Of a DNA stretch of 64,000 nucleotides, positions 1-64,000 are shown in pieces. The stretch is taken from NCBI GenBank assembly GCA_030065235.1, contig JASJDC010000002.1, forward strand, positions 892,001 to 956,000, written 5' to 3'. The notes below the pieces were generated by a model. The model was not told the origin of the DNA, made no database searches, and saw only the letters and a list, made by a program, of their open reading frames with translations. This DNA is from Alphaproteobacteria bacterium (GTDB taxonomy: Bacteria > Pseudomonadota > Alphaproteobacteria > UBA8366 > Aestuariispiraceae). A program made the position numbers and the translations under genes. Positions within the stretch are counted from its first letter, which is position 1, and each line of letters starts with the position of its first letter.

Positions 1-935
1 GGATCGCCGTCGGTATGCGCCGCGGCGTCGCGCGCCTGCTTCGCCAATTGGCGCTCGCGGTTCGTGACATAGATGGCGCTGGCGGCGATGACGCCGCCGC
101 CAATCCAGGTCGTCGTATCGACCGGCTCGCTGAACGCGACCCAACCCAACAGCGCGACAAAAGGCAGGCGCGTATAGTCCAGCGGCGCGATGATCGAGGC
201 GTCCGCCGCTTCAAAACTGCGGGTCAGGCAGATATGCGCCAGCACCCCGACCAGGCCCATCGCGACGCCAAGCAGCCAGGCGTCTTGGGTCATCGGGGCC
301 CAGACGAAAAGGGCGAAGGGCAATGTGCCGATGGTCAGGATCAGGCTCGTGTAAAAAACGATGCGCCGCGCCGGCTCTGTGCGGGTCAGGGACTTGGTGC
401 AGAGAAGCGCAGTCGCCATCGCGGCGGCGGCGCAAAGCGCGATCACCGCCCCCGGCTGAAGCACGCCCAGCCCTGGCTTCAGGATGATCAGCACGCCGGT
501 CAGGCCGACGGCCACCGCCGCCCAGCGGCGCATGCGAACCGTCTCGCGCAGGATCAGGGCGCTGCCAATCACCGCGATCAGCGGCGCGGCGAAGGTGATG
601 GCGGTCGCCTCTGCCAACGGCATGATGGCGATCGCGCTGACCCAGAACAGGACGCCGGCCGTCGCCGCCGCCCCGCGCAGCAGAAACATCCGCCAGCGCG
701 TCGACTTCAGGTCCGACAGGTTTGGGCGCAACCCGCCGCCGAGGCAGAAAGGCAGAATCAGGATCAGGGCGAAGACCGATCGTAGGAACGCGATCTGAAA
801 CGGGTGAAGCGCGGCCTCGACCGCCAGCCGGACAAGCCCGTTCATGACTGCGAACAGCATGGCCGCAGTGATCATCCAGGCGGCGCCCTGCAGCGGACCC
901 GACCAGTCCGAGGGCTTTACGAAGGCGAGGCTCAT
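1..935 (-). CDS. EamA/DMT-family transporter (3' end cut by window)
   Basis: Reads on the minus strand from an ATG at 935 to the window edge, 311 codons without a stop, so the C-terminus is missing. The protein is almost entirely hydrophobic, with about ten predicted membrane segments in two halves, as in the EamA (drug/metabolite transporter) superfamily. Segments such as PLAEATAITFAAPLIAVIGS near residues 105-125 and the matching second-half segment ADASIIAPLDYTRLPFVALL are characteristic of this family. It is probably an inner-membrane exporter of small metabolites; the substrate cannot be told from sequence. It is divergent from the acetoacetyl-CoA synthetase gene, sharing a 156-base upstream region. 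Family assignment is firm, function is not. Confidence 0.85.
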   Translation of the reverse strand, partial: MSLAFVKPSDWSGPLQGAAWMITAAMLFAVMNGLVRLAVEAALHPFQIAFLRSVFALILILPFCLGGGLRPNLSDLKSTRWRMFLLRGAAATAGVLFWVSAIAIMPLAEATAITFAAPLIAVIGSALILRETVRMRRWAAVAVGLTGVLIILKPGLGVLQPGAVIALCAAAAMATALLCTKSLTRTEPARRIVFYTSLILTIGTLPFALFVWAPMTQDAWLLGVAMGLVGVLAHICLTRSFEAADASIIAPLDYTRLPFVALLGWVAFSEPVDTTTWIGGGVIAASAIYVTNRERQLAKQARDAAAHTDGD

Positions 936-1011
936 AACCGCGTCAAATCGGCTCCATAGGCGGTCGGTTGATGACGTGTGGGCGATGGTTTGATCCCGGC
1001 GTCCATCATCT

Positions 1012-1039
1012 TTGACCGGACCGTTCTTCGTGCTATCTG
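1012..1039 (+). promoter_or_regulatory. Candidate sigma-70-type promoter for acetoacetyl-CoA synthetase
   Basis: TTGACC at 1012-1017 and TATCTG at 1034-1039 are separated by 16 bases. Transcription would begin near 1046, about 45 bases before the ATG at 1092. GACCGG occurs twice here (1014-1019 and 1039-1044), the second inside the palindrome GACCGGTC, which could be an operator. Inferred from sequence alone. Confidence 0.45.
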
Positions 1040-1091
1040 ACCGGTCGATTGGGCGCAAGCCGCGCCGCTTGCTCAGACTGTCGGGGGAAGA

Positions 1092-3046
<1,955 letters not shown>

Positions 3047-3059
<13 letters not shown>

Positions 3060-4579
3060 GACTCCCCGCTCAGCGCCGCCGCCAGCTTGCCGACCGCGCC
3101 CGCCATCGTCTCCTCCGGGACCGCCGCATAGCCCAGCAACAGGCCGTTCTCAGCCGGCGCTTTCTGATAAAAGGACGACAACGGCGCGGTCGTGACGCCC
3201 AGTGCGTCGGCCGCGCGCGCCGCCGCCAGATCGTCTTGCGCCAGCAGGGCGCCCGCTGCTCCGCGCGCCAGGACGTTCATCCCGGTCTGCGATGGGGCGA
3301 TCGTCGCCAAGCCCGCCAATTGCCGGTCCGCCGCGTCGATCAACGCCTCTTGCCGGGCGGCGTAGAGCTTGCGCATCCGACGCAGATGAGCGGCGAAGAA
3401 TCCGTCCTCGATGAAGGCGGTCAGAGCCGGCTGCGCCGTGGTCGCCGGATGATCGTCCAACGCCGCCCGCGCGTACCGGAAGCTGTCGACCAGGTCCGGC
3501 GGCACGACCAGATAGCCGAGCCGGAGAGACGGGAACATCGTCTTTGAAAAGCTTCCGACATAGACCACGCGGTCGTCGCGATCCATGCCTTGTAGGCAGG
3601 CCAGAGGCTTTCCCGAATATCTGTATTCGCTGTCATAGTCGTCCTCGATGATCCAACCGTCACAGCGCTGCGCCCAATCCAGCAGGGCCAGGCGGCGGGC
3701 CAGCGAAAGCGTCACGCCTACAGGATATTGATGCGACGGCGCGACGCAGACGAAACGCGCGTCCGGCGCCGCCGCCGCGGCGGATTTGATGTCGAACCCT
3801 TCATCATCCACGCCGGCGAAAACGACATCGGCGCCGGCCGCCAACAACGCCCCGCGCACGCCGGGATAACCGGGATCCTCGACAAGCGCTTTGTCGCCTT
3901 CGTCCAGAAGCACATGGGCCGCCAGACCGATCGCTTGCTGCGCGCCGGAGACGATGATGATCTGCTCCGCCGCGCAGCGCACCCCGCGCGCGGTGCGCAC
4001 ATAATCGGCGATGGCGCGGCGCAGGGGCTGGTACCCCGCCGGTTCGGTATTCGCCATCAGCGCCATTGGCGGCCGGCGCCAGGCGCGCGCCATCAGCCGG
4101 GCCCAGACGTCGAAGGGGAAGTTCTCAAGGTCTGGCATGCCCGGTGCGAAGGCCATGCCGCGGTGCGGCCGGCGTTTGCGCAAACCGGCCAGCCGCGCCC
4201 CGCGGTGCGATACGCCGCGCCGTCTTTCGGTGCGGGTCGGGACGGCAGTCTCGGCGTCGTTGGCGGCGGACGATGTCGTCAGCGACTCCTCGGGCAAATG
4301 CTCGCTCACAAAGGTGCCGGCGCCGACGCGGCCTTCCAGATATCCTTCCGCAAGCAGTTGGTCGAACGCGGCCGTCACCGTGTTGCGCGAGACATCAAGG
4401 TCCTTGGCCAAGGCGCGGGTCGCCGGCAACCGCGCGCCCGGCGCTAAACGGCCGTCCAGGATTGTCTCGCGCAGCTGCTCATAGACCTGCTTGTGAAGCG
4501 GCGCGCCGGTACGGCTCGCAGCGTCGCGATCGATGCTGATCGGCAGGACGGCGGTCTTGGTGGTGCGGCGTTGCTGCAT
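3047..4579 (-). CDS. MocR/PdxR-family GntR-aminotransferase regulator
   Basis: 510 residues. An N-terminal GntR winged helix (about residues 24-92, including the recognition helix stretch [20 protein letters not shown]) is fused to a fold-type I aminotransferase domain. The PLP-binding lysine lies in [15 protein letters not shown] near residue 342. MocR proteins sense PLP or related amino compounds and control vitamin B6 or amino acid genes. This one is divergent from a pyridoxamine-phosphate-oxidase-like flavoprotein 99 bases away, and two direct repeats lie between them. The likely role is therefore regulation of that neighbour and of itself. The family is certain; the effector is inferred. 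Confidence 0.92.
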
Positions 4580-4620
4580 GATTGGACCCAGGAGAAATTC
4601 AAGAATGGTGCTTTCTATCA

Positions 4621-4652
4621 GGCCAATTAGTCTCTAACCAGAGGCCAGTTAG
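4621..4652. promoter_or_regulatory. Direct-repeat operator candidate for the MocR regulator
   Basis: GGCCAATTAGT (4621-4631) and GGCCAGTTAGT (4642-4652) are near-identical direct repeats with a 21-base period, two turns of the helix. MocR regulators are known to bind direct repeats on one face of the DNA. The site lies in the divergent spacer between the regulator (start 4579) and the flavoprotein gene (start 4679). Confidence 0.6.
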
Positions 4653-4678
4653 TTTTCCCGAACCTGAGGAGCCGAGCC

Positions 4679-5350
4679 ATGCTTGATGACGCGCCATCCT
4701 TCACGCCCACCAAACGCAGCAAGGTGAAGCGCAACCATCTGCGCGGGGCCTATGATCAGGAGACCGTGTTCGCGATCCTCGATTCGGCGCCGCTTTGTCA
4801 TATCGGCTACGTCATCGACGGTCAGTCGTACGTCACGCCGACCCTGGTCTGGCGCGACGGCGACCGGCTCTACTGGCACGGCTCTTCGGCCAGCCGGATG
4901 CTGCGGACGGTGCGGGAAGCGGTCCCGGTCTGCGTCACCGCCGCGCATTTTGACGGCTGGGTTTTGGCGCGCTCCGCCTTTCATCACAGCGCCAATTACC
5001 GCAGCGTCATGGCCTTTGGCCGCGCCGAGCAAGTGCAGGACGCGGAGGAGAAAGAAGCGGCGCTGAAATTGATGATGGAGCAGATTTGGCCCGGCCGTTG
5101 GGATGCGCTGCGCCCGATGACGGCGCAGGAATTGAAGGCGACGATGGTGGGCTCGATGCGGATCGAGGAGGCCTCGGCCAAAATCAGAAACGGCCCGCCG
5201 GTGGATGATGATGACGACTATGCGCTGGATATCTGGGCCGGCGTCCTGCCGATTGAGACCGGTTTGGCGGATCCCGTCCCCGACCCAAAACTACGCGAAG
5301 GCGTCGCTCAGCCGGCAGGAGTGACGCAACCGAACCGCGGGCCGCGTTAA
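4679..5350 (+). CDS. Pyridoxamine 5'-phosphate oxidase-family FMN-binding protein
   Basis: 223 residues with the split-barrel flavin-binding fold of the PNPOx-like family. Features include the N-terminal NHLRGAYDQETVFAILDSA stretch, a CHIGYVIDGQSYVTPTLVWR strand pair (about residues 39-59), and a central AFHHSANYRSVMAFGRA segment. This subfamily is usually annotated as a pyridoxamine 5'-phosphate oxidase-related flavoprotein; true PNP oxidase activity is not implied. The start is supported by GAGGAG seven bases upstream. It is divergent from the MocR regulator, which suggests PLP- or amine-responsive expression. An acidic run of four or five aspartates sits near residue 180. Confidence 0.85.
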   Translation: MLDDAPSFTPTKRSKVKRNHLRGAYDQETVFAILDSAPLCHIGYVIDGQSYVTPTLVWRDGDRLYWHGSSASRMLRTVREAVPVCVTAAHFDGWVLARSAFHHSANYRSVMAFGRAEQVQDAEEKEAALKLMMEQIWPGRWDALRPMTAQELKATMVGSMRIEEASAKIRNGPPVDDDDDYALDIWAGVLPIETGLADPVPDPKLREGVAQPAGVTQPNRGPR

Positions 5351-5427
5351 CCCGCGTCAGAGACGTTCTTGCCTCGCGAACCGGCGGAGCCCTGTTCTTC
5401 GCCAGCGGTTTGCGCCAAGCTCATTCA

Positions 5428-6747
5428 ATGGATGATGATGTCGAGGATCGGGCGGCGCCGCAGCGTCGATGGTTCGACCCGCCGCGCCCCCGACCAAGTC
5501 GGCCGCCTGAGGTCGATCCGCTTACCGGCATGGCGTTGCCGGATTATCGCGGCAAACGACGCGCCTTCGCCATATTGCTGCTGTGCCAGGTCATGGTCTT
5601 GTCCCTATGGTTCTCTTCGACCGCGGTGATCCCATCTCTCCGCGCGGAATTCGCGTTGAGTGATTTGCAGGCCTCCTTGCTCAGCAGCATGGTTTCGGTC
5701 GGTTTCGTCGCCGGCGCCTTGATCAGCGCGTTCTTGGGGCTGGCCGATCGGCTGCCGCCGCAGCTTTTCTTCGCTTCGGCCAGTGCGCTGGGGGCCGGGG
5801 TTACGGCGCTCTTACTTTGGGTCGATTCGACCTCTGTCGCCGCGCCGGCCCTTCGATTCTTAGTTGGCGCGGCGATGGCCGGCGTCTATCCGGTCGGCAT
5901 GAAGATGGCGGCGACCTGGGCGCGCGGCGATATGGGCCTGTTGGTTGGGACCCTGGTCGGCGCGCTGACGCTCGGCTCCGCCATGCCGCATCTCATCAAC
6001 GCGCTGGGCGGATTGGATTGGCGGTTGACCCTCAGCGCAGCGTCCGCAGCCGCTCTAGGCGGCGGGCTGCTGATCTTCGCCGTACCGCTCGGTCCGAATG
6101 TCAAGAAGCCGGTCAAGTTCCAGCCGCGTTTCGCGTTGCAGGCTTGGACCCGGCGGAGCCTCCGCTTGGCGAATTTCGGTTATTTCGGCCATATGTGGGA
6201 GCTCTACGCACTCTGGTCCTGGATTGCGGTGTTCCTGTTGGAGAGTTTCCGCGCGGCCGGCGTCGCCCAGGCCGAGCTCTGGGCCATCAGTCTGACTTTC
6301 GCCACCATCGCCGCCGGCGCGCCGGGGAGCATGCTGGGCGGGCTTCTGGCCGACCGGTTTGGCCGGACGGCCTTGACCGCGGGCGCGATGGCGATCAGCG
6401 GCGCCTGCGCGGCGGCGAGCGGCTGGGTCTTCGGGCTCGGCCCGTGGTTGGCCGCTCCGTTCTTCCTTCTCTGGGGCATGGCCGTGATCGCCGATTCGGC
6501 GCAATTCTCATCCAGCGTGATGGAATTGGCCGATCCGTGGTTGGTCGGCACGATGGTGACGGTGCAGACCAGCATCGGTTTCTTGCTGACCGTCGTGACA
6601 ATTCATTTGACGCCGATCATCGCCGAGGCGGTTGGCTGGCAATGGTCGTTGAGTTTTCTGGCGATTGGGCCTGCTTTGGGCGTTTGGGCGATGCTGCGGC
6701 TGCGTCGGCATCCGGATGCGGAGAAGCTGGCGGGCGGGCGACGCTAG
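5428..6747 (+). CDS. Major facilitator superfamily transporter
   Basis: 439 residues from the ATG at 5428; a TTG six codons earlier is an alternative start. A proline- and arginine-rich cytoplasmic N-terminus of about 45 residues precedes roughly twelve membrane segments. The first-half loop FLGLADRLPPQLFF and second-half loop LLADRFGRTALT match the MFS inter-helix signatures. The architecture resembles the CynX/NimT-like branch of single-component permeases. The substrate is unknown. It converges on the SDH assembly factor gene with only 18 bases between. Confidence 0.85.
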   Translation: MDDDVEDRAAPQRRWFDPPRPRPSRPPEVDPLTGMALPDYRGKRRAFAILLLCQVMVLSLWFSSTAVIPSLRAEFALSDLQASLLSSMVSVGFVAGALISAFLGLADRLPPQLFFASASALGAGVTALLLWVDSTSVAAPALRFLVGAAMAGVYPVGMKMAATWARGDMGLLVGTLVGALTLGSAMPHLINALGGLDWRLTLSAASAAALGGGLLIFAVPLGPNVKKPVKFQPRFALQAWTRRSLRLANFGYFGHMWELYALWSWIAVFLLESFRAAGVAQAELWAISLTFATIAAGAPGSMLGGLLADRFGRTALTAGAMAISGACAAASGWVFGLGPWLAAPFFLLWGMAVIADSAQFSSSVMELADPWLVGTMVTVQTSIGFLLTVVTIHLTPIIAEAVGWQWSLSFLAIGPALGVWAMLRLRRHPDAEKLAGGRR

Positions 6748-6765
6748 CCGACGCTGTCAGGTCGT

Positions 6766-7035
6766 CTAGAAATCGTAGCAGCGTCCGGCCTTCTCCCAAT
6801 CGCCATAGCGGGTCGGCTCAAGACCTTTGGGGCCGCCGATTTCCTTTGCGACTTCGCCTTTGGCTTCGGCTTCTTGACGCCATTTGCGGCCCGCTTCCTC
6901 CGCTTTCAGTTCCGCCAAGCGGCGCGCGTCGACCCCTTTGACCTCGGGGTCGAGCAGGGGGGAGATGGCGTCGCCGCTGACTTCCTTGGCGTCTGGCTTA
7001 GCGCCGTCGCCGCGTAGTTTTTTGAACAAGCTCAT
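6766..7035 (-). CDS. DUF1674 / SDHAF4-like succinate dehydrogenase assembly factor
   Basis: 89 residues starting MSLFKKLRG. The C-terminal GGPKGLEPTRYGDWEKAG signature followed by RCYDF is diagnostic for the DUF1674 family, homologous to mitochondrial SDHAF4. That protein binds flavinylated succinate dehydrogenase subunit A and helps assemble complex II. The middle is charged and helical (residues 35-62). The ATG at 7035 is preferred because the conserved protein begins here; the open frame continues upstream without conservation. It is divergent from the rRNA methyltransferase gene. No sdh genes lie in this window. Confidence 0.88.
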   Translation of the reverse strand: MSLFKKLRGDGAKPDAKEVSGDAISPLLDPEVKGVDARRLAELKAEEAGRKWRQEAEAKGEVAKEIGGPKGLEPTRYGDWEKAGRCYDF

Positions 7036-7155
7036 GAGCGGGATATGGCCTGGACAGACCGGATTTTCCAGCGGGAAGAGCGTGAAAGGCGCGGCTGAGA
7101 CCGATTGTCCCGCTTTGTCATTGCCTTGCGGCCGGATGCGCGGCAGGGATGGAGC

Positions 7156-8544
7156 ATGAAGCCCGGCGCGACACCCAGGACCAAAAGTGCGGAAAGCGAC
7201 GGCGATGCGCGGGACGGTGTCGCCTCCCGCCTCGCCGCGTTTGCAGTGCTGGAAACCGTTCTGTCGAAGGGCCGAAGCTTGGATGAGGCCTGGCCGATCC
7301 TCGAGTCGCCCGCGCATCGCCGTCTGTCGGACCGCGATCGGGCCTTCGCGCGTCAGATGGTCCTGACATGCCTGCGGCGGCTTGGGCAGATCGATGCGGT
7401 GCTCGGCCGGTTCCTGAAACGGAGACCGTCCGGCAAGGCGCGGGCCGCGCTGACCTTGCTGCGCTTGGGCGCGGCGCAGATCCTGTTCCTGAAGACCCAG
7501 CCGCACGCTGCTGTCTCGACGATCCTGCAGGCGGCGGACGCGGCGCGTTTGACCGCGATGAAGGGCATGCTGAATGCGGTGCTGCGCAAATGCGCCGCCG
7601 CGGCCGGATCGATTGCTCAGCAAGACGCCGCCCGGCTGAACACCCCGGATTGGCTCTGGTCGCTCTGGGTCGCCGATCATGGCGTGGCGGCGGCGCGGCG
7701 GATCGCCGAGGCGCATCTCAGCGAACCGCCGACCGATATAACGCTCAACCGGGGCCGGAACGGCGGCCAGGATTGGGCGGAGCGGTTAGGAGCGTTGCGG
7801 ACGCCGACCGGTTCTCTACGCGCGACCAGTCTCGGCGACCCGCGGGCCGCGCCGGGATTTAAGACCGGCGCTTGGTGGGTGCAGGACGCGGCGGCGGCGC
7901 TGCCGGCGCGGTTGCTTATAGATTCGCTGCCAAGTGCGGACGGCGAACCGGCCTCGGTGATCGATCTTTGCGCGGCGCCGGGCGGCAAGACGGCGCAACT
8001 GGCCGCGGCGGGTTGCGCCGTCACTGCCCTCGATATCTCCGCGCCGCGGCTGGCGCGGTTGCGGGAGAATCTCGACCGATTGGGGTTGGCGGCGGAGATC
8101 GTGCAGGCGGACGCGACTGTCTGGCGAACAAAGAAACGTGCGGATGCGGTTCTCCTCGACGCGCCTTGCAGCGCCACAGGCACAATCCGCCGGCATCCGG
8201 ATCTGCCCTGGATCAAGGATGCGGCTTCCGTGAACGCGTACAGTGCCACCCAGATGCGTTTGCTTGGGCGGGCGGCGGATATGCTGAAGCCGGGCGGGGT
8301 GCTGATCTACGCCACCTGTTCTTTGCAGAAGACCGAGGGCGAGGAAGCGGCCGCATCCGCGCTTGAGGCGACGCAGGCTCTCGAGCCATGGCCGATCCCT
8401 CCAGATGCGCTGCCGGGATTGCCGGACGCGATCACGGCCGAGGGCTATTTCCGTACGTTCCCCTATTTCTGGAGCAACCGGACAGGCGCCAAGGCCGGCG
8501 GTATGGACGGGTTCTTCATCGCCCGGTTCCGGCGTCGCCCCTAG
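7156..8544 (+). CDS. rsmB: RsmB-type 16S rRNA (cytosine-C5) methyltransferase
   Basis: 462 residues from ATG 7156, which has GGAG just upstream; a TTG at 7105 is a less likely start. An N-terminal NusB-like RNA-binding domain (about residues 20-145) is followed by an S-adenosylmethionine methyltransferase domain. Motif I is CAAPGGKTAQLA (near 270), motif IV is DAPCSATG (near 334) and the catalytic cysteine motif is ATCSLQKTEGE (near 385). Both cysteines expected in this family are present. The enzyme modifies 16S rRNA at the position equivalent to C967 of E. coli. It converges with the NtrC-type regulator. Confidence 0.92.
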   Translation: MKPGATPRTKSAESDGDARDGVASRLAAFAVLETVLSKGRSLDEAWPILESPAHRRLSDRDRAFARQMVLTCLRRLGQIDAVLGRFLKRRPSGKARAALTLLRLGAAQILFLKTQPHAAVSTILQAADAARLTAMKGMLNAVLRKCAAAAGSIAQQDAARLNTPDWLWSLWVADHGVAAARRIAEAHLSEPPTDITLNRGRNGGQDWAERLGALRTPTGSLRATSLGDPRAAPGFKTGAWWVQDAAAALPARLLIDSLPSADGEPASVIDLCAAPGGKTAQLAAAGCAVTALDISAPRLARLRENLDRLGLAAEIVQADATVWRTKKRADAVLLDAPCSATGTIRRHPDLPWIKDAASVNAYSATQMRLLGRAADMLKPGGVLIYATCSLQKTEGEEAAASALEATQALEPWPIPPDALPGLPDAITAEGYFRTFPYFWSNRTGAKAGGMDGFFIARFRRRP

Positions 8545-8577
8545 AATGTACGCGTACAGACCGCATGGTGGTTTGAG

Positions 8578-10101
8578 CTAGTCCGCAACCGTTTTCCGAT
8601 CCGCTTGGTCCCAGGCCGCGCGTTTGCGGTAGATCGTCGAGGGCGCAACGCCGAGATAGCCGGCCGCCTGGGGGATATTGCCGCCGCAGAGCCTGATCGC
8701 GTTTTCGATCGCATCCTTCTCGACAAGCCATAATTCACGAATTTCCGCCTTGCTGCGCGGCAGAAGAAGGCCGGCGGAACCTTGCGTCTCGGGCGGCGCG
8801 CCTTCGCCACGCCAGACGCCGCCGGCGTTGGGCCGGTCGGTGGCGCGGCGCATCGGCGTCGGCGCGGTTCGCGCGCCGGGCGCAGCCGCGGATGGGGCGT
8901 CGGGCGCTCGCCGGAGGGCGAGATCGAGGCGGAAGACATTCAACGGCGGCGGCAGCATGTCCCGCGTCACCACTGCGCCGTCATTCAGAACCACGGCGTT
9001 CCGGACGACATTTTGCAACTGCCGCACATTGCCGGGCCAGGGATAGCTCATCATCACCGCCTCGGCCTCCGGATCGAAAGCGTGGAAGGCCTTGCCCTCT
9101 TCGCCCGCATAATCCGCCAGAAACCGTTTGGCGATCTCCAGGATATCGGTTCCCCGGTCGCGCAGCGGCGGCAGTTGGATCGGGATCACATGCAGCCGGT
9201 AGTAGAGATCTTCACGGAACCGGCCGGCCGCGACTTCAGCCAGGGCGTCGCGATTGGTGGCGCAGACGAACCGGACATCGACCTTGCGCGGGGTCGCATC
9301 GCCGACGCGTTGGAAGGCGCCGGTCTGGATGAAGCGCAGCAGCTTGGTCTGCAGGTCGAGATCCATCTCGCAAATTTCATCGAGAAACAGCGTGCCGCCA
9401 TGGGCGAGTTGCGCGGCCCCGTCGCGGTCTTCGTGGGCGCCGGTGAAGCCGCCTTTTCGGTGCCCGAATATCTCTGATTCCATCAATTCGCGCGGAATCG
9501 CGCCGCAATTCAGCGCAATGAAGGGGCCGTCACGACGATGCGATTGACGATGCACCGCCTCGGCGCACAGTTCTTTGCCGGTGCCCGACTCGCCGGTGAT
9601 GAAGACGGTCGCTTTCGACCCGGCGGCGGAATCGATCGTGCGATAAACGCTGTGCATCGCGGCCGACTCGCCGATGAAACCGTAGCGGCGGGCGTGATCG
9701 TCTGAGGGCGGAAAGGCGTCGGACCGCCCGAATTTGCGCCCCTCCAATCCGGCTCGCACGGTGGTCCGCAGCCGGTCGGCGTTGAACGGCTTGACCAGGA
9801 AATCGAACGCGCCCTCGCGCATGGCTTCGATCGCGATGTTGATCGAGCCGTTGGCGGTGATGATCACGACCGCGCTTGGATTCTCTTGACGCTGGATCTC
9901 GCGCAGAATGTCCAAACCGTTCATATCGGGCAGCGCGATGTCGAGCAGCACCAGATCGGGCGCCGCTTGCCGGATCGCCTCCAATCCGGCGCGCCCTGTC
10001 TCGACGCTTGTCACAGACAGGTCCTCGGCCGCCAGATATTGCTCATAAAGCATGACCAGCGACCGCGTATCTTCGATCAGCAAGACGGATGGTTTCGGCA
10101 C
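8578..10101 (-). CDS. NtrC-family sigma-54-dependent response regulator (orphan)
   Basis: 507 residues from a GTG at 10101 preceded by GGGGGGAG five bases upstream. Domains: receiver (residues 4-118, phospho-acceptor D54, conserved K104), AAA+ sigma-54 interaction domain (about 140-375, Walker A GESGTGKE at 170-177) and a C-terminal Fis-type helix-turn-helix (about 460-500). The loop that touches sigma-54 reads GGFTGA (217-222) instead of the consensus GAFTGA. No histidine kinase gene is adjacent, so the partner is encoded elsewhere. It is predicted to activate sigma-54 promoters on phosphorylation; target genes are unknown. Confidence 0.9.
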   Translation of the reverse strand: MPKPSVLLIEDTRSLVMLYEQYLAAEDLSVTSVETGRAGLEAIRQAAPDLVLLDIALPDMNGLDILREIQRQENPSAVVIITANGSINIAIEAMREGAFDFLVKPFNADRLRTTVRAGLEGRKFGRSDAFPPSDDHARRYGFIGESAAMHSVYRTIDSAAGSKATVFITGESGTGKELCAEAVHRQSHRRDGPFIALNCGAIPRELMESEIFGHRKGGFTGAHEDRDGAAQLAHGGTLFLDEICEMDLDLQTKLLRFIQTGAFQRVGDATPRKVDVRFVCATNRDALAEVAAGRFREDLYYRLHVIPIQLPPLRDRGTDILEIAKRFLADYAGEEGKAFHAFDPEAEAVMMSYPWPGNVRQLQNVVRNAVVLNDGAVVTRDMLPPPLNVFRLDLALRRAPDAPSAAAPGARTAPTPMRRATDRPNAGGVWRGEGAPPETQGSAGLLLPRSKAEIRELWLVEKDAIENAIRLCGGNIPQAAGYLGVAPSTIYRKRAAWDQADRKTVAD

Positions 10102-10131
10102 CGCAACTCCCCCCAAGAAGCGCTCACCCGG

Positions 10132-10160
10132 ATTAAACACGATCCGCTTATGGTGAACAA
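10132..10160 (-). promoter_or_regulatory. Candidate promoter of the NtrC-type regulator
   Basis: On the minus strand TTGTTC (10160-10155) and TTTAAT (10137-10132) are separated by 17 bases. This places a start site roughly 24 bases before the GTG at 10101. It is a sequence-only prediction in an otherwise AT-richer spacer. Confidence 0.45.
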
Positions 10161-10279
10161 TTGCATTACGCGACGCAAACTGCATTGAGGTGGGACTAGT
10201 ATTGACCAGGGCCGTTGCGCTCCTGACACTCGTCGGAGCGCTCGATGCGCGCGCACGCGATCCGTAAGGGAAATCTGCG

Positions 10280-11080
10280 ATGACAGAGAACATAACCGAT
10301 CGGCCGGGTCGGCTCGCCGGAAAGACCGCGCTGATCACCGGCGCCGCGTCCGGCTTCGGCGCGGAGATCGCCCGCCGATATGCGCAAGAGGGCGGCAATG
10401 TGGTCATCGCGGATATCAACGCAGAGGCCGGCGCCCAGGTCGCGGCCGAGATCGCGGCGGCGCAGGAAGGTCGGGCTCGATCGATCCTCTGCGACGTGAC
10501 CAAAAAGGAAGATCTCGAGGCGGCGGCGGCGCTGGCGGTCGAGGCTTTCGGCCGGATCGACATCCTGGTCAATAACGCCGGCTACACCCATTGGAATAAG
10601 CCGGTCGATCAGGTCAGCGAGGACGAGTATGACCAGATCATGGCGGTGAATGTGAAGGCGATCTTCCACGGCCTCAGCGCCGTTCTGCCGCGCTTCCGCG
10701 ATCAGCCGCAAGTCGGCCCGAATCGCGGCGTGATCCTGACCGTCGCCTCCACCGCCGGCGTCAGGCCGCGCCCGGGGCTCGTCTGGTACAACACCTCGAA
10801 AGCCGCCGCAATCGGCGCGACCCGCAGCCTCGCGATCGAGCTGGGCTCGGAGAATATTCGGGTCGCCGCCATCAATCCGGTCGCCGGCGAAACGCCGCTT
10901 CTCGAGAAATTCATGGGCGAGGACACGCCGGAAAAGCGGGCCGCCTTTAAGGCGACGGTGCCATTGGGTCGGTTCAGCCAGCCCGCCGATATCGCCGGCG
11001 CGGCCGTGTTCCTGGCCAGCGACGAGGCCGAATTCCTAACCGGCGTCTGTCTCGAGGTCGATGGCGGCCGCTGCATCTGA
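10280..11080 (+). CDS. Short-chain dehydrogenase/reductase (SDR)
   Basis: 266 residues. A classical SDR: the nucleotide-binding motif TGAASGFG (20-27), the NNAG strand, a catalytic serine in the TVASTAG segment, and a YxxxK pair in WYNTSKAAA (Y near 170, K near 174). The C-terminal FLTGVCLEVDGGRCI is typical of classical SDRs of the FabG-like branch. It likely oxidises a secondary alcohol or reduces a ketone with NAD(P)H; the substrate cannot be read from sequence. It is divergent from the NtrC-type regulator, and its 3' end overlaps the LysR gene by 45 bases in convergent orientation. Confidence 0.88.
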   Translation: MTENITDRPGRLAGKTALITGAASGFGAEIARRYAQEGGNVVIADINAEAGAQVAAEIAAAQEGRARSILCDVTKKEDLEAAAALAVEAFGRIDILVNNAGYTHWNKPVDQVSEDEYDQIMAVNVKAIFHGLSAVLPRFRDQPQVGPNRGVILTVASTAGVRPRPGLVWYNTSKAAAIGATRSLAIELGSENIRVAAINPVAGETPLLEKFMGEDTPEKRAAFKATVPLGRFSQPADIAGAAVFLASDEAEFLTGVCLEVDGGRCI

Positions 11081-11959
11081 TCCTGGGTGCCGCGCGCGCA
11101 CCGTCTCGACAAGGGCGTCAATCATGGCGCGCACCGCTGGCACCTTGCGAATATCGGGATGGACATAAAGATTCGCGCTCCGAGCCAGCTCCGGGATCGG
11201 ATCGGTGACGCGCCGCAGCGCCGGGTTCTGGTCGCCCAGAATGCAGGGCAGCACGGCCAATCCGGCGCCGTCGGCCGCCAGCGTCCCGGAGAGCGCGGCG
11301 TCGTTATGCCGGAGCGCCGGGGCCTTATTGCCGAGCCGCCGCGCCAGCCACTCGCCGCCGGCGAAATACTGGTGAATGCTGTCATAGCCGATCCAGGCGC
11401 AGTCGCGATAGCGATCTTCGGTCAGGGCCGTCGGATTGGCCTCGATATAAGAGGGCGCGCCATAGACCGCATATTCCAGGTCCAGCCATTTCCGAACGAT
11501 CAGATTCTGATTGTCCGGCGCCCGGTCGCGGATCAGCACCTCCGCCTCGCGCCGCGCCAGGCTGGCGAAATAATGCGAGATCGACAGTTCGATTTCGATT
11601 TGCGGCAAGCGGCGCTGGATCGCCGGCAGCATCGGCGAAAGGATTAAGGATATGTTGTCGTCGACGCTGACTCGAACCGTGCCTTCGACATCGGGCGCCA
11701 ATCCGCTGGCTTCCGCGTCCAGCGCGAAGGCCGCCATCTCCATCTGCTCCGCCTTGGCGAGAAGCGCCTCGCCGGCGGCGGTGAGGGCGTAGCCGTCGGG
11801 CAAGCGGTCGAACAGCACCGTCTCCAGCGCTTCCTCCAGCCTCTTCAGGCGCCGTCCCGCCGTCGGCTGGCTGATGGCGAGCGCTGTGGCCGCCTTGGTC
11901 AGCGAACCTTCCCGCGCCACCGCCAGATACACGCGGATGTCGTCCCAATCTGCTTTCAT
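11036..11959 (-). CDS. LysR-family transcriptional regulator
   Basis: 307 residues. The N-terminal winged helix-turn-helix is clear (WDDIRVYLAVAREGSLTKAA, then AISQPTAGRRLKRLE), and a LysR substrate-binding domain follows from about residue 90. Its 3' end overlaps the convergent SDR gene by 45 bases, an unusually long tail-to-tail overlap, so transcripts of the two genes are complementary at their ends. The regulated gene is not evident; it does not have the usual divergent partner, since argG lies 258 bases beyond in divergent orientation. The 258-base spacer shows no other gene. Confidence 0.88.
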   Translation of the reverse strand: MKADWDDIRVYLAVAREGSLTKAATALAISQPTAGRRLKRLEEALETVLFDRLPDGYALTAAGEALLAKAEQMEMAAFALDAEASGLAPDVEGTVRVSVDDNISLILSPMLPAIQRRLPQIEIELSISHYFASLARREAEVLIRDRAPDNQNLIVRKWLDLEYAVYGAPSYIEANPTALTEDRYRDCAWIGYDSIHQYFAGGEWLARRLGNKAPALRHNDAALSGTLAADGAGLAVLPCILGDQNPALRRVTDPIPELARSANLYVHPDIRKVPAVRAMIDALVETVRARHPGSDAAAAIDLETDAG

Positions 11960-12217
11960 GCGGTCTAGATAGCGGTAGTCGAAATAGTGCCGCCAGCCCC
12001 TTTTTCTGAGGGGCGGCTCAACGTTTTTGAATAGGGCGTCAGTTGCGCGGAGGATCTGCGCGCCGCCGATACCGTTAGGCGATCAAGCGGGCGCGTCGCC
12101 GCCAATTCCCGCGCGGGCTTTGCTTGCCAATAACGCCCGCGCCTCCTACACAGCGGCGACATCGAATTCGGGCCGCGCGCCGCCCCATCGGCCCGCGCAT
12201 TTCCAAAGGACATCGCC

Positions 12218-13441
12218 ATGGCTTCGCTGGACAAATCCTCGGTCAAAAAGGTTGTGCTCGCCTATTCCGGCGGCCTCGACACCTCGATCATTCTGCGCTG
12301 GCTGCAGGATGTCTATCAGTGCGAAATCGTGACCTTCACCGCCGATCTCGGCCAGGGCGAGGAGCTGGAGCCGGCCCGCGCCAAGGCCGAGATGATGGGC
12401 GCGAAAGAAATCTTCATCGACGATCTGCGCGAGGAATTCGTCTCCGACTATGTCTTCCCAATGTTCCGGGCCAACGCGCTGTATGAGGGCGTCTATCTTT
12501 TAGGCACCTCGATCGCGCGGCCCCTGATCGCCAAGCGCCAGATCGAGATCGCCCGGATGACGGGGGCCGACGCGGTCTGTCATGGGGCCACCGGCAAGGG
12601 GAACGATCAGGTTCGGTTCGAGCTCGGCTACTACGCGCTGCAGCCGGACATCAAGGTGATCTCGCCCTGGCGCGAATGGGACCTCACGTCGCGCAACAAG
12701 CTGATCGATTTCGCCGAAAGACATCAAATCCCGATCGCCAAGGACAAGCGTGGCGAGGCGCCGTTTTCGGTCGACGCCAATCTGCTGCATATCTCGGCCG
12801 AAGGGAAAGTGTTGGAGGACCCGGCCGACGAGGCGCCGGATTATGTCTATTCCCGCACCGTCGACCCGGTGGATGCGCCAGACGCGCCCACCACCGTCGA
12901 GATCGAATTCGAGAAAGGCGACGCGATCGCGATCGACGGCCAGCACCTGTCGCCGGCCGCGCTGCTGACAAGGCTGAACGAGCTGGGCGGCGCAAACGGC
13001 GTCGGGCGCTTGGACATGGTCGAGAACCGCTTCGTCGGCATGAAATCGCGCGGGATCTACGAGACGCCGGGCGGAACCGTGCTTCTGCCGGCCCACCGGG
13101 CGATGGAGTCGATCACGCTGGACCGTGAGGCGACGCATCTGAAAGACGAATTGATGCCGCGCTACGCCAAACTGATCTACAACGGCTTCTGGTTCTCGCC
13201 CGAGCGTGAGATGCTGCAGGCGCTGATCGACAAGAGCCAGGAGCGGGTGACCGGCAAGGTCCGGCTGAAACTCTACAAGGGCTCGGTCAGCGTCATCGGC
13301 CGCGAGTCCGATCACAGCCTCTATTCCATGGATCACGTCACCTTCGAGGAAGACGATGTCTATGACCAGCACGACGCGGAAGGTTTCATCAAGCTGAACG
13401 CCCTGCGTCTGCGCCTGGAAGCCATGCGCGACTCGCAATAG
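12218..13441 (+). CDS. argG: Argininosuccinate synthase
   Basis: 407 residues, the standard length. It condenses citrulline and aspartate using ATP in arginine biosynthesis. The PP-loop AYSGGLDTS lies at residues 14-22, and the [13 protein letters not shown] substrate-binding stretch and [10 protein letters not shown] segment are intact. It stands alone with no other arg gene nearby. The upstream 258 bases separate it from a divergent LysR gene. A palindromic repeat element follows the stop codon and may end its transcript. Confidence 0.97.
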
Positions 13442-13473
13442 CGGCCACTGGGAACTGGCGGCGCCCTCCGGCG

Positions 13474-13534
13474 CCCCGGGCTTGATCCGGGGCCCATTGT
13501 TCAGTCGGATGGACGCCGGCTCGGGGGCCGGCGT
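13474..13534. repeat. Double-hairpin intergenic palindromic repeat
   Basis: Two adjacent hairpins: CCCCGG / CCGGGG (13474-13479 and 13487-13492, 7-base loop with CTTGAT) and ACGCCGGC / GCCGGCGT (13513-13520 and 13527-13534, 6-base loop). The CCGGGCTTGATCCGGGG type of palindrome followed by GGCGTGACA is a familiar dispersed intergenic repeat in alphaproteobacterial genomes. Here it sits between the convergent argG and small-protein genes. No second copy was found in this window. Confidence 0.6.
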
Positions 13535-13564
13535 GACAATCAAGACAAGCGCTCTCTTTGGATG

Positions 13565-13813
13565 TCAGTCCTTGCGCCTGAAAGCCTCGGAAAACGCCAT
13601 CAGGGATCGAATGCGCGGGTCCTTCTCCAAAGCGGCGGCGTCCGGTTTGGGCGGCGCAAGACGGACCGGCGCGTTGGCGCGCAACCGGTCGTCCGGCAAA
13701 GAGGTCCCGTCGTGCATCCGCGTGGCGAAGGCGCGGATTTCCAGGCTGGCGCCATAGCCCTCGACTTCGGCGACCCAATCGTCATAGCCGCGCCGCTGCA
13801 GCAATTTTCGCAT
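13565..13813 (-). CDS. Small hypothetical protein downstream of htpG
   Basis: 82 residues from the ATG at 13813. A strong ribosome-binding site (GGAGG, seven bases upstream) supports it as a real gene. It begins MRKLLQRRGYDDWVAEVEG and ends in a proline- and arginine-rich region with no membrane segment or signal peptide. It follows htpG on the same strand after 75 bases and may be cotranscribed under heat shock. I do not recognise the family. Confidence 0.65.
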   Translation of the reverse strand: MRKLLQRRGYDDWVAEVEGYGASLEIRAFATRMHDGTSLPDDRLRANAPVRLAPPKPDAAALEKDPRIRSLMAFSEAFRRKD

Positions 13814-13888
13814 CAACCGCCCTCCTTCCGCTTTTTCCGCATCTTCAATGATTCCTGCGGTGATTTGAGCTTGAGGGCAATGCGCGCG

Positions 13889-15802
13889 TCAGCCCATCGC
13901 TTTGGTCATCACCGCCGCCATCCGTTGCACGAAAGTGCTGGGATCGGCCGGCGTTTCGCCTTCCATAATCCGCGCCTGATCAAGCAGCAGATGCGCCGCG
14001 TCCGAAATATCGCCCGTCGCATTGGCCGCCAAAGCCTTGATCAGCGCATGATCGGCGTTGATTTCCAGGATGCGCGGGGCGGCCGCGCCGTTCAGCTGGT
14101 TGTGCTGCTTCAGGATGCGTTCGAGATGCATGTCCATGGCGCCGTCCTCAACCACCAGGCAGCAAGGCGAGGCGGTCAGGCGGTCGGATTTGCGGACATC
14201 GGCGACGGCCTCGCCCAGGCTCTCTTTCAGGGCTGTGATCAGGGCGCTGACGGACGCGTCGTCGGTTTTGTCCTCATCCTTTGACGAATCCTCGGCGGCT
14301 TCTTTTTCGTCCGCTTTGACATTGGACAGATCAGCCCCGCCGCGCGTGACGGACTTGAAGCTCTTGCCCTCGAAGTCCGGCGCGTTGGAGAGCCAGAACT
14401 CATCGACCGGATCGGTCATAAACAGGACCTCGACGCCCTTGGCCGCGAACCCTTCCAGTTGCGGGCTCTTGGCGAGCGCCTCGGCGCTGTCGCCGGAGAT
14501 GTAATAGATCGCGTCCTGACCGTCCTTCATCGCCTCGATATAGTCCGCGAGCGACAACCAGCCCTCGCGTGTGGTCGATTTGAAGCGCATCAGCTTCATC
14601 AAGGCGTCGCGGTTCTCGAAGCTCTCATAAACGCCTTCCTTCAGGACCGCGCCGAACGCATCCCAGAATTCCGCATAGTTGTCGGCGTCCTTTTCGGCGC
14701 GTTTCGCCAATTCACCCAGCACGCGCTTCACCAACCCGCTCTGAATCTTCGAGACGACCGGATTGTTCTGCAGCATCTCGCGGCTGACATTCAGCGGCAG
14801 GTCTTCCGAATCGACGACCCCGCGCAGGAAGCGCAGCCAGGACGGCACCAGTTCGTCGCATTCATCGGTGATGAAGACCCGCTTTACATACAATTTCAGC
14901 TTCGACTGGCGGTCCGGATGGAACAGGTCGAACGGCCGCTGGGTCGGGATGTAGATCAGGCCGGCATACTCGATCACGCCTTCAGCGCGGAAATGCAGCG
15001 TCGCCCAGGGATCGTCAAAGCCGTGGCTGACATGGTGGTAGAATTCCTTGTACTGATCCTCGGTCACATCCGACTTCGACCGCGTCCAAAGGGCGGCGGC
15101 CGAGTTCAACTGTTTCGGATAGACCGCGTCGCCGTCTTCTGGATTCTCGCCGGTGATGCGGATCGGGAACGCGATATGATCGGAGTAGGTTTTGACGATC
15201 TGGCTCAGCCGCGCTTCGGTGAGAAATTCCGCGGCGTCTTCTTTCAGATGCAGCACGATGGTCGTGCCGCGGCCGTCCCGCGCGCCGGGCTCGACGGTGA
15301 AGGCGCCTTTGCCGTCGCTGACCCAGGTGAAGGCCTCGTCCGCGCCCGCTTTGCGGCTGGTCACCGCGACGCTGTCCGCGACCATGAAGGCGGAATAGAA
15401 GCCGACCCCGAACTGGCCGATCAGGGATAGGTCTTTCTTGTCGTCGCCGGAGAGCTGGTTGAGGAAGTTCGAGGTGCCCGATCGCGCGATCGTGCCAAGA
15501 TTGCCGAGCAGCTCATCGCGGCTCATGCCCGACCCGTTGTCCGAAACGGTCAGGGTCTTAGCCTCGGCGTCGGCGCTCAAGGTGATGGCGAAGTCCGGGT
15601 CGCCTTCGATCAGGGCGGCGTCCGACAGGGCCTGATAGCGCAGCCGGTCGCAGGCGTCGGCCGCGTTCGAGATCAATTCCCGCAGAAAGATCTCGCGCTC
15701 TGAGTAAAGCGCATTGGCGACGATATCGAGCAGACGGCCGACTTCGGCCTGAAATTCATGCGTTTCGGGTGCGGTTTCCGCGGGTTTGGCTTCGACGGCC
15801 AT
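13889..15802 (-). CDS. htpG: Molecular chaperone HtpG (Hsp90)
   Basis: 637 residues from ATG 15802, with GGAGG five bases upstream. Cytosolic ATP-dependent chaperone. The N-terminal GHKL ATPase is clear: ELISNAADACDRLRY, DNGSGMSRDELLGNLGTIA and the GQFGVGFYSAFMVAD lid segment. The middle domain contains the conserved GVVDSEDLPLNVSREMLQ stretch (near residue 335), and the C-terminal dimerisation domain follows. A heat-shock-type promoter lies 90-125 bases upstream. Confidence 0.97.
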   Translation of the reverse strand: MAVEAKPAETAPETHEFQAEVGRLLDIVANALYSEREIFLRELISNAADACDRLRYQALSDAALIEGDPDFAITLSADAEAKTLTVSDNGSGMSRDELLGNLGTIARSGTSNFLNQLSGDDKKDLSLIGQFGVGFYSAFMVADSVAVTSRKAGADEAFTWVSDGKGAFTVEPGARDGRGTTIVLHLKEDAAEFLTEARLSQIVKTYSDHIAFPIRITGENPEDGDAVYPKQLNSAAALWTRSKSDVTEDQYKEFYHHVSHGFDDPWATLHFRAEGVIEYAGLIYIPTQRPFDLFHPDRQSKLKLYVKRVFITDECDELVPSWLRFLRGVVDSEDLPLNVSREMLQNNPVVSKIQSGLVKRVLGELAKRAEKDADNYAEFWDAFGAVLKEGVYESFENRDALMKLMRFKSTTREGWLSLADYIEAMKDGQDAIYYISGDSAEALAKSPQLEGFAAKGVEVLFMTDPVDEFWLSNAPDFEGKSFKSVTRGGADLSNVKADEKEAAEDSSKDEDKTDDASVSALITALKESLGEAVADVRKSDRLTASPCCLVVEDGAMDMHLERILKQHNQLNGAAAPRILEINADHALIKALAANATGDISDAAHLLLDQARIMEGETPADPSTFVQRMAAVMTKAMG

Positions 15803-15894
15803 GGGACCCTCCAACGATTGAGAAGCGACTATGTGATCTGGCTCCGGCGTCGCGCGGGACGCTGAGCGCGGCGCATCGGCGCGCTGACGGGGGG

Positions 15895-15926
15895 CATATA
15901 GGACCGCCCCCCGCCCCGCTCAAGGG
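15895..15926 (-). promoter_or_regulatory. Sigma-32-like heat-shock promoter of htpG
   Basis: On the minus strand CCCTTGAG (15926-15919) is followed after 16 bases by CCTATATG (15902-15895). This resembles the RpoH consensus (CTTGAA, then CCCATNT) with acceptable spacing. It would start transcription near 15888, about 85 bases before htpG. The gene downstream is a classic heat-shock gene, which raises confidence. Confidence 0.6.
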
Positions 15927-16232
15927 CGGAACGCGACGGGTCGCTTGGCGCCTTCGCATCGCTGTGCTAAGCGCAAAGTGATACAGAAATCTGCGAAAAG
16001 CGGAAATTTGAGTGTCGCGTTAGCGGTGCGGTTATTGTGAGGGCTCGACATCGGGTTCTCGGCTCAGGGAGGAGCCCGCCGTCGCCTATGCCAGCCGATG
16101 CGCCGGTCCTTGGGTTCGGGCGCATCGCGCCGCGCCGGTTCAGCCGAGCGGTCTTGGACGGCGTCGCCATCTTCTTCCTCTTGCCATCCGCCGGCTTCAT
16201 TGCGCGCTGGGACGGGAGGTGTGGAGAACGGC
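15927..16232. other. Non-coding spacer between htpG and the acyl-CoA ligase operon
   Basis: About 300 bases separating divergent htpG and the ligase/ABC operon. The left part is AT-richer (around 15980-16035) and probably carries the operon promoter, but I cannot place a convincing -35/-10 pair. The reading frame of the ligase runs open through the right part, but the start at 16233 fits better. Confidence 0.4.
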
Positions 16233-18206
16233 ATGGCTGAAGGCGCTTCCTATCCGGACATCGCGGTCCACGACACGTTCCCGAAACTGTTGCGGCACAA
16301 TGCATCTGTGCGCGCCGACCGGGCGGCGATGCGCGAGAAGAATCTGGGCATCTGGCGCACCAGCAGCTGGGCCGAGGTCAAGCGTGAGGTCGACCGCTAC
16401 GCCGCCGGCATGGCCGAACTGGGCCTGAAGCGCGGCGATCGGGTTGCGATCATCGGCGATAACCGGCCGCGACTTTATTGGTCAATCGCCATGGCGCAGA
16501 CACTGGGCGCGGTGCCGGTCCCGATCTATCAGGACTCGGTGGCCGAGGAGATGCATTTCCCGCTGAGCCACGCCGAAGTGCGCTTCGCCATCGCCGAAGA
16601 CCAGGAGCAGGTCGACAAGCTGATGGCGCTGAAAGAGCGTCTGCCGACGCTGGAGCATGTGATCTTCGACGAACCGCGCGGCGTGCGCGACTACACGCTC
16701 GACTATCTGCATGATTACGAAGACGTGGTCGCCATGGGCGATGCGCGTTTGGCCGCCGAACCCGGCTTCGTCGACGCTCAGATCGACGCGGGAGAGGGCG
16801 CGGACACCTGCCTGATCCCCTATACGTCCGGGACGACCGGCAATCCGAAGGGCGTGCTGCTGACCCACGACAATCTGCTGACCGCCGCCTATCACGGCGC
16901 CAAATTCGAGGGGCTGCGGGAAAGCGACGAGATCCTGGCCTATCTGCCGCTCGCCTGGATCGGCGACAATGTCTTTTCGTACGCGCAGTCTTTCATTTGC
17001 GGATTTTGCGTCGCCTGCCCGGAAAGCTCCGAGACAGTCCTGACCGATCTGCGTGAGTTGGGCCCGACCTATTTCTTCGCGCCGCCGCGCATTTTCGAGA
17101 ATATCCTGACGCAAGTGTCGATCCGGATCGAGGACGCCAGCAAGATCAAGCGCGACATGTTCCACTATTTCATGGCCGTGGCGCGCCGCGTCGGCGTCGA
17201 TATTCTGGAAGGCAAGCCGGTCTCAATGAGCGACCGCCTGCTCTATCGGTTGGGCGAAATCCTGGTCTACGGCCCGCTAAAGAATGTGCTCGGCCTCAGC
17301 CGGGTGCGCATCGGCTATACGGCCGGCGAGGCGATCGGCCCGGACATCTTCATCTTCTACCGTTCGATCGGCATCAATCTGAAACAGCTCTACGGCTCGA
17401 CCGAGACCAGCGTCTTCGTGACGATCCAGCCCGACGGCGAGATCAAGCCCGACACGGTGGGCACGCCGCTGGACGGGGTCGATATCAAGATCGACCAGAC
17501 CGGCGAGTTGCTGATTAAGGGGCCGGGCATTTTCAAAGAGTATTTCAAGAACCCGGAAGCGACCGAAGAGGCCAAGGACGCGGACGGTTGGTACCGGACC
17601 GGCGACGCCGGCTTCCTCGACGAGGACGGGCATCTGAAAATCATCGATCGGGCGAAGGATGTCGGGAAACTGAATGACGGCTCGCTCTTTGCGCCGAAAT
17701 ATATCGAGAACAAGCTGAAATTCTTCCCGGAAATCCGCGAGGCGGTCGCCTTCGGCAACGGAAAGGACTATGTCGCCGCCTTCATCAATATCGATCACGA
17801 GGCGGTCGGGAATTGGGCCGAGCGTCAGGGCGTGCCCTACGCCTCCTATCAGGAACTGGCGGCGCTGCCGCAGGTCTATGACATCGTGCTGGCGCATGTC
17901 GAACAGGTGAACCGCGACTTGGCGGCGGAGGCGCGGGTGGCCGGCAGCCAGATCCACCGCTTCCTGATCCTGCATAAGATGCTCGACGCCGATGACGGCG
18001 AGATGACCCGCACCAGCAAGGTGCGCCGTCGCTTCATCGCCGAAAAATATCTGCCCCTGATCGACGGGCTTTATTCAGACGCGGGGAACGCAGTGATCGA
18101 GGCGGAGATCACCTTCGAGGACGGCCGGAAAGGCGTGGTGAAAGCGGATCTACGGATCGTCGACGCCGCCGTCGTCCTGGCCGCGACGGCGCAGGCGGCG
18201 GAATAG
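16233..18206 (+). CDS. AMP-forming long-chain-type acyl-CoA ligase, first gene of ABC operon
   Basis: 657 residues from ATG 16233, preceded by GGAGA; the frame is open 45 codons upstream but lacks family similarity. An ANL adenylating enzyme with the canonical loop YTSGTTGNPKGVLLTH (about residues 196-211), YGSTETSVF near 387 and WYRTGDAGFLDEDG near 453. Length and motifs match the FadD15-like long-chain ligase group. It heads a run of seven same-strand genes including a complete Liv-type importer. It therefore probably converts the imported carboxylic acid to its CoA thioester. Whether the substrate is fatty, aromatic or another acid is not determinable. Confidence 0.87.
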   Translation: MAEGASYPDIAVHDTFPKLLRHNASVRADRAAMREKNLGIWRTSSWAEVKREVDRYAAGMAELGLKRGDRVAIIGDNRPRLYWSIAMAQTLGAVPVPIYQDSVAEEMHFPLSHAEVRFAIAEDQEQVDKLMALKERLPTLEHVIFDEPRGVRDYTLDYLHDYEDVVAMGDARLAAEPGFVDAQIDAGEGADTCLIPYTSGTTGNPKGVLLTHDNLLTAAYHGAKFEGLRESDEILAYLPLAWIGDNVFSYAQSFICGFCVACPESSETVLTDLRELGPTYFFAPPRIFENILTQVSIRIEDASKIKRDMFHYFMAVARRVGVDILEGKPVSMSDRLLYRLGEILVYGPLKNVLGLSRVRIGYTAGEAIGPDIFIFYRSIGINLKQLYGSTETSVFVTIQPDGEIKPDTVGTPLDGVDIKIDQTGELLIKGPGIFKEYFKNPEATEEAKDADGWYRTGDAGFLDEDGHLKIIDRAKDVGKLNDGSLFAPKYIENKLKFFPEIREAVAFGNGKDYVAAFINIDHEAVGNWAERQGVPYASYQELAALPQVYDIVLAHVEQVNRDLAAEARVAGSQIHRFLILHKMLDADDGEMTRTSKVRRRFIAEKYLPLIDGLYSDAGNAVIEAEITFEDGRKGVVKADLRIVDAAVVLAATAQAAE

Positions 18207-18239
18207 GACACGCGGGACGAAAAGCGGGGATATCGAACG

Positions 18240-19052
18240 GTGAGTGGTGTGGCGCCCGTCTCGGGACAAGCGGAACGCATCGGCGGCGAGCTGTTGCGGG
18301 TCGACAATGTCAGCCTCAGCTTCGGCGGGGTAAAAGCGCTGAGCGAGATCAGCTTTGACATCAAGAAGGGTGAAATCCGCTCGATCATCGGCCCGAACGG
18401 CGCCGGCAAATCCTCGATGCTGAATGTGGTCAACGGGTTCTACCAGGCCCAGGAAGGCTCGATCCACTACAAGGGCGTGACCTACGCGCCGATGCGCCCC
18501 TATATCGCCGCCTCAAACGGCATCGCGCGCACCTTTCAGAACATCGCCTTGTTCCGCGGCATGTCGACGCTCGACAATATCATGACGGGCCGGGTGCTGA
18601 AGATGAAGGCCAGCCTGCTGGAGCAAGCGCTCTACATGTTCCGCGGGAAAAGCGAGGAGCTTGAGCATCGCGAACATGTAGAGAAGGTGATCGATTTCCT
18701 CGAAATTCAGGCGATCCGCCGCACGCCGGTGGGCCGGCTGCCTTACGGGTTGCAGAAGCGGGTCGAACTGGGGCGCGCCCTGGCGGCGGAGCCGGACCTT
18801 CTGCTGCTCGACGAGCCGATGGCCGGCATGAATGTCGAAGAGAAGGAGGATATGTCCCGCTTCATCATCGACGTGAACGAACAGTTCGGCACGACCATCG
18901 CCCTGATCGAACATGATATGAGCGTCGTCATGGATCTGAGCGACCGGGTCGTGGTGTTGGATTACGGCAAGAAACTGGCTGACGGCACGCCGGACGAGGT
19001 GCGCGGCAACCAGGATGTGATCGACGCCTATCTCGGCGTGACCCACGACTGA
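18240..19052 (+). CDS. Liv-type ABC transporter ATP-binding protein (LivG-like)
   Basis: 270 residues from a GTG at 18240. Walker A GPNGAGKSS (about residues 50-58), the signature region LPYGLQKRVELGRAL (about 165-179) and Walker B LLLLDEPMAGMN are all present. The C-terminal GTPDEVRGNQDVIDAYLG is typical of LivG-type subunits of the branched-chain amino acid transporter (HAAT) family. It is one of two ATPases in this operon. It begins 33 bases after the ligase gene and would pair with the LivH- and LivM-like permeases downstream. Confidence 0.92.
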   Translation: MSGVAPVSGQAERIGGELLRVDNVSLSFGGVKALSEISFDIKKGEIRSIIGPNGAGKSSMLNVVNGFYQAQEGSIHYKGVTYAPMRPYIAASNGIARTFQNIALFRGMSTLDNIMTGRVLKMKASLLEQALYMFRGKSEELEHREHVEKVIDFLEIQAIRRTPVGRLPYGLQKRVELGRALAAEPDLLLLDEPMAGMNVEEKEDMSRFIIDVNEQFGTTIALIEHDMSVVMDLSDRVVVLDYGKKLADGTPDEVRGNQDVIDAYLGVTHD

Positions 19053-19074
19053 CGGCGGCGGAGAGAGACGGATC

Positions 19075-20010
19075 ATGGAATTTCTGCACGCTTTCTTCAT
19101 CGCGCCGTTTGTCGAGATGGTCGATCAGCCCTGGTTCCTGTTCGAGGTTCTGGTCGGCGGCCTGTCGGCGGGGGTGATGTATTCGCTGGTTGCGCTGGGG
19201 TTCGTTCTGATCTTCAAGGCGTCCGGCGTCTTCAACTACGCCCAGGGCGTCATGGTCCTGTTCGCCGCCTTGAATCTGGTCGGGTTGATGGAATGGGGCG
19301 TGCCGGTCTGGCTGGCGCTGATCCTGACGGTCATCATCATGATCGGTCTCGCCTTCGCGGTGGAGCGATTGGTCCTGCGCAAATTGGTGAACCAGGAACC
19401 GATCATCCTGTTTATGGCGACGATCGGCTTGGCCTTCTTCCTGGAAGGGTTCGGCGAGACGATCTGGGGCTCGGACGTGCGGCCGCTGGATATTGGCATT
19501 CCCGACGATGTCTGGTTCGTCGGCGACGCCATGCTGCAGCAGAGCGATATTTTCGCTGCGGTCGTCGCCAGTTTCCTGGTGACCGTGCTGGCCTTGTTCT
19601 TCCACTATACGCGGATCGGGCGGGCCCTGCGCGCGGTCGCCGACGATCATCAGGCGGCGTTGTCGATCGGCATTCCGCTGAACCATATCTGGATCATCGT
19701 CTGGGCGGTCGCCGGCTTTGTCGCTTTGGTCGCGGGCGTGATGTGGGGCGCGCGGCTGGGGGTTCAGTTCTCGCTGGCGATCATCGCGCTGAAGGCGCTG
19801 CCGGTCCTGATCCTGGGCGGCTTCACCTCGATCCCCGGCGCCATCATCGGCGGCTTGATCATCGGGGCCGGCGAGAAGGTGGCGGAGGTCTATTGGGGGT
19901 CGCTGTTCGGCGGCGCGATCGAGGAATGGTTCGCCTATGTCGTCGCCCTGGTCTTCCTGTTCTTCAGGCCGCAAGGCTTGTTCGGCGACAAGATTATCGA
20001 GCGCGTTTAG
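19075..20010 (+). CDS. Liv-type ABC transporter permease (LivH-like)
   Basis: 311 residues with about eight membrane segments. The early motif GGLSAGVMYSLVALGFVLIF (residues 23-42) and the later GGFTSIPGAIIGGLIIGAGE (about 245-264) are the standard signatures of LivH-type permeases. It forms the membrane channel with the next gene product. It has a GGAGAGAG-like ribosome site, lies 22 bases after the ATPase gene and shares its reading direction. Confidence 0.93.
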   Translation: MEFLHAFFIAPFVEMVDQPWFLFEVLVGGLSAGVMYSLVALGFVLIFKASGVFNYAQGVMVLFAALNLVGLMEWGVPVWLALILTVIIMIGLAFAVERLVLRKLVNQEPIILFMATIGLAFFLEGFGETIWGSDVRPLDIGIPDDVWFVGDAMLQQSDIFAAVVASFLVTVLALFFHYTRIGRALRAVADDHQAALSIGIPLNHIWIIVWAVAGFVALVAGVMWGARLGVQFSLAIIALKALPVLILGGFTSIPGAIIGGLIIGAGEKVAEVYWGSLFGGAIEEWFAYVVALVFLFFRPQGLFGDKIIERV

Positions 20011-20045
20011 ATCGGCGCTGCGGGCGCGGTTAAGGGAAATCGAGC

Positions 20046-21122
20046 ATGTTCTATCGTGAGGCCGGGGTCTTCAAAACAACATACAGCGACGATATGGCGC
20101 TGTTGCCGATCCCGTTGGACAAGTTTTTCGTGCTCTCGGTCATCGCCTTCATGGTGCTGGTGGTGCCCTTTATCGCCAGCGAGTATTGGCTGGAATCGAT
20201 CCTCATACCCGTGTTGATCCTCTCGCTGGCGGCGATCGGGCTCAATATCCTGACCGGCTACGCGGGCCAACTATCGCTCGGCACCGGCGCTTTCATGGCG
20301 GCCGGCGCCTATCTGGGCTACAAATTCGTCACCGCCTTTCCCGACATCAACATCGTCGTCGGCGTGCTGGTCGGCGGCCTCGCGTCCGCCATGATCGGCG
20401 CGGTCTTCGGGGCGCCGAGCCTGCGGATTAAGGGATTCTACCTGGCGGTCACGACCCTGGCCGCGCAATTCTTCCTGATCTGGCTGTTCACCAAGCAGCC
20501 CTGGTTCGTGAACTATTCGATCTCCGGCGTGCCGACGGCGCCGCCGCGCGAGATTTTCGGCTTCCTGGTGACCGGCGCCGAATCCAACGAGACGGCGCGC
20601 TATCTCTTTGTTCTCAGCTTCGTCATCGTCTTCGCCCTGATCGCGCGCAACCTGACGCGCGGCCGGATCGGTCGAAGCTGGATGGCGATCCGCGACATGG
20701 ACATCGCCGCCGAGCTGATCGGCATAAAGCCGCTGCAGACCAAACTGTCGGCCTTTGCGATCTCGTCCTTCTATTGCGGCATGGCCGGCGCGCTCTGGGC
20801 CTTCTGCTATATCAACATCGTCGAGCCGAGCGCGTTTGACATCAACCGCTCGTTTCAGATCCTATTCATGATCATCATCGGCGGTTTGGGCAGCATCCTG
20901 GGCAGTTTTCTGGGCGCCGCCTTCATCTTCACCCTGCCGATCTTCCTGAACAACGCCGCCACCGGGCTTGGGCTTGAAGTCTCGACAGCGCTGATTCGTC
21001 ATGTCGAGTTTATGATCTTCGGCGCCATGATCATCTTTTTCCTGATCGTCGAGCCGCATGGCCTGGCGCGCATGTGGTCGATCGCCAAGGAGAAATTGCG
21101 TATGTGGCCGTTCCCATACTAG
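20046..21122 (+). CDS. Liv-type ABC transporter permease (LivM-like)
   Basis: 358 residues. After a 28-residue N-terminal extension (MFYREAGVFKTTYSDDMALL) come about nine membrane segments. The LivM signatures are NILTGYAGQLSLGTGAFMAAGAY-like (about residues 67-88) and IGGLGSILGSFLGAAFIF (about 278-295). From general knowledge, N-termini of this kind occur in LivM-like subunits of ligase-associated transporters. It is the second channel subunit and is followed by a 152-base leader before the binding-protein gene. Confidence 0.92.
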   Translation: MFYREAGVFKTTYSDDMALLPIPLDKFFVLSVIAFMVLVVPFIASEYWLESILIPVLILSLAAIGLNILTGYAGQLSLGTGAFMAAGAYLGYKFVTAFPDINIVVGVLVGGLASAMIGAVFGAPSLRIKGFYLAVTTLAAQFFLIWLFTKQPWFVNYSISGVPTAPPREIFGFLVTGAESNETARYLFVLSFVIVFALIARNLTRGRIGRSWMAIRDMDIAAELIGIKPLQTKLSAFAISSFYCGMAGALWAFCYINIVEPSAFDINRSFQILFMIIIGGLGSILGSFLGAAFIFTLPIFLNNAATGLGLEVSTALIRHVEFMIFGAMIIFFLIVEPHGLARMWSIAKEKLRMWPFPY

Positions 21123-21188
21123 CGCGGGACGGTTTAAACTGCTCGCCAGGTCGGCCGGTTCATGCGTGAAGCCGGCTATGGCGTCCAA

Positions 21189-21252
21189 CCCTTCCGGACC
21201 GAAAAAACCAGGAAGGGAGCAACACCAGTCGCGGGCGCGCCTCTCCGGCGCG
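21189..21252 (+). promoter_or_regulatory. Hairpin-rich leader of the binding-protein gene
   Basis: Between the LivM-like and binding-protein genes there are two inverted repeats. CCCTTCC / GGAAGGG (21189-21195 and 21211-21217) has a 15-base loop, and CGCGCC / GGCGCG (21236-21241 and 21247-21252) has a 5-base loop. AAGGAGG at 21261-21267 then precedes the ATG at 21275. The hairpins may process or stabilise the mRNA so that the binding protein is made in excess; this is inference. Confidence 0.4.
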
Positions 21253-21274
21253 TCGAACAGAAGGAGGAAAATGT

Positions 21275-22588
21275 ATGTTCATCCGCAAACTGACTCTCGC
21301 GGCCGCCGGGGCCGTGATCGGGATCGCCGGCGTCGCGGCGACGGCCCAGGCCGATCAGCCGATCCCGTCGCTGGTCTATCGCACCGGCGCTTTCGCGCCT
21401 TCAGGCATCCCGTTGGCGAACGGCTTCGCCGACTATTTCAACATGATCAATCTGCGCGACGGCGGCGTAAACGGCGTCAAGCTGGCGGTCGAGGAATGCG
21501 ACACCGGTTATTCCAACGACCGGGGCGTCGAGTGCTACGACCGGACGAAATCGACCGGCGGCGGCGCCACGGTCTATAACCCCTGGTCGACCGGCATCAC
21601 TTATGCGCTGATCGAAAAAGCCACCGCCGACAAAATTCCGATCCTGTCGATGGGCTATGGCCGCACGAGCGCCGCCAACGGCAAGGTCTTCCCCTATGTC
21701 TTCAACTTCCCGGCGACCTATTGGAGTCAGGCGACGTCCGTCATTCAATATATAGCCGATCAGGAAGGCGGCCTGGACGCGCTGAACGGCAAGCGTTTCG
21801 CCTATATCTATCTCGACCATCCCTATGGGAAGGAGCCGATCCCGACGCTGGATGTGTTGGCGGAGAAGTTCGGCTTCACCTATGACAAATATCCTGTGCC
21901 CCCGGCCTCGATGACCGAGCAGAAGTCGATCTGGCTGCAGGTCCGCCGGACCCGGCCCGACTACGCCATCATGTGGGGCTGGGGCGCGATGAACGGTACG
22001 GCCGTTCGCGAAGCGGCCGCCATTCGCTTCCCGATGGACAAGTTCATCGGCAACTGGTGGTCCGGCGGGAATGACGCGGTGGTGCCGGCCGGCGACGGCT
22101 CGATCGGCTACAAGTCCGCCAGCTTCCACGGCGTCGGCACCGATTTCGGCGCCTATGAGGACATCAAGGCCCTGTACGAAGCGGGCGGCGGCGCCTCGGC
22201 GGACATGTCCGAGCATAACAACCCGCTTTGGGCGCGCGGTGTCGCCAATGCCGCCTATGTCGTCGAAGCGATTCGCACGGCGCAAGCCGAATATGGCGAC
22301 CGCGCGATCACGGGCGAAGAAATGCGCTGGGGCCTGGAAAACCTGGACCTGACCGATGCGCGCATCGCCGAGATGGGCCTGACCGGCTATATCACGCCGG
22401 TCAAGATCACCTGTGAAAACCATGAAGGCCAGAACCCGGCCATCCTGGTTCAGCAATGGAAAGGCGATCAGTGGGAGATCATCTCCGACTGGGTGCCGGC
22501 GATGACCGAAGTGGTTCAGCCGCTGATCGCTCAGGAGTCCGAGCAATATGCGCGGGAGAACAACATCACCCCGCGTGAATGCTCGTAA
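21275..22588 (+). CDS. Liv-type ABC transporter periplasmic substrate-binding protein
   Basis: 437 residues. A clear signal peptide ends at AATAQA before DQPIPSL (cleavage after about residue 26). The rest matches the Leu/Ile/Val-binding-protein-like (Peripla_BP_6) fold used by HAAT-family importers, with a longer than usual C-terminal half. Because ligases flank the transporter, the ligand is more likely a carboxylic acid than an amino acid, but this is not proven. The start has a strong AAGGAGG seven bases upstream, consistent with high expression. It sits between two hairpin elements. Confidence 0.92.
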   Translation: MFIRKLTLAAAGAVIGIAGVAATAQADQPIPSLVYRTGAFAPSGIPLANGFADYFNMINLRDGGVNGVKLAVEECDTGYSNDRGVECYDRTKSTGGGATVYNPWSTGITYALIEKATADKIPILSMGYGRTSAANGKVFPYVFNFPATYWSQATSVIQYIADQEGGLDALNGKRFAYIYLDHPYGKEPIPTLDVLAEKFGFTYDKYPVPPASMTEQKSIWLQVRRTRPDYAIMWGWGAMNGTAVREAAAIRFPMDKFIGNWWSGGNDAVVPAGDGSIGYKSASFHGVGTDFGAYEDIKALYEAGGGASADMSEHNNPLWARGVANAAYVVEAIRTAQAEYGDRAITGEEMRWGLENLDLTDARIAEMGLTGYITPVKITCENHEGQNPAILVQQWKGDQWEIISDWVPAMTEVVQPLIAQESEQYARENNITPRECS

Positions 22589-22601
22589 CAATCCGGTGCT
22601 C

Positions 22602-22643
22602 TCGGCGCCGCCTCATCCAGGGCGGCGCCGACGCGCTCTTTTT
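22602..22643 (+). terminator. Intra-operon hairpin with T tract after the binding-protein gene
   Basis: A perfect 11-bp stem, TCGGCGCCGCC (22602-22612) with GGCGGCGCCGA (22621-22631), has an 8-base loop. It is followed seven bases later by TTTTT (22639-22643). This looks like a partial rho-independent terminator or mRNA-stabilising element. It would make the binding protein more abundant than the downstream LivF-like ATPase. Confidence 0.6.
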
Positions 22644-22668
22644 CCAATAACGCCGAAGGAACGTTCCA

Positions 22669-23508
22669 ATGGCCGAGGCCATGTCCGATACTGACCCCGC
22701 GCCCGATGCAGCAAAGTCGCTGCTCGATGTGAACAATATCGAGGTGATCTACGACCACGTGATCTTGGTTCTCAAAGGCGTTTCTCTGAGCGTGCCGGAA
22801 GGCGGCATTGTTGCGCTTTTGGGCGGCAATGGGGCCGGTAAGACGACGACGCTGAAATCGATCTCCAATCTGTTGAAGGCGGAGCGCGGCGAGGTCACCA
22901 AGGGCGCGATCACGATGGAGGGCCGCCGGCTCGACACGCTGACCGCCAATGACGTGGTCAAGATGGGCTGCGTCCAGGTCATGGAAGGCCGCCACTGTTT
23001 CGAACATCTGACCATCGAAGAGAATTTGCTGACCGGCGCCTACACGCGCGGCGGCGACCGGGGCGTCAAAGACGATCTGGAGCTTGTTTATGAATATTTC
23101 CCGCGGCTGAAAGAGCGCCGCAAGAGCTTGGCCGGCTACACGTCGGGCGGCGAGCAGCAAATGTGCGCGATCGGTCGGGCCCTGATGGCCAAGCCGAAGA
23201 TCATCCTGTTGGACGAACCGTCGATGGGTCTGGCGCCGCAGCTCGTCGAGCAGATTTTCGAGATTGTCAAAAGGCTGAACAGCCAGGAGGGCGTGACCTT
23301 CCTGCTCGCCGAGCAGAATACGACCGTCGCTCTGCGCTACGCCAAATACGGCTATATCCTGGAGAATGGCCGGGTCGTGCTCGACGGCAGCGCCGAGTCG
23401 CTGCTGAGCAACGAGGACGTGAAAGAATTCTATCTCGGCCTCTCGACTGAGGGCAAAAAGAGCTTCCGCGACGTGAAGCATTACAAACGCCGCAAACGCT
23501 GGCTCTAG
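22669..23508 (+). CDS. Liv-type ABC transporter ATP-binding protein (LivF-like)
   Basis: 279 residues. Walker A GGNGAGKTT (about residues 54-62), signature YTSGGEQQMCAIGRAL (about 157-172) and Walker B IILLDEPSMGLAPQL are all intact. The LAEQNTTVALRYAKYGYILENGR stretch is typical of LivF subunits. It carries an extra charged tail (EGKKSFRDVKHYKRRKRW) often seen in the ligase-associated subset. It completes the importer of two ATPases, two permeases and one binding protein. Confidence 0.92.
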   Translation: MAEAMSDTDPAPDAAKSLLDVNNIEVIYDHVILVLKGVSLSVPEGGIVALLGGNGAGKTTTLKSISNLLKAERGEVTKGAITMEGRRLDTLTANDVVKMGCVQVMEGRHCFEHLTIEENLLTGAYTRGGDRGVKDDLELVYEYFPRLKERRKSLAGYTSGGEQQMCAIGRALMAKPKIILLDEPSMGLAPQLVEQIFEIVKRLNSQEGVTFLLAEQNTTVALRYAKYGYILENGRVVLDGSAESLLSNEDVKEFYLGLSTEGKKSFRDVKHYKRRKRWL

Positions 23509-23551
23509 CGACGGCTTGGGCCGCGCCCGCCCGATTCAAGGAAACGCGACT

Positions 23552-24802
23552 GTGTCGACCGGCCAATCCGACTTCTACGACGCTTTGGAAACGCGCAGCG
23601 CGGACCAGCGCGCCGCCGATCTGGCGACCGTACTGCCGGCGCAGATCGCCCACGCCAAGGCGAATACCGACTATTACGGCCGCGTCTTGGCCGAGGTCGA
23701 TCCCGCCGCGATCTCCAGCCCTGAGGCGCTTGCTGCGCTACCGGTGACGCGCAAATCCGACCTGATGGCGGAGCAGGCCGCCGCCCCGCCCTTCGGCGGC
23801 ATGACGGCGACCGCCCCTCGCGATCTGCTGCGGCTTTATCTCTCGCCCGGCCCGATCGCCGATCCGGAGGGGCGCGGCCGGGATTGGTGGCGCATGGCGC
23901 GCGCGGTCTTTGCGGCGGGCTTCCGGCAGGGTGACATCGCCCACAATTGTTTCAGCTATCACCACACCCCGGCCGGCGCGATGTTCGAAACCGCCGCCCA
24001 GGCGATCGGCTGCGCGGTCTATCCCGGCGGCGTCGGCGCCACCGAGCAACAGGTGGAAGCGATCGCTGCTTTCGGCGCCGACGGCTATATCGGCACGCCC
24101 GATTTTCTGGGCAAAATTCTCGAGCGCGCAGACGAGAGGGCGGTCGCGCTGCCGACCCTGAAAAAGGCGTTGGTCAGCGGCGGCGCGCTCTTTCCGGCGA
24201 TGCGCGAGGCCTATGCGGCGCGCGAGATCGCGACTTTGCAGTGTTACGGCACCGCGGATTTGGGCCTGGTCGCCTATGAGTCGCCGGCCTTGGAAGGCAT
24301 GATCGTCGAAGAGAAGGTGATCGTCGAGATTCTACGCCCGGGAACCGGCGATCCGGTCCCGGACGGCGAGGTCGGCGAGGTGACCGTCACCAGCTTCAAC
24401 GCCGACTATCCGCTGGTCCGCTTCGCCACCGGCGATCTCAGCGCCATCCTGCCGGGCGAGAGCCCGTGCGGCCGAACCAACAACCGGATCAAGGGCTGGA
24501 TGGGCCGCGCCGATCAGCGCACCAAGGTCAAAGGCATGTTCGTCGACCCGGCGCAAATCGACCGGGTGGTCAAATCCGACCCGCGAATCTTGAAGGCGCG
24601 GGCCGAAATCGTCCTGATCGAGCAGTCCGACGTCATGGTCGTTAAGATCGAAACAAGCGACTGCAGCCCCGATTTCGTCGATCAATTGGCCGACAGTGTG
24701 CGTCGGGAATGCAAGCTCAGCGGCAAGATCGAACTGGTTGCGCCGGGCTCTCTTCCGAACGACGGCAAGGTCATCGACGACCAGCGACAATATGAGGTCT
24801 GA
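23552..24802 (+). CDS. Phenylacetate-CoA ligase-like (PaaK family) protein with atypical P-loop
   Basis: 416 residues from a GTG at 23552 with AAGGA upstream. Overall similarity is to PaaK-type adenylate-forming ligases: RQGDIAHNCFSYHHTPAGAM (about residues 127-146), the CYGTADLGLVAYE segment (about 231-243), RFATGDLSAIL, and the C-terminal SLPNDGKVIDDQR holding the expected catalytic lysine. However, the ATP phosphate-binding loop, normally SSGTTGKP, reads YLSPGPIADPEG. Catalysis of acyl adenylation is therefore uncertain. It is the last gene of the ABC operon and may act as a ligase with a modified loop, a CoA transferase-like helper or a regulator. Confidence 0.75.
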   Translation: MSTGQSDFYDALETRSADQRAADLATVLPAQIAHAKANTDYYGRVLAEVDPAAISSPEALAALPVTRKSDLMAEQAAAPPFGGMTATAPRDLLRLYLSPGPIADPEGRGRDWWRMARAVFAAGFRQGDIAHNCFSYHHTPAGAMFETAAQAIGCAVYPGGVGATEQQVEAIAAFGADGYIGTPDFLGKILERADERAVALPTLKKALVSGGALFPAMREAYAAREIATLQCYGTADLGLVAYESPALEGMIVEEKVIVEILRPGTGDPVPDGEVGEVTVTSFNADYPLVRFATGDLSAILPGESPCGRTNNRIKGWMGRADQRTKVKGMFVDPAQIDRVVKSDPRILKARAEIVLIEQSDVMVVKIETSDCSPDFVDQLADSVRRECKLSGKIELVAPGSLPNDGKVIDDQRQYEV

Positions 24803-24868
24803 GCCGGCCCGGCGCGTTCCGGACGGCGTATCGGCGCCGTTAGGGGCGTGGCCGACGGCGTTCGTCCG

Positions 24869-25651
24869 TCATTGGGCGATGGGGCATTCGACGGGAATCG
24901 CATCGGGGCCGGGCTTGAAGACGCCGTGTCGATTGAGTTTGACGCCGTAGAATAGGCTCTTGCCTTGGATTCGGTTCGAGCCTTCCCGGGCAAGGTCGAG
25001 TTCGAGGGCGCCCGATACGTCACGCAGGATTTGCATTTTCTGCTCGACCGAGACCTGTTCCTCCAACACCACCTCATAGATCATGTCCGTCTGAAGCACC
25101 GACTGGCTTTGGCAGACCAGGCCGCCCGCGCCCAGGTTGATGCTGACCGCTGCGGCGCAATTGTTGACGAGCAGATCGTTGCGGAGAGAAAACAGCGCTT
25201 CGTCCGACATTGTCAGGATCTTCGTGTTTTCGAGCCGCACCGTAATGCTCTTGATAGCGCCGAGATTGAGGCCGTTGCTCGAGGCGGCTTGAAGTTTCTG
25301 GGCCAGTTCCGCCTTAACGTCGAAACTGCCGCTCAAACGTTCTTCGAACTCCTGGTCGTGCGTTCGCGATTCCCGGCGACGCGCGCTCAACAACGCCTGA
25401 TCGATCTCGCAGGTCGGCAAGAGTCGGATCGAGCCGTCTTCAAAGGCTTCAACTGTGTTGAGCGTCCCTGGGCCATGAAATTCCGACGGCGGCACCAATT
25501 CCAGATAACCGTCCTCCGCCAGAATATCCTTGAGGGTCGTTTCAGACCGGTGAAACCAAACCATAAACGCGCCGGCGACAACCGCGGCGCCGGCGATGAA
25601 CGACAGAACCCGCTTTACGTATAAGCGTTTCTCGCCGCCTTCCGCAGTCAT
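24869..25651 (-). CDS. Hypothetical membrane-anchored protein
   Basis: 260 residues, family not recognised. A short basic N-terminus is followed by a single membrane segment (about residues 14-32, VLSFIAGAAVVAGAFMVWF), then a soluble and probably periplasmic domain of about 225 residues. That domain has a SARRRESRTHDQEFEERL helical stretch, alternating hydrophobic strands such as AIKSITVRLENTKIL, and four cysteines (two in the stretch NNCAAAVSINLGAGGLVCQ). It converges with the ABC operon. A tiny cysteine-rich exported peptide gene lies 37 bases upstream on the same strand, so the two may be coexpressed. Confidence 0.65.
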   Translation of the reverse strand: MTAEGGEKRLYVKRVLSFIAGAAVVAGAFMVWFHRSETTLKDILAEDGYLELVPPSEFHGPGTLNTVEAFEDGSIRLLPTCEIDQALLSARRRESRTHDQEFEERLSGSFDVKAELAQKLQAASSNGLNLGAIKSITVRLENTKILTMSDEALFSLRNDLLVNNCAAAVSINLGAGGLVCQSQSVLQTDMIYEVVLEEQVSVEQKMQILRDVSGALELDLAREGSNRIQGKSLFYGVKLNRHGVFKPGPDAIPVECPIAQ

Positions 25652-25688
25652 AACGGGCGCCCCGGCTTACGGACCCAAGCGAGCGCCG

Positions 25689-25820
25689 CTAGGGCTTTGG
25701 GCAGCAAAACTGACTGTTTTGCCCGCATGGCTGATAGCCGCTTGGACAGGCGAGCGCCGGCGCGGCCAACAGCGCAGCGCCGAGTGTCACAACTGCCACA
25801 CAGATTCGCCTAATTCTCAT
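25689..25820 (-). CDS. Cysteine-rich exported micropeptide (unrecognised)
   Basis: 43 residues from ATG 25820, with GGGGGG four bases upstream. A textbook signal peptide (MRIRRICVAVVTLGAALLA, cleavage likely after PALA) leaves a mature chain of about 19 residues holding four cysteines, in the pattern C-x6-C-x6-CC. The A-L-A-C context lacks a leucine at -3, so it is probably not a lipoprotein. The spacing could allow two disulfide bonds. It sits 37 bases upstream of the hypothetical membrane protein gene on the same strand. The function is unknown and the gene is too short for automated callers. Confidence 0.5.
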   Translation of the reverse strand: MRIRRICVAVVTLGAALLAAPALACPSGYQPCGQNSQFCCPKP

Positions 25821-26286
25821 GATGCCCCCCCAAAGCGGCAAACTAGAACCAATCACGAATTCCGTTCGCATTACCCCAATACCAACATAAAGCGCCGTTA
25901 AGATCAATGATCAATTGCTAATAATCGAACGATCTTCGGGCGGTTTGTCGATGCGTGTGTCCCTATACCGCTTTGATATCACATCAAAAAAACGGCTTGC
26001 CTGTTATGGGCGTGAACGCCTACCGGCCAATCCGAAATCGGTCACAAAATTGCCTCAATTTATCCCGTGTAAACCCACAATTCCCACCCCATATCTCAAG
26101 CGCTGAGACCTCCCCTCTCAACGGGGCCCTATCCCCGACATTCAAGGGCTCCGTGGCGGTTCTGACCAAACCGTCGCAAATACAGACGGCCGCCGATTGA
26201 TCCCCCTTTCCGGCGGCCGTCGCCTTTTCGGGGTGTCGTTTCTGTCTGTTCTTTCTAACCGCAGCGAAACCCGGTCTAATGCCGAT
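25821..26286. other. Non-coding, AT-richer spacer before ccmA
   Basis: About 470 bases with no convincing gene; short open frames here lack ribosome sites and family similarity. The left half is distinctly AT-richer than its surroundings and includes TAATAAT near 25920. The right end contains a strong inverted repeat (26185-26221). The promoter for the ccm operon must lie in the right part, but I cannot place it. Confidence 0.4.
26185..26221 (+). terminator. Inverted repeat with short T tract, possible terminator of an unannotated transcript
   Basis: GACGGCCGCCG (26185-26195) and CGGCGGCCGTC (26211-26221) form a perfect 11-bp stem with a 15-base loop, followed by GCCTTTTC. There is no plus-strand gene upstream for it to terminate, so it may end a small RNA or act in the ccmA leader. 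Confidence 0.4.
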
Positions 26287-26943
26287 ATGCGGTTTTGGGG
26301 CGAGGAATTGGCGTGTTTTCGCGGCGGCAGGCTGGTGTTTGACCGCCTGTCTTTCTCCGTCGCCGGCGGTGAGGCCTTGCTGCTGACAGGCCCGAACGGC
26401 AGCGGCAAATCCTCGCTTTTGCGCCTCATGGCCGGGCTGATCGAGCCCTTGTCCGGCGCCCTTCACCGAGATGACGCGCCGATCGCCGACGACCCGGCCG
26501 ATCATCGCGCCGCGACCTACTATCTCGCCCATGCCGAAGCGATCAAGGCGCCGCTGACCGTCAGTGAGGATATCGCCTTCTGGGCCGCCATGAATGGCGG
26601 GGCCGGCGACGACGAGTCGATCCGGGCGGCGGTCGCGGCGATCGGCCTGTCGGCGCAGAGCGCAATTCCGGGCCGGTATCTCTCCGCCGGTCAGAAGCGG
26701 CGAACGGCGCTGGCGCGACTGGCGACGGCGCGCGCCGATCTCTGGCTGTTGGACGAACCGTCGGTCGGCTTGGACACGGCCTCGATCGACCGGCTGCGCG
26801 CCCTGATCGCCGAGCACCGCGCCAAGGGCGGCGCGGTGGTGGCGGCGACCCATGTCGATCTCGGCCTGGACGGCGCCGGGAGGCTCGACCTCGACGCCTT
26901 CGCCGTCGCCCCGGACGCGCTTGTAGGCGAGGACGCCGCATGA
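26287..26943 (+). CDS. ccmA: Haem exporter / cytochrome c maturation ATPase CcmA
   Basis: 218 residues from ATG 26287. A short ABC ATPase with Walker A TGPNGSGKSS (about residues 36-45), signature LSAGQKRRTALARL (about 132-145) and Walker B LWLLDEPSVGLD. It starts the cytochrome c System I operon and drives release of holo-CcmE in complex with CcmB, CcmC and CcmD. The frame is open 30 codons upstream, but the family begins here. Its stop overlaps the ccmB start (ATGA at 26940). Confidence 0.95.
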   Translation: MRFWGEELACFRGGRLVFDRLSFSVAGGEALLLTGPNGSGKSSLLRLMAGLIEPLSGALHRDDAPIADDPADHRAATYYLAHAEAIKAPLTVSEDIAFWAAMNGGAGDDESIRAAVAAIGLSAQSAIPGRYLSAGQKRRTALARLATARADLWLLDEPSVGLDTASIDRLRALIAEHRAKGGAVVAATHVDLGLDGAGRLDLDAFAVAPDALVGEDAA

Positions 26944-27608
26944 TCCGCGCGATGCGGGCGGTTTTCATGCGCGATCTGCGTCTGGTCTTTCGCCAGGGCG
27001 CCGATCTGGCGCTGGCCTTGGCCTTTTTCCTGATCGCCGCCAGCCTGTTCCCGCTCGGCGTCGGGCCGTCGCCAGAGACGCTCGCGATCGTCGCATCGGG
27101 CGTCGTCTGGGTCCTATCGCTGCTGTCGGTGATGCTGTCGCTGGATCGCTTATTTCAGTCCGACTACGACGACGGGGCGCTGGAATTGATGGCGATGACG
27201 GCGACGCCGATGGCGTTGCTGGTGTTGGCCAAGGCGTCGGCGCATTGGGTGACGACCGGCTTGCCGCTGACCCTGCTGGCGCCGGTGATCGCGATGATGC
27301 TGAACCTGCCGGCCGATGGGCTTCTGGCGCTGGTCTTGGGGTTGCTTTTGGGCACGCCGGCGATGAGCCTGATCGGCGCCATCGGCGCGGCTCTGGTGCT
27401 GGGCGCGCGGCGCGCCAGCCTGCTGACCGCGCTGCTGGTTTTGCCGCTTTATATTCCGGTCCTGATTTTCGGCGTCTCAGCGGTGGACGCGGCTGTAGCG
27501 GGGCTGCCCTGGCGTCCCTATATGCTGATCCTGGCGGCGATCAGCATGGCGTCCATCCCGTTGGCCCCTTGGGCGGCCGGCGCTGCGGTGCGCTCGGCGT
27601 TCCAATGA
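26940..27608 (+). CDS. ccmB: Cytochrome c maturation permease CcmB
   Basis: 222 residues with six predicted membrane segments and the usual CcmB length. The early MRDLRLVFRQGADLALALAF-like stretch and the central LLLGTPAMSLIGAIGAAL match the family. It is the membrane partner of CcmA and is translationally coupled to it by a 4-base overlap. A 171-base gap with no gene separates it from ccmC. Confidence 0.95.
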   Translation: MIRAMRAVFMRDLRLVFRQGADLALALAFFLIAASLFPLGVGPSPETLAIVASGVVWVLSLLSVMLSLDRLFQSDYDDGALELMAMTATPMALLVLAKASAHWVTTGLPLTLLAPVIAMMLNLPADGLLALVLGLLLGTPAMSLIGAIGAALVLGARRASLLTALLVLPLYIPVLIFGVSAVDAAVAGLPWRPYMLILAAISMASIPLAPWAAGAAVRSAFQ

Positions 27609-27779
27609 TCGGCGCTTGAATCTAACGCCGCCCCCGCCGATAACCCTTGAATTTCTAAGGGGTATTTCGGGCGAATGGATGGTCGCATCGTGCCGGAACT
27701 GGTTGAATTTGTTGCCCGGTTTCCGCATGTTGGATCTGTCCGGCATGTGGCCGGATCGTGACGATGAGCAACGCTGACC

Positions 27780-28544
27780 ATGCACCGGTTCGCCAATCCA
27801 ACACGGTTCTTTCGCATTTCGAATGCAATCCTGCCCGTCGCGGCGGCGGGCTTCGCTGTTTTGACCGTTTTGGGCCTGTATTACGGTTTGATCGCCTCGC
27901 CAGCGGACTACCAGCAGGGCGATACGGTGCGGATCATGTATATCCATGTGCCGGCGGCCTATATGGCGGTGATGATTTACGCCGTGATCGCCGGGGCCAG
28001 CGCCAGCGTCCTGATTTGGAAACATCCCTTGGCGGAGATCACGGCTCGCGCCGCTGCGCCGGTCGGCTTGGCTTTCACCTTCCTTTGCCTCGCCACCGGG
28101 TCGCTCTGGGGCAAGCCGATGTGGGGAACCTGGTGGGTCTGGGACGCACGCCTGACCTCGGTCTTGATCCTGTTTTTCCTCTATATCGGCTATATGACCC
28201 TGGCCAATGCGTTTGACGAGCCGGGCCGCGCCTCGAAGCCGGCGGCGATCTTGGCGCTGGTCGGCGTGGTCAATTTGCCGATCATCAAATTCTCGGTCGA
28301 TTGGTGGAACACGCTGCATCAGCCCGCTGCGCTGATAAGGCTGGACGGGCCGACCATCGCGCCGGAAATGTTGACGCCGCTGTTCCTGATGATGGGCAGC
28401 TTCACCTGCTTCTTCATCCTGGTCCTCGGGCTGCGCATGCGGTCCGAATATGCGGCGGCGCGTCTGCGCAACGCAATGAGCCGGGGCGTGACGACCCCGG
28501 ACGGCGTCCCGAACGGTCCTGTAGGGCGGGAGCCTGCAGCATGA
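27780..28544 (+). CDS. ccmC: Haem-handling protein CcmC
   Basis: 254 residues, six membrane segments. The tryptophan-rich periplasmic motif WGTWWVWDARLTS (about residues 119-131) and the flanking haem-ligating histidines (in YIHVPAAYM and NTLHQPAAL) are present. CcmC binds haem and loads it onto CcmE. The C-terminal 30 residues are variable and polar. Its stop codon overlaps the ccmD start. Confidence 0.96.
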   Translation: MHRFANPTRFFRISNAILPVAAAGFAVLTVLGLYYGLIASPADYQQGDTVRIMYIHVPAAYMAVMIYAVIAGASASVLIWKHPLAEITARAAAPVGLAFTFLCLATGSLWGKPMWGTWWVWDARLTSVLILFFLYIGYMTLANAFDEPGRASKPAAILALVGVVNLPIIKFSVDWWNTLHQPAALIRLDGPTIAPEMLTPLFLMMGSFTCFFILVLGLRMRSEYAAARLRNAMSRGVTTPDGVPNGPVGREPAA

Positions 28545-28750
28545 GCGCATTCTTCGAGATGGGGGGGCACGCCGTCTATATCTGGCCGTGCTACGCTCTT
28601 GCGGCGGCGGTGATGGTCTATTTGTTGGTCGGGTCGGTGAGCGCCATGCGCCGCAACGAAGCGATGGCGAAGGCGTTGGATGTGTCCCGACGCCCGCGGT
28701 CAGAAGGGGGAGCGAACACCAGGATTGCAGGAGGGTCGGCTGATGCGTAA
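28541..28750 (+). CDS. ccmD: Small membrane protein CcmD
   Basis: 69 residues with one membrane segment (about 14-33, IWPCYALAAAVMVYLLVG) after the GGHAVYIW segment typical of CcmD, then a basic cytoplasmic tail. CcmD helps release holo-CcmE from the CcmABCE complex. It overlaps ccmC by 4 bases at its start and ccmE by 8 bases at its end. It is longer than the enterobacterial protein because of the tail. Confidence 0.9.
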   Translation: MSAFFEMGGHAVYIWPCYALAAAVMVYLLVGSVSAMRRNEAMAKALDVSRRPRSEGGANTRIAGGSADA

Positions 28751-29201
28751 GGGCGCGGCGCGCAAGAAACAGCGGATGCTGATCGTCTTCTCCGGACTCG
28801 CCATGCTCGGCGTCGCCGTGTCCCTCGTGCTGGTCGCTTTCGAGGACAATGTGACCTTCTTCTATGGCCCGACGGAAGTCCGCGATCAGGCGGTCGGCGA
28901 GGGGACCAAATTCCGGCTCGGCGGATTGGTCGAAGAAGGCAGCGTCAATCAGAACGGCGCGACGACGGAATTCACCATCACCGATCTGAATGCGACCGTG
29001 CGCGTCGCCTATACCGGCATCTTGCCGGACCTGTTCCGAGAAGGCCAAGGCATCGTCGCGCAAGGCGCGATCGACTCGAACGGCGTCTTCAAGGCGGACG
29101 AAGTCCTGGCCAAGCATGACGAGAATTACATGCCCGCCGAGGCGGTCGAAGCGATGAAGCGGGCCGGCACCTGGCAGCATGCAACCTCTTCCGCGCAATA
29201 G
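28743..29201 (+). CDS. ccmE: Haem chaperone CcmE
   Basis: 152 residues from ATG 28743. An N-terminal membrane anchor (about residues 12-32) is followed by the OB-fold periplasmic domain. The haem-binding histidine is H125, in LAKHDENYMP, the form of the motif found in most bacteria. CcmE carries haem covalently and delivers it to CcmF and CcmH. Confidence 0.97.
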   Translation: MRKGAARKKQRMLIVFSGLAMLGVAVSLVLVAFEDNVTFFYGPTEVRDQAVGEGTKFRLGGLVEEGSVNQNGATTEFTITDLNATVRVAYTGILPDLFREGQGIVAQGAIDSNGVFKADEVLAKHDENYMPAEAVEAMKRAGTWQHATSSAQ

Positions 29202-29234
29202 GCGCGGGGGCTAGCGGGAAGGCGCGTCGACCTG

Positions 29235-31253
29235 ATGGAAGGATTTAGCTTCGCCGAGCTCGGGCATTTCGCGCTGATCCTGGCGCTGGTGTGCGCCAGC
29301 ATCCAGTCTGTCGTGCCGCTGATCGGGGCGGCGCGCGGCGATGCGGCGATGATGGCGACCGCGCCGATGACGGCGCTGGCTCAGTTCCTGGTCCTGGCCG
29401 TGTCCTTTGCGGCTTTGACCAACGCCTTCGTCACCAGCGACTTCTCGGTGCTGAATGTGGTCCAAAACTCACATTCCCTGAAGCCGATGCTTTATAAGGT
29501 CTCTGGTGTTTGGGGCAATCATGAGGGCTCGCTGCTGCTCTGGGTGACCGTGCTCGCCCTATTCGGCGCGTTGGTCGCCCTTTTCGGCCGCAACCTGCCG
29601 CCTGGGTTGAAGGCGCGGACGCTCGCCGTCCAGGCCATGGTCTCGGTCGGTTTCCTACTGTTTATGATCCTGACCTCGAACCCGTTCGAGCGCGTTTTTC
29701 CGCCGCCTTTTGAAGGCAACGATCTCAATCCGTTGCTGCAGGATCCCGGTCTCGCGCTGCATCCGCCGATGCTCTATATCGGCTATGTCGGCCTCTCGAT
29801 ATCCTTCTCCTTCGCCGTGGCCGCCCTGATCGAGGGCAAAGTGGACGCCGCTTGGGCGCGCTATGTCCGGCCCTGGACGCTGCTCGCTTGGGCTTTCCTG
29901 ACCGGCGGCATCGCGCTGGGTTCCTGGTGGGCGTACTACGAGTTGGGCTGGGGTGGTTTCTGGTTCTGGGACCCGGTCGAGAACGCCAGTTTCATGCCCT
30001 GGCTGGCGGCGACCGCGCTTCTGCATTCGGCGATCGTGGTGGAGAAGCGGGACACGCTGAAAAGCTGGACCATCCTGCTCGCCATCATCGGCTTCTCGCT
30101 CAGCCTGATCGGCACCTTCCTGGTTCGCTCCGGCGTGCTGACCTCGGTCCACGCCTTTGCGACGGACCCGGACCGCGGGCTGTTCATCCTGATCCTGCTT
30201 GTGATCGCGATCGGCGGTTCGCTGGCGCTTTACGCCTGGCGCGCGCCGCAGCTTCAAGGCGGAGGCCTCTTCCGGCCGATCAGCCGCGAGGGCGCGCTGG
30301 TTTTCAACAATCTGCTGCTGACGACCGCGACGGCGACGGTGCTGTTGGGGACGCTCTATCCGCTGTTTCTCGACGCGATGGATGGCTCGAAAGTCTCGGT
30401 CGGACCGCCCTATTACAATCTGACCTTTGTGCCGCTGATGGCCCCGCTGTTGATCGCGCTGGGGGTCGGGCCGCTGTTGAGCTGGAAACGCGCCGATCTT
30501 TGGGCCGCGATGGCGCGCCTCAAGCTGGCCGCCTTGGTCGTCCTTGTCGTCGCCGCGCTCAGCCTGATTATGCTGGAAGGCGACCGGGCCTACGCCACGC
30601 TCGGCCTGATCCTATCGGGCTGGGTGGTCTCGGCCTCGCTGGTCGAGTTCCTGCAGCGCGCCGGCCTGGGCCGAACCGGACCCGGCGCCATGGTCAGACG
30701 CATGATCGGTCTGCCGCGCGCCGCCTGGGGCATGATGCTGGCGCATGTCGGCGTCGGGATTCTGGTCGCGGGCGCGACGGGCGCGTCGCTTCTGACCACC
30801 GAGGTTATCACCACCATGCGGCCCGGCGAGACCATGCAGCTCAAGAGCCTGAACCTGGAATTCGAGAGCCAGCAAGAGGTGCGCGGGCCGAACTATTTCG
30901 CCCTGCGCGGCAATTTCGTCGCCCGCGATGCGGATGGCGATGTGATCGCCCGGTTCGCGCCTGAAAACCGACGCTACATCGCCGGCGGTCAGGAGACGAC
31001 CGAGGCCTCGATCCGGTCCAGCCTGACCCGCGACCTCTATGTTGCGCTGGGCGATCCGGACGGGACCGGCGGCATGACGGTCCGCGCCTATATCAAGCCG
31101 TTCGTGCCTTGGCTCTGGATCGGTTCGGCGCTGATGATGCTGGGCGGATTCGTCTCCTTGAGCGATCGGCGGCTGCGGATCGGCGCGCCCAAGCGCAGTG
31201 GCGCCAGGGCGGGCGGAGACGCGCGCGCCGCCGCGCCGGCGCCGGCCGAATGA
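29235..31253 (+). CDS. ccmF: Cytochrome c haem lyase subunit CcmF
   Basis: 672 residues with about fifteen membrane segments, the usual size. The WWD domain reads WGGFWFWDPVENASFMPW (about residues 238-255), and the conserved WGNHEGSLLLWV stretch lies near residue 94. CcmF attaches haem to apocytochrome c together with CcmH and CcmI. The C-terminal tail after the last segment is rich in alanine, proline and arginine. Confidence 0.97.
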   Translation: MEGFSFAELGHFALILALVCASIQSVVPLIGAARGDAAMMATAPMTALAQFLVLAVSFAALTNAFVTSDFSVLNVVQNSHSLKPMLYKVSGVWGNHEGSLLLWVTVLALFGALVALFGRNLPPGLKARTLAVQAMVSVGFLLFMILTSNPFERVFPPPFEGNDLNPLLQDPGLALHPPMLYIGYVGLSISFSFAVAALIEGKVDAAWARYVRPWTLLAWAFLTGGIALGSWWAYYELGWGGFWFWDPVENASFMPWLAATALLHSAIVVEKRDTLKSWTILLAIIGFSLSLIGTFLVRSGVLTSVHAFATDPDRGLFILILLVIAIGGSLALYAWRAPQLQGGGLFRPISREGALVFNNLLLTTATATVLLGTLYPLFLDAMDGSKVSVGPPYYNLTFVPLMAPLLIALGVGPLLSWKRADLWAAMARLKLAALVVLVVAALSLIMLEGDRAYATLGLILSGWVVSASLVEFLQRAGLGRTGPGAMVRRMIGLPRAAWGMMLAHVGVGILVAGATGASLLTTEVITTMRPGETMQLKSLNLEFESQQEVRGPNYFALRGNFVARDADGDVIARFAPENRRYIAGGQETTEASIRSSLTRDLYVALGDPDGTGGMTVRAYIKPFVPWLWIGSALMMLGGFVSLSDRRLRIGAPKRSGARAGGDARAAAPAPAE

Positions 31254-31322
31254 TCCGCTCGTTCGCCCGCCGACTTTGACCCCACGTTTTCGACAGCACC
31301 AAAGACCCGATAGGATCGCGCC

Positions 31323-31853
31323 ATGCGTCGCTTGTTATTCGTCGCTCCTCTTGTGATCTTCGGCGTGCTCGCCGGCTATTTCGCCGTACAGCTCGGCGAC
31401 GATCCCAGCATCGTGCCTTCCGCCTTGATCGACCGGCCGATGCCGGGCATCGACACGCCGCCGCTTCTGACGGACAAGCCCGGCGTAAAGACCGAGGAAT
31501 TGATCGGCGAGGTCAGCGTCCTGAATGTCTGGGCCTCTTGGTGCATTCCCTGCCGAGCCGAACATCCGCTGATCAATCAACTGGCCCAGCGCGACGGGAT
31601 CACGGTCCATGGTCTGAACTACAAGGATAAGCGCGCTGATGCGGTGGCCTGGCTCGATGAGCTTGGCGACCCCTATGCGCGGATCGGATTCGACGAAAGC
31701 GGGCGCGCCGGGATCGACCTCGGCGTCTATGGTGTGCCGGAGACCTATATTATCGGACCGGACGGCCATATCCGCTACAAGCGGGTCGGTCCGATCACGC
31801 CGCAAATCCTCGAAGACGATATCCTGCCGCTGATCCGGGACTTGAAGTCATGA
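31323..31853 (+). CDS. ccmG: Thiol:disulfide interchange protein CcmG/DsbE
   Basis: 176 residues. An N-terminal membrane anchor (about 4-23) is followed by a thioredoxin-fold domain with the active site C74-I-P-C77 in WASWCIPCRAEHP and the GVPETYIIG cis-proline strand. It reduces the CXXCH motif of apocytochromes for haem attachment. The DsbD-like reductase gene at 41.3 kb is a candidate electron source. It overlaps ccmH by 4 bases. Confidence 0.96.
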   Translation: MRRLLFVAPLVIFGVLAGYFAVQLGDDPSIVPSALIDRPMPGIDTPPLLTDKPGVKTEELIGEVSVLNVWASWCIPCRAEHPLINQLAQRDGITVHGLNYKDKRADAVAWLDELGDPYARIGFDESGRAGIDLGVYGVPETYIIGPDGHIRYKRVGPITPQILEDDILPLIRDLKS

Positions 31854-32371
31854 GGATGCTCGCCCTTTGCGCCCTTCTGTTTGGCGCGCTGGCCGTTTGG
31901 GGCGGGCCGGCCGGGCCGGCCCTGGCGGTGCAGCCGGACGAGGTGTTGGACGATCCGGCGCTGGAGTCGCGCGCCCGCGACATCTCTAAAGAGCTGCGCT
32001 GTCTCGTCTGCCAGAATCAAAGCATCGACGATTCCAACGCCGAACTGGCGCGCGATCTGCGCGTCCTGGTGCGCGAGCGGCTGGTCGCCGGCGACAGCAA
32101 CAAGGAGGTCTTCGCCTTCGTGACCGACCGCTATGGCGACTATGTGTTGCTGCGGCCGCCGGTCAACGCCGAGACCCTGGTTCTTTGGGGCGGACCCTTC
32201 GTTTTGTTCGGGATCGCCGCCGTGAGCGTCGCGCTCTGGATGCGCGGGCGGTCGCGCCGGAATGCCTTGATGGCGGAGGCCGCGGGCGCGACCGGCCTGT
32301 CGGACGCCGAGGAAGCGCGGCTGGCGGCCCTAATGGGCGATGACAGAGACATGAAAGAGAAGCGCCCGTGA
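31850..32371 (+). CDS. ccmH: Cytochrome c maturation protein CcmH (CcmL)
   Basis: 173 residues: a signal or anchor at the N-terminus, the redox motif LRCLVCQNQSIDDSNAELA with C51 and C54, a second membrane segment around residues 107-127, and a short cytoplasmic tail. It corresponds to the N-terminal part of the E. coli CcmH, the rest being the separate ccmI here. It overlaps both neighbours by 4 bases. Confidence 0.96.
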   Translation: MRMLALCALLFGALAVWGGPAGPALAVQPDEVLDDPALESRARDISKELRCLVCQNQSIDDSNAELARDLRVLVRERLVAGDSNKEVFAFVTDRYGDYVLLRPPVNAETLVLWGGPFVLFGIAAVSVALWMRGRSRRNALMAEAAGATGLSDAEEARLAALMGDDRDMKEKRP

Positions 32372-34125
32372 TTTTCTGGATCGCCGCCGCCATCCTGACC
32401 CTGATCGTCGTCATGCTCATCATTCGGCCGTTTTTTCAAACCACGGCCGAGCATGAAGCGGCGTCCTCCGCCGATTTCGATGTTGAGGTCTATAAGCGCC
32501 AGTTGCGCGAGCTTGAGGATGAGGCGGCCACCGGCCTGATCGGCGCCCAGGAAGCGGCTGCGGCGCGCGCGGAAGTCGGCCGCAGGCTGCTGCGCGCCGA
32601 TGAGACGGCTTCCTCCGTGCAGGGTGGGGGCGTTGCGGCTGCGTCCCGGTTAGGCCGCGCGCTCGCGATTCTGCTCGTGGTGGCCGTGCCGGTCGCCGCC
32701 ATTGCGCTGTATCTGCCACTGGGCGCGCCTGGCTTGAGCGATGCGCCCTTTGCGGCGCGCACCGACGAAATCCAACAGGCGCGTGCGGCGCGCAACCAAA
32801 ACACCGGCAACCTGACACAGATGGCGGAGCGCTTAACCGCGCGGCTGCAAGAAGAGCCGGACGATGGCGACGGGTGGCTGCTGCTGGCTCGGACGCAGAT
32901 GACGCTCGACCGCTACGCCGACGCCATTATCGCCTACGACCGGGCGGCGCAGCTTGATCCGGGCAACCCGGTGATCTTGAGCGGATTGGGCGAAGCGATC
33001 GTCTTCCGCTCTGAAGGCGCGGTCACGCCGGAAGCGGTCGCCGCCTTCCGTCGCGCCGCCGAAGCCGCGGGCGGCGCTTTGCAGGAGCCGCGCGCCGCCT
33101 ATTATCTCGCCGAAGCGCTGTATCAGACCGGAAACCGCGCTGACGCGTTGGAGGCCTGGATCGCGCTGGGCCAAGCGGGGGACCCGGCCGCGCCCTGGTA
33201 TCCGGCGGTGTTTCGCAAGGTCGCTGAGGTCGGCGACGAACTTGGCCGCGACACGGCCGGCCTGTTGCCGGAACCGGCGGCGGTCGCCGCCGCGCCGTCT
33301 CGATCTGGACAAGGGCCGACCGCCGAACAGGTCGACGAGATGCGGAATCTCAGCCCCGAAGAGCGTCAGGCGCGGGTCAACGCCATGGTCGATGCGCTGG
33401 CGGATCGGTTGGCCGAGGATCCCAGCGATTTCGAAGGCTGGATGCGGCTGGTCCGAGCGCGGGCGGTGCTTGGTCAGATCGATCAGGCGAATACCGATCT
33501 GGCGGCCGCTTTAACACAGTTTGAACGCGCCCCTGTGCCGCGTCGCATGCTACTACAATTGGCCGATGAGCTGAATCTGGCGCCGCCGGAATCAGTCGCG
33601 GCTGAGAGTGACGGCGGGTCGCAACCGAACGCGGCGCCGGGGCCCCGCGCCGACGATATCGCCGCCGCGCAGACCATGTCGGAGGAAGACCGCCAGGCGA
33701 TGGTCGATAGCATGGTCGCCGGTCTCGCCGAGCGCCTGCAGGAGAACCCGGACGATCGCGAAGGCTGGATCCGCCTGGCGCGCTCTTATGATGTTCTCGG
33801 CCGTCCCGAGGACGCGTTGCAGGCGTTGGTAAGCGCCGAGATAGCTTTCCCGGACGACGTTGAATTCAAACTGCTGCGCGGTCGCCTGTTGCGCGCCGAG
33901 GCTGGGACCCGAACGACCGAGGAGGGGCAGGCGCTGATGCGGGCCGTCGTTGAACTCGATTCCACCAACACCGAAGCGCATTGGTTTCTCGGTCTGGCGG
34001 CCATCGACCGTGGCGACGCGGCGGCGGCGGCGGGACATTTCGATCAGGCCGTTGCAGGCTTGCCGGAAGGGTCGCCGGAACGCGCCGCCCTGATCGAACA
34101 GCGCGCCGTTTTGATGGGACGCTGA
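32368..34125 (+). CDS. ccmI: TPR protein CcmI, enlarged by repeated modules
   Basis: 585 residues, noticeably longer than usual CcmI (about 400). Two membrane segments at the N-terminus (about 2-20 and 95-113) are separated by the cytoplasmic loop EVYKRQLRELEDEAATGLIG typical of CcmI. A long periplasmic TPR region follows. Three similar modules stand out: near residues 148-185, 324-370 (LSPEERQARVNAMVDALADR) and 436-480 (MSEEDRQAMVDSMVAGLAER). CcmI binds the C-terminal helix of apocytochrome c. The extra module looks like an internal duplication. Confidence 0.93.
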   Translation: MIFWIAAAILTLIVVMLIIRPFFQTTAEHEAASSADFDVEVYKRQLRELEDEAATGLIGAQEAAAARAEVGRRLLRADETASSVQGGGVAAASRLGRALAILLVVAVPVAAIALYLPLGAPGLSDAPFAARTDEIQQARAARNQNTGNLTQMAERLTARLQEEPDDGDGWLLLARTQMTLDRYADAIIAYDRAAQLDPGNPVILSGLGEAIVFRSEGAVTPEAVAAFRRAAEAAGGALQEPRAAYYLAEALYQTGNRADALEAWIALGQAGDPAAPWYPAVFRKVAEVGDELGRDTAGLLPEPAAVAAAPSRSGQGPTAEQVDEMRNLSPEERQARVNAMVDALADRLAEDPSDFEGWMRLVRARAVLGQIDQANTDLAAALTQFERAPVPRRMLLQLADELNLAPPESVAAESDGGSQPNAAPGPRADDIAAAQTMSEEDRQAMVDSMVAGLAERLQENPDDREGWIRLARSYDVLGRPEDALQALVSAEIAFPDDVEFKLLRGRLLRAEAGTRTTEEGQALMRAVVELDSTNTEAHWFLGLAAIDRGDAAAAAGHFDQAVAGLPEGSPERAALIEQRAVLMGR

Positions 34126-34156
34126 GGCGGTTGGCCGCGGATAGATTGTCCACCCT

Positions 34157-34189
34157 GGCGGCCCGGTCCACCCGCCGGGCGCCGCTTTA
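34157..34189 (+). terminator. Likely hairpin terminator of the ccm operon
   Basis: GGC-G-GCCCGG pairs with CCGGGC-GCC (34157-34166 and 34175-34183), giving a 9-bp stem with one bulged base. It is followed by GCTTTAA. It lies 32 bases after the ccmI stop. The T tract is short, so termination may be incomplete. Confidence 0.4.
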
Positions 34190-34767
34190 AGGCCGAATTC
34201 TGCGCAAACCCGACGCGACCACCCGTCTCACGCGCCCTTGGTTGAGGGCGGGAGAGGGTTCAACGCCTTTTGCGCGAAAGTTAACACACACACGCGCCAA
34301 AGTCGTTAACAAAGAGCGCTCTGATAAATAGCATTAGTCTACAGAATGCATCCTATTGAGAAGCATTTGCAATCGCGTTGGTGAGAATCGAATAATTATC
34401 AGAATCGTGTGAAGCATGTAAATCCTGCTATAGACGCATATCCGCTTGGGTATGCAAGTTAATTGAATGGCGAGAAATGGACAGAACGGTGAAATTGGGC
34501 AAGTGACGGCTGTTGGGGTCGCTCTATTAACAATTGTCGCATTAAATGAGCAGAATAGCAGCGGTATATGCCTGCCCGCGCGTTAACCATCGTCTCGAAC
34601 CCGCCCTCTCTCACCGCTCGATTCGAGTTGAATTGGCGCAAATCGGCCATGGCGGCTGCCTCTGAATCACGGCGTCTGGTGGCCTTTTCGGAAACCGACT
34701 TCTGTTGACTGGTGTTTATAGGATATTTAGTAGGCGCTTAAATAAAGAGCCGCGCGCCGCCGGTTTC
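34190..34767. other. AT-richer gene-poor gap between ccmI and the nitrile hydratase operon
   Basis: About 580 bases markedly lower in GC than the rest of the window, especially 34310-34570. I find no gene I can support. Small open frames exist at 34467-34586 (39 codons, plus), 34568-34708 (46 codons, plus) and 34459-34650 (63 codons, minus; weak GAGG site) but show no recognised family. GTTAAC occurs twice near 34281 and 34307. It could be a decayed insertion or a regulatory region. Confidence 0.45.
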
Positions 34768-35178
34768 TCACACCAGAGTCACCGGTTCCCCGTGCGGCGT
34801 CCGTAGATGCGCGGCGCGCCATGCGTCGGCGACGGCCGTGATCTGATCTCTGTCAGCGAGCCCACGCTGCGCCGCCAGGGTCTCGAGCGCCGTAAGCCAA
34901 TGCCGGAAATACTGATCGTTCCAGTCTGTCGAGGCCGTATCGGCGATGAGCGCCGGCTCGCCGTCCGTTTCGGTCGCTGAGGCGATTTCTTCGGACAGCG
35001 CCGCCGTCCAGTCCGCCCAACTGAAAATCCCCGCCGCATGCAGCGATACGGCCATTGCAAAGGCTTGGGCGTGCCAGGGTTCGGCGAAGACCGGGCCCGC
35101 CTGATCGAGCGGCAGTCGCGGGGATTGCGAGAAGTCGGCGGTCTTCTCCGTCGCCGACAGCGGCTCGACCAGGGTCAC
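34768..35178 (-). CDS. Nitrile hydratase accessory (activator) protein
   Basis: 136 residues from a GTG at 35178 that overlaps the beta-subunit stop (GTGA). It resembles the N-terminal domain of nitrile hydratase beta subunits, with WHAQAFAMAVSLHAAGIFSW and WNDQYFRHWLTALETLAAQRG motifs. Such proteins (the P14K type) help cobalt insertion or maturation of the alpha subunit. It is the last gene of the three-gene operon. A tight overlap with the beta gene indicates coupled translation. Confidence 0.85.
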   Translation of the reverse strand: MTLVEPLSATEKTADFSQSPRLPLDQAGPVFAEPWHAQAFAMAVSLHAAGIFSWADWTAALSEEIASATETDGEPALIADTASTDWNDQYFRHWLTALETLAAQRGLADRDQITAVADAWRAAHLRTPHGEPVTLV

Positions 35179-35846
35179 TGCACCGACTCCAGATAGGGCT
35201 CCCACAGGTCGACATAGACCGCGCTCCGGCCGACCGCGTCGTCGCCCCACAGGGCGGCGGCCTCGAACCGCACGCTGTAGAGCGGCGCGCCGATCTTCTC
35301 GCCCATCGCGTGACGGTCTGGGAAGATATGATCGCCGTGATAGCGGTCGATGGCGCCGATCCGGCCCAACACATAGCCCGGCGCGCGGGTATGGCCCGAA
35401 GGGTGGCGCAGGCGGACGCGCACACCGTCGCCGGCGCGGAATTTCGGCGCGGCGTCGGCCGGCGCATCGGCCGGGCCGCCCTTGCGCAACACGGGCGTCA
35501 CCTGCTCCGGCGTCAGCCGTTTTGCGGTCAGGGAATCGGGCGCGGGGCCTGCGCTATGACCGGCGGCCAGCTCCTCCGGCGTCACCACGCCTGTCTGCAC
35601 CAGCAGCCTCTCCAGTCCGGCCATCCAATTCTCATAATAGCTGTTGCGCAAATAATCGGCCGGGTGTTGGCTTTCCCGTGCGTGCCGGCTCATATCGATG
35701 TTCCATAGACCCAACGGCCCGGTCGCGACGGTGAAGGCGAGCACGCGCTTCTCCCAGTCGGCGTGAAAGATCGGCTCCTCCGCCTCGGGCTCGGGATCGA
35801 TCGGGCCCAGCCCGTCCATCCCGCCGAGATCCTGGCCGCCCCTCAT
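35175..35846 (-). CDS. nthB: Nitrile hydratase beta subunit
   Basis: 223 residues from ATG 35846. The start [16 protein letters not shown] (normally M-N-G-x-x-D-x-G-G) is the classic beta-subunit N-terminus. The [21 protein letters not shown] helix and the C-terminal SH3-like barrel, with [20 protein letters not shown] and [15 protein letters not shown], follow. It pairs with the alpha subunit to hydrate nitriles to amides. The gene starts inside the alpha stop codon (ATGA overlap). Confidence 0.95.
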
Positions 35847-36448
35847 GCCGGCCGCGCCGCTTCTTCGACGCCGATCATGGCGTTGCGGGTGACCAGGGGT
35901 TTGAGCTGTTCGGCGCTCCAGCCCTCCGTCCCGGCGGGCCGTTTCGGCAGCACCAGATAGCGCATCTCCGCGGTCGAGTCCCAGACCCGGATTTCCGTCT
36001 CCGCGGGAAGTTCCGTGCCGAATTCGGCCAGGACCGAGCGCGGGTCGCTGACCGCGCGGCTGCGATAGGGCGGCGACTTGTACCAGACCGGCGGCAGGCC
36101 CAAGACCGGCCAGGGATAACAGGAGCACAGCGTGCAGACGACGATATTGTGGATCACCTCGGTATTCTCGACGACCCGCATATGCTCGCCCTGTCGGCCG
36201 CCGAACCCCAGGCTTTCGATCGCCGCGGTCGCATCCGTCCGCAGCCAGTCGAGAAAGTCGGGCTCTGTCCAGGCCTTGGCGACGACCTTCGCGCCGTTGC
36301 GCGGCCCGATCCGCGTCTCATAGGTGTCGATCAACGCGTCGAGCGCCGCCGGATCGATCAGGCCCTTCTCGGTCAGGATCGTCTCCAACGCCTTCGCCCG
36401 TAGCGCCGGGTCCGAGGGCGGCTCGGTATGGTCAGGATCGTGCGGCAT
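35843..36448 (-). CDS. nthA: Nitrile hydratase alpha subunit, cobalt type
   Basis: 201 residues from ATG 36448 (GGGAG eight bases upstream); a start 15 bases earlier is possible. The metal site V104-C105-T-L-C108-S-C110 has threonine after the first cysteine, the hallmark of cobalt rather than iron enzymes. C108 and C110 are the ones expected to be oxidised to sulfinic and sulfenic acid. The [21 protein letters not shown] segment is intact. The order alpha-beta-accessory is the usual one for this type. No amidase or nitrilase gene is present in the window. Confidence 0.96.
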
Positions 36449-36516
36449 CCTTAAAACTCCCATTCCATGAACATCAGTCTAGCCCGGCGGCGAAGGCGCG
36501 GAAAGAAAGCAGTCCG

Positions 36517-36972
36517 ATGGTGGAAATCTATGTCGACGCCGACGCGTGCCCGGTGAAGGCTGAGGTCGAGCGCGTCGCCGACCGGCACGGCTTGAAGACG
36601 GTCTGGGTCACCGACGGCGGCTTGCGCCCGCCCCGCAACCCGATGATCCGGATGGTCGTCGTCGATCAGGGCGCGGACGCGGCCGACGACTGGATCGCCG
36701 CGCATATCCAAGCCCATGATATCTGTATCTGCAACGACATTCCCTTGGCGGCGCGCTGTATCGAGAAGGACGCCCATGTGTTGCGCCCCAATGGCGAACC
36801 GATCACCAAGGCGTCCGTCGGTATGGCTTTGGCGACCCGCAACCTGATGCAGGACCTGCGCGATCAGGGCGCCGTCTCCGGCGGACCGCGCCCCTTCAGC
36901 CAGAAGGACCGCAGCGCCTTCTTGAACAAGCTCGAGACCCTCGTACAGGCCGCAGAACGGGCGAAGTCCTAG
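36517..36972 (+). CDS. YaiI/YqxD-family protein (DUF188)
   Basis: 151 residues. The N-terminus IYVDADACPVKAEVERVA and the CICNDIPLAARCIEK stretch with the later GEPITKASVGMALATRNL are diagnostic of the YaiI/YqxD family. This family has a PIN/NYN-like fold with acidic residues at the expected site and is suspected to be a nuclease. The function is unproven. It is divergent from the nitrile hydratase operon with a 68-base spacer, and precedes thrC on the same strand. Confidence 0.9.
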   Translation: MVEIYVDADACPVKAEVERVADRHGLKTVWVTDGGLRPPRNPMIRMVVVDQGADAADDWIAAHIQAHDICICNDIPLAARCIEKDAHVLRPNGEPITKASVGMALATRNLMQDLRDQGAVSGGPRPFSQKDRSAFLNKLETLVQAAERAKS

Positions 36973-37079
36973 GGTCTCGCCGCACCGCGCGCTTGCCCTG
37001 CGCCCGCGCCGCTTCTAAGACACACAGGCATAGAGCGCGGCCCGAAGCGGCCGCGCGGGTTGGCGGGCGAATGGGAGCC

Positions 37080-38480
37080 ATGGAGTATATCTCGACACGC
37101 GGCGGAGCGCCGGTTCTCGATTTCGAAGAGGTGCTGCTGACAGGTTTGGCCGAAGATGGCGGGCTCTATGTGCCCGCCTATTGGCCGAAGCTGTCGGCGC
37201 GCGATCTTCGGGAGATGCGCGGCCTGCCCTATCCGGATCTGGCGGCGCGGGTGATGCGGCCTTTCATCGGCGATTCGATCGAGGAAGCGGACTTCGTCGC
37301 TCTTGTCCGCCGCGCCTATGCCGATTTCGACCATGACGCAGTCGCGCCGCTCAAACAAATCAGTGAGAATTCCTGGCTGATGGAGCTGTTTCACGGCCCG
37401 ACCATCGCCTTTAAGGATTATGCGCTGCAATTGGTCGGGCTGCTGTTCGATCATGTTCTGACCAAAAGAGGCGAGCGTCTGACCATCGTCGGCGCCACCA
37501 GCGGTGACACCGGCTCTGCGGCGATCGAGGCCTGCCGAGACCGGGCGGCGGTCGATATCTTCATTATGCACCCGCATCGCCGCACCTCGGAAGTGCAGCG
37601 TCGGCAGATGACCAGCGTGCTCTCGCCGAACGTCCATAACCTCGCCATCGAGGGCACGTTTGACGATTGCCAGGATATAGTAAAAAGTATGTTCGGCGAC
37701 GCGCCGTTTCGCGACTCGATGCGGCTCGGCGCGGTCAATTCGATCAACTGGGCGCGCGTCATGGCCCAGATCGTGTACTACGTCCATGCCGCCGTCTCTC
37801 TGGGCGCGCCGGACCGGCCGGTTTCCTTCGCTGTGCCGACCGGAAATTTCGGTAATGTCTTCGCAGGATACGCCGCGAAACAGATGGGGCTGCCGATCGA
37901 CCAGTTGATCATCGGCTCGAACAGCAACGACATCCTGACCCGCTTTTTCGAGACGGGTCGGATGGAGATCGGCGGGGTGACGCCGACCTTGTCGCCCAGC
38001 ATGGACATTCAGGTATCCAGCAACTTCGAGCGTTATCTCTTCGATCTCTACGGCCGAGACGGTGATGCGACGGCGGCGGCGATGACCGATTTCCGGCGCG
38101 ACGGCGCGCTTGATGTCGAAGCGGAGCGTTGGAGCCTCGCTTGCGGGACGTTCGACGCACGCCGGCTCGATGACGCCGCCACGCTCGGCGCCATCGCCGC
38201 TGTGCATCAATCGACCGGTGAGTTGATCGATCCGCACACAGCGGTGGGTGTGATCGCCGGCATGGAGGCGCGGCGCGATCCGGCGACGCCCCTGGTCAGC
38301 CTCGCCTGCGCCCATCCGGCGAAATTCCCCGACGCCGTTGAGCAAGCAACCGGCGTGCGTCCGCCTTTGCCCGCCCATCTGGCGGACCTGTTCGAGCGTG
38401 AGGAACGGCTGCACGTCCTGGGCGCCGGCCTGCAGGTTGTCCAGCAATATGTTCGAGAGCATGCGCGCTCGGCGGCCTGA
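37080..38480 (+). CDS. thrC: Threonine synthase
   Basis: 466 residues from ATG 37080; an ATG three codons earlier is also possible. It converts phosphohomoserine to threonine with PLP. The start EYISTRGGAPVLDFEEVLL and the PLP lysine K112 in GPTIAFKDYALQLVG are typical of the longer, proteobacterial and fungal class of threonine synthase. The GATSGDTGSAAIEAC phosphate-binding loop is intact. It is followed after 38 bases by the M16 peptidase gene, a common alphaproteobacterial arrangement. Confidence 0.95.
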   Translation: MEYISTRGGAPVLDFEEVLLTGLAEDGGLYVPAYWPKLSARDLREMRGLPYPDLAARVMRPFIGDSIEEADFVALVRRAYADFDHDAVAPLKQISENSWLMELFHGPTIAFKDYALQLVGLLFDHVLTKRGERLTIVGATSGDTGSAAIEACRDRAAVDIFIMHPHRRTSEVQRRQMTSVLSPNVHNLAIEGTFDDCQDIVKSMFGDAPFRDSMRLGAVNSINWARVMAQIVYYVHAAVSLGAPDRPVSFAVPTGNFGNVFAGYAAKQMGLPIDQLIIGSNSNDILTRFFETGRMEIGGVTPTLSPSMDIQVSSNFERYLFDLYGRDGDATAAAMTDFRRDGALDVEAERWSLACGTFDARRLDDAATLGAIAAVHQSTGELIDPHTAVGVIAGMEARRDPATPLVSLACAHPAKFPDAVEQATGVRPPLPAHLADLFEREERLHVLGAGLQVVQQYVREHARSAA

Positions 38481-38518
38481 CGGCGTACGATCTAAGTAAA
38501 GACAAGAATGAGACGCGT

Positions 38519-39802
38519 ATGAGCATCACTGTCACCACCTTGGCCAATGGATTGCGGGTCGCCAGCGACCGGATCGAGACGGTCCGCAGCGTCTCGCTCG
38601 GCGTCTGGGTCGGGACCGGCGCGCGGTCCGAGACGGCGGCGGAAAACGGCGTCGCGCATTTCCTGGAGCATATGGCCTTCAAAGGCACGGCGCGGCGCAC
38701 CGCCCGGCAATTGGCCGACGAGATCGAGGCGGTCGGCGGCCACATGAACGCCTATACCAGCCGCGAGACCACCGCCTATTACGTCAAGGTCATGGATCGG
38801 GACGTCGCGCTGGGCATGGATATTCTGGGCGACATTGTCCGTAATCCGGCCTTCGAGCCTGAGGAGATCGCCCGCGAATCCGGCGTCATCCTGCAGGAAA
38901 TCGCGCAGTCGCGGGACACGCCGGACGATGTCGTCCATGACCATCTGCAAGAGCTCGCCTATCCAGATCAGCCCATGGGCCGCTCGATCCTGGGACCGGA
39001 AGAGATCGTGGCGTCGATGTCGCGCGAGCGTCTGATCGGCTTCATGGAACGCGGCTATCGCGCCGATGCCATGGTCGTAGCGGCTTCCGGCAATATCGAC
39101 CACGCGGCTCTGGTCGATTTGGCCGAACAGGCTTTCGGCGATTTGCCGGCCGGCGACGCGCAGGCCTCCAGCGCGCCGGACGAAAGCGCGCGCTATCGTG
39201 GCGGTGCGCGCTATGACGGGCGCAGGTTGGAACAGGTGCAGCTCGCCTTCGCCTGGGAAGGGGTCGGCTACGATTCCGAAGACCATTATCTTCAGTCTTT
39301 GCTCGCCGCTCTGTTCGGCGGCGGCATGTCCTCGCGGCTGTTCCAGGAACTGCGCGAGCGCCGCGGCCTCGCCTATTCGGTCTACGCCTATGCGGCGCCC
39401 TGTTCGGATTCAGGCCTGTTCGGCGTCAGCGCGGGCGTCGGCGCGGCCCAGGCGGGGGATCTGGCCTTGTTGATTTGCGATATGGTCAAAGACCTGCCGG
39501 AGACCCTGACTTCAGCCGAAATCGATCGGGCCAAGGCGCAGATGACAGCCGGCACGGTCATGGCGACCGAAAGCGCGTCGGCGCGGGTCGAACAGCTTGC
39601 CAATCAACTCCTGCTCTTCGGGCGCCCGGTCTCAATCGACGAGCAGATCGCCCGGATCGAGGCGATCGATCAGTCGGCGCTGGCGGATTACGCGCGCCGC
39701 CTGTTTGAACGGCCGCTTTCTCTCGCCGCTGTCGGCCCGACCGACCGGCTCGACTCGTTCGAGACCCTGTCCGCGCGATTGGCCGCGCCGCTGGCGGCCT
39801 AG
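38519..39802 (+). CDS. M16-family zinc peptidase (processing peptidase-like)
   Basis: 427 residues. The inverted zinc motif H47-F-L-E50-H51 and the third ligand E127 (VILQEIAQSRD, exactly 76 residues after the motif) are all present, so it should be active. The glycine-rich loop AALFGGGMSSRLFQELRERRGLAYSVY in the second half is also conserved. It resembles the beta subunit of mitochondrial processing peptidase and single-chain bacterial homologues. No signal peptide is visible, so it is probably cytoplasmic. It lies between thrC and a GNAT gene. Confidence 0.94.
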   Translation: MSITVTTLANGLRVASDRIETVRSVSLGVWVGTGARSETAAENGVAHFLEHMAFKGTARRTARQLADEIEAVGGHMNAYTSRETTAYYVKVMDRDVALGMDILGDIVRNPAFEPEEIARESGVILQEIAQSRDTPDDVVHDHLQELAYPDQPMGRSILGPEEIVASMSRERLIGFMERGYRADAMVVAASGNIDHAALVDLAEQAFGDLPAGDAQASSAPDESARYRGGARYDGRRLEQVQLAFAWEGVGYDSEDHYLQSLLAALFGGGMSSRLFQELRERRGLAYSVYAYAAPCSDSGLFGVSAGVGAAQAGDLALLICDMVKDLPETLTSAEIDRAKAQMTAGTVMATESASARVEQLANQLLLFGRPVSIDEQIARIEAIDQSALADYARRLFERPLSLAAVGPTDRLDSFETLSARLAAPLAA

Positions 39803-39826
39803 CGGACCGACACGGGCGCGATCGGC

Positions 39827-40453
39827 GTGGTCGACCTGTTGCGGAAGATCGCCCCGGGATGGCGTCCGCCGAAGCTGCGACTGGCCGGACCGCGGGTCTA
39901 CATTCGGCCGCCGACCCCAAACGATCAGGCGCAGTGGCTCAAACTGCGCCGCGACAGCAAGGATTTCCTCGAACCCTACGAACCGGCCTGGCCGCGCGAC
40001 GCACTCAGCCCCGCGGCGTTTCGGCGGCGGCTGAAACGCATCCAGGAGGATTGGCGCGATGAGACCGGCTATGGCTTCCTGATCTTTCGCGCCGAGGATG
40101 AGGCTCTGCTCGGCGGGGTGACTGTGTCGAACGTCCGGCGCGGCGTCGTGCAGGCCGCGAGCATCGGTTATTGGATCGGCGCGCCGCATAGCCGTCACGG
40201 CTATATGTTCGAAGCGTTGCAACTGACGCTCGATTTCTGCTTCACCGGCCTCGATTTGCACCGTGTCGAGGCCGCCTGTCTCGACGGCAACGAGGCCAGC
40301 CGGCGGCTGCTGGAGAAATCCGGTTTTCGACGGGAAGGGGTGGCGCGAGGCTATCTTTGCATCGCCGGACGCTGGCAGGACCATATCACCTACGGGTTGC
40401 TGCGTCAGGATCCGCGGCCGATCATCGCGGTGACGAAAGTCGCGTCGGGATAG
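39827..40453 (+). CDS. GNAT-family N-acetyltransferase, RimJ/RimL type
   Basis: 208 residues from a GTG at 39827. The acetyl-CoA-binding GNAT fold is clear: ASIGYWIGAPHSRHGYMFEAL and, later, HRVEAACLDGNEASRRLLEKSGFRREG, the RimJ/RimL-type signature. Such enzymes acetylate N-termini of ribosomal or other proteins. The 25-base gap to the peptidase gene and common strand suggest an operon. It converges on the AlgH-family gene with only 6 bases between. Confidence 0.88.
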   Translation: MVDLLRKIAPGWRPPKLRLAGPRVYIRPPTPNDQAQWLKLRRDSKDFLEPYEPAWPRDALSPAAFRRRLKRIQEDWRDETGYGFLIFRAEDEALLGGVTVSNVRRGVVQAASIGYWIGAPHSRHGYMFEALQLTLDFCFTGLDLHRVEAACLDGNEASRRLLEKSGFRREGVARGYLCIAGRWQDHITYGLLRQDPRPIIAVTKVASG

Positions 40454-40459
40454 CCGGTT

Positions 40460-41035
40460 CTAAGCGTGGCCGGCCTGGCCCGAGAGCAGGGTGACGTCTA
40501 TCCCAAGTTTGGCCAGGGAGCGTCGCCATTTCGTCTCGAGATCGGTGTCGAACACCAAATCATCGTCCGCGGGCACGTTCAGCCAGACATTCTGCTGGAT
40601 TTCATTGTCCAACTGCCCCGGCCCCCAGCCGGCATAGCCCAGGGCCAGCATGCTTTCGCGCGGCCCGTCGCCTTCGGCGATATCGCGCAAGATGTCGATG
40701 GTGGCGGTCAGGCCGACGCCATTCTCCATCGTGATCGTGCCCTCCTTGGCGTAGTCCGAGGAATGCAGGACGAAGCCGCGCCCTGACTCCACCGGACCGC
40801 CGAAATGGATCCGCATATCGTCGGCCTGATTCTTCGCCGTAATGTCCAACTGGTCGAGCAATTCGCCAAAAGTCAGGGAATCCATCAGTCGGTTGACCAC
40901 CAGCCCCATGGCCCCGTCCTCATTATGAACGCAGATATAGATCACCGTCCGCTCGAAGCGCGGATCGGTCATGGCCGGCATTGCGACCAGCAATTGGCCG
41001 CTGAGATAACCCGATGTGGCGCGGTCGCTCTTCAT
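40460..41035 (-). CDS. YqgE/AlgH-family protein
   Basis: 191 residues from ATG 41035. The family signatures GYLSGQLLVAMPAMTDPRFERTVI near the N-terminus, HNEDGAMGLVVNR, FGGPVESGRGFVLHS and GYAGWGPGQLDNEI are all clear. The biochemical role of AlgH/YqgE is not settled. The frame continues open upstream of 41035 without similarity. It is divergent from the DsbD-like gene across a 306-base spacer. Confidence 0.92.
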   Translation of the reverse strand: MKSDRATSGYLSGQLLVAMPAMTDPRFERTVIYICVHNEDGAMGLVVNRLMDSLTFGELLDQLDITAKNQADDMRIHFGGPVESGRGFVLHSSDYAKEGTITMENGVGLTATIDILRDIAEGDGPRESMLALGYAGWGPGQLDNEIQQNVWLNVPADDDLVFDTDLETKWRRSLAKLGIDVTLLSGQAGHA

Positions 41036-41256
41036 GGTCCCGCTGTCGCCTGCTCCCTTGTGTGCGCCGGAGCGCGTCCCGTGAAAGGTCGATACTCTCG
41101 ACCTCACGACGAAGTGTAACAGCAATGTCCGCCGGGGCGCCAGTAATCCCGCTGAACAGTGGGGACTTCTCGAAGAGTGTTGAGAAGCCTGCGCGACAGC
41201 ACGCATTTGTGACTGCGTTTCGAACCGATTTCGCGTCGCACCGCCCGGACGGATGG

Positions 41257-41285
41257 TTGGAGCGGCTTGTGCGACCGTTTATAAG
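41257..41285 (+). promoter_or_regulatory. Candidate promoter of the DsbD-like gene
   Basis: TTGGAG (41257-41262) and TATAAG (41280-41285) are separated by exactly 17 bases, and a start near 41292 would leave a 50-base leader before the GTG at 41342. The rest of the 306-base AlgH/DsbD spacer holds only a small inverted repeat (CTTCTC / GAGAAG near 41165-41190) and no gene. Confidence 0.5.
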
Positions 41286-41341
41286 CCTCACATACAAGGA
41301 CGTCTCCGCATCAGGATATTAAAGAGGACCTTGGTTCGCCC

Positions 41342-43564
41342 GTGTTGACGCACTTGATGGCTCAAAAACGGTCTATCGGTTTCGCCGCCCTTTGGCTGCT
41401 GGCGGCGCTGATCGGCATGGCCGCGGCGCCCGAGCCGGTTCAAGCCAAGGCCGGCGCTTGGGCGGATTCCGAGCATTCCTCCGTGCGCCTGATTTCCGCC
41501 GTCGATGCGGTCGGCGAGGCCGATGCGCTGAGGCTGGGCCTGGAATTCCAGATGCAAGAGGGCTGGAAGATCTATTGGCGTTCGCCCGGGGACGCCGGCT
41601 TTCCGCCGCGGCCTGATTGGGCGCGGTCGGAGAATGTCGCCTCGGTCGAGATGGACTGGCCGGCCCCCAAACGGTTTTCGATCTTCGGCCTCGAGACCTT
41701 CGGCTATGAGCAAGAGGTCGTTTTTCCGCTGACCGTCGCCCTGGAACGGCCGGGTGAACCGGCTGTCCTCGCCGCTGAGGTCGAGTATCTTGTCTGCTCG
41801 GATATCTGCATTCCCGGCAGCGCCGAGGTCGCGCTTGAACTGACAGACGGCGCCGCGACGCCGTCACGCCGGGCGCATGCGATAGACCGGTTTCAGGCGC
41901 GGGTGCCGACCGGTTCCGACGTGGCCGGTCTGTCGGTGTTGGGGGCGGCGGTTGCGCCCGCCGAAGAACCGGACAAGCTGCAATTCCAGATCGCGCTCGC
42001 CTCGACCGCGCCTCTGGGTGATTTGGACGCCTTTGTCGAAGGTCCCGAAACCTTCTATCTCGGCAAGCCGTCCATTGCGTATTCCGAGGACATGTCCCAA
42101 GCGCTCCTGACCTATCAAGGCGGCGGGGTCGAGGTTGCGGCGCTGCAAGGGACGGCGGTGACGGTGACCGCGACTGACGGTGCGCGCGCGCTCGAGGCCC
42201 GCGCGACGGTCGAAAGCGGACCGTTGACCCTGGATGGAGGCGCTACGCCGACGCAGAACCGACCCGGGTCGGACCGCGCGTCCGAGACTGCCGGGCTGTT
42301 CGCCATCCTCGGCCTCGCGCTGTTGGGCGGGCTAATCCTGAACCTGATGCCCTGCGTTTTGCCGGTCCTGTCGATCAAGTTGCTCTCGGTGGCGAAACAC
42401 GGCGGGGGCGACCGGCGGGTGGTGCGCGCCAGCTTCCTCGCCTCCGCCGCCGGCGTCGTCGCCTCCTTCCTGGTCATCGCCCTGGCCTTGATCGCGGCGA
42501 AATCGGCCGGCGCGGCGATCGGCTGGGGCGTGCAGTTCCAGAACCCGATTTTCTTAAGTTTCATGACCGTGGTGGTCGTGCTGTTCGCCGGCAATCTGCT
42601 GGGTTTCTACGAGATCATCTTGCCGCAGCGGCTGACCGACCGGCTCGCGCGGAGCGGCGGCGGTCAGGCGTCGGAGACCAGCCTGAGCGGTCATTTCATG
42701 ACCGGGGCCTTCGCCACGCTGTTGGCGACGCCCTGTTCCGCGCCTTTCCTCGGAACCGCCGTTGGTTTCGCGCTCAGCCGCGGCCCGGGCGAGATCCTGG
42801 CGGTCTTCATCGCACTCGGCATTGGGCTTGCCGCGCCCTACCTGCTGATCGCCGCGGCGCCGCGCATGGCGACGATCCTGCCCAAGCCCGGCCCCTGGAT
42901 GGTCAAGCTGAAATTCGTGCTGGCTTTGGCCTTGCTGGCGACGGGGCTTTGGCTCGCGACGGTGATCGCCGCGATCGCCGGGACCGATGCGGCGATTGCG
43001 GTGCTCGCCTTGGCCTGCTTGGCGGTCGGCGTGATCCTGACACGGCGCCTTGAAGGGTCGCGCCTGGGGCGCGTGGCCCCTGTTCTCTCGGCGGCCCTGG
43101 CGCTGGCGGCGATCGCGGCGCCCAGCGTCAATGGAGTCGCCCCGACCGTGGATCGGCAGGCGCCTGAAATCGCCGAAGGCGTGACATGGATCGCTTTCGA
43201 TCCTGCAGTTCTGCGCGACCATGTCGCGGCGGGTCGCGTCGTCTTCGTCGATGTCACCGCCGATTGGTGCATCACCTGTCAGGTGAACAAGGAACGGGTC
43301 TTGGAAAGCGACGAGATCGCCCGATTGTTGGCGACGCCGGAGGTGGTCGCGATGCGCGCCGACTGGACTCGACCCGATCCGGTGATCGCCGACTATCTGG
43401 CGAGCTTCGGCCGCTACGGCATACCCTTCAACGCGGTTTATGGGCCGGGCTCGCCGCGCGGCGTTCCGCTCTCGGAACTGTTGGTCCATGCGGATGTGAC
43501 CGCCGCCTTGGCCGCGGCCGCCGCATCGGGTTCGGCGTTGGCCGCCCGTCTCGCCGAACGCTAG
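41342..43564 (+). CDS. DsbD/ScsB-like protein-disulfide reductase
   Basis: 740 residues from a GTG at 41342 (ATG at 41357 possible). A signal peptide ends near PEPVQA. A periplasmic domain with two cysteines in YLVCSDICIPG follows (about residues 153-163). The membrane core of about eight segments contains two redox cysteines (NLMPCVLPVLSIKLL and LATPCSAPFLG). A C-terminal thioredoxin-like domain has W-C-I-T-C near residues 642-646. It passes electrons from cytoplasmic thioredoxin to periplasmic proteins, possibly including CcmG. The domain order fits DsbD, and the long N-terminal domain suggests the ScsB branch. Confidence 0.9.
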   Translation: MLTHLMAQKRSIGFAALWLLAALIGMAAAPEPVQAKAGAWADSEHSSVRLISAVDAVGEADALRLGLEFQMQEGWKIYWRSPGDAGFPPRPDWARSENVASVEMDWPAPKRFSIFGLETFGYEQEVVFPLTVALERPGEPAVLAAEVEYLVCSDICIPGSAEVALELTDGAATPSRRAHAIDRFQARVPTGSDVAGLSVLGAAVAPAEEPDKLQFQIALASTAPLGDLDAFVEGPETFYLGKPSIAYSEDMSQALLTYQGGGVEVAALQGTAVTVTATDGARALEARATVESGPLTLDGGATPTQNRPGSDRASETAGLFAILGLALLGGLILNLMPCVLPVLSIKLLSVAKHGGGDRRVVRASFLASAAGVVASFLVIALALIAAKSAGAAIGWGVQFQNPIFLSFMTVVVVLFAGNLLGFYEIILPQRLTDRLARSGGGQASETSLSGHFMTGAFATLLATPCSAPFLGTAVGFALSRGPGEILAVFIALGIGLAAPYLLIAAAPRMATILPKPGPWMVKLKFVLALALLATGLWLATVIAAIAGTDAAIAVLALACLAVGVILTRRLEGSRLGRVAPVLSAALALAAIAAPSVNGVAPTVDRQAPEIAEGVTWIAFDPAVLRDHVAAGRVVFVDVTADWCITCQVNKERVLESDEIARLLATPEVVAMRADWTRPDPVIADYLASFGRYGIPFNAVYGPGSPRGVPLSELLVHADVTAALAAAAASGSALAARLAER

Positions 43565-43741
43565 GCCCGAAATCCGAGGCCCCGGCATCTGTTGAAGGGC
43601 TGGAATTCGCAGCCCAGATCGCTACATACGAAACCAGACACGCCGCCGTTCGGTCCTATCCGGACGGCGGTCCTTTGCTTGGGCCGAACCGCCGCGCCAT
43701 GGCCCTTGTTCCGCGCGGGCCCCATCGAACAGGAGACGATC

Positions 43742-44221
43742 ATGATCAAGGTTGGAGACAAACTGCCGACAGAAGGCCTGAAGACCATGGGCGAGAACGG
43801 CCCGGAAGACGTCGATATGAACGCCATGCTGAGCGGCAAGAAAGTTGTGATCTTCTCGGTTCCTGGCGCGTTCACCCCGACCTGTTCGGCCAAACACCTG
43901 CCCGGCTTCATCACCCATATCGATGCGCTGAAAGAGAAGGGGGTCGACGCGGTGGGCTGTATCGCCGTGAACGACGTCTTTGTCATGGCGGCCTGGGGCG
44001 ACAGTCAGGACGCGGCGGGCAAGGTCTCGATGCTGGCCGATGGCAGCGGCGTCTACACCAAGTCGCTCGGGCTGGAGCTCGACCTGATCGCCGCCGGGCT
44101 CGGCATGCGCGGCCAGCGCTTCGCCCTGATCGCGGAAGATGGGGTGGTGACGCATCTGGCGGTCGAAGAAGGGGCCGCCTTCGAGGTCTCTTCGGCCGAG
44201 GCGATTTTGGCGGCGCTGTAA
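43742..44221 (+). CDS. Peroxiredoxin, Prx5-type
   Basis: 159 residues from ATG 43742, with CAGGAG upstream. The peroxidatic cysteine is C48 in FSVPGAFTPTCSAKHLPGF, the signature of the Prx5/AhpE-like group. DSQDAAGKVSMLADG and the C-terminal region complete the family. It reduces hydrogen and organic peroxides, probably with glutaredoxin or thioredoxin. A 177-base spacer with no gene separates it from the DsbD-like gene. It converges with the sensor kinase gene. Confidence 0.94.
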   Translation: MIKVGDKLPTEGLKTMGENGPEDVDMNAMLSGKKVVIFSVPGAFTPTCSAKHLPGFITHIDALKEKGVDAVGCIAVNDVFVMAAWGDSQDAAGKVSMLADGSGVYTKSLGLELDLIAAGLGMRGQRFALIAEDGVVTHLAVEEGAAFEVSSAEAILAAL

Positions 44222-44236
44222 GGCGATCGCAGCCGT

Positions 44237-45559
44237 TTAGACCGGCAACCGGATTCGGGCGCGCAGCCCGCCATGGGGCGAGTCCTCGAGAGTGAGCTCG
44301 CCGCCATGGACCCGGGCGATGTCCCGTGCGATGGACAGGCCCAAACCGGTGCCGCCGATATCGAGGTTGCGCGCGCGATCCAGCCGCACGAAGGGGCGAA
44401 ACGCGTCCTCACGCTGGTTTTCCGGAATGCCCGGCCCGTCATCATCGATCGCCACCTCGATGGCGTCGCCGCGTTTGCCGCAGCGCACCCAGATCGCGCC
44501 GCCATAGCGGTGCGCGTTGCCGATCAGATTGTCGAGGCAGCGTCGGAACGCCTCCGGTTTGAGCCAGGTGACGATCTTACCTTCGACATGAGTGTCGATC
44601 TCGGCCCCGTCGGCTTTCCAGCGGTCGCCGATTTCCCGCACCAGGGCGGTCAGGTCGGTCTCTGACGACGCCTCGCCGCCTTCGCCGCGGGCGAAAGTCA
44701 GATAGCCTTCGACCATATTCTCCATCTCTGAGACGTTGGTCTTCAGCGCCTCGATTTCCGGACCTTTGCTCAGCATAGCCAATTGCAGCTTCATGCGGGT
44801 CAAGGGCGTGCGCAGATCGTGGCTGACGCCGGACAGCATGTCGGTGCGCTGGCGCACCTGCCGCCTTATCCGTTCGCTCATCAAGTTGAAGGCCTGCGCC
44901 GCTTGCCGCACTTCCTGCGCGCCTTCCGGCTTGAAATCGGTCTCCGGCTCGCGGCCCTTGCCGAAACTATCCACCGCTGCGGCCAGCCGGCGAATCGGGC
45001 GGACCTGATTGCGCATGAAGACCGAGGCCACCGCAAACAGCAGCAGCGAGGCGCCGACCATCCAGATGATGAAGATATAGGTCGTCGAACTGAACAAGCG
45101 GCTGCCCGGCACAATCACCCGCAAGACGCCATCAGCCAGTTGCACATCGACCACCAGCTCTTCCCGAAAGCCCGACAAATCTAGCCGATAGGGCCGCTTG
45201 ACCTTTTCTTCTAGCGCCGCCCCCAGCATGCGATCGACCCAGGTCGGTTCAATCTCCGGCGGCGCGTTGGGCAGGATCTCGCCGGGCCGCAAGGTCATGG
45301 TCAGGTCGGTGCGGGTCTTGGCGGATTCGAACAGGGCGTCGATCTGCGCTGGCTCATCACGCATTTGATCGAGCACCAGACCGATATCGCCGGCGATCGA
45401 GGTCGCCAGACGCCAGGTGATCGAATCCCAATGTCGGTCATAGAAGATCCAGGAGGTCACGACCTGAAGCAGGATCAGCGGCATGATGATGATCAACAGC
45501 GACCGGCCGAACAGGGTTTTCGGCAGAAAGCGTTTCAGATTGACCCGGAACGGCGCCAT
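44237..45559 (-). CDS. EnvZ-like sensor histidine kinase
   Basis: 440 residues. Two membrane segments (about 15-35 and 162-182) flank a periplasmic domain of about 125 residues. A HAMP domain follows, then the phospho-acceptor histidine in SGVSHDLRTPLTRMK (near residue 247) and the ATPase domain with N (LDNLIGNAHRYG), G1 (DDDGPGIP) and G2 (GTGLGLSI) boxes. It lies 6 bases downstream of the response regulator gene and is its presumed partner. The signal is unknown, though the family is typically osmotic or envelope-responsive. Confidence 0.94.
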   Translation of the reverse strand: MAPFRVNLKRFLPKTLFGRSLLIIIMPLILLQVVTSWIFYDRHWDSITWRLATSIAGDIGLVLDQMRDEPAQIDALFESAKTRTDLTMTLRPGEILPNAPPEIEPTWVDRMLGAALEEKVKRPYRLDLSGFREELVVDVQLADGVLRVIVPGSRLFSSTTYIFIIWMVGASLLLFAVASVFMRNQVRPIRRLAAAVDSFGKGREPETDFKPEGAQEVRQAAQAFNLMSERIRRQVRQRTDMLSGVSHDLRTPLTRMKLQLAMLSKGPEIEALKTNVSEMENMVEGYLTFARGEGGEASSETDLTALVREIGDRWKADGAEIDTHVEGKIVTWLKPEAFRRCLDNLIGNAHRYGGAIWVRCGKRGDAIEVAIDDDGPGIPENQREDAFRPFVRLDRARNLDIGGTGLGLSIARDIARVHGGELTLEDSPHGGLRARIRLPV

Positions 45560-45565
45560 CGCCCG

Positions 45566-46249
45566 TCAGTCCGGCCGTAGGACATAGCCGCGCCCGCGCA
45601 CTGTCTGAAGATATCGCGGCGTCTTGGGGTCCGGCTCGATCTTGCGCCGCAGACGGGTCACCTGCACGTCGATCGTCCGATCGGCGCCGCTGATCTCGCA
45701 CAAGGAAGCCAATTCGTCTCGGCTCATCACCCGTCCTGGTTCGCGCGCCAGCGCCGTGAGCAGCTGCGCTTCGGTCGTCGTGAGCCGGATCGGCGCATCG
45801 TCCTCGAGCAGAGTCTGGCGGCCCATATCGAAGACCAACCCGCCCAGCGCGACCATCATCGGCGCCGCCGTCTGCGGCTCCGGCGCGCGGCGCAGGATCG
45901 ACTGAATGCGCAGGACCAGTTCGCGCGGTTCGAACGGTTTGGCGAGGTAATCGTCCGCCCCCGCCTCCAATCCCTGGATCCGCGCCTCGGTCTCGCCCAT
46001 CGCCGTCAGCATCAGGATCGGAATACGGTCCGTCTTGCGGATCGATTGGGTGAATTCCAAGCCATTCTCATCGGGCATCATCACATCGACGATCAACAGA
46101 TCGAATTGAAAGGCCGCCACTTTACGGCGCGCCTCCGCCGTGTCCGCCGCCGAGGTCACGCGGAAACCCTCTTCGCTGAGGAAGCGCTGAAGCAGATCGC
46201 GCAGCCGCGTGTCGTCGTCGATGACCAGAATATGAGCGGTTTCTTCCAT
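45566..46249 (-). CDS. OmpR-family response regulator (PetR-like)
   Basis: 227 residues. The receiver domain contains acidic residues D11-D13, the phospho-acceptor D55 (LLIVDVMMPDENG) and the conserved lysine in DDYLAKPFEPREL. A winged helix domain follows with RTIDVQVTRLRRKIEPDPKTPRYLQTVRGRGYVL-type recognition region. It pairs with the adjacent EnvZ-like kinase. A MarR gene lies directly upstream on the same strand, 60 bases away. The MarR + OmpR pair resembles petP-petR of Rhodobacter, which controls cytochrome bc1 genes; this link is by analogy. Confidence 0.93.
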   Translation of the reverse strand: MEETAHILVIDDDTRLRDLLQRFLSEEGFRVTSAADTAEARRKVAAFQFDLLIVDVMMPDENGLEFTQSIRKTDRIPILMLTAMGETEARIQGLEAGADDYLAKPFEPRELVLRIQSILRRAPEPQTAAPMMVALGGLVFDMGRQTLLEDDAPIRLTTTEAQLLTALAREPGRVMSRDELASLCEISGADRTIDVQVTRLRRKIEPDPKTPRYLQTVRGRGYVLRPD

Positions 46250-46309
46250 CGCCTATTCTTTGCATGAAGCGCGGGCGTCGACCAAGCGGATTGGCGCGCG
46301 GAAAGAGGG

Positions 46310-46906
46310 TCAGCGCCGCCGTGCGTCCGATCCGAACCGTTTGCGGTCGTCTTCGTCGCTGATCACGCCGCGCATGACCTTCTGGAAGCCTTCGACGGCT
46401 TCCGCGCCGGCCTCGCGAAAGGCGCGGGCGATGCGGCGGCGTTGATTCTCGGTCAGCATCGCCTCCAACGCACGGCCCTTGTCGGTCAGGGTCAAGAGGC
46501 GTTGGCGGCGGTCCGCGTCGCCGGTCCGCTGATCGATATAGCCCTGATCCACCAGCTGGCTAAGGACCCGGCTGAGGCTCTGTTTCGTGATCTTCAGGAT
46601 GCCGAGCAGATGGCTGACCGTCATGCCGGGATAGCGGCCGACGAAATAGATCACCCTGTGATGCGCCCGGCCCAGCCCTTTTTCGCTGAGAATCTGATCC
46701 GGCTCGGCGATGAAATCGCGATATCCGAAGAACATCAGTTCGATCCCCTGACGCAGCGCTTCTTCCCGCAGAAACAACGGATTGGGGCCGGACACCCCGC
46801 CGCTGGTCGAGGCGGGACCTGGCGCAGGGCCTGGCGCGGGAATCGCCGCAGCGGTGGGCGCCGGGGTGGGCGGCGTGGTTTTTTTCTCGGAATTTGGGTC
46901 AGTCAT
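46310..46906 (-). CDS. MarR-family transcriptional regulator (PetP-like)
   Basis: 198 residues from ATG 46906. An unusual 45-residue N-terminus rich in proline, alanine and glycine is followed by a MarR winged helix domain. The recognition helix region is LGILKITKQSLSRVLSQLVDQGYI, with the wing DADRRQRLLTLTDKG. The order MarR, response regulator, sensor kinase on one strand suggests a common operon. The MarR gene is followed by 60 bases before the response regulator. An AT-rich TTGACATATATG stretch just upstream (46908-46919) may hold its operator. Confidence 0.88.
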   Translation of the reverse strand: MTDPNSEKKTTPPTPAPTAAAIPAPGPAPGPASTSGGVSGPNPLFLREEALRQGIELMFFGYRDFIAEPDQILSEKGLGRAHHRVIYFVGRYPGMTVSHLLGILKITKQSLSRVLSQLVDQGYIDQRTGDADRRQRLLTLTDKGRALEAMLTENQRRRIARAFREAGAEAVEGFQKVMRGVISDEDDRKRFGSDARRR

Positions 46907-47123
46907 GTTGACATATATGCACGCCGGTGTTACCTCGCGCAACTGTTTCGGAGCGACATTTTATATCGCCGTTCTGGAATTAGAGGAAACCAAATTGCGC
47001 GTTGCGGCGGAAACCGGTTCGGTCGTTGCGGCGCGGCGGGCTCGGGCGGACCGATGATCGACAGGTATTTCTGGGCGATCGACCGGACGTCGGGCCTGCG
47101 GAACACCAAAGTGAGGAACGACC

Positions 47124-48035
47124 ATGTCACTGCTTTCCTTCGACGATCGCGACGGTTTCATTTGGATGGACGGCGCCATGGCGCCGTGGCGGGATGCGCA
47201 GGTCCATGTCTTGAGCCATGCGCTGCATTACGCTTCGGCGGTGTTCGAGGGCGAGCGGGTCTATGGCGGGAAGATCTTCAAACTGACCGAACATACCGAG
47301 CGTCTGCGGGACAGCGCCGCGCTGCTCGATTTTGAACTGCCTTACTCGGTCGCAGAGATCGACGCCGCCTGCGAGGCTTTGGTCGCGAAGAACGGGATCG
47401 TCGACGGCTATGTCCGACCCATCGCCTGGCGCGGCTCAGGCATGATGGGCGTCTCAGCCCAGAACGCCGGTGTGCATGTCGCTATCGCCGCTTGGGAATG
47501 GCCGTCTTATTTCTCGCCGGAGGCGCGGATGAAGGGTCTGCGGATGCAGGTCTCCGATTGGCGCCGCCCGGCGCCCGACACGGCGCCGACCGCCAGCAAG
47601 GCGGCCGGTCTCTATATGATCTGCACCCTGTCGAAACATAAGGCGGAGGCGGCGGGCTATAATGACGCCCTGATGTACGACCATCGCGGTTTGGTGGCGG
47701 AGGCGACGGGGGCCAATATTTTCTTCCTGATGGGGGACAAGCTGCATACGCCGACGCCGGATTGCTTTTTGGATGGGATCACCCGCCGCACGGTGATTGA
47801 TCTCGCCCGGCGCGAGGGGATCGACGTTGTGGAACGGCATATCGAACCGCACGAGATGGCGCAGGCGTCCGAGGCGTTCCTTACCGGGACGGCCGTTGAG
47901 GTGACGCCAATCTCGGAAATCGGCGACTATCGCTTTACACCGGGTCAGCTCAGCCAGACCCTGATGGGCGCCTATGACGCGGAAGTGCGCCGCAGCGACG
48001 ATCTCACGGCCCTGATCAGCACCAGCGCCGCCTGA
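47124..48035 (+). CDS. ilvE: Branched-chain amino acid aminotransferase (class IV)
   Basis: 303 residues, fold-type IV PLP aminotransferase. HALHYASAVFEGERVY is the family signature near residue 32; the PLP lysine lies in PTASKAAGLYM, and the glycine-rich EATGANIFFL and DGITRRTVIDLA segments bind the phosphate. It transaminates the keto acids of valine, leucine and isoleucine. It has GAGGAA upstream. It is divergent from the MarR gene with a 217-base spacer that holds no other gene. D-amino acid aminotransferase is a less likely alternative. Confidence 0.92.
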   Translation: MSLLSFDDRDGFIWMDGAMAPWRDAQVHVLSHALHYASAVFEGERVYGGKIFKLTEHTERLRDSAALLDFELPYSVAEIDAACEALVAKNGIVDGYVRPIAWRGSGMMGVSAQNAGVHVAIAAWEWPSYFSPEARMKGLRMQVSDWRRPAPDTAPTASKAAGLYMICTLSKHKAEAAGYNDALMYDHRGLVAEATGANIFFLMGDKLHTPTPDCFLDGITRRTVIDLARREGIDVVERHIEPHEMAQASEAFLTGTAVEVTPISEIGDYRFTPGQLSQTLMGAYDAEVRRSDDLTALISTSAA

Positions 48036-48081
48036 CCGACGTCGAGATCGGCGGTCGCGCGGCGGCTGCTTGGAGGGCGGT

Positions 48082-48513
48082 TTGAACGCGCTCGCCGGAC
48101 TGTTTTTCAGCGCGTTTCTCGCCGCGACCCTGTTCCCGGCGGCGTCTGAGCTTCTACTGGCGAGTTTGGCGGCGGGCGGCGACTACAGCGCCTGGACCCT
48201 TTTGGCGGTCGCCAGCACGGGCAATACGCTGGGGTCGATCGTGAATTGGGCCTTGGGGCGCTATTGCCTGCATTGGCGCGAGCGCCGCTGGTTTCCGATC
48301 AAGCCGGCCGCGTTGGACAAAGCGACCGCCTGGTTCAACCGCTATGGCGTCTATTCGCTGCTCTTGTCGTGGGTCCCGGTGATCGGCGACCCGCTGACCT
48401 TCGCCGCCGGGGTCTTGCGTACGCCCTTCGCGCTATTCCTGCTGTTCGTCGCTATCGCCAAGACCGGCCGTTACGCCATCGTTCTCGGTCTGGTCGATCT
48501 GATCTGGCGTTAG
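48082..48513 (+). CDS. YqaA-like membrane protein (SNARE-associated/DedA type)
   Basis: 143 residues from a TTG at 48082 preceded by GGAGG. Four membrane segments and the motif GNTLGSIVNWALGRYCLHW and FNRYGVYSLLLSWVPVIGDPLT are typical of the YqaA/DedA-like family, with the conserved glycine-proline loop. The function of the group is linked to membrane lipid translocation or homeostasis. The 3' end overlaps the convergent moaE gene by 4 bases. Confidence 0.82.
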   Translation: MNALAGLFFSAFLAATLFPAASELLLASLAAGGDYSAWTLLAVASTGNTLGSIVNWALGRYCLHWRERRWFPIKPAALDKATAWFNRYGVYSLLLSWVPVIGDPLTFAAGVLRTPFALFLLFVAIAKTGRYAIVLGLVDLIWR

Positions 48514-48971
48514 GATTCCCGGTCCCGCCAGCGCGCCTTCGCCGTCGCGTCGCTGTCGCGGCTATCGACCCAGCGCGCGCCTTGGTCGGTGTCCTCCACT
48601 TTCCAGAAAGGCGCGTCGGTTTTCAGATAATCCATCATGAATTGGCATGCGGCGAAGGCGTCATGCCGGTGGGCGCTGGCGGCGGCCACCAAGACAATCG
48701 GTTCTTCCGGAAGCATGGTCCCGTAGCGATGAATGATCAGGCTCGCTTCGAGCGCCCAACGTTCGTTCGCTTCCGCCTCGATCTTGGCGAGTTGTTTGTG
48801 GGTCATACCCGGATAGTGCTCCAGCGTCAGGGTCGCCACCGCATCGCCATTGTTCATATCGCGGACCAGGCCGGTAAAGCAGCACAGGCCGCCAATCCGA
48901 GGATTGTCAGCGGTCAGGTCGGACAGTTCGACCCCGATGTCGAAGATCGGTCTCTGTACGCGTATGGCCAT
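48510..48971 (-). CDS. moaE: Molybdopterin synthase catalytic subunit MoaE
   Basis: 153 residues from ATG 48971. It transfers sulfur from thiocarboxylated MoaD to precursor Z, making molybdopterin. The LEHYPGMTHKQLAKIEAEA signature and the catalytic lysine stretch DYLKTDAPFWKVE (K117 and K124) are intact. It is the last gene of a five-gene minus-strand run with moaD, moeA, mobB and pgsA. Confidence 0.96.
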   Translation of the reverse strand: MAIRVQRPIFDIGVELSDLTADNPRIGGLCCFTGLVRDMNNGDAVATLTLEHYPGMTHKQLAKIEAEANERWALEASLIIHRYGTMLPEEPIVLVAAASAHRHDAFAACQFMMDYLKTDAPFWKVEDTDQGARWVDSRDSDATAKARWRDRES

Positions 48972-48987
48972 GCGATTGGCGACGCCT

Positions 48988-49239
48988 TTAGCCGCCGGTG
49001 ACGGGCGGGAAGAAAGCCACCTCGTCCCCATCGGAAATCGGATCGTCGAAGCTCGCGAATTCCTGATTGATCGCGACCTTGATGGCGCTGATATCTGAAA
49101 ACGCCAGCGCGTAGCCGTCGCCCCGGGTTCGCAGCCAATCGACCAACGCCGTCGGCGTTGACGCCGATTCGGGCGGTGAGACGGTCTCCTCGCCAAGCCC
49201 GATCTTCTGGCGCAACCATGCGAAATAGAGCAGTTTCAT
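48988..49239 (-). CDS. moaD: Molybdopterin synthase sulfur carrier MoaD
   Basis: 83 residues with the ubiquitin-like fold and the C-terminal diglycine (PPVTGG) that is thiocarboxylated and docks in MoaE. The N-terminal LLYFAWLRQKIGLGEE is typical. It lies 16 bases before moaE and 21 bases after moeA. Confidence 0.95.
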   Translation of the reverse strand: MKLLYFAWLRQKIGLGEETVSPPESASTPTALVDWLRTRGDGYALAFSDISAIKVAINQEFASFDDPISDGDEVAFFPPVTGG

Positions 49240-49260
49240 ATCGCTTCCTCGGCGGCTGCG

Positions 49261-50538
49261 TCAGGGCAGCAGCTCGCTGAAAGGAAGATAAGAGGCCGGC
49301 GACCCGGATTCCAGCGATTCGGCCTCTTCGCTCAATTCGGCGAAGCCGTCCGCGCCGGACAGCGAGATCAGGATGCCGGCCCCGCTTTTTCCGTGCTTCC
49401 GAAGTATCAGCCGGCCTGTTGAGTCGACGCCGTCAAGTCGTACGCGTACGAATTCGCGCCGTCCTTTTTTCTTTCGATAGGCGAAACCCAGCGTGGCGGG
49501 AAAGCGGCGCGGCGGCGTGATCGTCTCGCCGCCGAACTTTTGGAACAGCGGTTGCGCCAACAGCGCGAAAGTGGTGAAGGCCGCGACCGGGTTGCCGGGA
49601 AGGCCGATGACCGTAACCCGCTTCCCGTCGAATGCGACCTGGCCCAGCCCGACCGGCCGGCCCGGTTTGATCGACAGACGCCAGAAATCGAGCCGTCCGT
49701 TCGCCTCGACAACGGCGCGGACATGATCCTCCTCGCCCGTCGACATGCCGCCGGAGGATAGGATCACGTCTGCTTCTGCGGCGCTGCGGCGCAACGCCTG
49801 TTCGACGGCGTCGGGCCGGTCGGCGATGACTCCAAGATCGAGAACCCGGAGGCCCATCCGCATCAACGCCGCCGCCAGCATATGACGGTTGGCGTCATAG
49901 ACTTGGCCGTCCGCCAAAGGCTCGCCCGGATCGCGCACCTCGTCGCCGGTCGAGAACAGGGCGCAGCGCAAGGGCGCGCGGCATCGGATGTCGGTCAGTC
50001 CTTGCCCGGCCAACAGGCCGATATCGGGGATCCGCAGGCGACGTCCGGCGCGCAGAAGAGTCGCCCCTGCTTGTACGTCCTCGCCGGCCAAACGGGCGTT
50101 CGCCCCCCGCGCGATGCCCGATCGGATCCGGACCGACGCCCCATCTGGTGAAGCGTCGCAATCTTCCTGCATCATCACCGTATCCGCGCCGGCGGGCAGC
50201 GGCGCGCCGGTGAAGATTCGCATCGCCGCCCCGTCGGCCAAGGCCGGCGGACGGCCGCCGCCGGCGGGCGCGCGTCCGACGACAGGCAGAATGGTCGGTT
50301 CGTCGGCTTTCAAATCGGCGATCCGCACCGCATATCCGTCAACCGCCGCATTGTCGAAGGCCGGCACATTGATCGCAGCGGTGACATCGGCGCCCAGAAT
50401 ACGCCCGGCGGCGCGGTCCAGCGGGGCGCTCTCGGTCTCAACCAAACATTTCGCCCGCGCCAGCAGCGTCTCCAACGCTTCCGACAGCGGCGTCAGACCG
50501 CCGCCAAAGGCGAAGCAATCGTCGCTCAGCTGCGCCAT
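49261..50538 (-). CDS. moeA: Molybdopterin molybdenumtransferase MoeA
   Basis: 425 residues, the usual MoeA length. It inserts molybdate into adenylated molybdopterin. The N-terminal lobe FDNAAVDGYAVR (about residues 58-69) and the active-site segment ILSSGGMSTGEEDHV (about 256-270) are diagnostic. A C-terminal domain follows. It starts one base before the mobB stop codon region and is preceded immediately by mobB. Confidence 0.96.
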   Translation of the reverse strand: MAQLSDDCFAFGGGLTPLSEALETLLARAKCLVETESAPLDRAAGRILGADVTAAINVPAFDNAAVDGYAVRIADLKADEPTILPVVGRAPAGGGRPPALADGAAMRIFTGAPLPAGADTVMMQEDCDASPDGASVRIRSGIARGANARLAGEDVQAGATLLRAGRRLRIPDIGLLAGQGLTDIRCRAPLRCALFSTGDEVRDPGEPLADGQVYDANRHMLAAALMRMGLRVLDLGVIADRPDAVEQALRRSAAEADVILSSGGMSTGEEDHVRAVVEANGRLDFWRLSIKPGRPVGLGQVAFDGKRVTVIGLPGNPVAAFTTFALLAQPLFQKFGGETITPPRRFPATLGFAYRKKKGRREFVRVRLDGVDSTGRLILRKHGKSGAGILISLSGADGFAELSEEAESLESGSPASYLPFSELLP

Positions 50539-51072
50539 CTACGCCTCCAGTTTGGGCGTTTCGGCGGACTCGGCCGGGATCAGCCCGACATGATTCAAGA
50601 TGAAATCCGCGATGGACTCAGTGTTTTCGAGCGCCAGGAAAGGGCGGTCCAGGCCCGAAATCGGGGCGTCGGCGGCGACCGCGACGATCGCCGGGTCGTC
50701 CGGCCAGAGCATCGGCTTGCCGAGAGAGGCGCGATGGATCTCAAGCTTGGCGTGTGAATGGAACTTCCAACCTTCGACCAGGACCAAATCGACTGGCGAC
50801 AAGCGCGCCAGAAGCGCGTCCAGGGTCGGCTCCGCCTCGTCGCGCAGCTCGCGCATCAAGGCCCAGCGCCTGTCCGACGCGACCAGAACCTCGGCCGCCC
50901 CGGCGATGCGGTGCGCATGGGAATCCTTGCCCTTCTGATCAATATCGAAACTGTGATGCGCGTGTTTCAGGGTCGATACGGAAAAGCCGCGTCGATTGAT
51001 CGCCGCGATCAGTCCGGTCATCAACGTGGTCTTGCCGCTGCCGTTCCAGCCGGCCAAGCCAAAGACGCGCAT
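50539..51072 (-). CDS. mobB: Molybdopterin-guanine dinucleotide biosynthesis adaptor MobB
   Basis: 177 residues from ATG 51072, with GGGGAG four bases upstream. The P-loop GWNGSGKTTLMTGLI (about 7-21) and the LVLVEGWK stretch, which is the MobB Walker B-like motif, are present. It is a GTP-binding adaptor for the MGD form of the cofactor. It directly abuts moeA. mobA itself is not in the window. Confidence 0.93.
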   Translation of the reverse strand: MRVFGLAGWNGSGKTTLMTGLIAAINRRGFSVSTLKHAHHSFDIDQKGKDSHAHRIAGAAEVLVASDRRWALMRELRDEAEPTLDALLARLSPVDLVLVEGWKFHSHAKLEIHRASLGKPMLWPDDPAIVAVAADAPISGLDRPFLALENTESIADFILNHVGLIPAESAETPKLEA

Positions 51073-51105
51073 GGGGCTCCCCACGGTTAGCGAGGCGTCT
51101 CGCCT

Positions 51106-51687
51106 CTATTCGGCGGATTGAGGTTTCGTATCCTCGATCATATGGCGCAATCCGGCGCGCAAATAGTCGAAGCCGGTGATCACCGTCAGCAGCGCGGCGG
51201 TCCAGACCAGCACGATCCCGATCTGAACCGTGGGAACCGCATCCGGCGAGGCGGGACCGACGATCAGGAAGCCAAGCGCCACCATCTGGACCGTCGTTTT
51301 CCATTTGGCGAGGCCGGTCACCGGCACCGAGACGCGCAATCCAGCGAGGAATTCCCGCAGGCCGCTGACGGTGATCTCGCGCACCAGAATGATCAAACCC
51401 GGCAAGATATGGATGCCGGTGAGATCCTCTTGCGCCACCAGCATGAAGATCACGGTGGCGACCAACAGCTTATCGGCGACCGGGTCGAGAAAGCGGCCGA
51501 GGTTCGACACTTGTCCCATGCGGCGTGCGATATAGCCGTCGAAAAAGTCAGTCACGCCCGCGAAAACGAAAAGGCCCAAGGCCGTCCAGCGCGCCCAATC
51601 GGTCTGCCAGCCGATCATGGCGATCACGATGCCCGGGATCACCAGAATCCGTATCATCGTCAGGATATTGGGCGGGGAGAGAAGCAT
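51106..51687 (-). CDS. pgsA: CDP-diacylglycerol-glycerol-3-phosphate 3-phosphatidyltransferase
   Basis: 193 residues with four to six membrane segments. The CDP-alcohol phosphatidyltransferase motif D-x2-D-G-x2-A-R-x8-G-x3-D-x3-D lies at residues 47-72 (TDFFDGYIARR through GRFLDPVADK). It makes phosphatidylglycerophosphate for phosphatidylglycerol and cardiolipin. It begins the minus-strand run that continues into mobB (33-base gap). The molybdopterin genes next to it are probably cotranscribed. Divergent LysR gene lies 247 bases upstream. Confidence 0.95.
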   Translation of the reverse strand: MLLSPPNILTMIRILVIPGIVIAMIGWQTDWARWTALGLFVFAGVTDFFDGYIARRMGQVSNLGRFLDPVADKLLVATVIFMLVAQEDLTGIHILPGLIILVREITVSGLREFLAGLRVSVPVTGLAKWKTTVQMVALGFLIVGPASPDAVPTVQIGIVLVWTAALLTVITGFDYLRAGLRHMIEDTKPQSAE

Positions 51688-51934
51688 CGGCTCTGTGCTG
51701 GTTCCGTCAGTTCTTCAAGGAAAGGCGCTTGATCGGACGTCGCCGCCCAACGCGACGGCGCATCCGCCACTCCATCGACGCATTCCTGTGCGACTTGTCT
51801 AGCGCTTCAACCGTGACTCCACAATCTCGCGTCGCGTTCTCACAGCAGGGATAATCTGTTGCTCTCACGTCGCGGCGTCCCCTAGCATGCGCGCCTGCGA
51901 CGCGCCGCCCGAGGCCGATGCGCTGGAGACCAGG

Positions 51935-52840
51935 ATGCCGATGGATTGGGACAAGTTGCGCGTCTTTCACGCCGTGGCGCAGGCCGGCAGCTTCACCCAT
52001 GCCGGGGAGACCCTGAACCTGTCGCAATCCGCCGTCAGCCGCCAGATCAGCGCGTTGGAGGAAAGCGTGAAGGCGCCGTTGTTCCATCGGCATGCGCGCG
52101 GCCTGATCCTGACCGAGCAGGGCGAGCTGCTGCACCGCACCGTCCGCGAGGTGTTCCACAAGCTCTCGATGGCGCAGTCCCAGCTGTCGGAGAGTTTCGA
52201 CCGTCCGACCGGACCATTGAAAGTGACAACGACCATCGGCTTTGGCTCGACCTGGCTGACCCGGCATATGCGCGAATTCATCAAGGACAACCCGGATGTC
52301 GAGGTCAGCCTGTATCTGACCGACCAGTCGGTGGATCTGGGGATGCGGCAGGCGGATGTGGCGATCCGGATGTACGAACCGCGGCAGCCCGATCTGATCC
52401 AGCGGCCGCTGGCCAAGATTCCCAGCGCGGTGTTTGGTCGGGCCAGCTATTTCGACGAGCGCGGCCGACCGGAAAAGCCCGAGGATCTGGATGATCACGA
52501 CCTCATCGTCTTCGGTCACGACACGCCGCTGCCGAACCCAACGGTCAATTGGCTGCTGACCGCCGGCGCCGATCCCAAAAAGCCGCGGCGCCCGATCCTG
52601 CGGGTGAACAACGCCTATGGCATTTACCGCGCCGTGATGAGCGGGCTCGGCATCGGTCTGTTGCCCGACTATATGGGCCAAGTGGCGCCGGAGCTCGAGA
52701 CCGTTCTGCACAAAGCCGAAGGCCCCGTGACCAAGGCCTATTTCGTCTATCCGGAGGAGTTGCGACACTCGCAGAGGGTCGTTGTGTTTCGCGACTTCCT
52801 GCTGCGGAAACTGTCGGAACAAGGGTTTCAGTATCGCTAG
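51935..52840 (+). CDS. LysR-family transcriptional regulator
   Basis: 301 residues from ATG 51935 (GGAG six bases upstream). The N-terminal winged helix is typical (WDKLRVFHAVAQAGSFTHAGETL, then LSQSAVSRQISALEESV), followed by the LysR effector-binding domain. The DQSVDLGMRQADVAIRMYEP segment resembles the GcvA/AmpR-like branch. It is divergent from pgsA and separated by 247 bases with no other gene, but pgsA is an unlikely target. The effector is unknown. Confidence 0.92.
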   Translation: MPMDWDKLRVFHAVAQAGSFTHAGETLNLSQSAVSRQISALEESVKAPLFHRHARGLILTEQGELLHRTVREVFHKLSMAQSQLSESFDRPTGPLKVTTTIGFGSTWLTRHMREFIKDNPDVEVSLYLTDQSVDLGMRQADVAIRMYEPRQPDLIQRPLAKIPSAVFGRASYFDERGRPEKPEDLDDHDLIVFGHDTPLPNPTVNWLLTAGADPKKPRRPILRVNNAYGIYRAVMSGLGIGLLPDYMGQVAPELETVLHKAEGPVTKAYFVYPEELRHSQRVVVFRDFLLRKLSEQGFQYR

Positions 52841-52906
52841 CCGCTGTGCGGCTTTGTCGCGCTTTGCCGCTTTCACCGCGCCGCGACGCGGGATAGGGTA
52901 CAGTCC

Positions 52907-53668
52907 ATGACGATAACGATTTCACATATACACCGCTATCCGGTTAAAGGCCTGCCGGCGGACCGTGTCGCCCGCGTCGATCTGACGCCCGACCAACCAA
53001 TGCCGTTCGACCGCCGCTACGGTATGGCCCACGCTTCGAGCCGGATCGATAAGGCGAGCCCGGAATGGGCCCCGAAGAACGAGTTCCTGATGCTGGCGCG
53101 CGACGAAAAGCTGGCGGAATTGGGGGCGTCTTTTGACGAGGCGACCGAGACGCTGACCATCCTGCGCAAAGGCAAGCAAGTCAGCAAAGGCGCCTTGACC
53201 AGCGCTTCGGGACGGTCGGTGCTGCAAACCTTCCTGGCGGGTTTTATGCCGGACGGACCGCGTGGAAACCCGACCATTGTCGAGGCGCCCAAGGACAATT
53301 GTTTTTCGGATGTGCCCGGCAATTGGCTGTCGATCATCAACCTCGCCAGCGTCGCCGATATCGGGCGCGTCTTGCAGCGTTCGATCGATCCTCTGCGTTT
53401 TCGCGGGAATCTCTATATCGACGCGCCGAAGCCTTGGATCGAGGCTGAATGGCCAGGCAAACGGCTTAAGATCGGCGAGGTCGAACTGTCGGTCGAAGAG
53501 CCGATCGGCCGCTGCGCCGCGACCAACATCGACCCGACCTCAGGACAGGCCGACCTGAATATCCCGCTGACCCTGCGCAAGGGTTTCGGGCATACGAAAT
53601 GCGGCGTTTATGTCCGGGTCCGCCAGGGCGGGACGATCCGCGAAGGTCAGGAAATCGAAATTATCTGA
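52907..53668 (+). CDS. MOSC domain protein
   Basis: 253 residues. N-terminal MOSC_N-type barrel (residues 1-95, with YPVKGLPADRVARVDLTPD) followed by a MOSC domain with the cysteine-bearing segment GRCAATNIDPTSGQADLNIP (about residues 202-221). MOSC proteins handle molybdenum cofactor or sulfur transfer and include pyranopterin-dependent reductases of the mARC type. The nearby moa/moe genes make a molybdenum role reasonable but not proven. It is the same strand as the LysR gene and 66 bases downstream. Confidence 0.88.
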   Translation: MTITISHIHRYPVKGLPADRVARVDLTPDQPMPFDRRYGMAHASSRIDKASPEWAPKNEFLMLARDEKLAELGASFDEATETLTILRKGKQVSKGALTSASGRSVLQTFLAGFMPDGPRGNPTIVEAPKDNCFSDVPGNWLSIINLASVADIGRVLQRSIDPLRFRGNLYIDAPKPWIEAEWPGKRLKIGEVELSVEEPIGRCAATNIDPTSGQADLNIPLTLRKGFGHTKCGVYVRVRQGGTIREGQEIEII

Positions 53669-53689
53669 GGGCTGACAGCCGCCGCCGGC

Positions 53690-54439
53690 TCAATCCGCCG
53701 TATCGCCGGAGGCCGCCGCCGCCAATTCAGCCGGTGTGACAGGCGCTTGAGCGCGCGGCGTCCGGCGCCGTTTGGCCGGCGCTTTCTTGGCCGCCGGAGC
53801 GGACGGTTTGGCTTCGGCCGTTTCGCCTTCATCGAGCGGCAGATCCGCCTGATTGAACGCCTTCAGCGCGGGCCGACCGTTTGCGCCGTCTTCTTGACCG
53901 CCGTCCTCGCCGCCCGACGCGATCGCGCCAACGGTCTCGACAGCGGCTCCGGTACTGTTAGCCTCAGCGCTCTCTTGGCGCTCACCGCGCGGATTTCGGG
54001 TCCGACCATCCGTGCGAGACTCTTGGCGTCCATCTGACCGGCCATCGCCATTCCGATGCCGGTTCGCTTGTCGCCGACGGTCGCCGCTCGCCGCGTCGGT
54101 CTCAGCTTCTTCTGGCGCTGCGGCCGGCTGCGCCGCCGATGCGTCGGCGCCCTGATCCTCATGCCGGCGCGGCGGGCGCGTCTCTTCGGGATTGGCGATA
54201 CGGTAATAATGTTCCGCGAATTGGAAGTAGCTTTCCGCAAGCACTGGGTCGCCGGCCGACATCGCATCCCGCGCCAAGGTCACGTATTTGTCGTGGATCT
54301 GAGACGCCGATCCGCGAATGCGGACGTTCGGGCCGTTCGAATCAAAAGTGCTGCGGTGAGACCCGCCGCCGCCGCGACGGTTGTTCGGCCCGCGATTGCG
54401 GCCGCGTTTTTGACCTTGCGAAGGGTTGTTGGGTCTCAT
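53690..54439 (-). CDS. DUF4167 protein
   Basis: 249 residues from ATG 54439; the ribosome site is weak. The N-terminus is a basic, glycine-rich RNA-binding-like tail (KRGRNRGPNNRRGGGG). The conserved DUF4167 core follows at about residues 31-82, with FDSNGPNVRIRGSA and AESYFQFAEHYYRI. The rest is low-complexity, rich in alanine, glutamate, arginine and lysine (AKPSAPAAKKAPAKRRRTP). The family is found almost only in alphaproteobacteria and its function is unknown. In many genomes it lies beside prmC, as here. Confidence 0.92.
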   Translation of the reverse strand: MRPNNPSQGQKRGRNRGPNNRRGGGGSHRSTFDSNGPNVRIRGSASQIHDKYVTLARDAMSAGDPVLAESYFQFAEHYYRIANPEETRPPRRHEDQGADASAAQPAAAPEEAETDAASGDRRRQANRHRNGDGRSDGRQESRTDGRTRNPRGERQESAEANSTGAAVETVGAIASGGEDGGQEDGANGRPALKAFNQADLPLDEGETAEAKPSAPAAKKAPAKRRRTPRAQAPVTPAELAAAASGDTAD

Positions 54440-54900
54440 GTCATTTACCGTTGGTTCGTTGAAGCGTTCGTGTTTCGAAGTCTGCAGTTCTGGATCGGCC
54501 GTGTGATGAGGCATGGCGTTACAGCGGCGCACCGCGTCTGGATATCTGTTCGGACACCCGATTCGGCGTCACGCCATGCCAGCCGCGCGCCCCGCGTCGC
54601 TCTATCGAGCAGACACTGTGTTACGGGCCTTGGCCCGCGCTTTTAGAAGCGATCGATCCCCTTACATCGTAATCGATATAGCGCTGCCTATTTCGTTCGA
54701 CCTGTTCGATCGATATCGGCTCCACCCCCCGCGGTGAGCGCGACTGCCATGGCGGCGCAAGCTTTCGGACCTTTCTGTTCGCGTCATTTTGCGCGAGCCG
54801 CCAAATCAGGCTGAAAGGACCTTTTTCACAAAACGGAAGCTAGCGTCCAGCGCCGGTGAATCCAAGCGGAAAATCGCGGTATTATGCGCTTTCAAATCTT
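54440..54900. other. Non-coding spacer between prmC and the DUF4167 gene
   Basis: 461 bases with no open frame I can support. It contains a GC-rich palindrome (CGGGCC TT GGCCCG near 54634-54647) followed by GCGCTTTT, and a pair of AAAGGTCC-type repeats on the minus strand around 54770-54825. It must hold the DUF4167 promoter and the 3' end of prmC. No tRNA or known RNA family is evident. Confidence 0.4.
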
Positions 54901-55785
54901 CTAATATGCGTGCGCGAGGCCGAGGCAACGCACGGTTCCGGACAGATCGCGATGCTGCGTGACAACCTGTAGCCTGGCCGCGGGCGCAAGCGCGGCGACA
55001 GCGGCGGCCTGCCCATGGCCGAGTTCGAGGAACAACCGACCGCGCGGCGCCACATGCTCTGACGCGTGGGCTAAGATCGCCCGGTATGCGTCTAGCCCAT
55101 CCACGCCGCCATCGAGCGCCAGCGCTGGGTCATGGTCGCGCACCTCACGCGCCAAACCAGCGATCTCGGCCTGCGGGATATAGGGCGGATTGCTGACGAT
55201 CACATCGAACCGGTCGTGTTCCAAACCGGCCCACCAGTCGCCTTCTCGCCCTTCATAGCGATCCGAAACGTCCAGCGCCGCAGCATTTTGCGCCGCGATA
55301 TCCAACGCGTCCGCCGAGACGTCCACGCCGAGACCATGAGCGCTGACATACTCCGCCAGTAGTGAGAGCAGGATGCAGCCGGAACCGACGCCGAGATCAA
55401 GGATCAAGAGCGGCTCCGACCGATCTGGAAACGCCGCCAAGACGGCTTCGACCAGCGTTTCCGTATCCGACCGTGGGTCGAGCACGGAAGGGGAGATCAG
55501 AAAATCATGCTTCCAGAAGCCGCGGGAACCGAGAATGCGCGACACCGGCTCGCCCGCCGCGCGCCGCTCGATCCAAGTGAGAAACCGCGCTGAATGTTTG
55601 AGCAACCGTTCTTCTTCCGCGATCAAGGCCGCGGCGCCGAGACCCTCGCTCGCACGCAGCAGCAGTTTGGCGTCGAGCATCGGTGTCGCGACACCGGCGG
55701 CCTTGAGCCTCGCGGCCGCGTCGCGCAGCGCAGCGCGGATCGTATGCGCAGGCGCCGTAGTTTTCGCCTTCGCTGTGGCCGTCAC
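54901..55785 (-). CDS. prmC: Release factor glutamine methyltransferase
   Basis: 294 residues from a GTG at 55785 overlapping the prfA stop (GTGA). It N5-methylates the glutamine of the GGQ motif of RF1 and RF2. The catalytic [10 protein letters not shown] motif and the S-adenosylmethionine loop [15 protein letters not shown] are intact, and the N-terminal helical domain is present. Translational coupling to prfA links the enzyme to its substrate. The C-terminus is poorly conserved and ends at 54901. Confidence 0.96.
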
Positions 55786-56867
55786 GCCGCGTCTTCCGTC
55801 ATGGCGGTCAGGCGAGCGGTCTGATCCTCGAGGATCAGCGCGTCGATCACCTCATCCACCGCTTCGCCGGTCATCATCTTGTCCAGCTTGTAGAGCGTCA
55901 GGTTGATCCGGTGATCGGTGACCCTTCCTTGCGGGAAATTGTAGGTGCGGATCCGTTCCGAGCGGTCGCCGGAACCGACCTGACCCTTGCGCTCGGCGGC
56001 GCGCTCCGCGTCCAGCCGGTCCCGTTCCGCTTCATAGAGCCGCGCCATCAGCACGGTCATCGCCTTGGCCCGATTCTTATGCTGCGATTTTTCATCCTGG
56101 CATTGGACGACGATGCCGGTGGGTAGATGGGTGATGCGCACGGCGCTATCGGTCGTGTTGACATGTTGGCCGCCGGCGCCTTGCGAGCGGTAGGTGTCGA
56201 TGCGCAAATCCTTCTCGTCGATCGAAACATCGACCTCTTCGGCCTGCGGCAGGACGGCGACCGTGGCGGCGGAGGTATGGACCCGTCCGCCGCTTTCGGT
56301 GACCGGCACGCGCTGCACCCGATGCACGCCGGATTCGTATTTCAATCTGCCATAGACGCCCTGGCCGGAAACCGAGGCGACGACCTGATTGAATCCGCCG
56401 ATATCGGTCTCGCTTTCTTCGATCATCTCCAGCCGCCAGCCCTGGGCCTGGGCGTAGCGTTGATACATCCGGAACAGGTCGCCGGCGAACAGGCCCGCCT
56501 CGTCCCCGCCGGTTCCGGCGCGAATCTCCAGAATGACGCCGCGCGAATCCGCCTCGTCCTTGGGCAGCAGCATCAGCTGCAGGGCGCGTTCCAGCGCCGG
56601 GAGCTCCGCCTTCAACCCTGTTTGTTCTTCGCGCGCCAACTCGCGCATATCCTCGTCGGTCTCCGGATCGCTGAGCAAGGCGGCGAGATCCGCCAGTTCC
56701 GATTCGGCCGCCCGATACTCCCCGATCTTTTCCACGATCGGCGCGATCTCGGCATATTCCTTGGACAGCCGGGTGAAATCCTCGGAACTGAGATCGCCGG
56801 ACGCCATCCGGTCCGAGAGCTCGTGCGACCGAGCGACCATGCGTTCAAGACGTGCGCGCCAACTCAT
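55782..56867 (-). CDS. prfA: Peptide chain release factor 1
   Basis: 361 residues. RF1 terminates translation at UAG and UAA. The GGQ motif lies at residues 232-234, in [17 protein letters not shown], and the RF1-specific stop-codon recognition tripeptide is P188-V-T190, in [15 protein letters not shown]. The gene overlaps hemA upstream by 4 bases and prmC downstream by 4 bases, so the three genes are coupled. Confidence 0.98.
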
Positions 56868-58222
56868 GATTCTTCCTCCGGCGGCCGCGCTGAGCCGCCC
56901 GCCACTGTCTTCGCGCCGCTGTCGCTATCCGAAACGGGCAGATCGAACAACCGCCTCAGCAGCGCCTCCGCCTCGGCCATATCCGATGCGGCGCCCTCCG
57001 ACGCCCCCGTTTCGGACGCCCCCGTTTCGGACGCCCCCGTTTCGGACGCCAGAGCCCGCAGCGCGCCGCTCGGCGTGTGCAACAGACGCTGGATCAGCAG
57101 CCGCGTCGCTTCGTCGGCGTCGGCGCGGCGATATTGCCGCAACACAGCGGCCCGTTGATCCTCGAAATGCGCCCGCAGCGCGACCAACGCCGGCACGGCC
57201 TTCTGGCTCTCGCGGTCGCGCTGAAACTGATCGATGCAGTCCTCGACCATGCGCGCCGCTTGTTCCGCTTCGTCCTCGCGCCCGAACCGGCCGTCTCGCG
57301 CCATTCGCTCGATATCGGCCAGGGTGAAGAGATAGGCCTGTTCATGCTCGGATACGGTCGGGTCGATATCCGCCGGCGCGCCGCAATCGAAGAACAGGAT
57401 CGGCGCGCCGCGCCGTTTCTTCAGCGCCGCGCCGCATGTCTCTGCGTCGATCAAATAGCGCCCGCCGCTCGCCGCGGTCACCACCACATCCGCGTTGGCC
57501 AGCGCCGCCGGCAAATCCTCAAGCTTTGCATAGTGGCAACCCGCCGCCAGCGCCGCCTTTTCGACCCGCCGCGAGGCGCCGGTCAGGGTCGCCTCCGTCA
57601 GCCCGGCCAGCCGGAATTGCTCCAGCAAAAGGGCGCCGACATCGCCGAGCCCGACCAGCAACAGCCGGCAGCGCGCCGGGTCGCCATGCAGGTCGCGTAG
57701 CGTCTGAACCGCCGCCGAGGCCACCGTGACCGCGCCTTCGCCAATCCGCGTAACCGTCCGCACCTGTTTCGCGGCAGCGAAGGCGCTTTGGAACAGCGTG
57801 TCGAGCGCGCGCCCCATCGAGCCGGCCAACTGCGATTCGCCGTAGGCTTCCTTGACTTGCCCCAGAACCTGACTTTCGCCGATCACCGCGCTCTCCAAGG
57901 CGCAGGCGACGCGGAAGAGGCGGCGCACGGCGTCCCGCTCGCGGCGCCGTGTTAGCAATTCGGCGGCCCTTGCCTCGCTATAGCCCGCTTTGCTCGCCAG
58001 GGTGGATTGAATCGCCGCGATCGCCGCATCGGGATCGTCGGCGGCCGAATGGACTTCGACCCGGTCGCAGGTCGACAGGATTACGGCCTGATCGACGCCT
58101 TTGGCGCGCAGGTCCGCCAAAGCCTCGCGGCGTCCGGCCTCGTCCAGGAACAGCCGGTCGCGCACGCCCGCGTTCGAGGATCGGTGATCAGCGCCGACTG
58201 CGATATAGGATTGCGCCGCCAC
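56864..58222 (-). CDS. hemA: Divergent glutamyl-tRNA reductase
   Basis: 452 residues of the HemA (C5 pathway) family, which reduces glutamyl-tRNA to glutamate-1-semialdehyde in haem synthesis. The catalytic cysteine C52 is kept, in [10 protein letters not shown], but the usual asparagine after it is aspartate. The histidine normally opening the H-L-x-R-V-A motif is arginine (R101 in [11 protein letters not shown]). The usual VPRDI stretch reads APADI. The NADPH loop [16 protein letters not shown] is recognisable. The tail carries a tandem ETGAS repeat. It is overlapped by prfA. It could be a functional variant or a divergent paralogue; most alphaproteobacteria use ALA synthase instead. Confidence 0.85.
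57001..57050. repeat. 15-bp tandem repeat inside hemA
   Basis: Three perfect copies of ACGCCCCCGTTTCGG (57001-57015, 57016-57030, 57031-57045) and the start of a fourth. They encode a repeated five-residue unit (SETGA) in the variable C-terminal tail of the glutamyl-tRNA reductase. The copy number keeps the reading frame, so it could vary between strains without destroying the protein. Confidence 0.9.
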
Positions 58223-58244
58223 TGGCCTCTCACCGCCTCCGCCG

Positions 58245-59507
58245 TCACCCGGTCGCGCGCGCCGCCTGGGCGGCCTTCAGCGCCGGACCAAGCCCGTCCA
58301 GCGCCACTTCGGATTGGCCGCCTTGCGCCATGTCCTTCACTTGCGCAACGCCCCGCACCAGTTCCTCGTCGCCCAGGATCACGGCGTGCGTCGCCCCGAC
58401 CTTGTCGGCGCGTTTCATCCGCTTCTTCATCGCGCCGGAAAAAGCCCAATCGACCCGCAGCCCGTCGCGCCTCAACGTTTCCGCCAATTGCAGCGCCCGG
58501 CGTTCTGCGGCTTCGCCCAACGGCACGATCGCGACGATCCCCGGTGGCGGCGCTGGGCTGTCAGCCAGCATCGCCAAGCGCTCGATCCCCGCCGCCCAGC
58601 CGACGCCGGGCGTCGCCGGGCCGCCCATCATCTCCATCAGCCCGTCATAGCGCCCGCCGGCCAGAACCGCCGCCTGCGCGCCCAGTTCGGTCGTCGTAAA
58701 TTCGAAGGCGGTGTGGCAGTAATAATCCAAACCGCGCACCAGCTTCGGGTTCAACGCGTAGGCGATGCCCAACGTTTCGAGCCCCTCGCGAACCGCTGCG
58801 AAGAATTCCTGGCTTTCGGTATTAAGGTACTCGTCAAAGGACGGCGCTCCAGCCACGATCCGCCGATCCCCCTCATCTTTCGAATCCAGGATCCGCAGCG
58901 GGTTGCGGCCGAGCCTGTCTTTCGACTCATCGGACAGAGCCGCGAGATGATCTTGGAAATAGGCGACCAGGGCGGCGCGATAAGCGTCCCGGCTGGCGCT
59001 GTCTCCCAAGGTATTGAGTTCCAGCGTGACCCGGTCCTTGAGTCCCAACGTCTCCATGATCGCGGCGCCGCAGGCGATCACCTCGATATCGCCCTGAGCC
59101 TGGGGCGCGCCGATCAATTCAATCCCAAACTGATGGAATTGTCGCAGGCGACCCTTCTGCGGGCGTTCATAGCGAAACATCGGGCCTGCATAGAAGTGTC
59201 GGACCGGCGCTTGCTGCGCCAAGCCGTTTGACATGAAGGCGCGGCAGACGCCCGCCGTGTTTTCCGGCCGCAGGGTAATATTGTCGCCTCCGCGATCGTC
59301 AAAGGAGTACATCTCCTTGGTCACGATGTCCGACGTATCGCCCAAGGTGCGGTTGAAGACGGCGCTGAATTCAAAGATCGGCGTCGCGATCTGCTCATAG
59401 CCGTAGCGCAAGGCGGTCTCGGCCGCTGCATCGCTGACGGCGCGATGGCGCCGAAAATCATCGGGCAAAAGATCGTGTGTGCCGCGAACGGGTTGAAGCG
59501 CCGCCAT
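58245..59507 (-). CDS. hisS: Histidyl-tRNA synthetase
   Basis: 420 residues from ATG 59507 with GGAGG six bases upstream. Class II synthetase: motif 2 region FYAGPMFRYERPQKGRLRQFHQ (about residues 104-125), the LVRGLDYYCHTAFEF histidine loop (about 258-272), motif 3 GVGWAAGIERL and the C-terminal anticodon-binding domain are all clear. It sits 22 bases upstream of ispG's stop on the same strand and continues toward hemA. Confidence 0.97.
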   Translation of the reverse strand: MAALQPVRGTHDLLPDDFRRHRAVSDAAAETALRYGYEQIATPIFEFSAVFNRTLGDTSDIVTKEMYSFDDRGGDNITLRPENTAGVCRAFMSNGLAQQAPVRHFYAGPMFRYERPQKGRLRQFHQFGIELIGAPQAQGDIEVIACGAAIMETLGLKDRVTLELNTLGDSASRDAYRAALVAYFQDHLAALSDESKDRLGRNPLRILDSKDEGDRRIVAGAPSFDEYLNTESQEFFAAVREGLETLGIAYALNPKLVRGLDYYCHTAFEFTTTELGAQAAVLAGGRYDGLMEMMGGPATPGVGWAAGIERLAMLADSPAPPPGIVAIVPLGEAAERRALQLAETLRRDGLRVDWAFSGAMKKRMKRADKVGATHAVILGDEELVRGVAQVKDMAQGGQSEVALDGLGPALKAAQAARATG

Positions 59508-59529
59508 GGCGAACCTCCGCTGAGTGGTG

Positions 59530-60648
59530 CTATTCGGCCGCTTGCGCGGCGCGGTCGGCGTCGATTTCCGCCGCCTTCTTTTCGACCAGACCGACCAGAT
59601 GGTCGACAATGTCCTCGTTTTGCAGCCGATGCGACGGCAGGCCGGCGATATAGACCTGATGGGTGCCTTTGCCGCCGCCGGTGAAGCCGATATCGGTCTC
59701 GCGCGCCTCGCCCGGGCCGTTGACGACGCAGCCGATCACGCTGACAGTCATCGGCGTGGTGATATGGGCCAGCCGCTGTTCCAGCACCTTCACCGTCTCG
59801 ATCACGTCGAATTGCTGCCGGGCGCAGGAGGGGCAGGAGATCACATTCACGCCGCGGTGCCGCAGGCCGAGCGATTTCAGAATGTCGAAGCCGACTTTGA
59901 CCTCTTCGACCGGATCGGCGGACAGCGAGACCCGGATCGTGTCGCCGATGCCGGCCCAGAGCAGCGAGCCTAGACCGATCGAGCTCTTGATCGTGCCGCT
60001 GCGCAACCCGCCCGCCTCGGTCACACCGAGATGCAGCGGGTAGTCGCAAGCCTCGGCCAGACCATGATAGGCGGCGACCGCCAGGAATACGTCGGAGGCT
60101 TTGACGCTGATCTTGAACTCGAAGAAATCATTGTCTTCGAGGATCTTGGCGTGCTCCAGCGCGCTTTCGACCATGGCTTCGGGGACCGGTTCGCCGTAGC
60201 GCTCCAGCAGATGCTTTTCCAGCGAGCCGGCGTTGACGCCGATCCGGATCGAACAGCCGTGATCCTTGGCCGCCTTCACCACTTCCTTGACGCGTTGGGC
60301 GCTGCCGATATTGCCCGGATTGATCCGCAGGCAGGCGGCCCCGGCCTCAGCCGCTTCGATCGCGCGCTTATAGTGGAAGTGGATGTCCGCGACGATCGGC
60401 ACATTGGCCCGGCGCACGATCTCGCCCAGCGCTTCGGTCGACGCCTCGTCGGGACAGGAGACGCGGACAATGTCGGCGCCGGCCTCTTCGCAGGCGCGGA
60501 TTTGCGCGCTGGTCGCCTTGATATCCGGCGTCAGCGTGTTGGTCATGGTCTGGACCGAGATCGGCGCGTCGCCGCCGACCGGCACGTCGCCGACCATGAT
60601 CTGGCGCGATTTCCGGCGATAAATGTCGCGATAGGGGCGAACGCTCAT
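59530..60648 (-). CDS. ispG: 4-hydroxy-3-methylbut-2-en-1-yl diphosphate synthase
   Basis: 372 residues from ATG 60648, with GGTGGA upstream; an earlier start adds an unconserved 22 residues. It catalyses the second-last step of the MEP isoprenoid pathway using a [4Fe-4S] cluster. The cysteine ligands lie in [13 protein letters not shown] and [16 protein letters not shown]. The TIM barrel motifs [18 protein letters not shown] and [10 protein letters not shown] are intact. It precedes hisS in the operon direction. Confidence 0.97.
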
Positions 60649-60808
60649 GAATTTCCACCCGGTGGATGACCAATATCGGTCCAGGCGCGGCAAGGGGCCA
60701 ATCGCCCCGTCCACGCCGGTGGACCATGCGGAGACGCGCCGCGTTTTTCAAGTTTTATCGGCGGATTGCGCGGCTTTGGCGCCAAGTGCGAGGCCTTATT
60801 GCGCGCCT

Positions 60809-62176
60809 CTATTGCGTGGCCGGGTCGGGGCCGCGCAGCAGCGCTTCCGGGTCCAGGCTGACATCCCGGCGCACGGCGCCCGCCGGACCGATATCTGGCG
60901 CCGCCACCCCGTCGACCAGAAATTCGAGCCCGCCGGCGTTGCCGGTCACCAGCGTCAGGCCCGGCGTATTCGGCGTCCGGAAACGATCGCCGTCATTGAG
61001 CAACCGGGTCAGCAGCACTTGACCGTCCGCCCCCGTCACTTCGACCCAGACAGGCCCGCGCGCGACAATGACGACCCTGGAATCCGCGTTTTCCGCGCCA
61101 TACACGACCGGCGCCGCGGTTTCGAGCACGGGTGCGGCGCTGGCCGCAGGGTCTGTCTCAAGCGCCCGGTTGGGCTCAACGGCGGGCGTTGGTTCGGCGC
61201 GGGCCAGGGCGGCCGACGGCTCAACCTCACTCAGTGTTTGCGCGCTGTCCGCGGTGTCTTCAACAACCGGCTCTTCCTCCGCCGGCTGACGCGCGATTTC
61301 CGGCGCTGCGGTCACAACCGCCGCCGCCGGTTCGGATGGCGCAGTACGCTCCGGACCGGTCGCCTCGGTCGCGATCTCCTGGGCCGCTGGCTCTGACGTC
61401 GTCGTCTCTGTCGCCGTTTCGTCAGGCGCGACTGCCTCAGGGGCGGCTTCCACGGGCGCTGGACTCTCGGGCGTTGCAGTTTGGGGCGCTGCAGTCTGGG
61501 GCGCCTCTGCGGCCGCGGGGGCGCCTGTCGTCGGCTCTGACGCCGGCTCGGATAGTTTTTCCAGCACGGGCGCGGCCTCTGTCGGCGGCTGCGCTTCGAC
61601 CTGGACGGTGACGCGTTCGGGCTCCGGCGTCGGCGCCGTCTCTTCTGCCGCATTTGGTTCCGGCGCGGCCGCATCCGGGTTGATGAGTTGGGCGATCGAG
61701 TCCGGCAACGGCGGTATCAGGTCGATCTGCGCCGCATCCTTGTTGCTGACATAGAGCCAACCGCCATAGGCGCAGGCGAGCAGCAGCAGCGACAGGAAGA
61801 CGACCGGTCCGGTCGGCGTCCGTCCCACCGCAATCGGCTCCGGCAGGACCAGTTGCGTTTTGCCTTCGAGATCAGAGGCTTCCTGCTTGAATTTCTCAAC
61901 CAGCTTCTGCGTGTCGAGCCCCAAATGATTGGCGTAGGCGCGGACGAACCCGATCGCGTAAGGCAGGCCCGGCAGATCAGCCAAGCGGCTTTCCTCGATC
62001 GCTTCGATATAGACCCGGCGAATCCGCAGTCTTTCTGAGACATGCGGCAAATCCTGTCCGGCCGCGATCCGGGCGTCGTGGAGGATCGCACCGACCGGCG
62101 CGTTATCGATGACCGTTGTCAACGGCATGCGCACGACATCATTGGCGATTTCAGTTTTGGCCGCATTCTGCGCCAT
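60809..62176 (-). CDS. rodZ: RodZ-like cytoskeletal protein with long low-complexity linker
   Basis: 455 residues. An N-terminal helix-turn-helix domain (about 25-95, with ILHDARIAAGQDLPHVSERLR and FVRAYANHLGLD) is typical of RodZ. It is followed by a single membrane segment (about 124-143). A periplasmic linker of roughly 200 residues, rich in alanine, proline, threonine and glutamate, leads to a C-terminal DUF4115 domain (about 365-440, with VWVEVTGADGQVLLTRLL). RodZ links MreB to the envelope and supports rod shape. It precedes ispG on the minus strand. Confidence 0.92.
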   Translation of the reverse strand: MAQNAAKTEIANDVVRMPLTTVIDNAPVGAILHDARIAAGQDLPHVSERLRIRRVYIEAIEESRLADLPGLPYAIGFVRAYANHLGLDTQKLVEKFKQEASDLEGKTQLVLPEPIAVGRTPTGPVVFLSLLLLACAYGGWLYVSNKDAAQIDLIPPLPDSIAQLINPDAAAPEPNAAEETAPTPEPERVTVQVEAQPPTEAAPVLEKLSEPASEPTTGAPAAAEAPQTAAPQTATPESPAPVEAAPEAVAPDETATETTTSEPAAQEIATEATGPERTAPSEPAAAVVTAAPEIARQPAEEEPVVEDTADSAQTLSEVEPSAALARAEPTPAVEPNRALETDPAASAAPVLETAAPVVYGAENADSRVVIVARGPVWVEVTGADGQVLLTRLLNDGDRFRTPNTPGLTLVTGNAGGLEFLVDGVAAPDIGPAGAVRRDVSLDPEALLRGPDPATQ

Positions 62177-62349
62177 AGCGCCTGTTCCTGTCTGTCAGAT
62201 CAACCACGTTGCGTTCTGTCGGCTTGGCGCCGCGACAATGGCGGGCTCTCGCTCCGCCATCCGGGATTATCACAATACAATCTCTGTGGTAATTAGCATA
62301 AAGAATTGTGGTTCGGCAATGGGTTAATCGTCGCCGTTAAGAAAGCGAC

Positions 62350-64000
62350 TCAGATTTGCACACCACGATCGACAGCGTAACTCTTTAGGACGGAGCGTAA
62401 GGAATGAGCCCCGCTCTGCAAGTGACTTTCGATCAGTTCGGTGACGGCGCCGGCGTCGATGCTGCGCACCAAGGCGCGGACGGGTCCGATCGCGGTCGCG
62501 TTCATCGACAGCGTCCGATAGCCGAGCCCGATCAAAGCCATCGCGTCCACGGGCGAGCCCGCCATCTCGCCGCAAAGCGACAGTTCGATCTCGTGGGTGC
62601 GGCAGGTCTCGGCGATCGATTTCAGCATGCCCAGCATCGCCGGGGACAGCGGGTCATAGCGCCCGTCCAGCTTCGGATTGCCGCGGTCGCTGGCGAACAG
62701 GAACTGCAGCAGATCGTTCGATCCGACCGAGAGAAAATCGACATGACGCTTCAGGCTGGCCAGTTGATACGCCAAGGAAGGGACTTCCAGCATCGCGCCG
62801 ACGCGCACCAGGCTTGGGCCAGGCAAGCCGCGCTCAACCGCGCGCTCCAGTTCGATATCGACCAGGGCGCGGGCGCGGATCATCTCTGCGGTCTGCGCGA
62901 TCATCGGGAACATCACATACAGCGGCCGACCGCTCGACGCTTGAACCAGGGCGCGCAACTGGGCTCTAAGCAGCGCCGGGCGATCCAGGCCAATTCGCAC
63001 GGCGCGCCAACCCATTGCCGGGTTCTCTTCGCCCATTTCCTGAATGTAGGTCGGGATCTTGTCGCCGCCGATGTCGAGAGTCCGGAAGACCACAGGCTTG
63101 CCGTCCGACTGTTCCAGGATCGCGGTATAGAGCCGCTCCTGCGCCGCAACGTCGGGGAATTCGGAGCGCACCATGAAGGGCACTTCGGTCCGGTAGAGCC
63201 CGATCCCGGCGCCGCCCATCTCGCGCAGATGCGGCAGGTCGATCAGCAACCCGGCGTTCATGTTCAGCGTGATCGGCACGCCGTCCTTTGTGACGCTGGG
63301 CAGCGCGGCGTCCCGCGCATAGGCGGCCTTGCGCTCGGCGTGCAGCGCCATCGAACGCGCGAAAGTGCGCTGAAAATCATCGTTTGGCCGGACGAAACAG
63401 ACCCCGTTCGCCCCGTCGACCACCAGGCGGTCGCCCGGCTCGATCCGGGTCATGGCGCCGGTGATGCGGCCGACGACGGGGATGTCCAGCGCCTTGGCGA
63501 CGATCGCCACATGGGCGGCGGCCGAACCTTCCTCCAGCACCACGCCGTTGATCTGGCTGTCCTCGTAATCCAGTAGATCGGCGGGGCCCATATTGCGGGC
63601 GACCAGGATCGCGTCTTCGGGCAGATCGCGTTGCCGGGCGGCCTGCTGCGCCGTCTCGCCGGCGAGATGCTGGATCAGGCGGCCGGTCAGATCCTCGAAA
63701 TCCGACAGCCGCTCCTGGATATAGGCGTCTTTCACCAGGGCCATGCGCGCCCGCATATCGCTCTGAACCCGGATCACGGCGGCTTCGGCCGTCAGGCCGG
63801 TCCCGATCGCCTCTCGGATGCGCCGAATCCAGCCCTGATCCTCGGCGAACATGCGATAGGTGCGCAGGATATCCAGATGGTCGCCCGCCTGATCGCTGCC
63901 ATAGCGCTCGATCATGCCGTCCAGCGCGCTGTGCATGGCGTCGATCGCCTCATGCAGGCGCTGCAGCTCGACCGTTTCATCCTCCGCGACCGGATCGCCG
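62350..64000 (-). CDS. ptsP: Phosphoenolpyruvate-protein phosphotransferase, EI-Ntr (5' end cut by window)
   Basis: The frame is open from the window edge to the stop at 62350, so the N-terminus, including any GAF domain, lies outside. The visible part holds the phosphohistidine segment EGSAAAHVAIVAKALDIP, the PEP-binding core (GIGLYRTEVPFM, MFPMIAQTAEM, FLSVGSNDLLQF) and the catalytic cysteine stretch LSLCGEMAGSP. EI-Ntr starts the nitrogen-related phosphotransferase cascade (NPr, EIIA-Ntr). The neighbouring order ptsP-rodZ-ispG-hisS is standard for Rhodospirillales. A 173-base spacer separates it from rodZ. Confidence 0.95.
   Translation of the reverse strand, partial: GDPVAEDETVELQRLHEAIDAMHSALDGMIERYGSDQAGDHLDILRTYRMFAEDQGWIRRIREAIGTGLTAEAAVIRVQSDMRARMALVKDAYIQERLSDFEDLTGRLIQHLAGETAQQAARQRDLPEDAILVARNMGPADLLDYEDSQINGVVLEEGSAAAHVAIVAKALDIPVVGRITGAMTRIEPGDRLVVDGANGVCFVRPNDDFQRTFARSMALHAERKAAYARDAALPSVTKDGVPITLNMNAGLLIDLPHLREMGGAGIGLYRTEVPFMVRSEFPDVAAQERLYTAILEQSDGKPVVFRTLDIGGDKIPTYIQEMGEENPAMGWRAVRIGLDRPALLRAQLRALVQASSGRPLYVMFPMIAQTAEMIRARALVDIELERAVERGLPGPSLVRVGAMLEVPSLAYQLASLKRHVDFLSVGSNDLLQFLFASDRGNPKLDGRYDPLSPAMLGMLKSIAETCRTHEIELSLCGEMAGSPVDAMALIGLGYRTLSMNATAIGPVRALVRSIDAGAVTELIESHLQSGAHSLRSVLKSYAVDRGVQI

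What the first reader, a model, noticed from the sequence alone, without database searches (positions are those of the whole stretch)
23552..24802. PaaK-like protein with a changed ATP phosphate loop
The family-wide SSGTTG loop is replaced by SPGPIADPEG, while the C-terminal catalytic lysine and the GDL segment are kept. Without the normal loop, ATP-dependent adenylation may be lost or altered. The gene ends an operon that already has a normal ligase, so the protein may have a different task (acyl carrier, CoA transfer, gating). I believe related ligase-associated transporters have similar loops, but I could not check.
Basis: partly seen in the sequence, partly recalled or inferred. Interest (0 to 1): 0.55.

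Follow-up and report, generated by a model that had tools for sequence, protein, structure and literature searches.

The report
Ligase-like partner of carboxylate importers
A protein that looks like a phenylacetate-activating enzyme but has a remodelled ATP site is conserved in many proteobacteria and, in the genomes sampled, always occurs with a normal acid-activating enzyme and its import pump, so it is probably a repurposed partner of that system and not an ordinary enzyme.

Summary
The 416-aa PaaK-like protein (23552-24802, +) has SPGPIADPEG at residues 98-107 where 19 of 22 compared paralogues have [ST]SGT[TS]. It is not an isolated mutation: S-P-G is invariant in 106 distinct type I sequences (window included), and the loop maps to one origin on the tree. 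The clade also changes other ligase-site positions (S235A, E236D, hinge D322Q). The A10 lysine kept in the window is Leu, Val, Ile or Arg in 19 of 106. A sister subfamily (type II, 5 of 5) lacks it and loses the A8 Asp. The gene closes an ACS-LivG-LivH-LivM-SBP-LivF operon whose own ligase keeps its motifs. In 398 sampled Pseudomonadota genomes the SPGP gene and this ligase occur in the same 67. Where the gene sits elsewhere (4 of 58 examined), an intact ACS-Liv operon is present. Three genomes have a second complete ACS-Liv operon but one SPGP gene, and SPGP genes have been re-paired with different transporter families, so it probably acts in trans. Best reading: a non-adenylating, ligase-derived accessory of CoA-ligase-coupled carboxylate import that binds the ligase's acyl-CoA or nucleotide products. 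The tie to the ligase/importer is well supported; the biochemical step is inferred.

The parts
23552..24802 (+). SPGP-type PaaK-like protein (416 aa), last gene of the operon
23843..23872 (+). altered phosphate loop SPGPIADPEG (residues 98-107); S98 P99 G100 invariant in 106 distinct sequences
23948..23971 (+). A4 region CFSYHHTP; Y136, H137 and P140 invariant (canonical PaaKs GYGLFTGG)
24251..24265 (+). A5 region TADLG replacing canonical LSE (S235A, E236D)
24428..24439 (+). A7 TGDL, Asp295 invariant (ribose-binding Asp by ANL homology; role recalled)
24503..24535 (+). A8/hinge GRADQRTKVKG; hinge Asp (role recalled) replaced by invariant Gln322
24761..24781 (+). A10 DGKVIDD; Lys406 present here, another residue in 19 of 106 distinct sequences
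16098..18206 (+). operon acyl-CoA synthetase (PF00501) with intact YTSGTTGNPKG loop; start more likely 16233
18240..19052 (+). LivG-type ABC ATPase
19075..20010 (+). LivH-type permease
20046..21122 (+). LivM-type permease
21275..22588 (+). periplasmic substrate-binding protein (Peripla_BP_6)
22669..23508 (+). LivF-type ABC ATPase

Best explanation
The protein belongs to a distinct clade of PaaK-like ANL proteins (SPGP clade) that has probably given up ATP-dependent adenylation and become a trans-acting accessory of CoA-ligase-coupled Liv-type carboxylate importers. Proposed working: the binding protein and LivHMGF bring in a carboxylic acid; the operon ligase (ACS) adenylates and thioesterifies it; the SPGP protein, which keeps the A7 Asp, a conserved A8 segment (type I) and a conserved, remodelled acyl pocket, binds the product or intermediate (acyl-CoA, acyl-AMP, or AMP plus CoA). 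It then either withdraws or relays that product, or uses its occupancy to tune ligase and import. Shown by comparison: the conserved altered site, the intact partner ligase, strict co-occurrence in the sample, genomes where it is unlinked from or outnumbered by ACS-Liv operons, and re-pairing with several transporter families. Inferred: loss of adenylation, the ligand, and the relay or regulatory role.
For: S-P-G invariant in 106 distinct sequences; one origin of the loop on a tree built without the loop and C-terminal columns, SH-aLRT 96. Changes at positions invariant in 13 canonical PaaKs: S99P, T102I, G137H, T140P, S235A, R294G, D322Q, N330F in type I, with E236D in 98 of 106 and E in 8; type II shares most of them (S99P, G137H, T140P, E236D, R294G, N330F in 5 of 5, S235A in 4 of 5) but residue 322 varies (A 3, Q 1, D 1). 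Lys406 changes state at least 11 times on the thinned type I tree; 5 of 5 type II proteins lack it and have G for the A8 Asp321. The partner ACS keeps [TS]SGTT at A3 in 62 of 62, YGxTE at A5 in 63 of 63 and the A10 Lys in 62 of 62 aligned copies. SPGP gene and ACS occur in the identical 67 of 398 genomes. 54 of 58 widely fetched genomes have the gene beside Liv genes; the 4 others carry a complete ACS-Liv operon elsewhere. G257, G274 and G372 have a second complete ACS-Liv operon with no SPGP gene in the 16-18 kb fetched; their only other PaaK-like match at E up to 1e-20 has an SSGTT loop. LivM families A and B are each one clade, but the SPGP proteins of B-type rows are not (3 changes, AU p = 1.2e-4). 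Five of five type II loci examined also lie with ACS-Liv genes. dN 0.17 against dS 1.36 versus L032.
Against: No activity data. Asp295, Gly318, Arg319 and, in 87 of 106, Lys406 are kept, and Glu is kept at 236 in 8 of 106, so some nucleotide chemistry may remain. R294G and I325K bring back residues that I recall as common in other ANL enzymes. Re-pairing with different transporters argues against a fitted physical contact with any one permease. Downstream catabolic genes differ between loci, so there is no common substrate in sight. The predicted structure was too poor around the site to model it (mean pLDDT 68.5).
Confidence: 0.6

Rival explanations
1. It is an ATP-independent enzyme of the same pathway: the old thioesterification half-site works on acyl-CoA made by ACS (hydrolysis, acyl transfer or rearrangement), with the invariant His137 and the reshaped pocket as new catalytic parts.
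For: Pocket and A8 residues are as strictly conserved as in a working enzyme (Y136, H137, P140, A235, G318-Q322 and K325 at 100% of 106). Its unlinked and portable distribution is what a soluble pathway enzyme would show. In Xanthobacter it follows a 4HBT thioesterase gene and an acyl-CoA mutase set.
Against: Type II, which also lives with ACS-Liv, has G for Asp321 and no A10 lysine. Downstream catabolic genes differ widely between the loci looked at, so no common acyl-CoA product is evident.
Confidence: 0.2
2. It is still an adenylating CoA ligase with an unusual but working phosphate loop, giving the operon a second ligase for another substrate.
For: PF00501 is matched above its cut-off. Asp295 is invariant and Lys406 is present in the window protein and in 87 of 106 sequences.
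Against: The loop, the A5 Ser/Glu and the hinge Asp are changed together, the lysine is lost many times, and in the 398-genome sample the family never occurs without a normal ligase.
Confidence: 0.12
3. It is a passive structural or folding partner of ACS with no ligand.
For: Strict co-occurrence with ACS in the sample.
Against: Conservation is concentrated in the old active-site motifs. One copy coexists with two ACS families about 40% identical, and the SPGP proteins of B-type rows are not one clade.
Confidence: 0.08

Closest known systems
Phenylacetate-CoA ligase PaaK (TIGR02155; PDB 4r1l, 2y4o, 2y27)
   Same: Homology over nearly the whole length (4r1l E 1.2e-43, TIGR02155 110.6 bits); A7 Asp; C-terminal GK in this member.
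   Different: SPGP loop, A5 TAD, hinge Gln, remodelled A4; far below the TIGR02155 cut-off (110.6 against 646.3 bits).
2-hydroxyisobutyryl-CoA synthetase (PDB 6hdw)
   Same: Sequence relative, E 3.5e-22.
   Different: Named a synthetase by its depositors. The SPGP gene only occasionally neighbours acyl-CoA mutase genes (L134, L136, L040).
Liv/HAAT ABC importers with a neighbouring CoA ligase
   Same: LivG, LivH, LivM, LivF and a binding protein in one operon with a ligase. In R. palustris, Liv-type binding proteins (COG0683) did not shift with Leu, Ile or Val but bound other amino acids, aromatic, fatty or dicarboxylic acids (PMC3223731, passages).
   Different: An added ligase-derived gene with an altered site at the end of the operon; the searches named in Tried and rejected found no description of it.
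Pseudoenzymes in general (review PMC10211241, seen only as a search listing and start of abstract)
   Same: Conserved catalytic motifs lost from an enzyme family that is under purifying selection.
   Different: Loss of activity has not been tested here.

Membership tests
PaaK (TIGR02155 / NF041878) | Curated whole-protein score cut-off | tested here: not met
   110.6 against 646.3 bits; 137.6 against 700 bits
PaaK-like / ANL superfamily (PF00501) | Pfam gathering score | tested here: met
   33.6 against 29.9 bits
ATP-dependent acyl-CoA ligase (mechanism) | Phosphate loop [ST]SGTTG | tested here: not met
   SPGPIADP; S-P-G in 106 of 106 distinct sequences
ATP-dependent acyl-CoA ligase (mechanism) | A5 [ST]E with Mg-binding Glu (role recalled) | tested here: not met
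   TAD in the window; A235 100% of type I, residue 236 D 98, E 8 of 106
ATP-dependent acyl-CoA ligase (mechanism) | A7 Asp (ribose; role recalled) | tested here: met
   D295 100%
ATP-dependent acyl-CoA ligase (mechanism) | Hinge Asp in A8 (role recalled) | tested here: not met
   Q322 in 106 of 106 type I
ATP-dependent acyl-CoA ligase (mechanism) | A10 catalytic Lys | tested here: inconclusive
   present in the window; K in 87 of 106 type I, absent in 5 of 5 type II
ATP-dependent acyl-CoA ligase (mechanism) | Adenylation activity | not testable with these tools
   needs an assay
Liv-type ABC importer operon | Two ATPases, two BPD_transp_2 permeases, Peripla_BP_6 | tested here: met
   below the LivG/LivF/LivH/LivM model cut-offs, so branched-chain amino acid transport is not implied
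Pseudoenzyme | Fold retained, activity absent | not testable with these tools
   sequence features only

The most novel reading that the evidence does not exclude
A two-component principle for carboxylate import: an active CoA ligase and a non-adenylating ligase paralogue that reads or takes over the ligase's acyl-AMP/acyl-CoA product, couples it to Liv-type ABC import, serves several importer families in trans, and has been kept for this role across Alpha-, Beta- and Gammaproteobacteria in at least two subfamilies.
Probability: 0.35. Interest if true: 0.8.

Novelty: new variant of a known kind. Interest (0 to 1): 0.58.

Why it matters
Such genes are annotated as 'AMP-binding protein', 'phenylacetate--CoA ligase family protein' or similar in the plasmid records seen and would be modelled as ligases. 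If the reading holds, those annotations mislead and an uptake system found in about one in six sampled Pseudomonadota genomes (67 of 398) has an unrecognised component. The system is easy to test: one operon, single copy, clean partner genes, and natural cases where one copy coexists with two importers. It would also give a bacterial ligase pseudoenzyme whose partner is known.

Tried and rejected
Isolated mutation or sequencing slip: rejected, 106 distinct sequences share the loop. Pseudogene: rejected, open frame and dN well below dS (dS is above 1, so the ratio is rough). In-frame stops reported for several homologues: for the loci of these that I looked at, the protein tail shows the stop to be terminal. 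Substrate from neighbours: acyl-CoA mutase/MeaB genes in L134, L136 and L040, leucine/valine genes in L132, CaiB and carboxylase-like genes in L159 and a large beta-oxidation cluster in L171 suggest branched or unusual carboxylic acids, but most loci surveyed have no common pathway neighbour, so no substrate is claimed. Unlinked SPGP genes beside ferrochelatase or aminotransferase genes gave no pathway clue. Structure: AlphaFold2 on 12 sequences gave mean pLDDT 68.5 and pTM 0.51, with residues 98-111, 233-257, 271-278 and 280-321 under 50, so no site geometry is used and no fold search was run. Literature: ten searches were answered, six aimed at the module and four at neighbours or the altered site; no description of the module was found, and the library lacks most subscription papers. 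Passages of PMC6122825, PMC12632250, PMC6515984 and PMC3223731 were seen; only PMC6122825 and PMC3223731 are used. Rows dropped: 129 family loci were reduced to 106 distinct by core sequence, window included; the tree was thinned at 80% identity to 79 type I rows plus 22 paralogue loci. Wide flanks were fetched for 58 of the 66 SPGP-positive genomes besides the window's own. For the re-pairing test I set by hand the transporter label of rows D-G and of four unlinked genes (L106 as B, L073, L080 and L129 as A, from their genomes' own operons). In some searches only the best few candidates per genome were scored.

Full report
What is there. The window gene at 23552-24802 (+) encodes a 416-aa PaaK-like ANL protein and closes a seven-gene, same-strand operon with gaps of 22-152 bases: ACS, LivG, LivH, LivM, binding protein, LivF, PaaK-like. 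Its closest solved relatives are phenylacetate-CoA ligases (4r1l, E 1.2e-43), but it scores far below the PaaK model cut-offs. The loop reads SPGPIADPEG at residues 98-107. The genome has one other PaaK-like match, 30% identical, with a normal SSGTTG loop.

The loop is a clade character. Matches at E up to 0.001 occur in 38 of 59 related genomes, ordinary PaaKs included. At E up to 1e-60 the gene is found in 67 of 398 Pseudomonadota genomes, the window's own included. Named relatives are in Hwanghaeella and in metagenome-assembled Burkholderiales, Limnohabitans, a gammaproteobacterium, Planktomarina and others; all 11 lie beside LivF. Others are on plasmids of Azospirillum, Methylibium, Xanthobacter, Aminobacter, Roseovarius and Paracoccus. 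In 106 distinct sequences S98, P99 and G100 are invariant. On a tree built without the loop and C-terminal columns, all SPG rows are one side of a branch (82 of 101 rows; SH-aLRT 96; one change). One paralogue, OG_L155, has a very long branch and sits next to them, so the nearest outgroup is unsure.

The rest of the site. Compared with positions invariant in 13 canonical PaaKs, type I shows fixed changes S99P, T102I, G137H, T140P, S160G, S235A, R294G, D322Q, I325K and N330F, and E236D in 98 of 106. Most are shared with type II. R294G and I325K restore residues that I recall as common in other ANL enzymes, so they need not be new inventions. Asp295 is kept throughout. Lys406 is K in 87 and L, V, R or I in 19 of 106, at least 11 changes on the thinned tree. 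Published work summarised in PMC6122825 (passages) ties the loop and this lysine to the adenylation step. The A8 segment is nearly invariant in type I (GRADQ and K325 in 106 of 106).

A second subfamily. Type II proteins (G011, G009, G195, G423 and a Sulfitobacter plasmid; about 35% identical to type I) share SPGP in 5 of 5, TAD in 4 of 5 (TGD in G423), have G in place of Asp321 in 5 of 5 and no A10 lysine in 5 of 5. All five loci lie with ACS-Liv genes: last gene of the operon in three, a few kb away on the other strand in G423, and about 15 kb away in one catabolic cluster in Sulfitobacter alexandrii. The other plasmid type II hits were not examined for context.

Linkage to the ligase. Searching the window ACS in the same 398 genomes (E up to 1e-120) gives 67 genomes, the identical set. 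These genomes are related to each other (47 of 213 genera), so the effective number is smaller, but gene linkage alone does not explain it: in G354, G388, G070 and G224 the SPGP gene lies about 13-187 kb from the ACS gene, and the ACS-Liv operon there is complete. The partner ACS keeps [TS]SGTT, YGxTE and the A10 Lys in all 62-63 aligned copies, though some of these copies, B-family ones, read SGTT[SA] where others read SGTTG. A search with a B-family ACS (339 genomes) found 12 genomes with that ligase at 59% identity or more, all in the SPGP-positive set; G127 and G231 have only a shorter 38% ligase and no SPGP hit.

In trans and portable. G257, G274 and G372 each carry a second complete ACS-Liv operon with no SPGP gene in the fetched 16-18 kb. 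Each has one SPGP gene; the only other PaaK-like match at E up to 1e-20 has SSGTT. LivM of families A and B form one clade each, while the SPGP proteins of the 16 B-type rows do not (3 changes; AU p = 1.2e-4; quick tree, group named from the transporter label). The protein is thus tied to having an ACS-Liv system, not to one transporter lineage. That one copy actually serves two systems is inferred from these counts.

Mechanism. The pattern (phosphate loop, A5 and hinge remodelled together, adenylation lysine dispensable, A7 Asp kept, A8 conserved in type I, never without a normal ligase in the sample) fits a protein that no longer makes acyl-AMP itself but still binds acyl-CoA, acyl-AMP or AMP/CoA. 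I favour a relay or sensor role next to the ligase that pulls import forward, with an ATP-independent enzyme of the same pathway as the main rival. The substrate is unknown; neighbours point to branched or unusual acids in some lineages only. PMC3223731 (passages) reports that Liv-type binding proteins often bind aromatic, fatty or dicarboxylic acids, consistent with a carboxylate importer.

What is not shown. No activity, binding or structure; the model is poor at the site. Roles of motifs A5, A7 and the hinge are recalled; those of the loop and lysine are from PMC6122825. No description of this module was found in the ten searches named; subscription literature was not searchable.

Noticed in passing
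L134 8367-11947 and L136 850-3900: B12-dependent acyl-CoA mutase subunits and MeaB-type genes lie directly upstream of the SPGP and ACS-Liv genes in Xanthobacter autotrophicus Py2 plasmid pXAUT01 and Roseovarius sp. THAF8; a similar mutase lies downstream in L040.
   Followed up: partly
L032 from about 456 and 13 other loci of the survey; L135 3836-4510: A gene cluster that I read as Crp/Fnr-type regulators (no family search made) recurs in the fetched flanks of 14 loci; Aminobacter L135 has an annotated Crp/Fnr regulator just upstream.
   Followed up: no
L111 (G337): Mixed operon: ACS nearer to the B family (58%) with A-family Liv genes and a type I SPGP gene, suggesting ligase exchange.
   Followed up: no
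part of the B-family ACS copies: The ligase loop reads SGTT[SA] instead of SGTTG while the A5 and A10 motifs are kept.
   Followed up: no
L073, L129, L080, L078, L096, L102: A ferrochelatase gene lies near the SPGP gene both with and without the ACS-Liv genes, as if the operon had moved away and left the SPGP gene behind.
   Followed up: partly
window 26197-32371: Genes downstream of the operon read like a cytochrome c maturation cluster (ABC ATPase, permeases, CcmE-, CcmF-, thioredoxin- and CcmH-like); read from the ORF list only.
   Followed up: no
L171 1559-48667: Sulfitobacter alexandrii plasmid cluster with many acyl-CoA dehydrogenases, CaiB-type transferases, thiolase/OB-fold pairs and TRAP transporters around a type II SPGP gene; 21 Pseudosulfitobacter plasmid records also match the type II query, most of those listed from diatom cultures.
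   Followed up: partly
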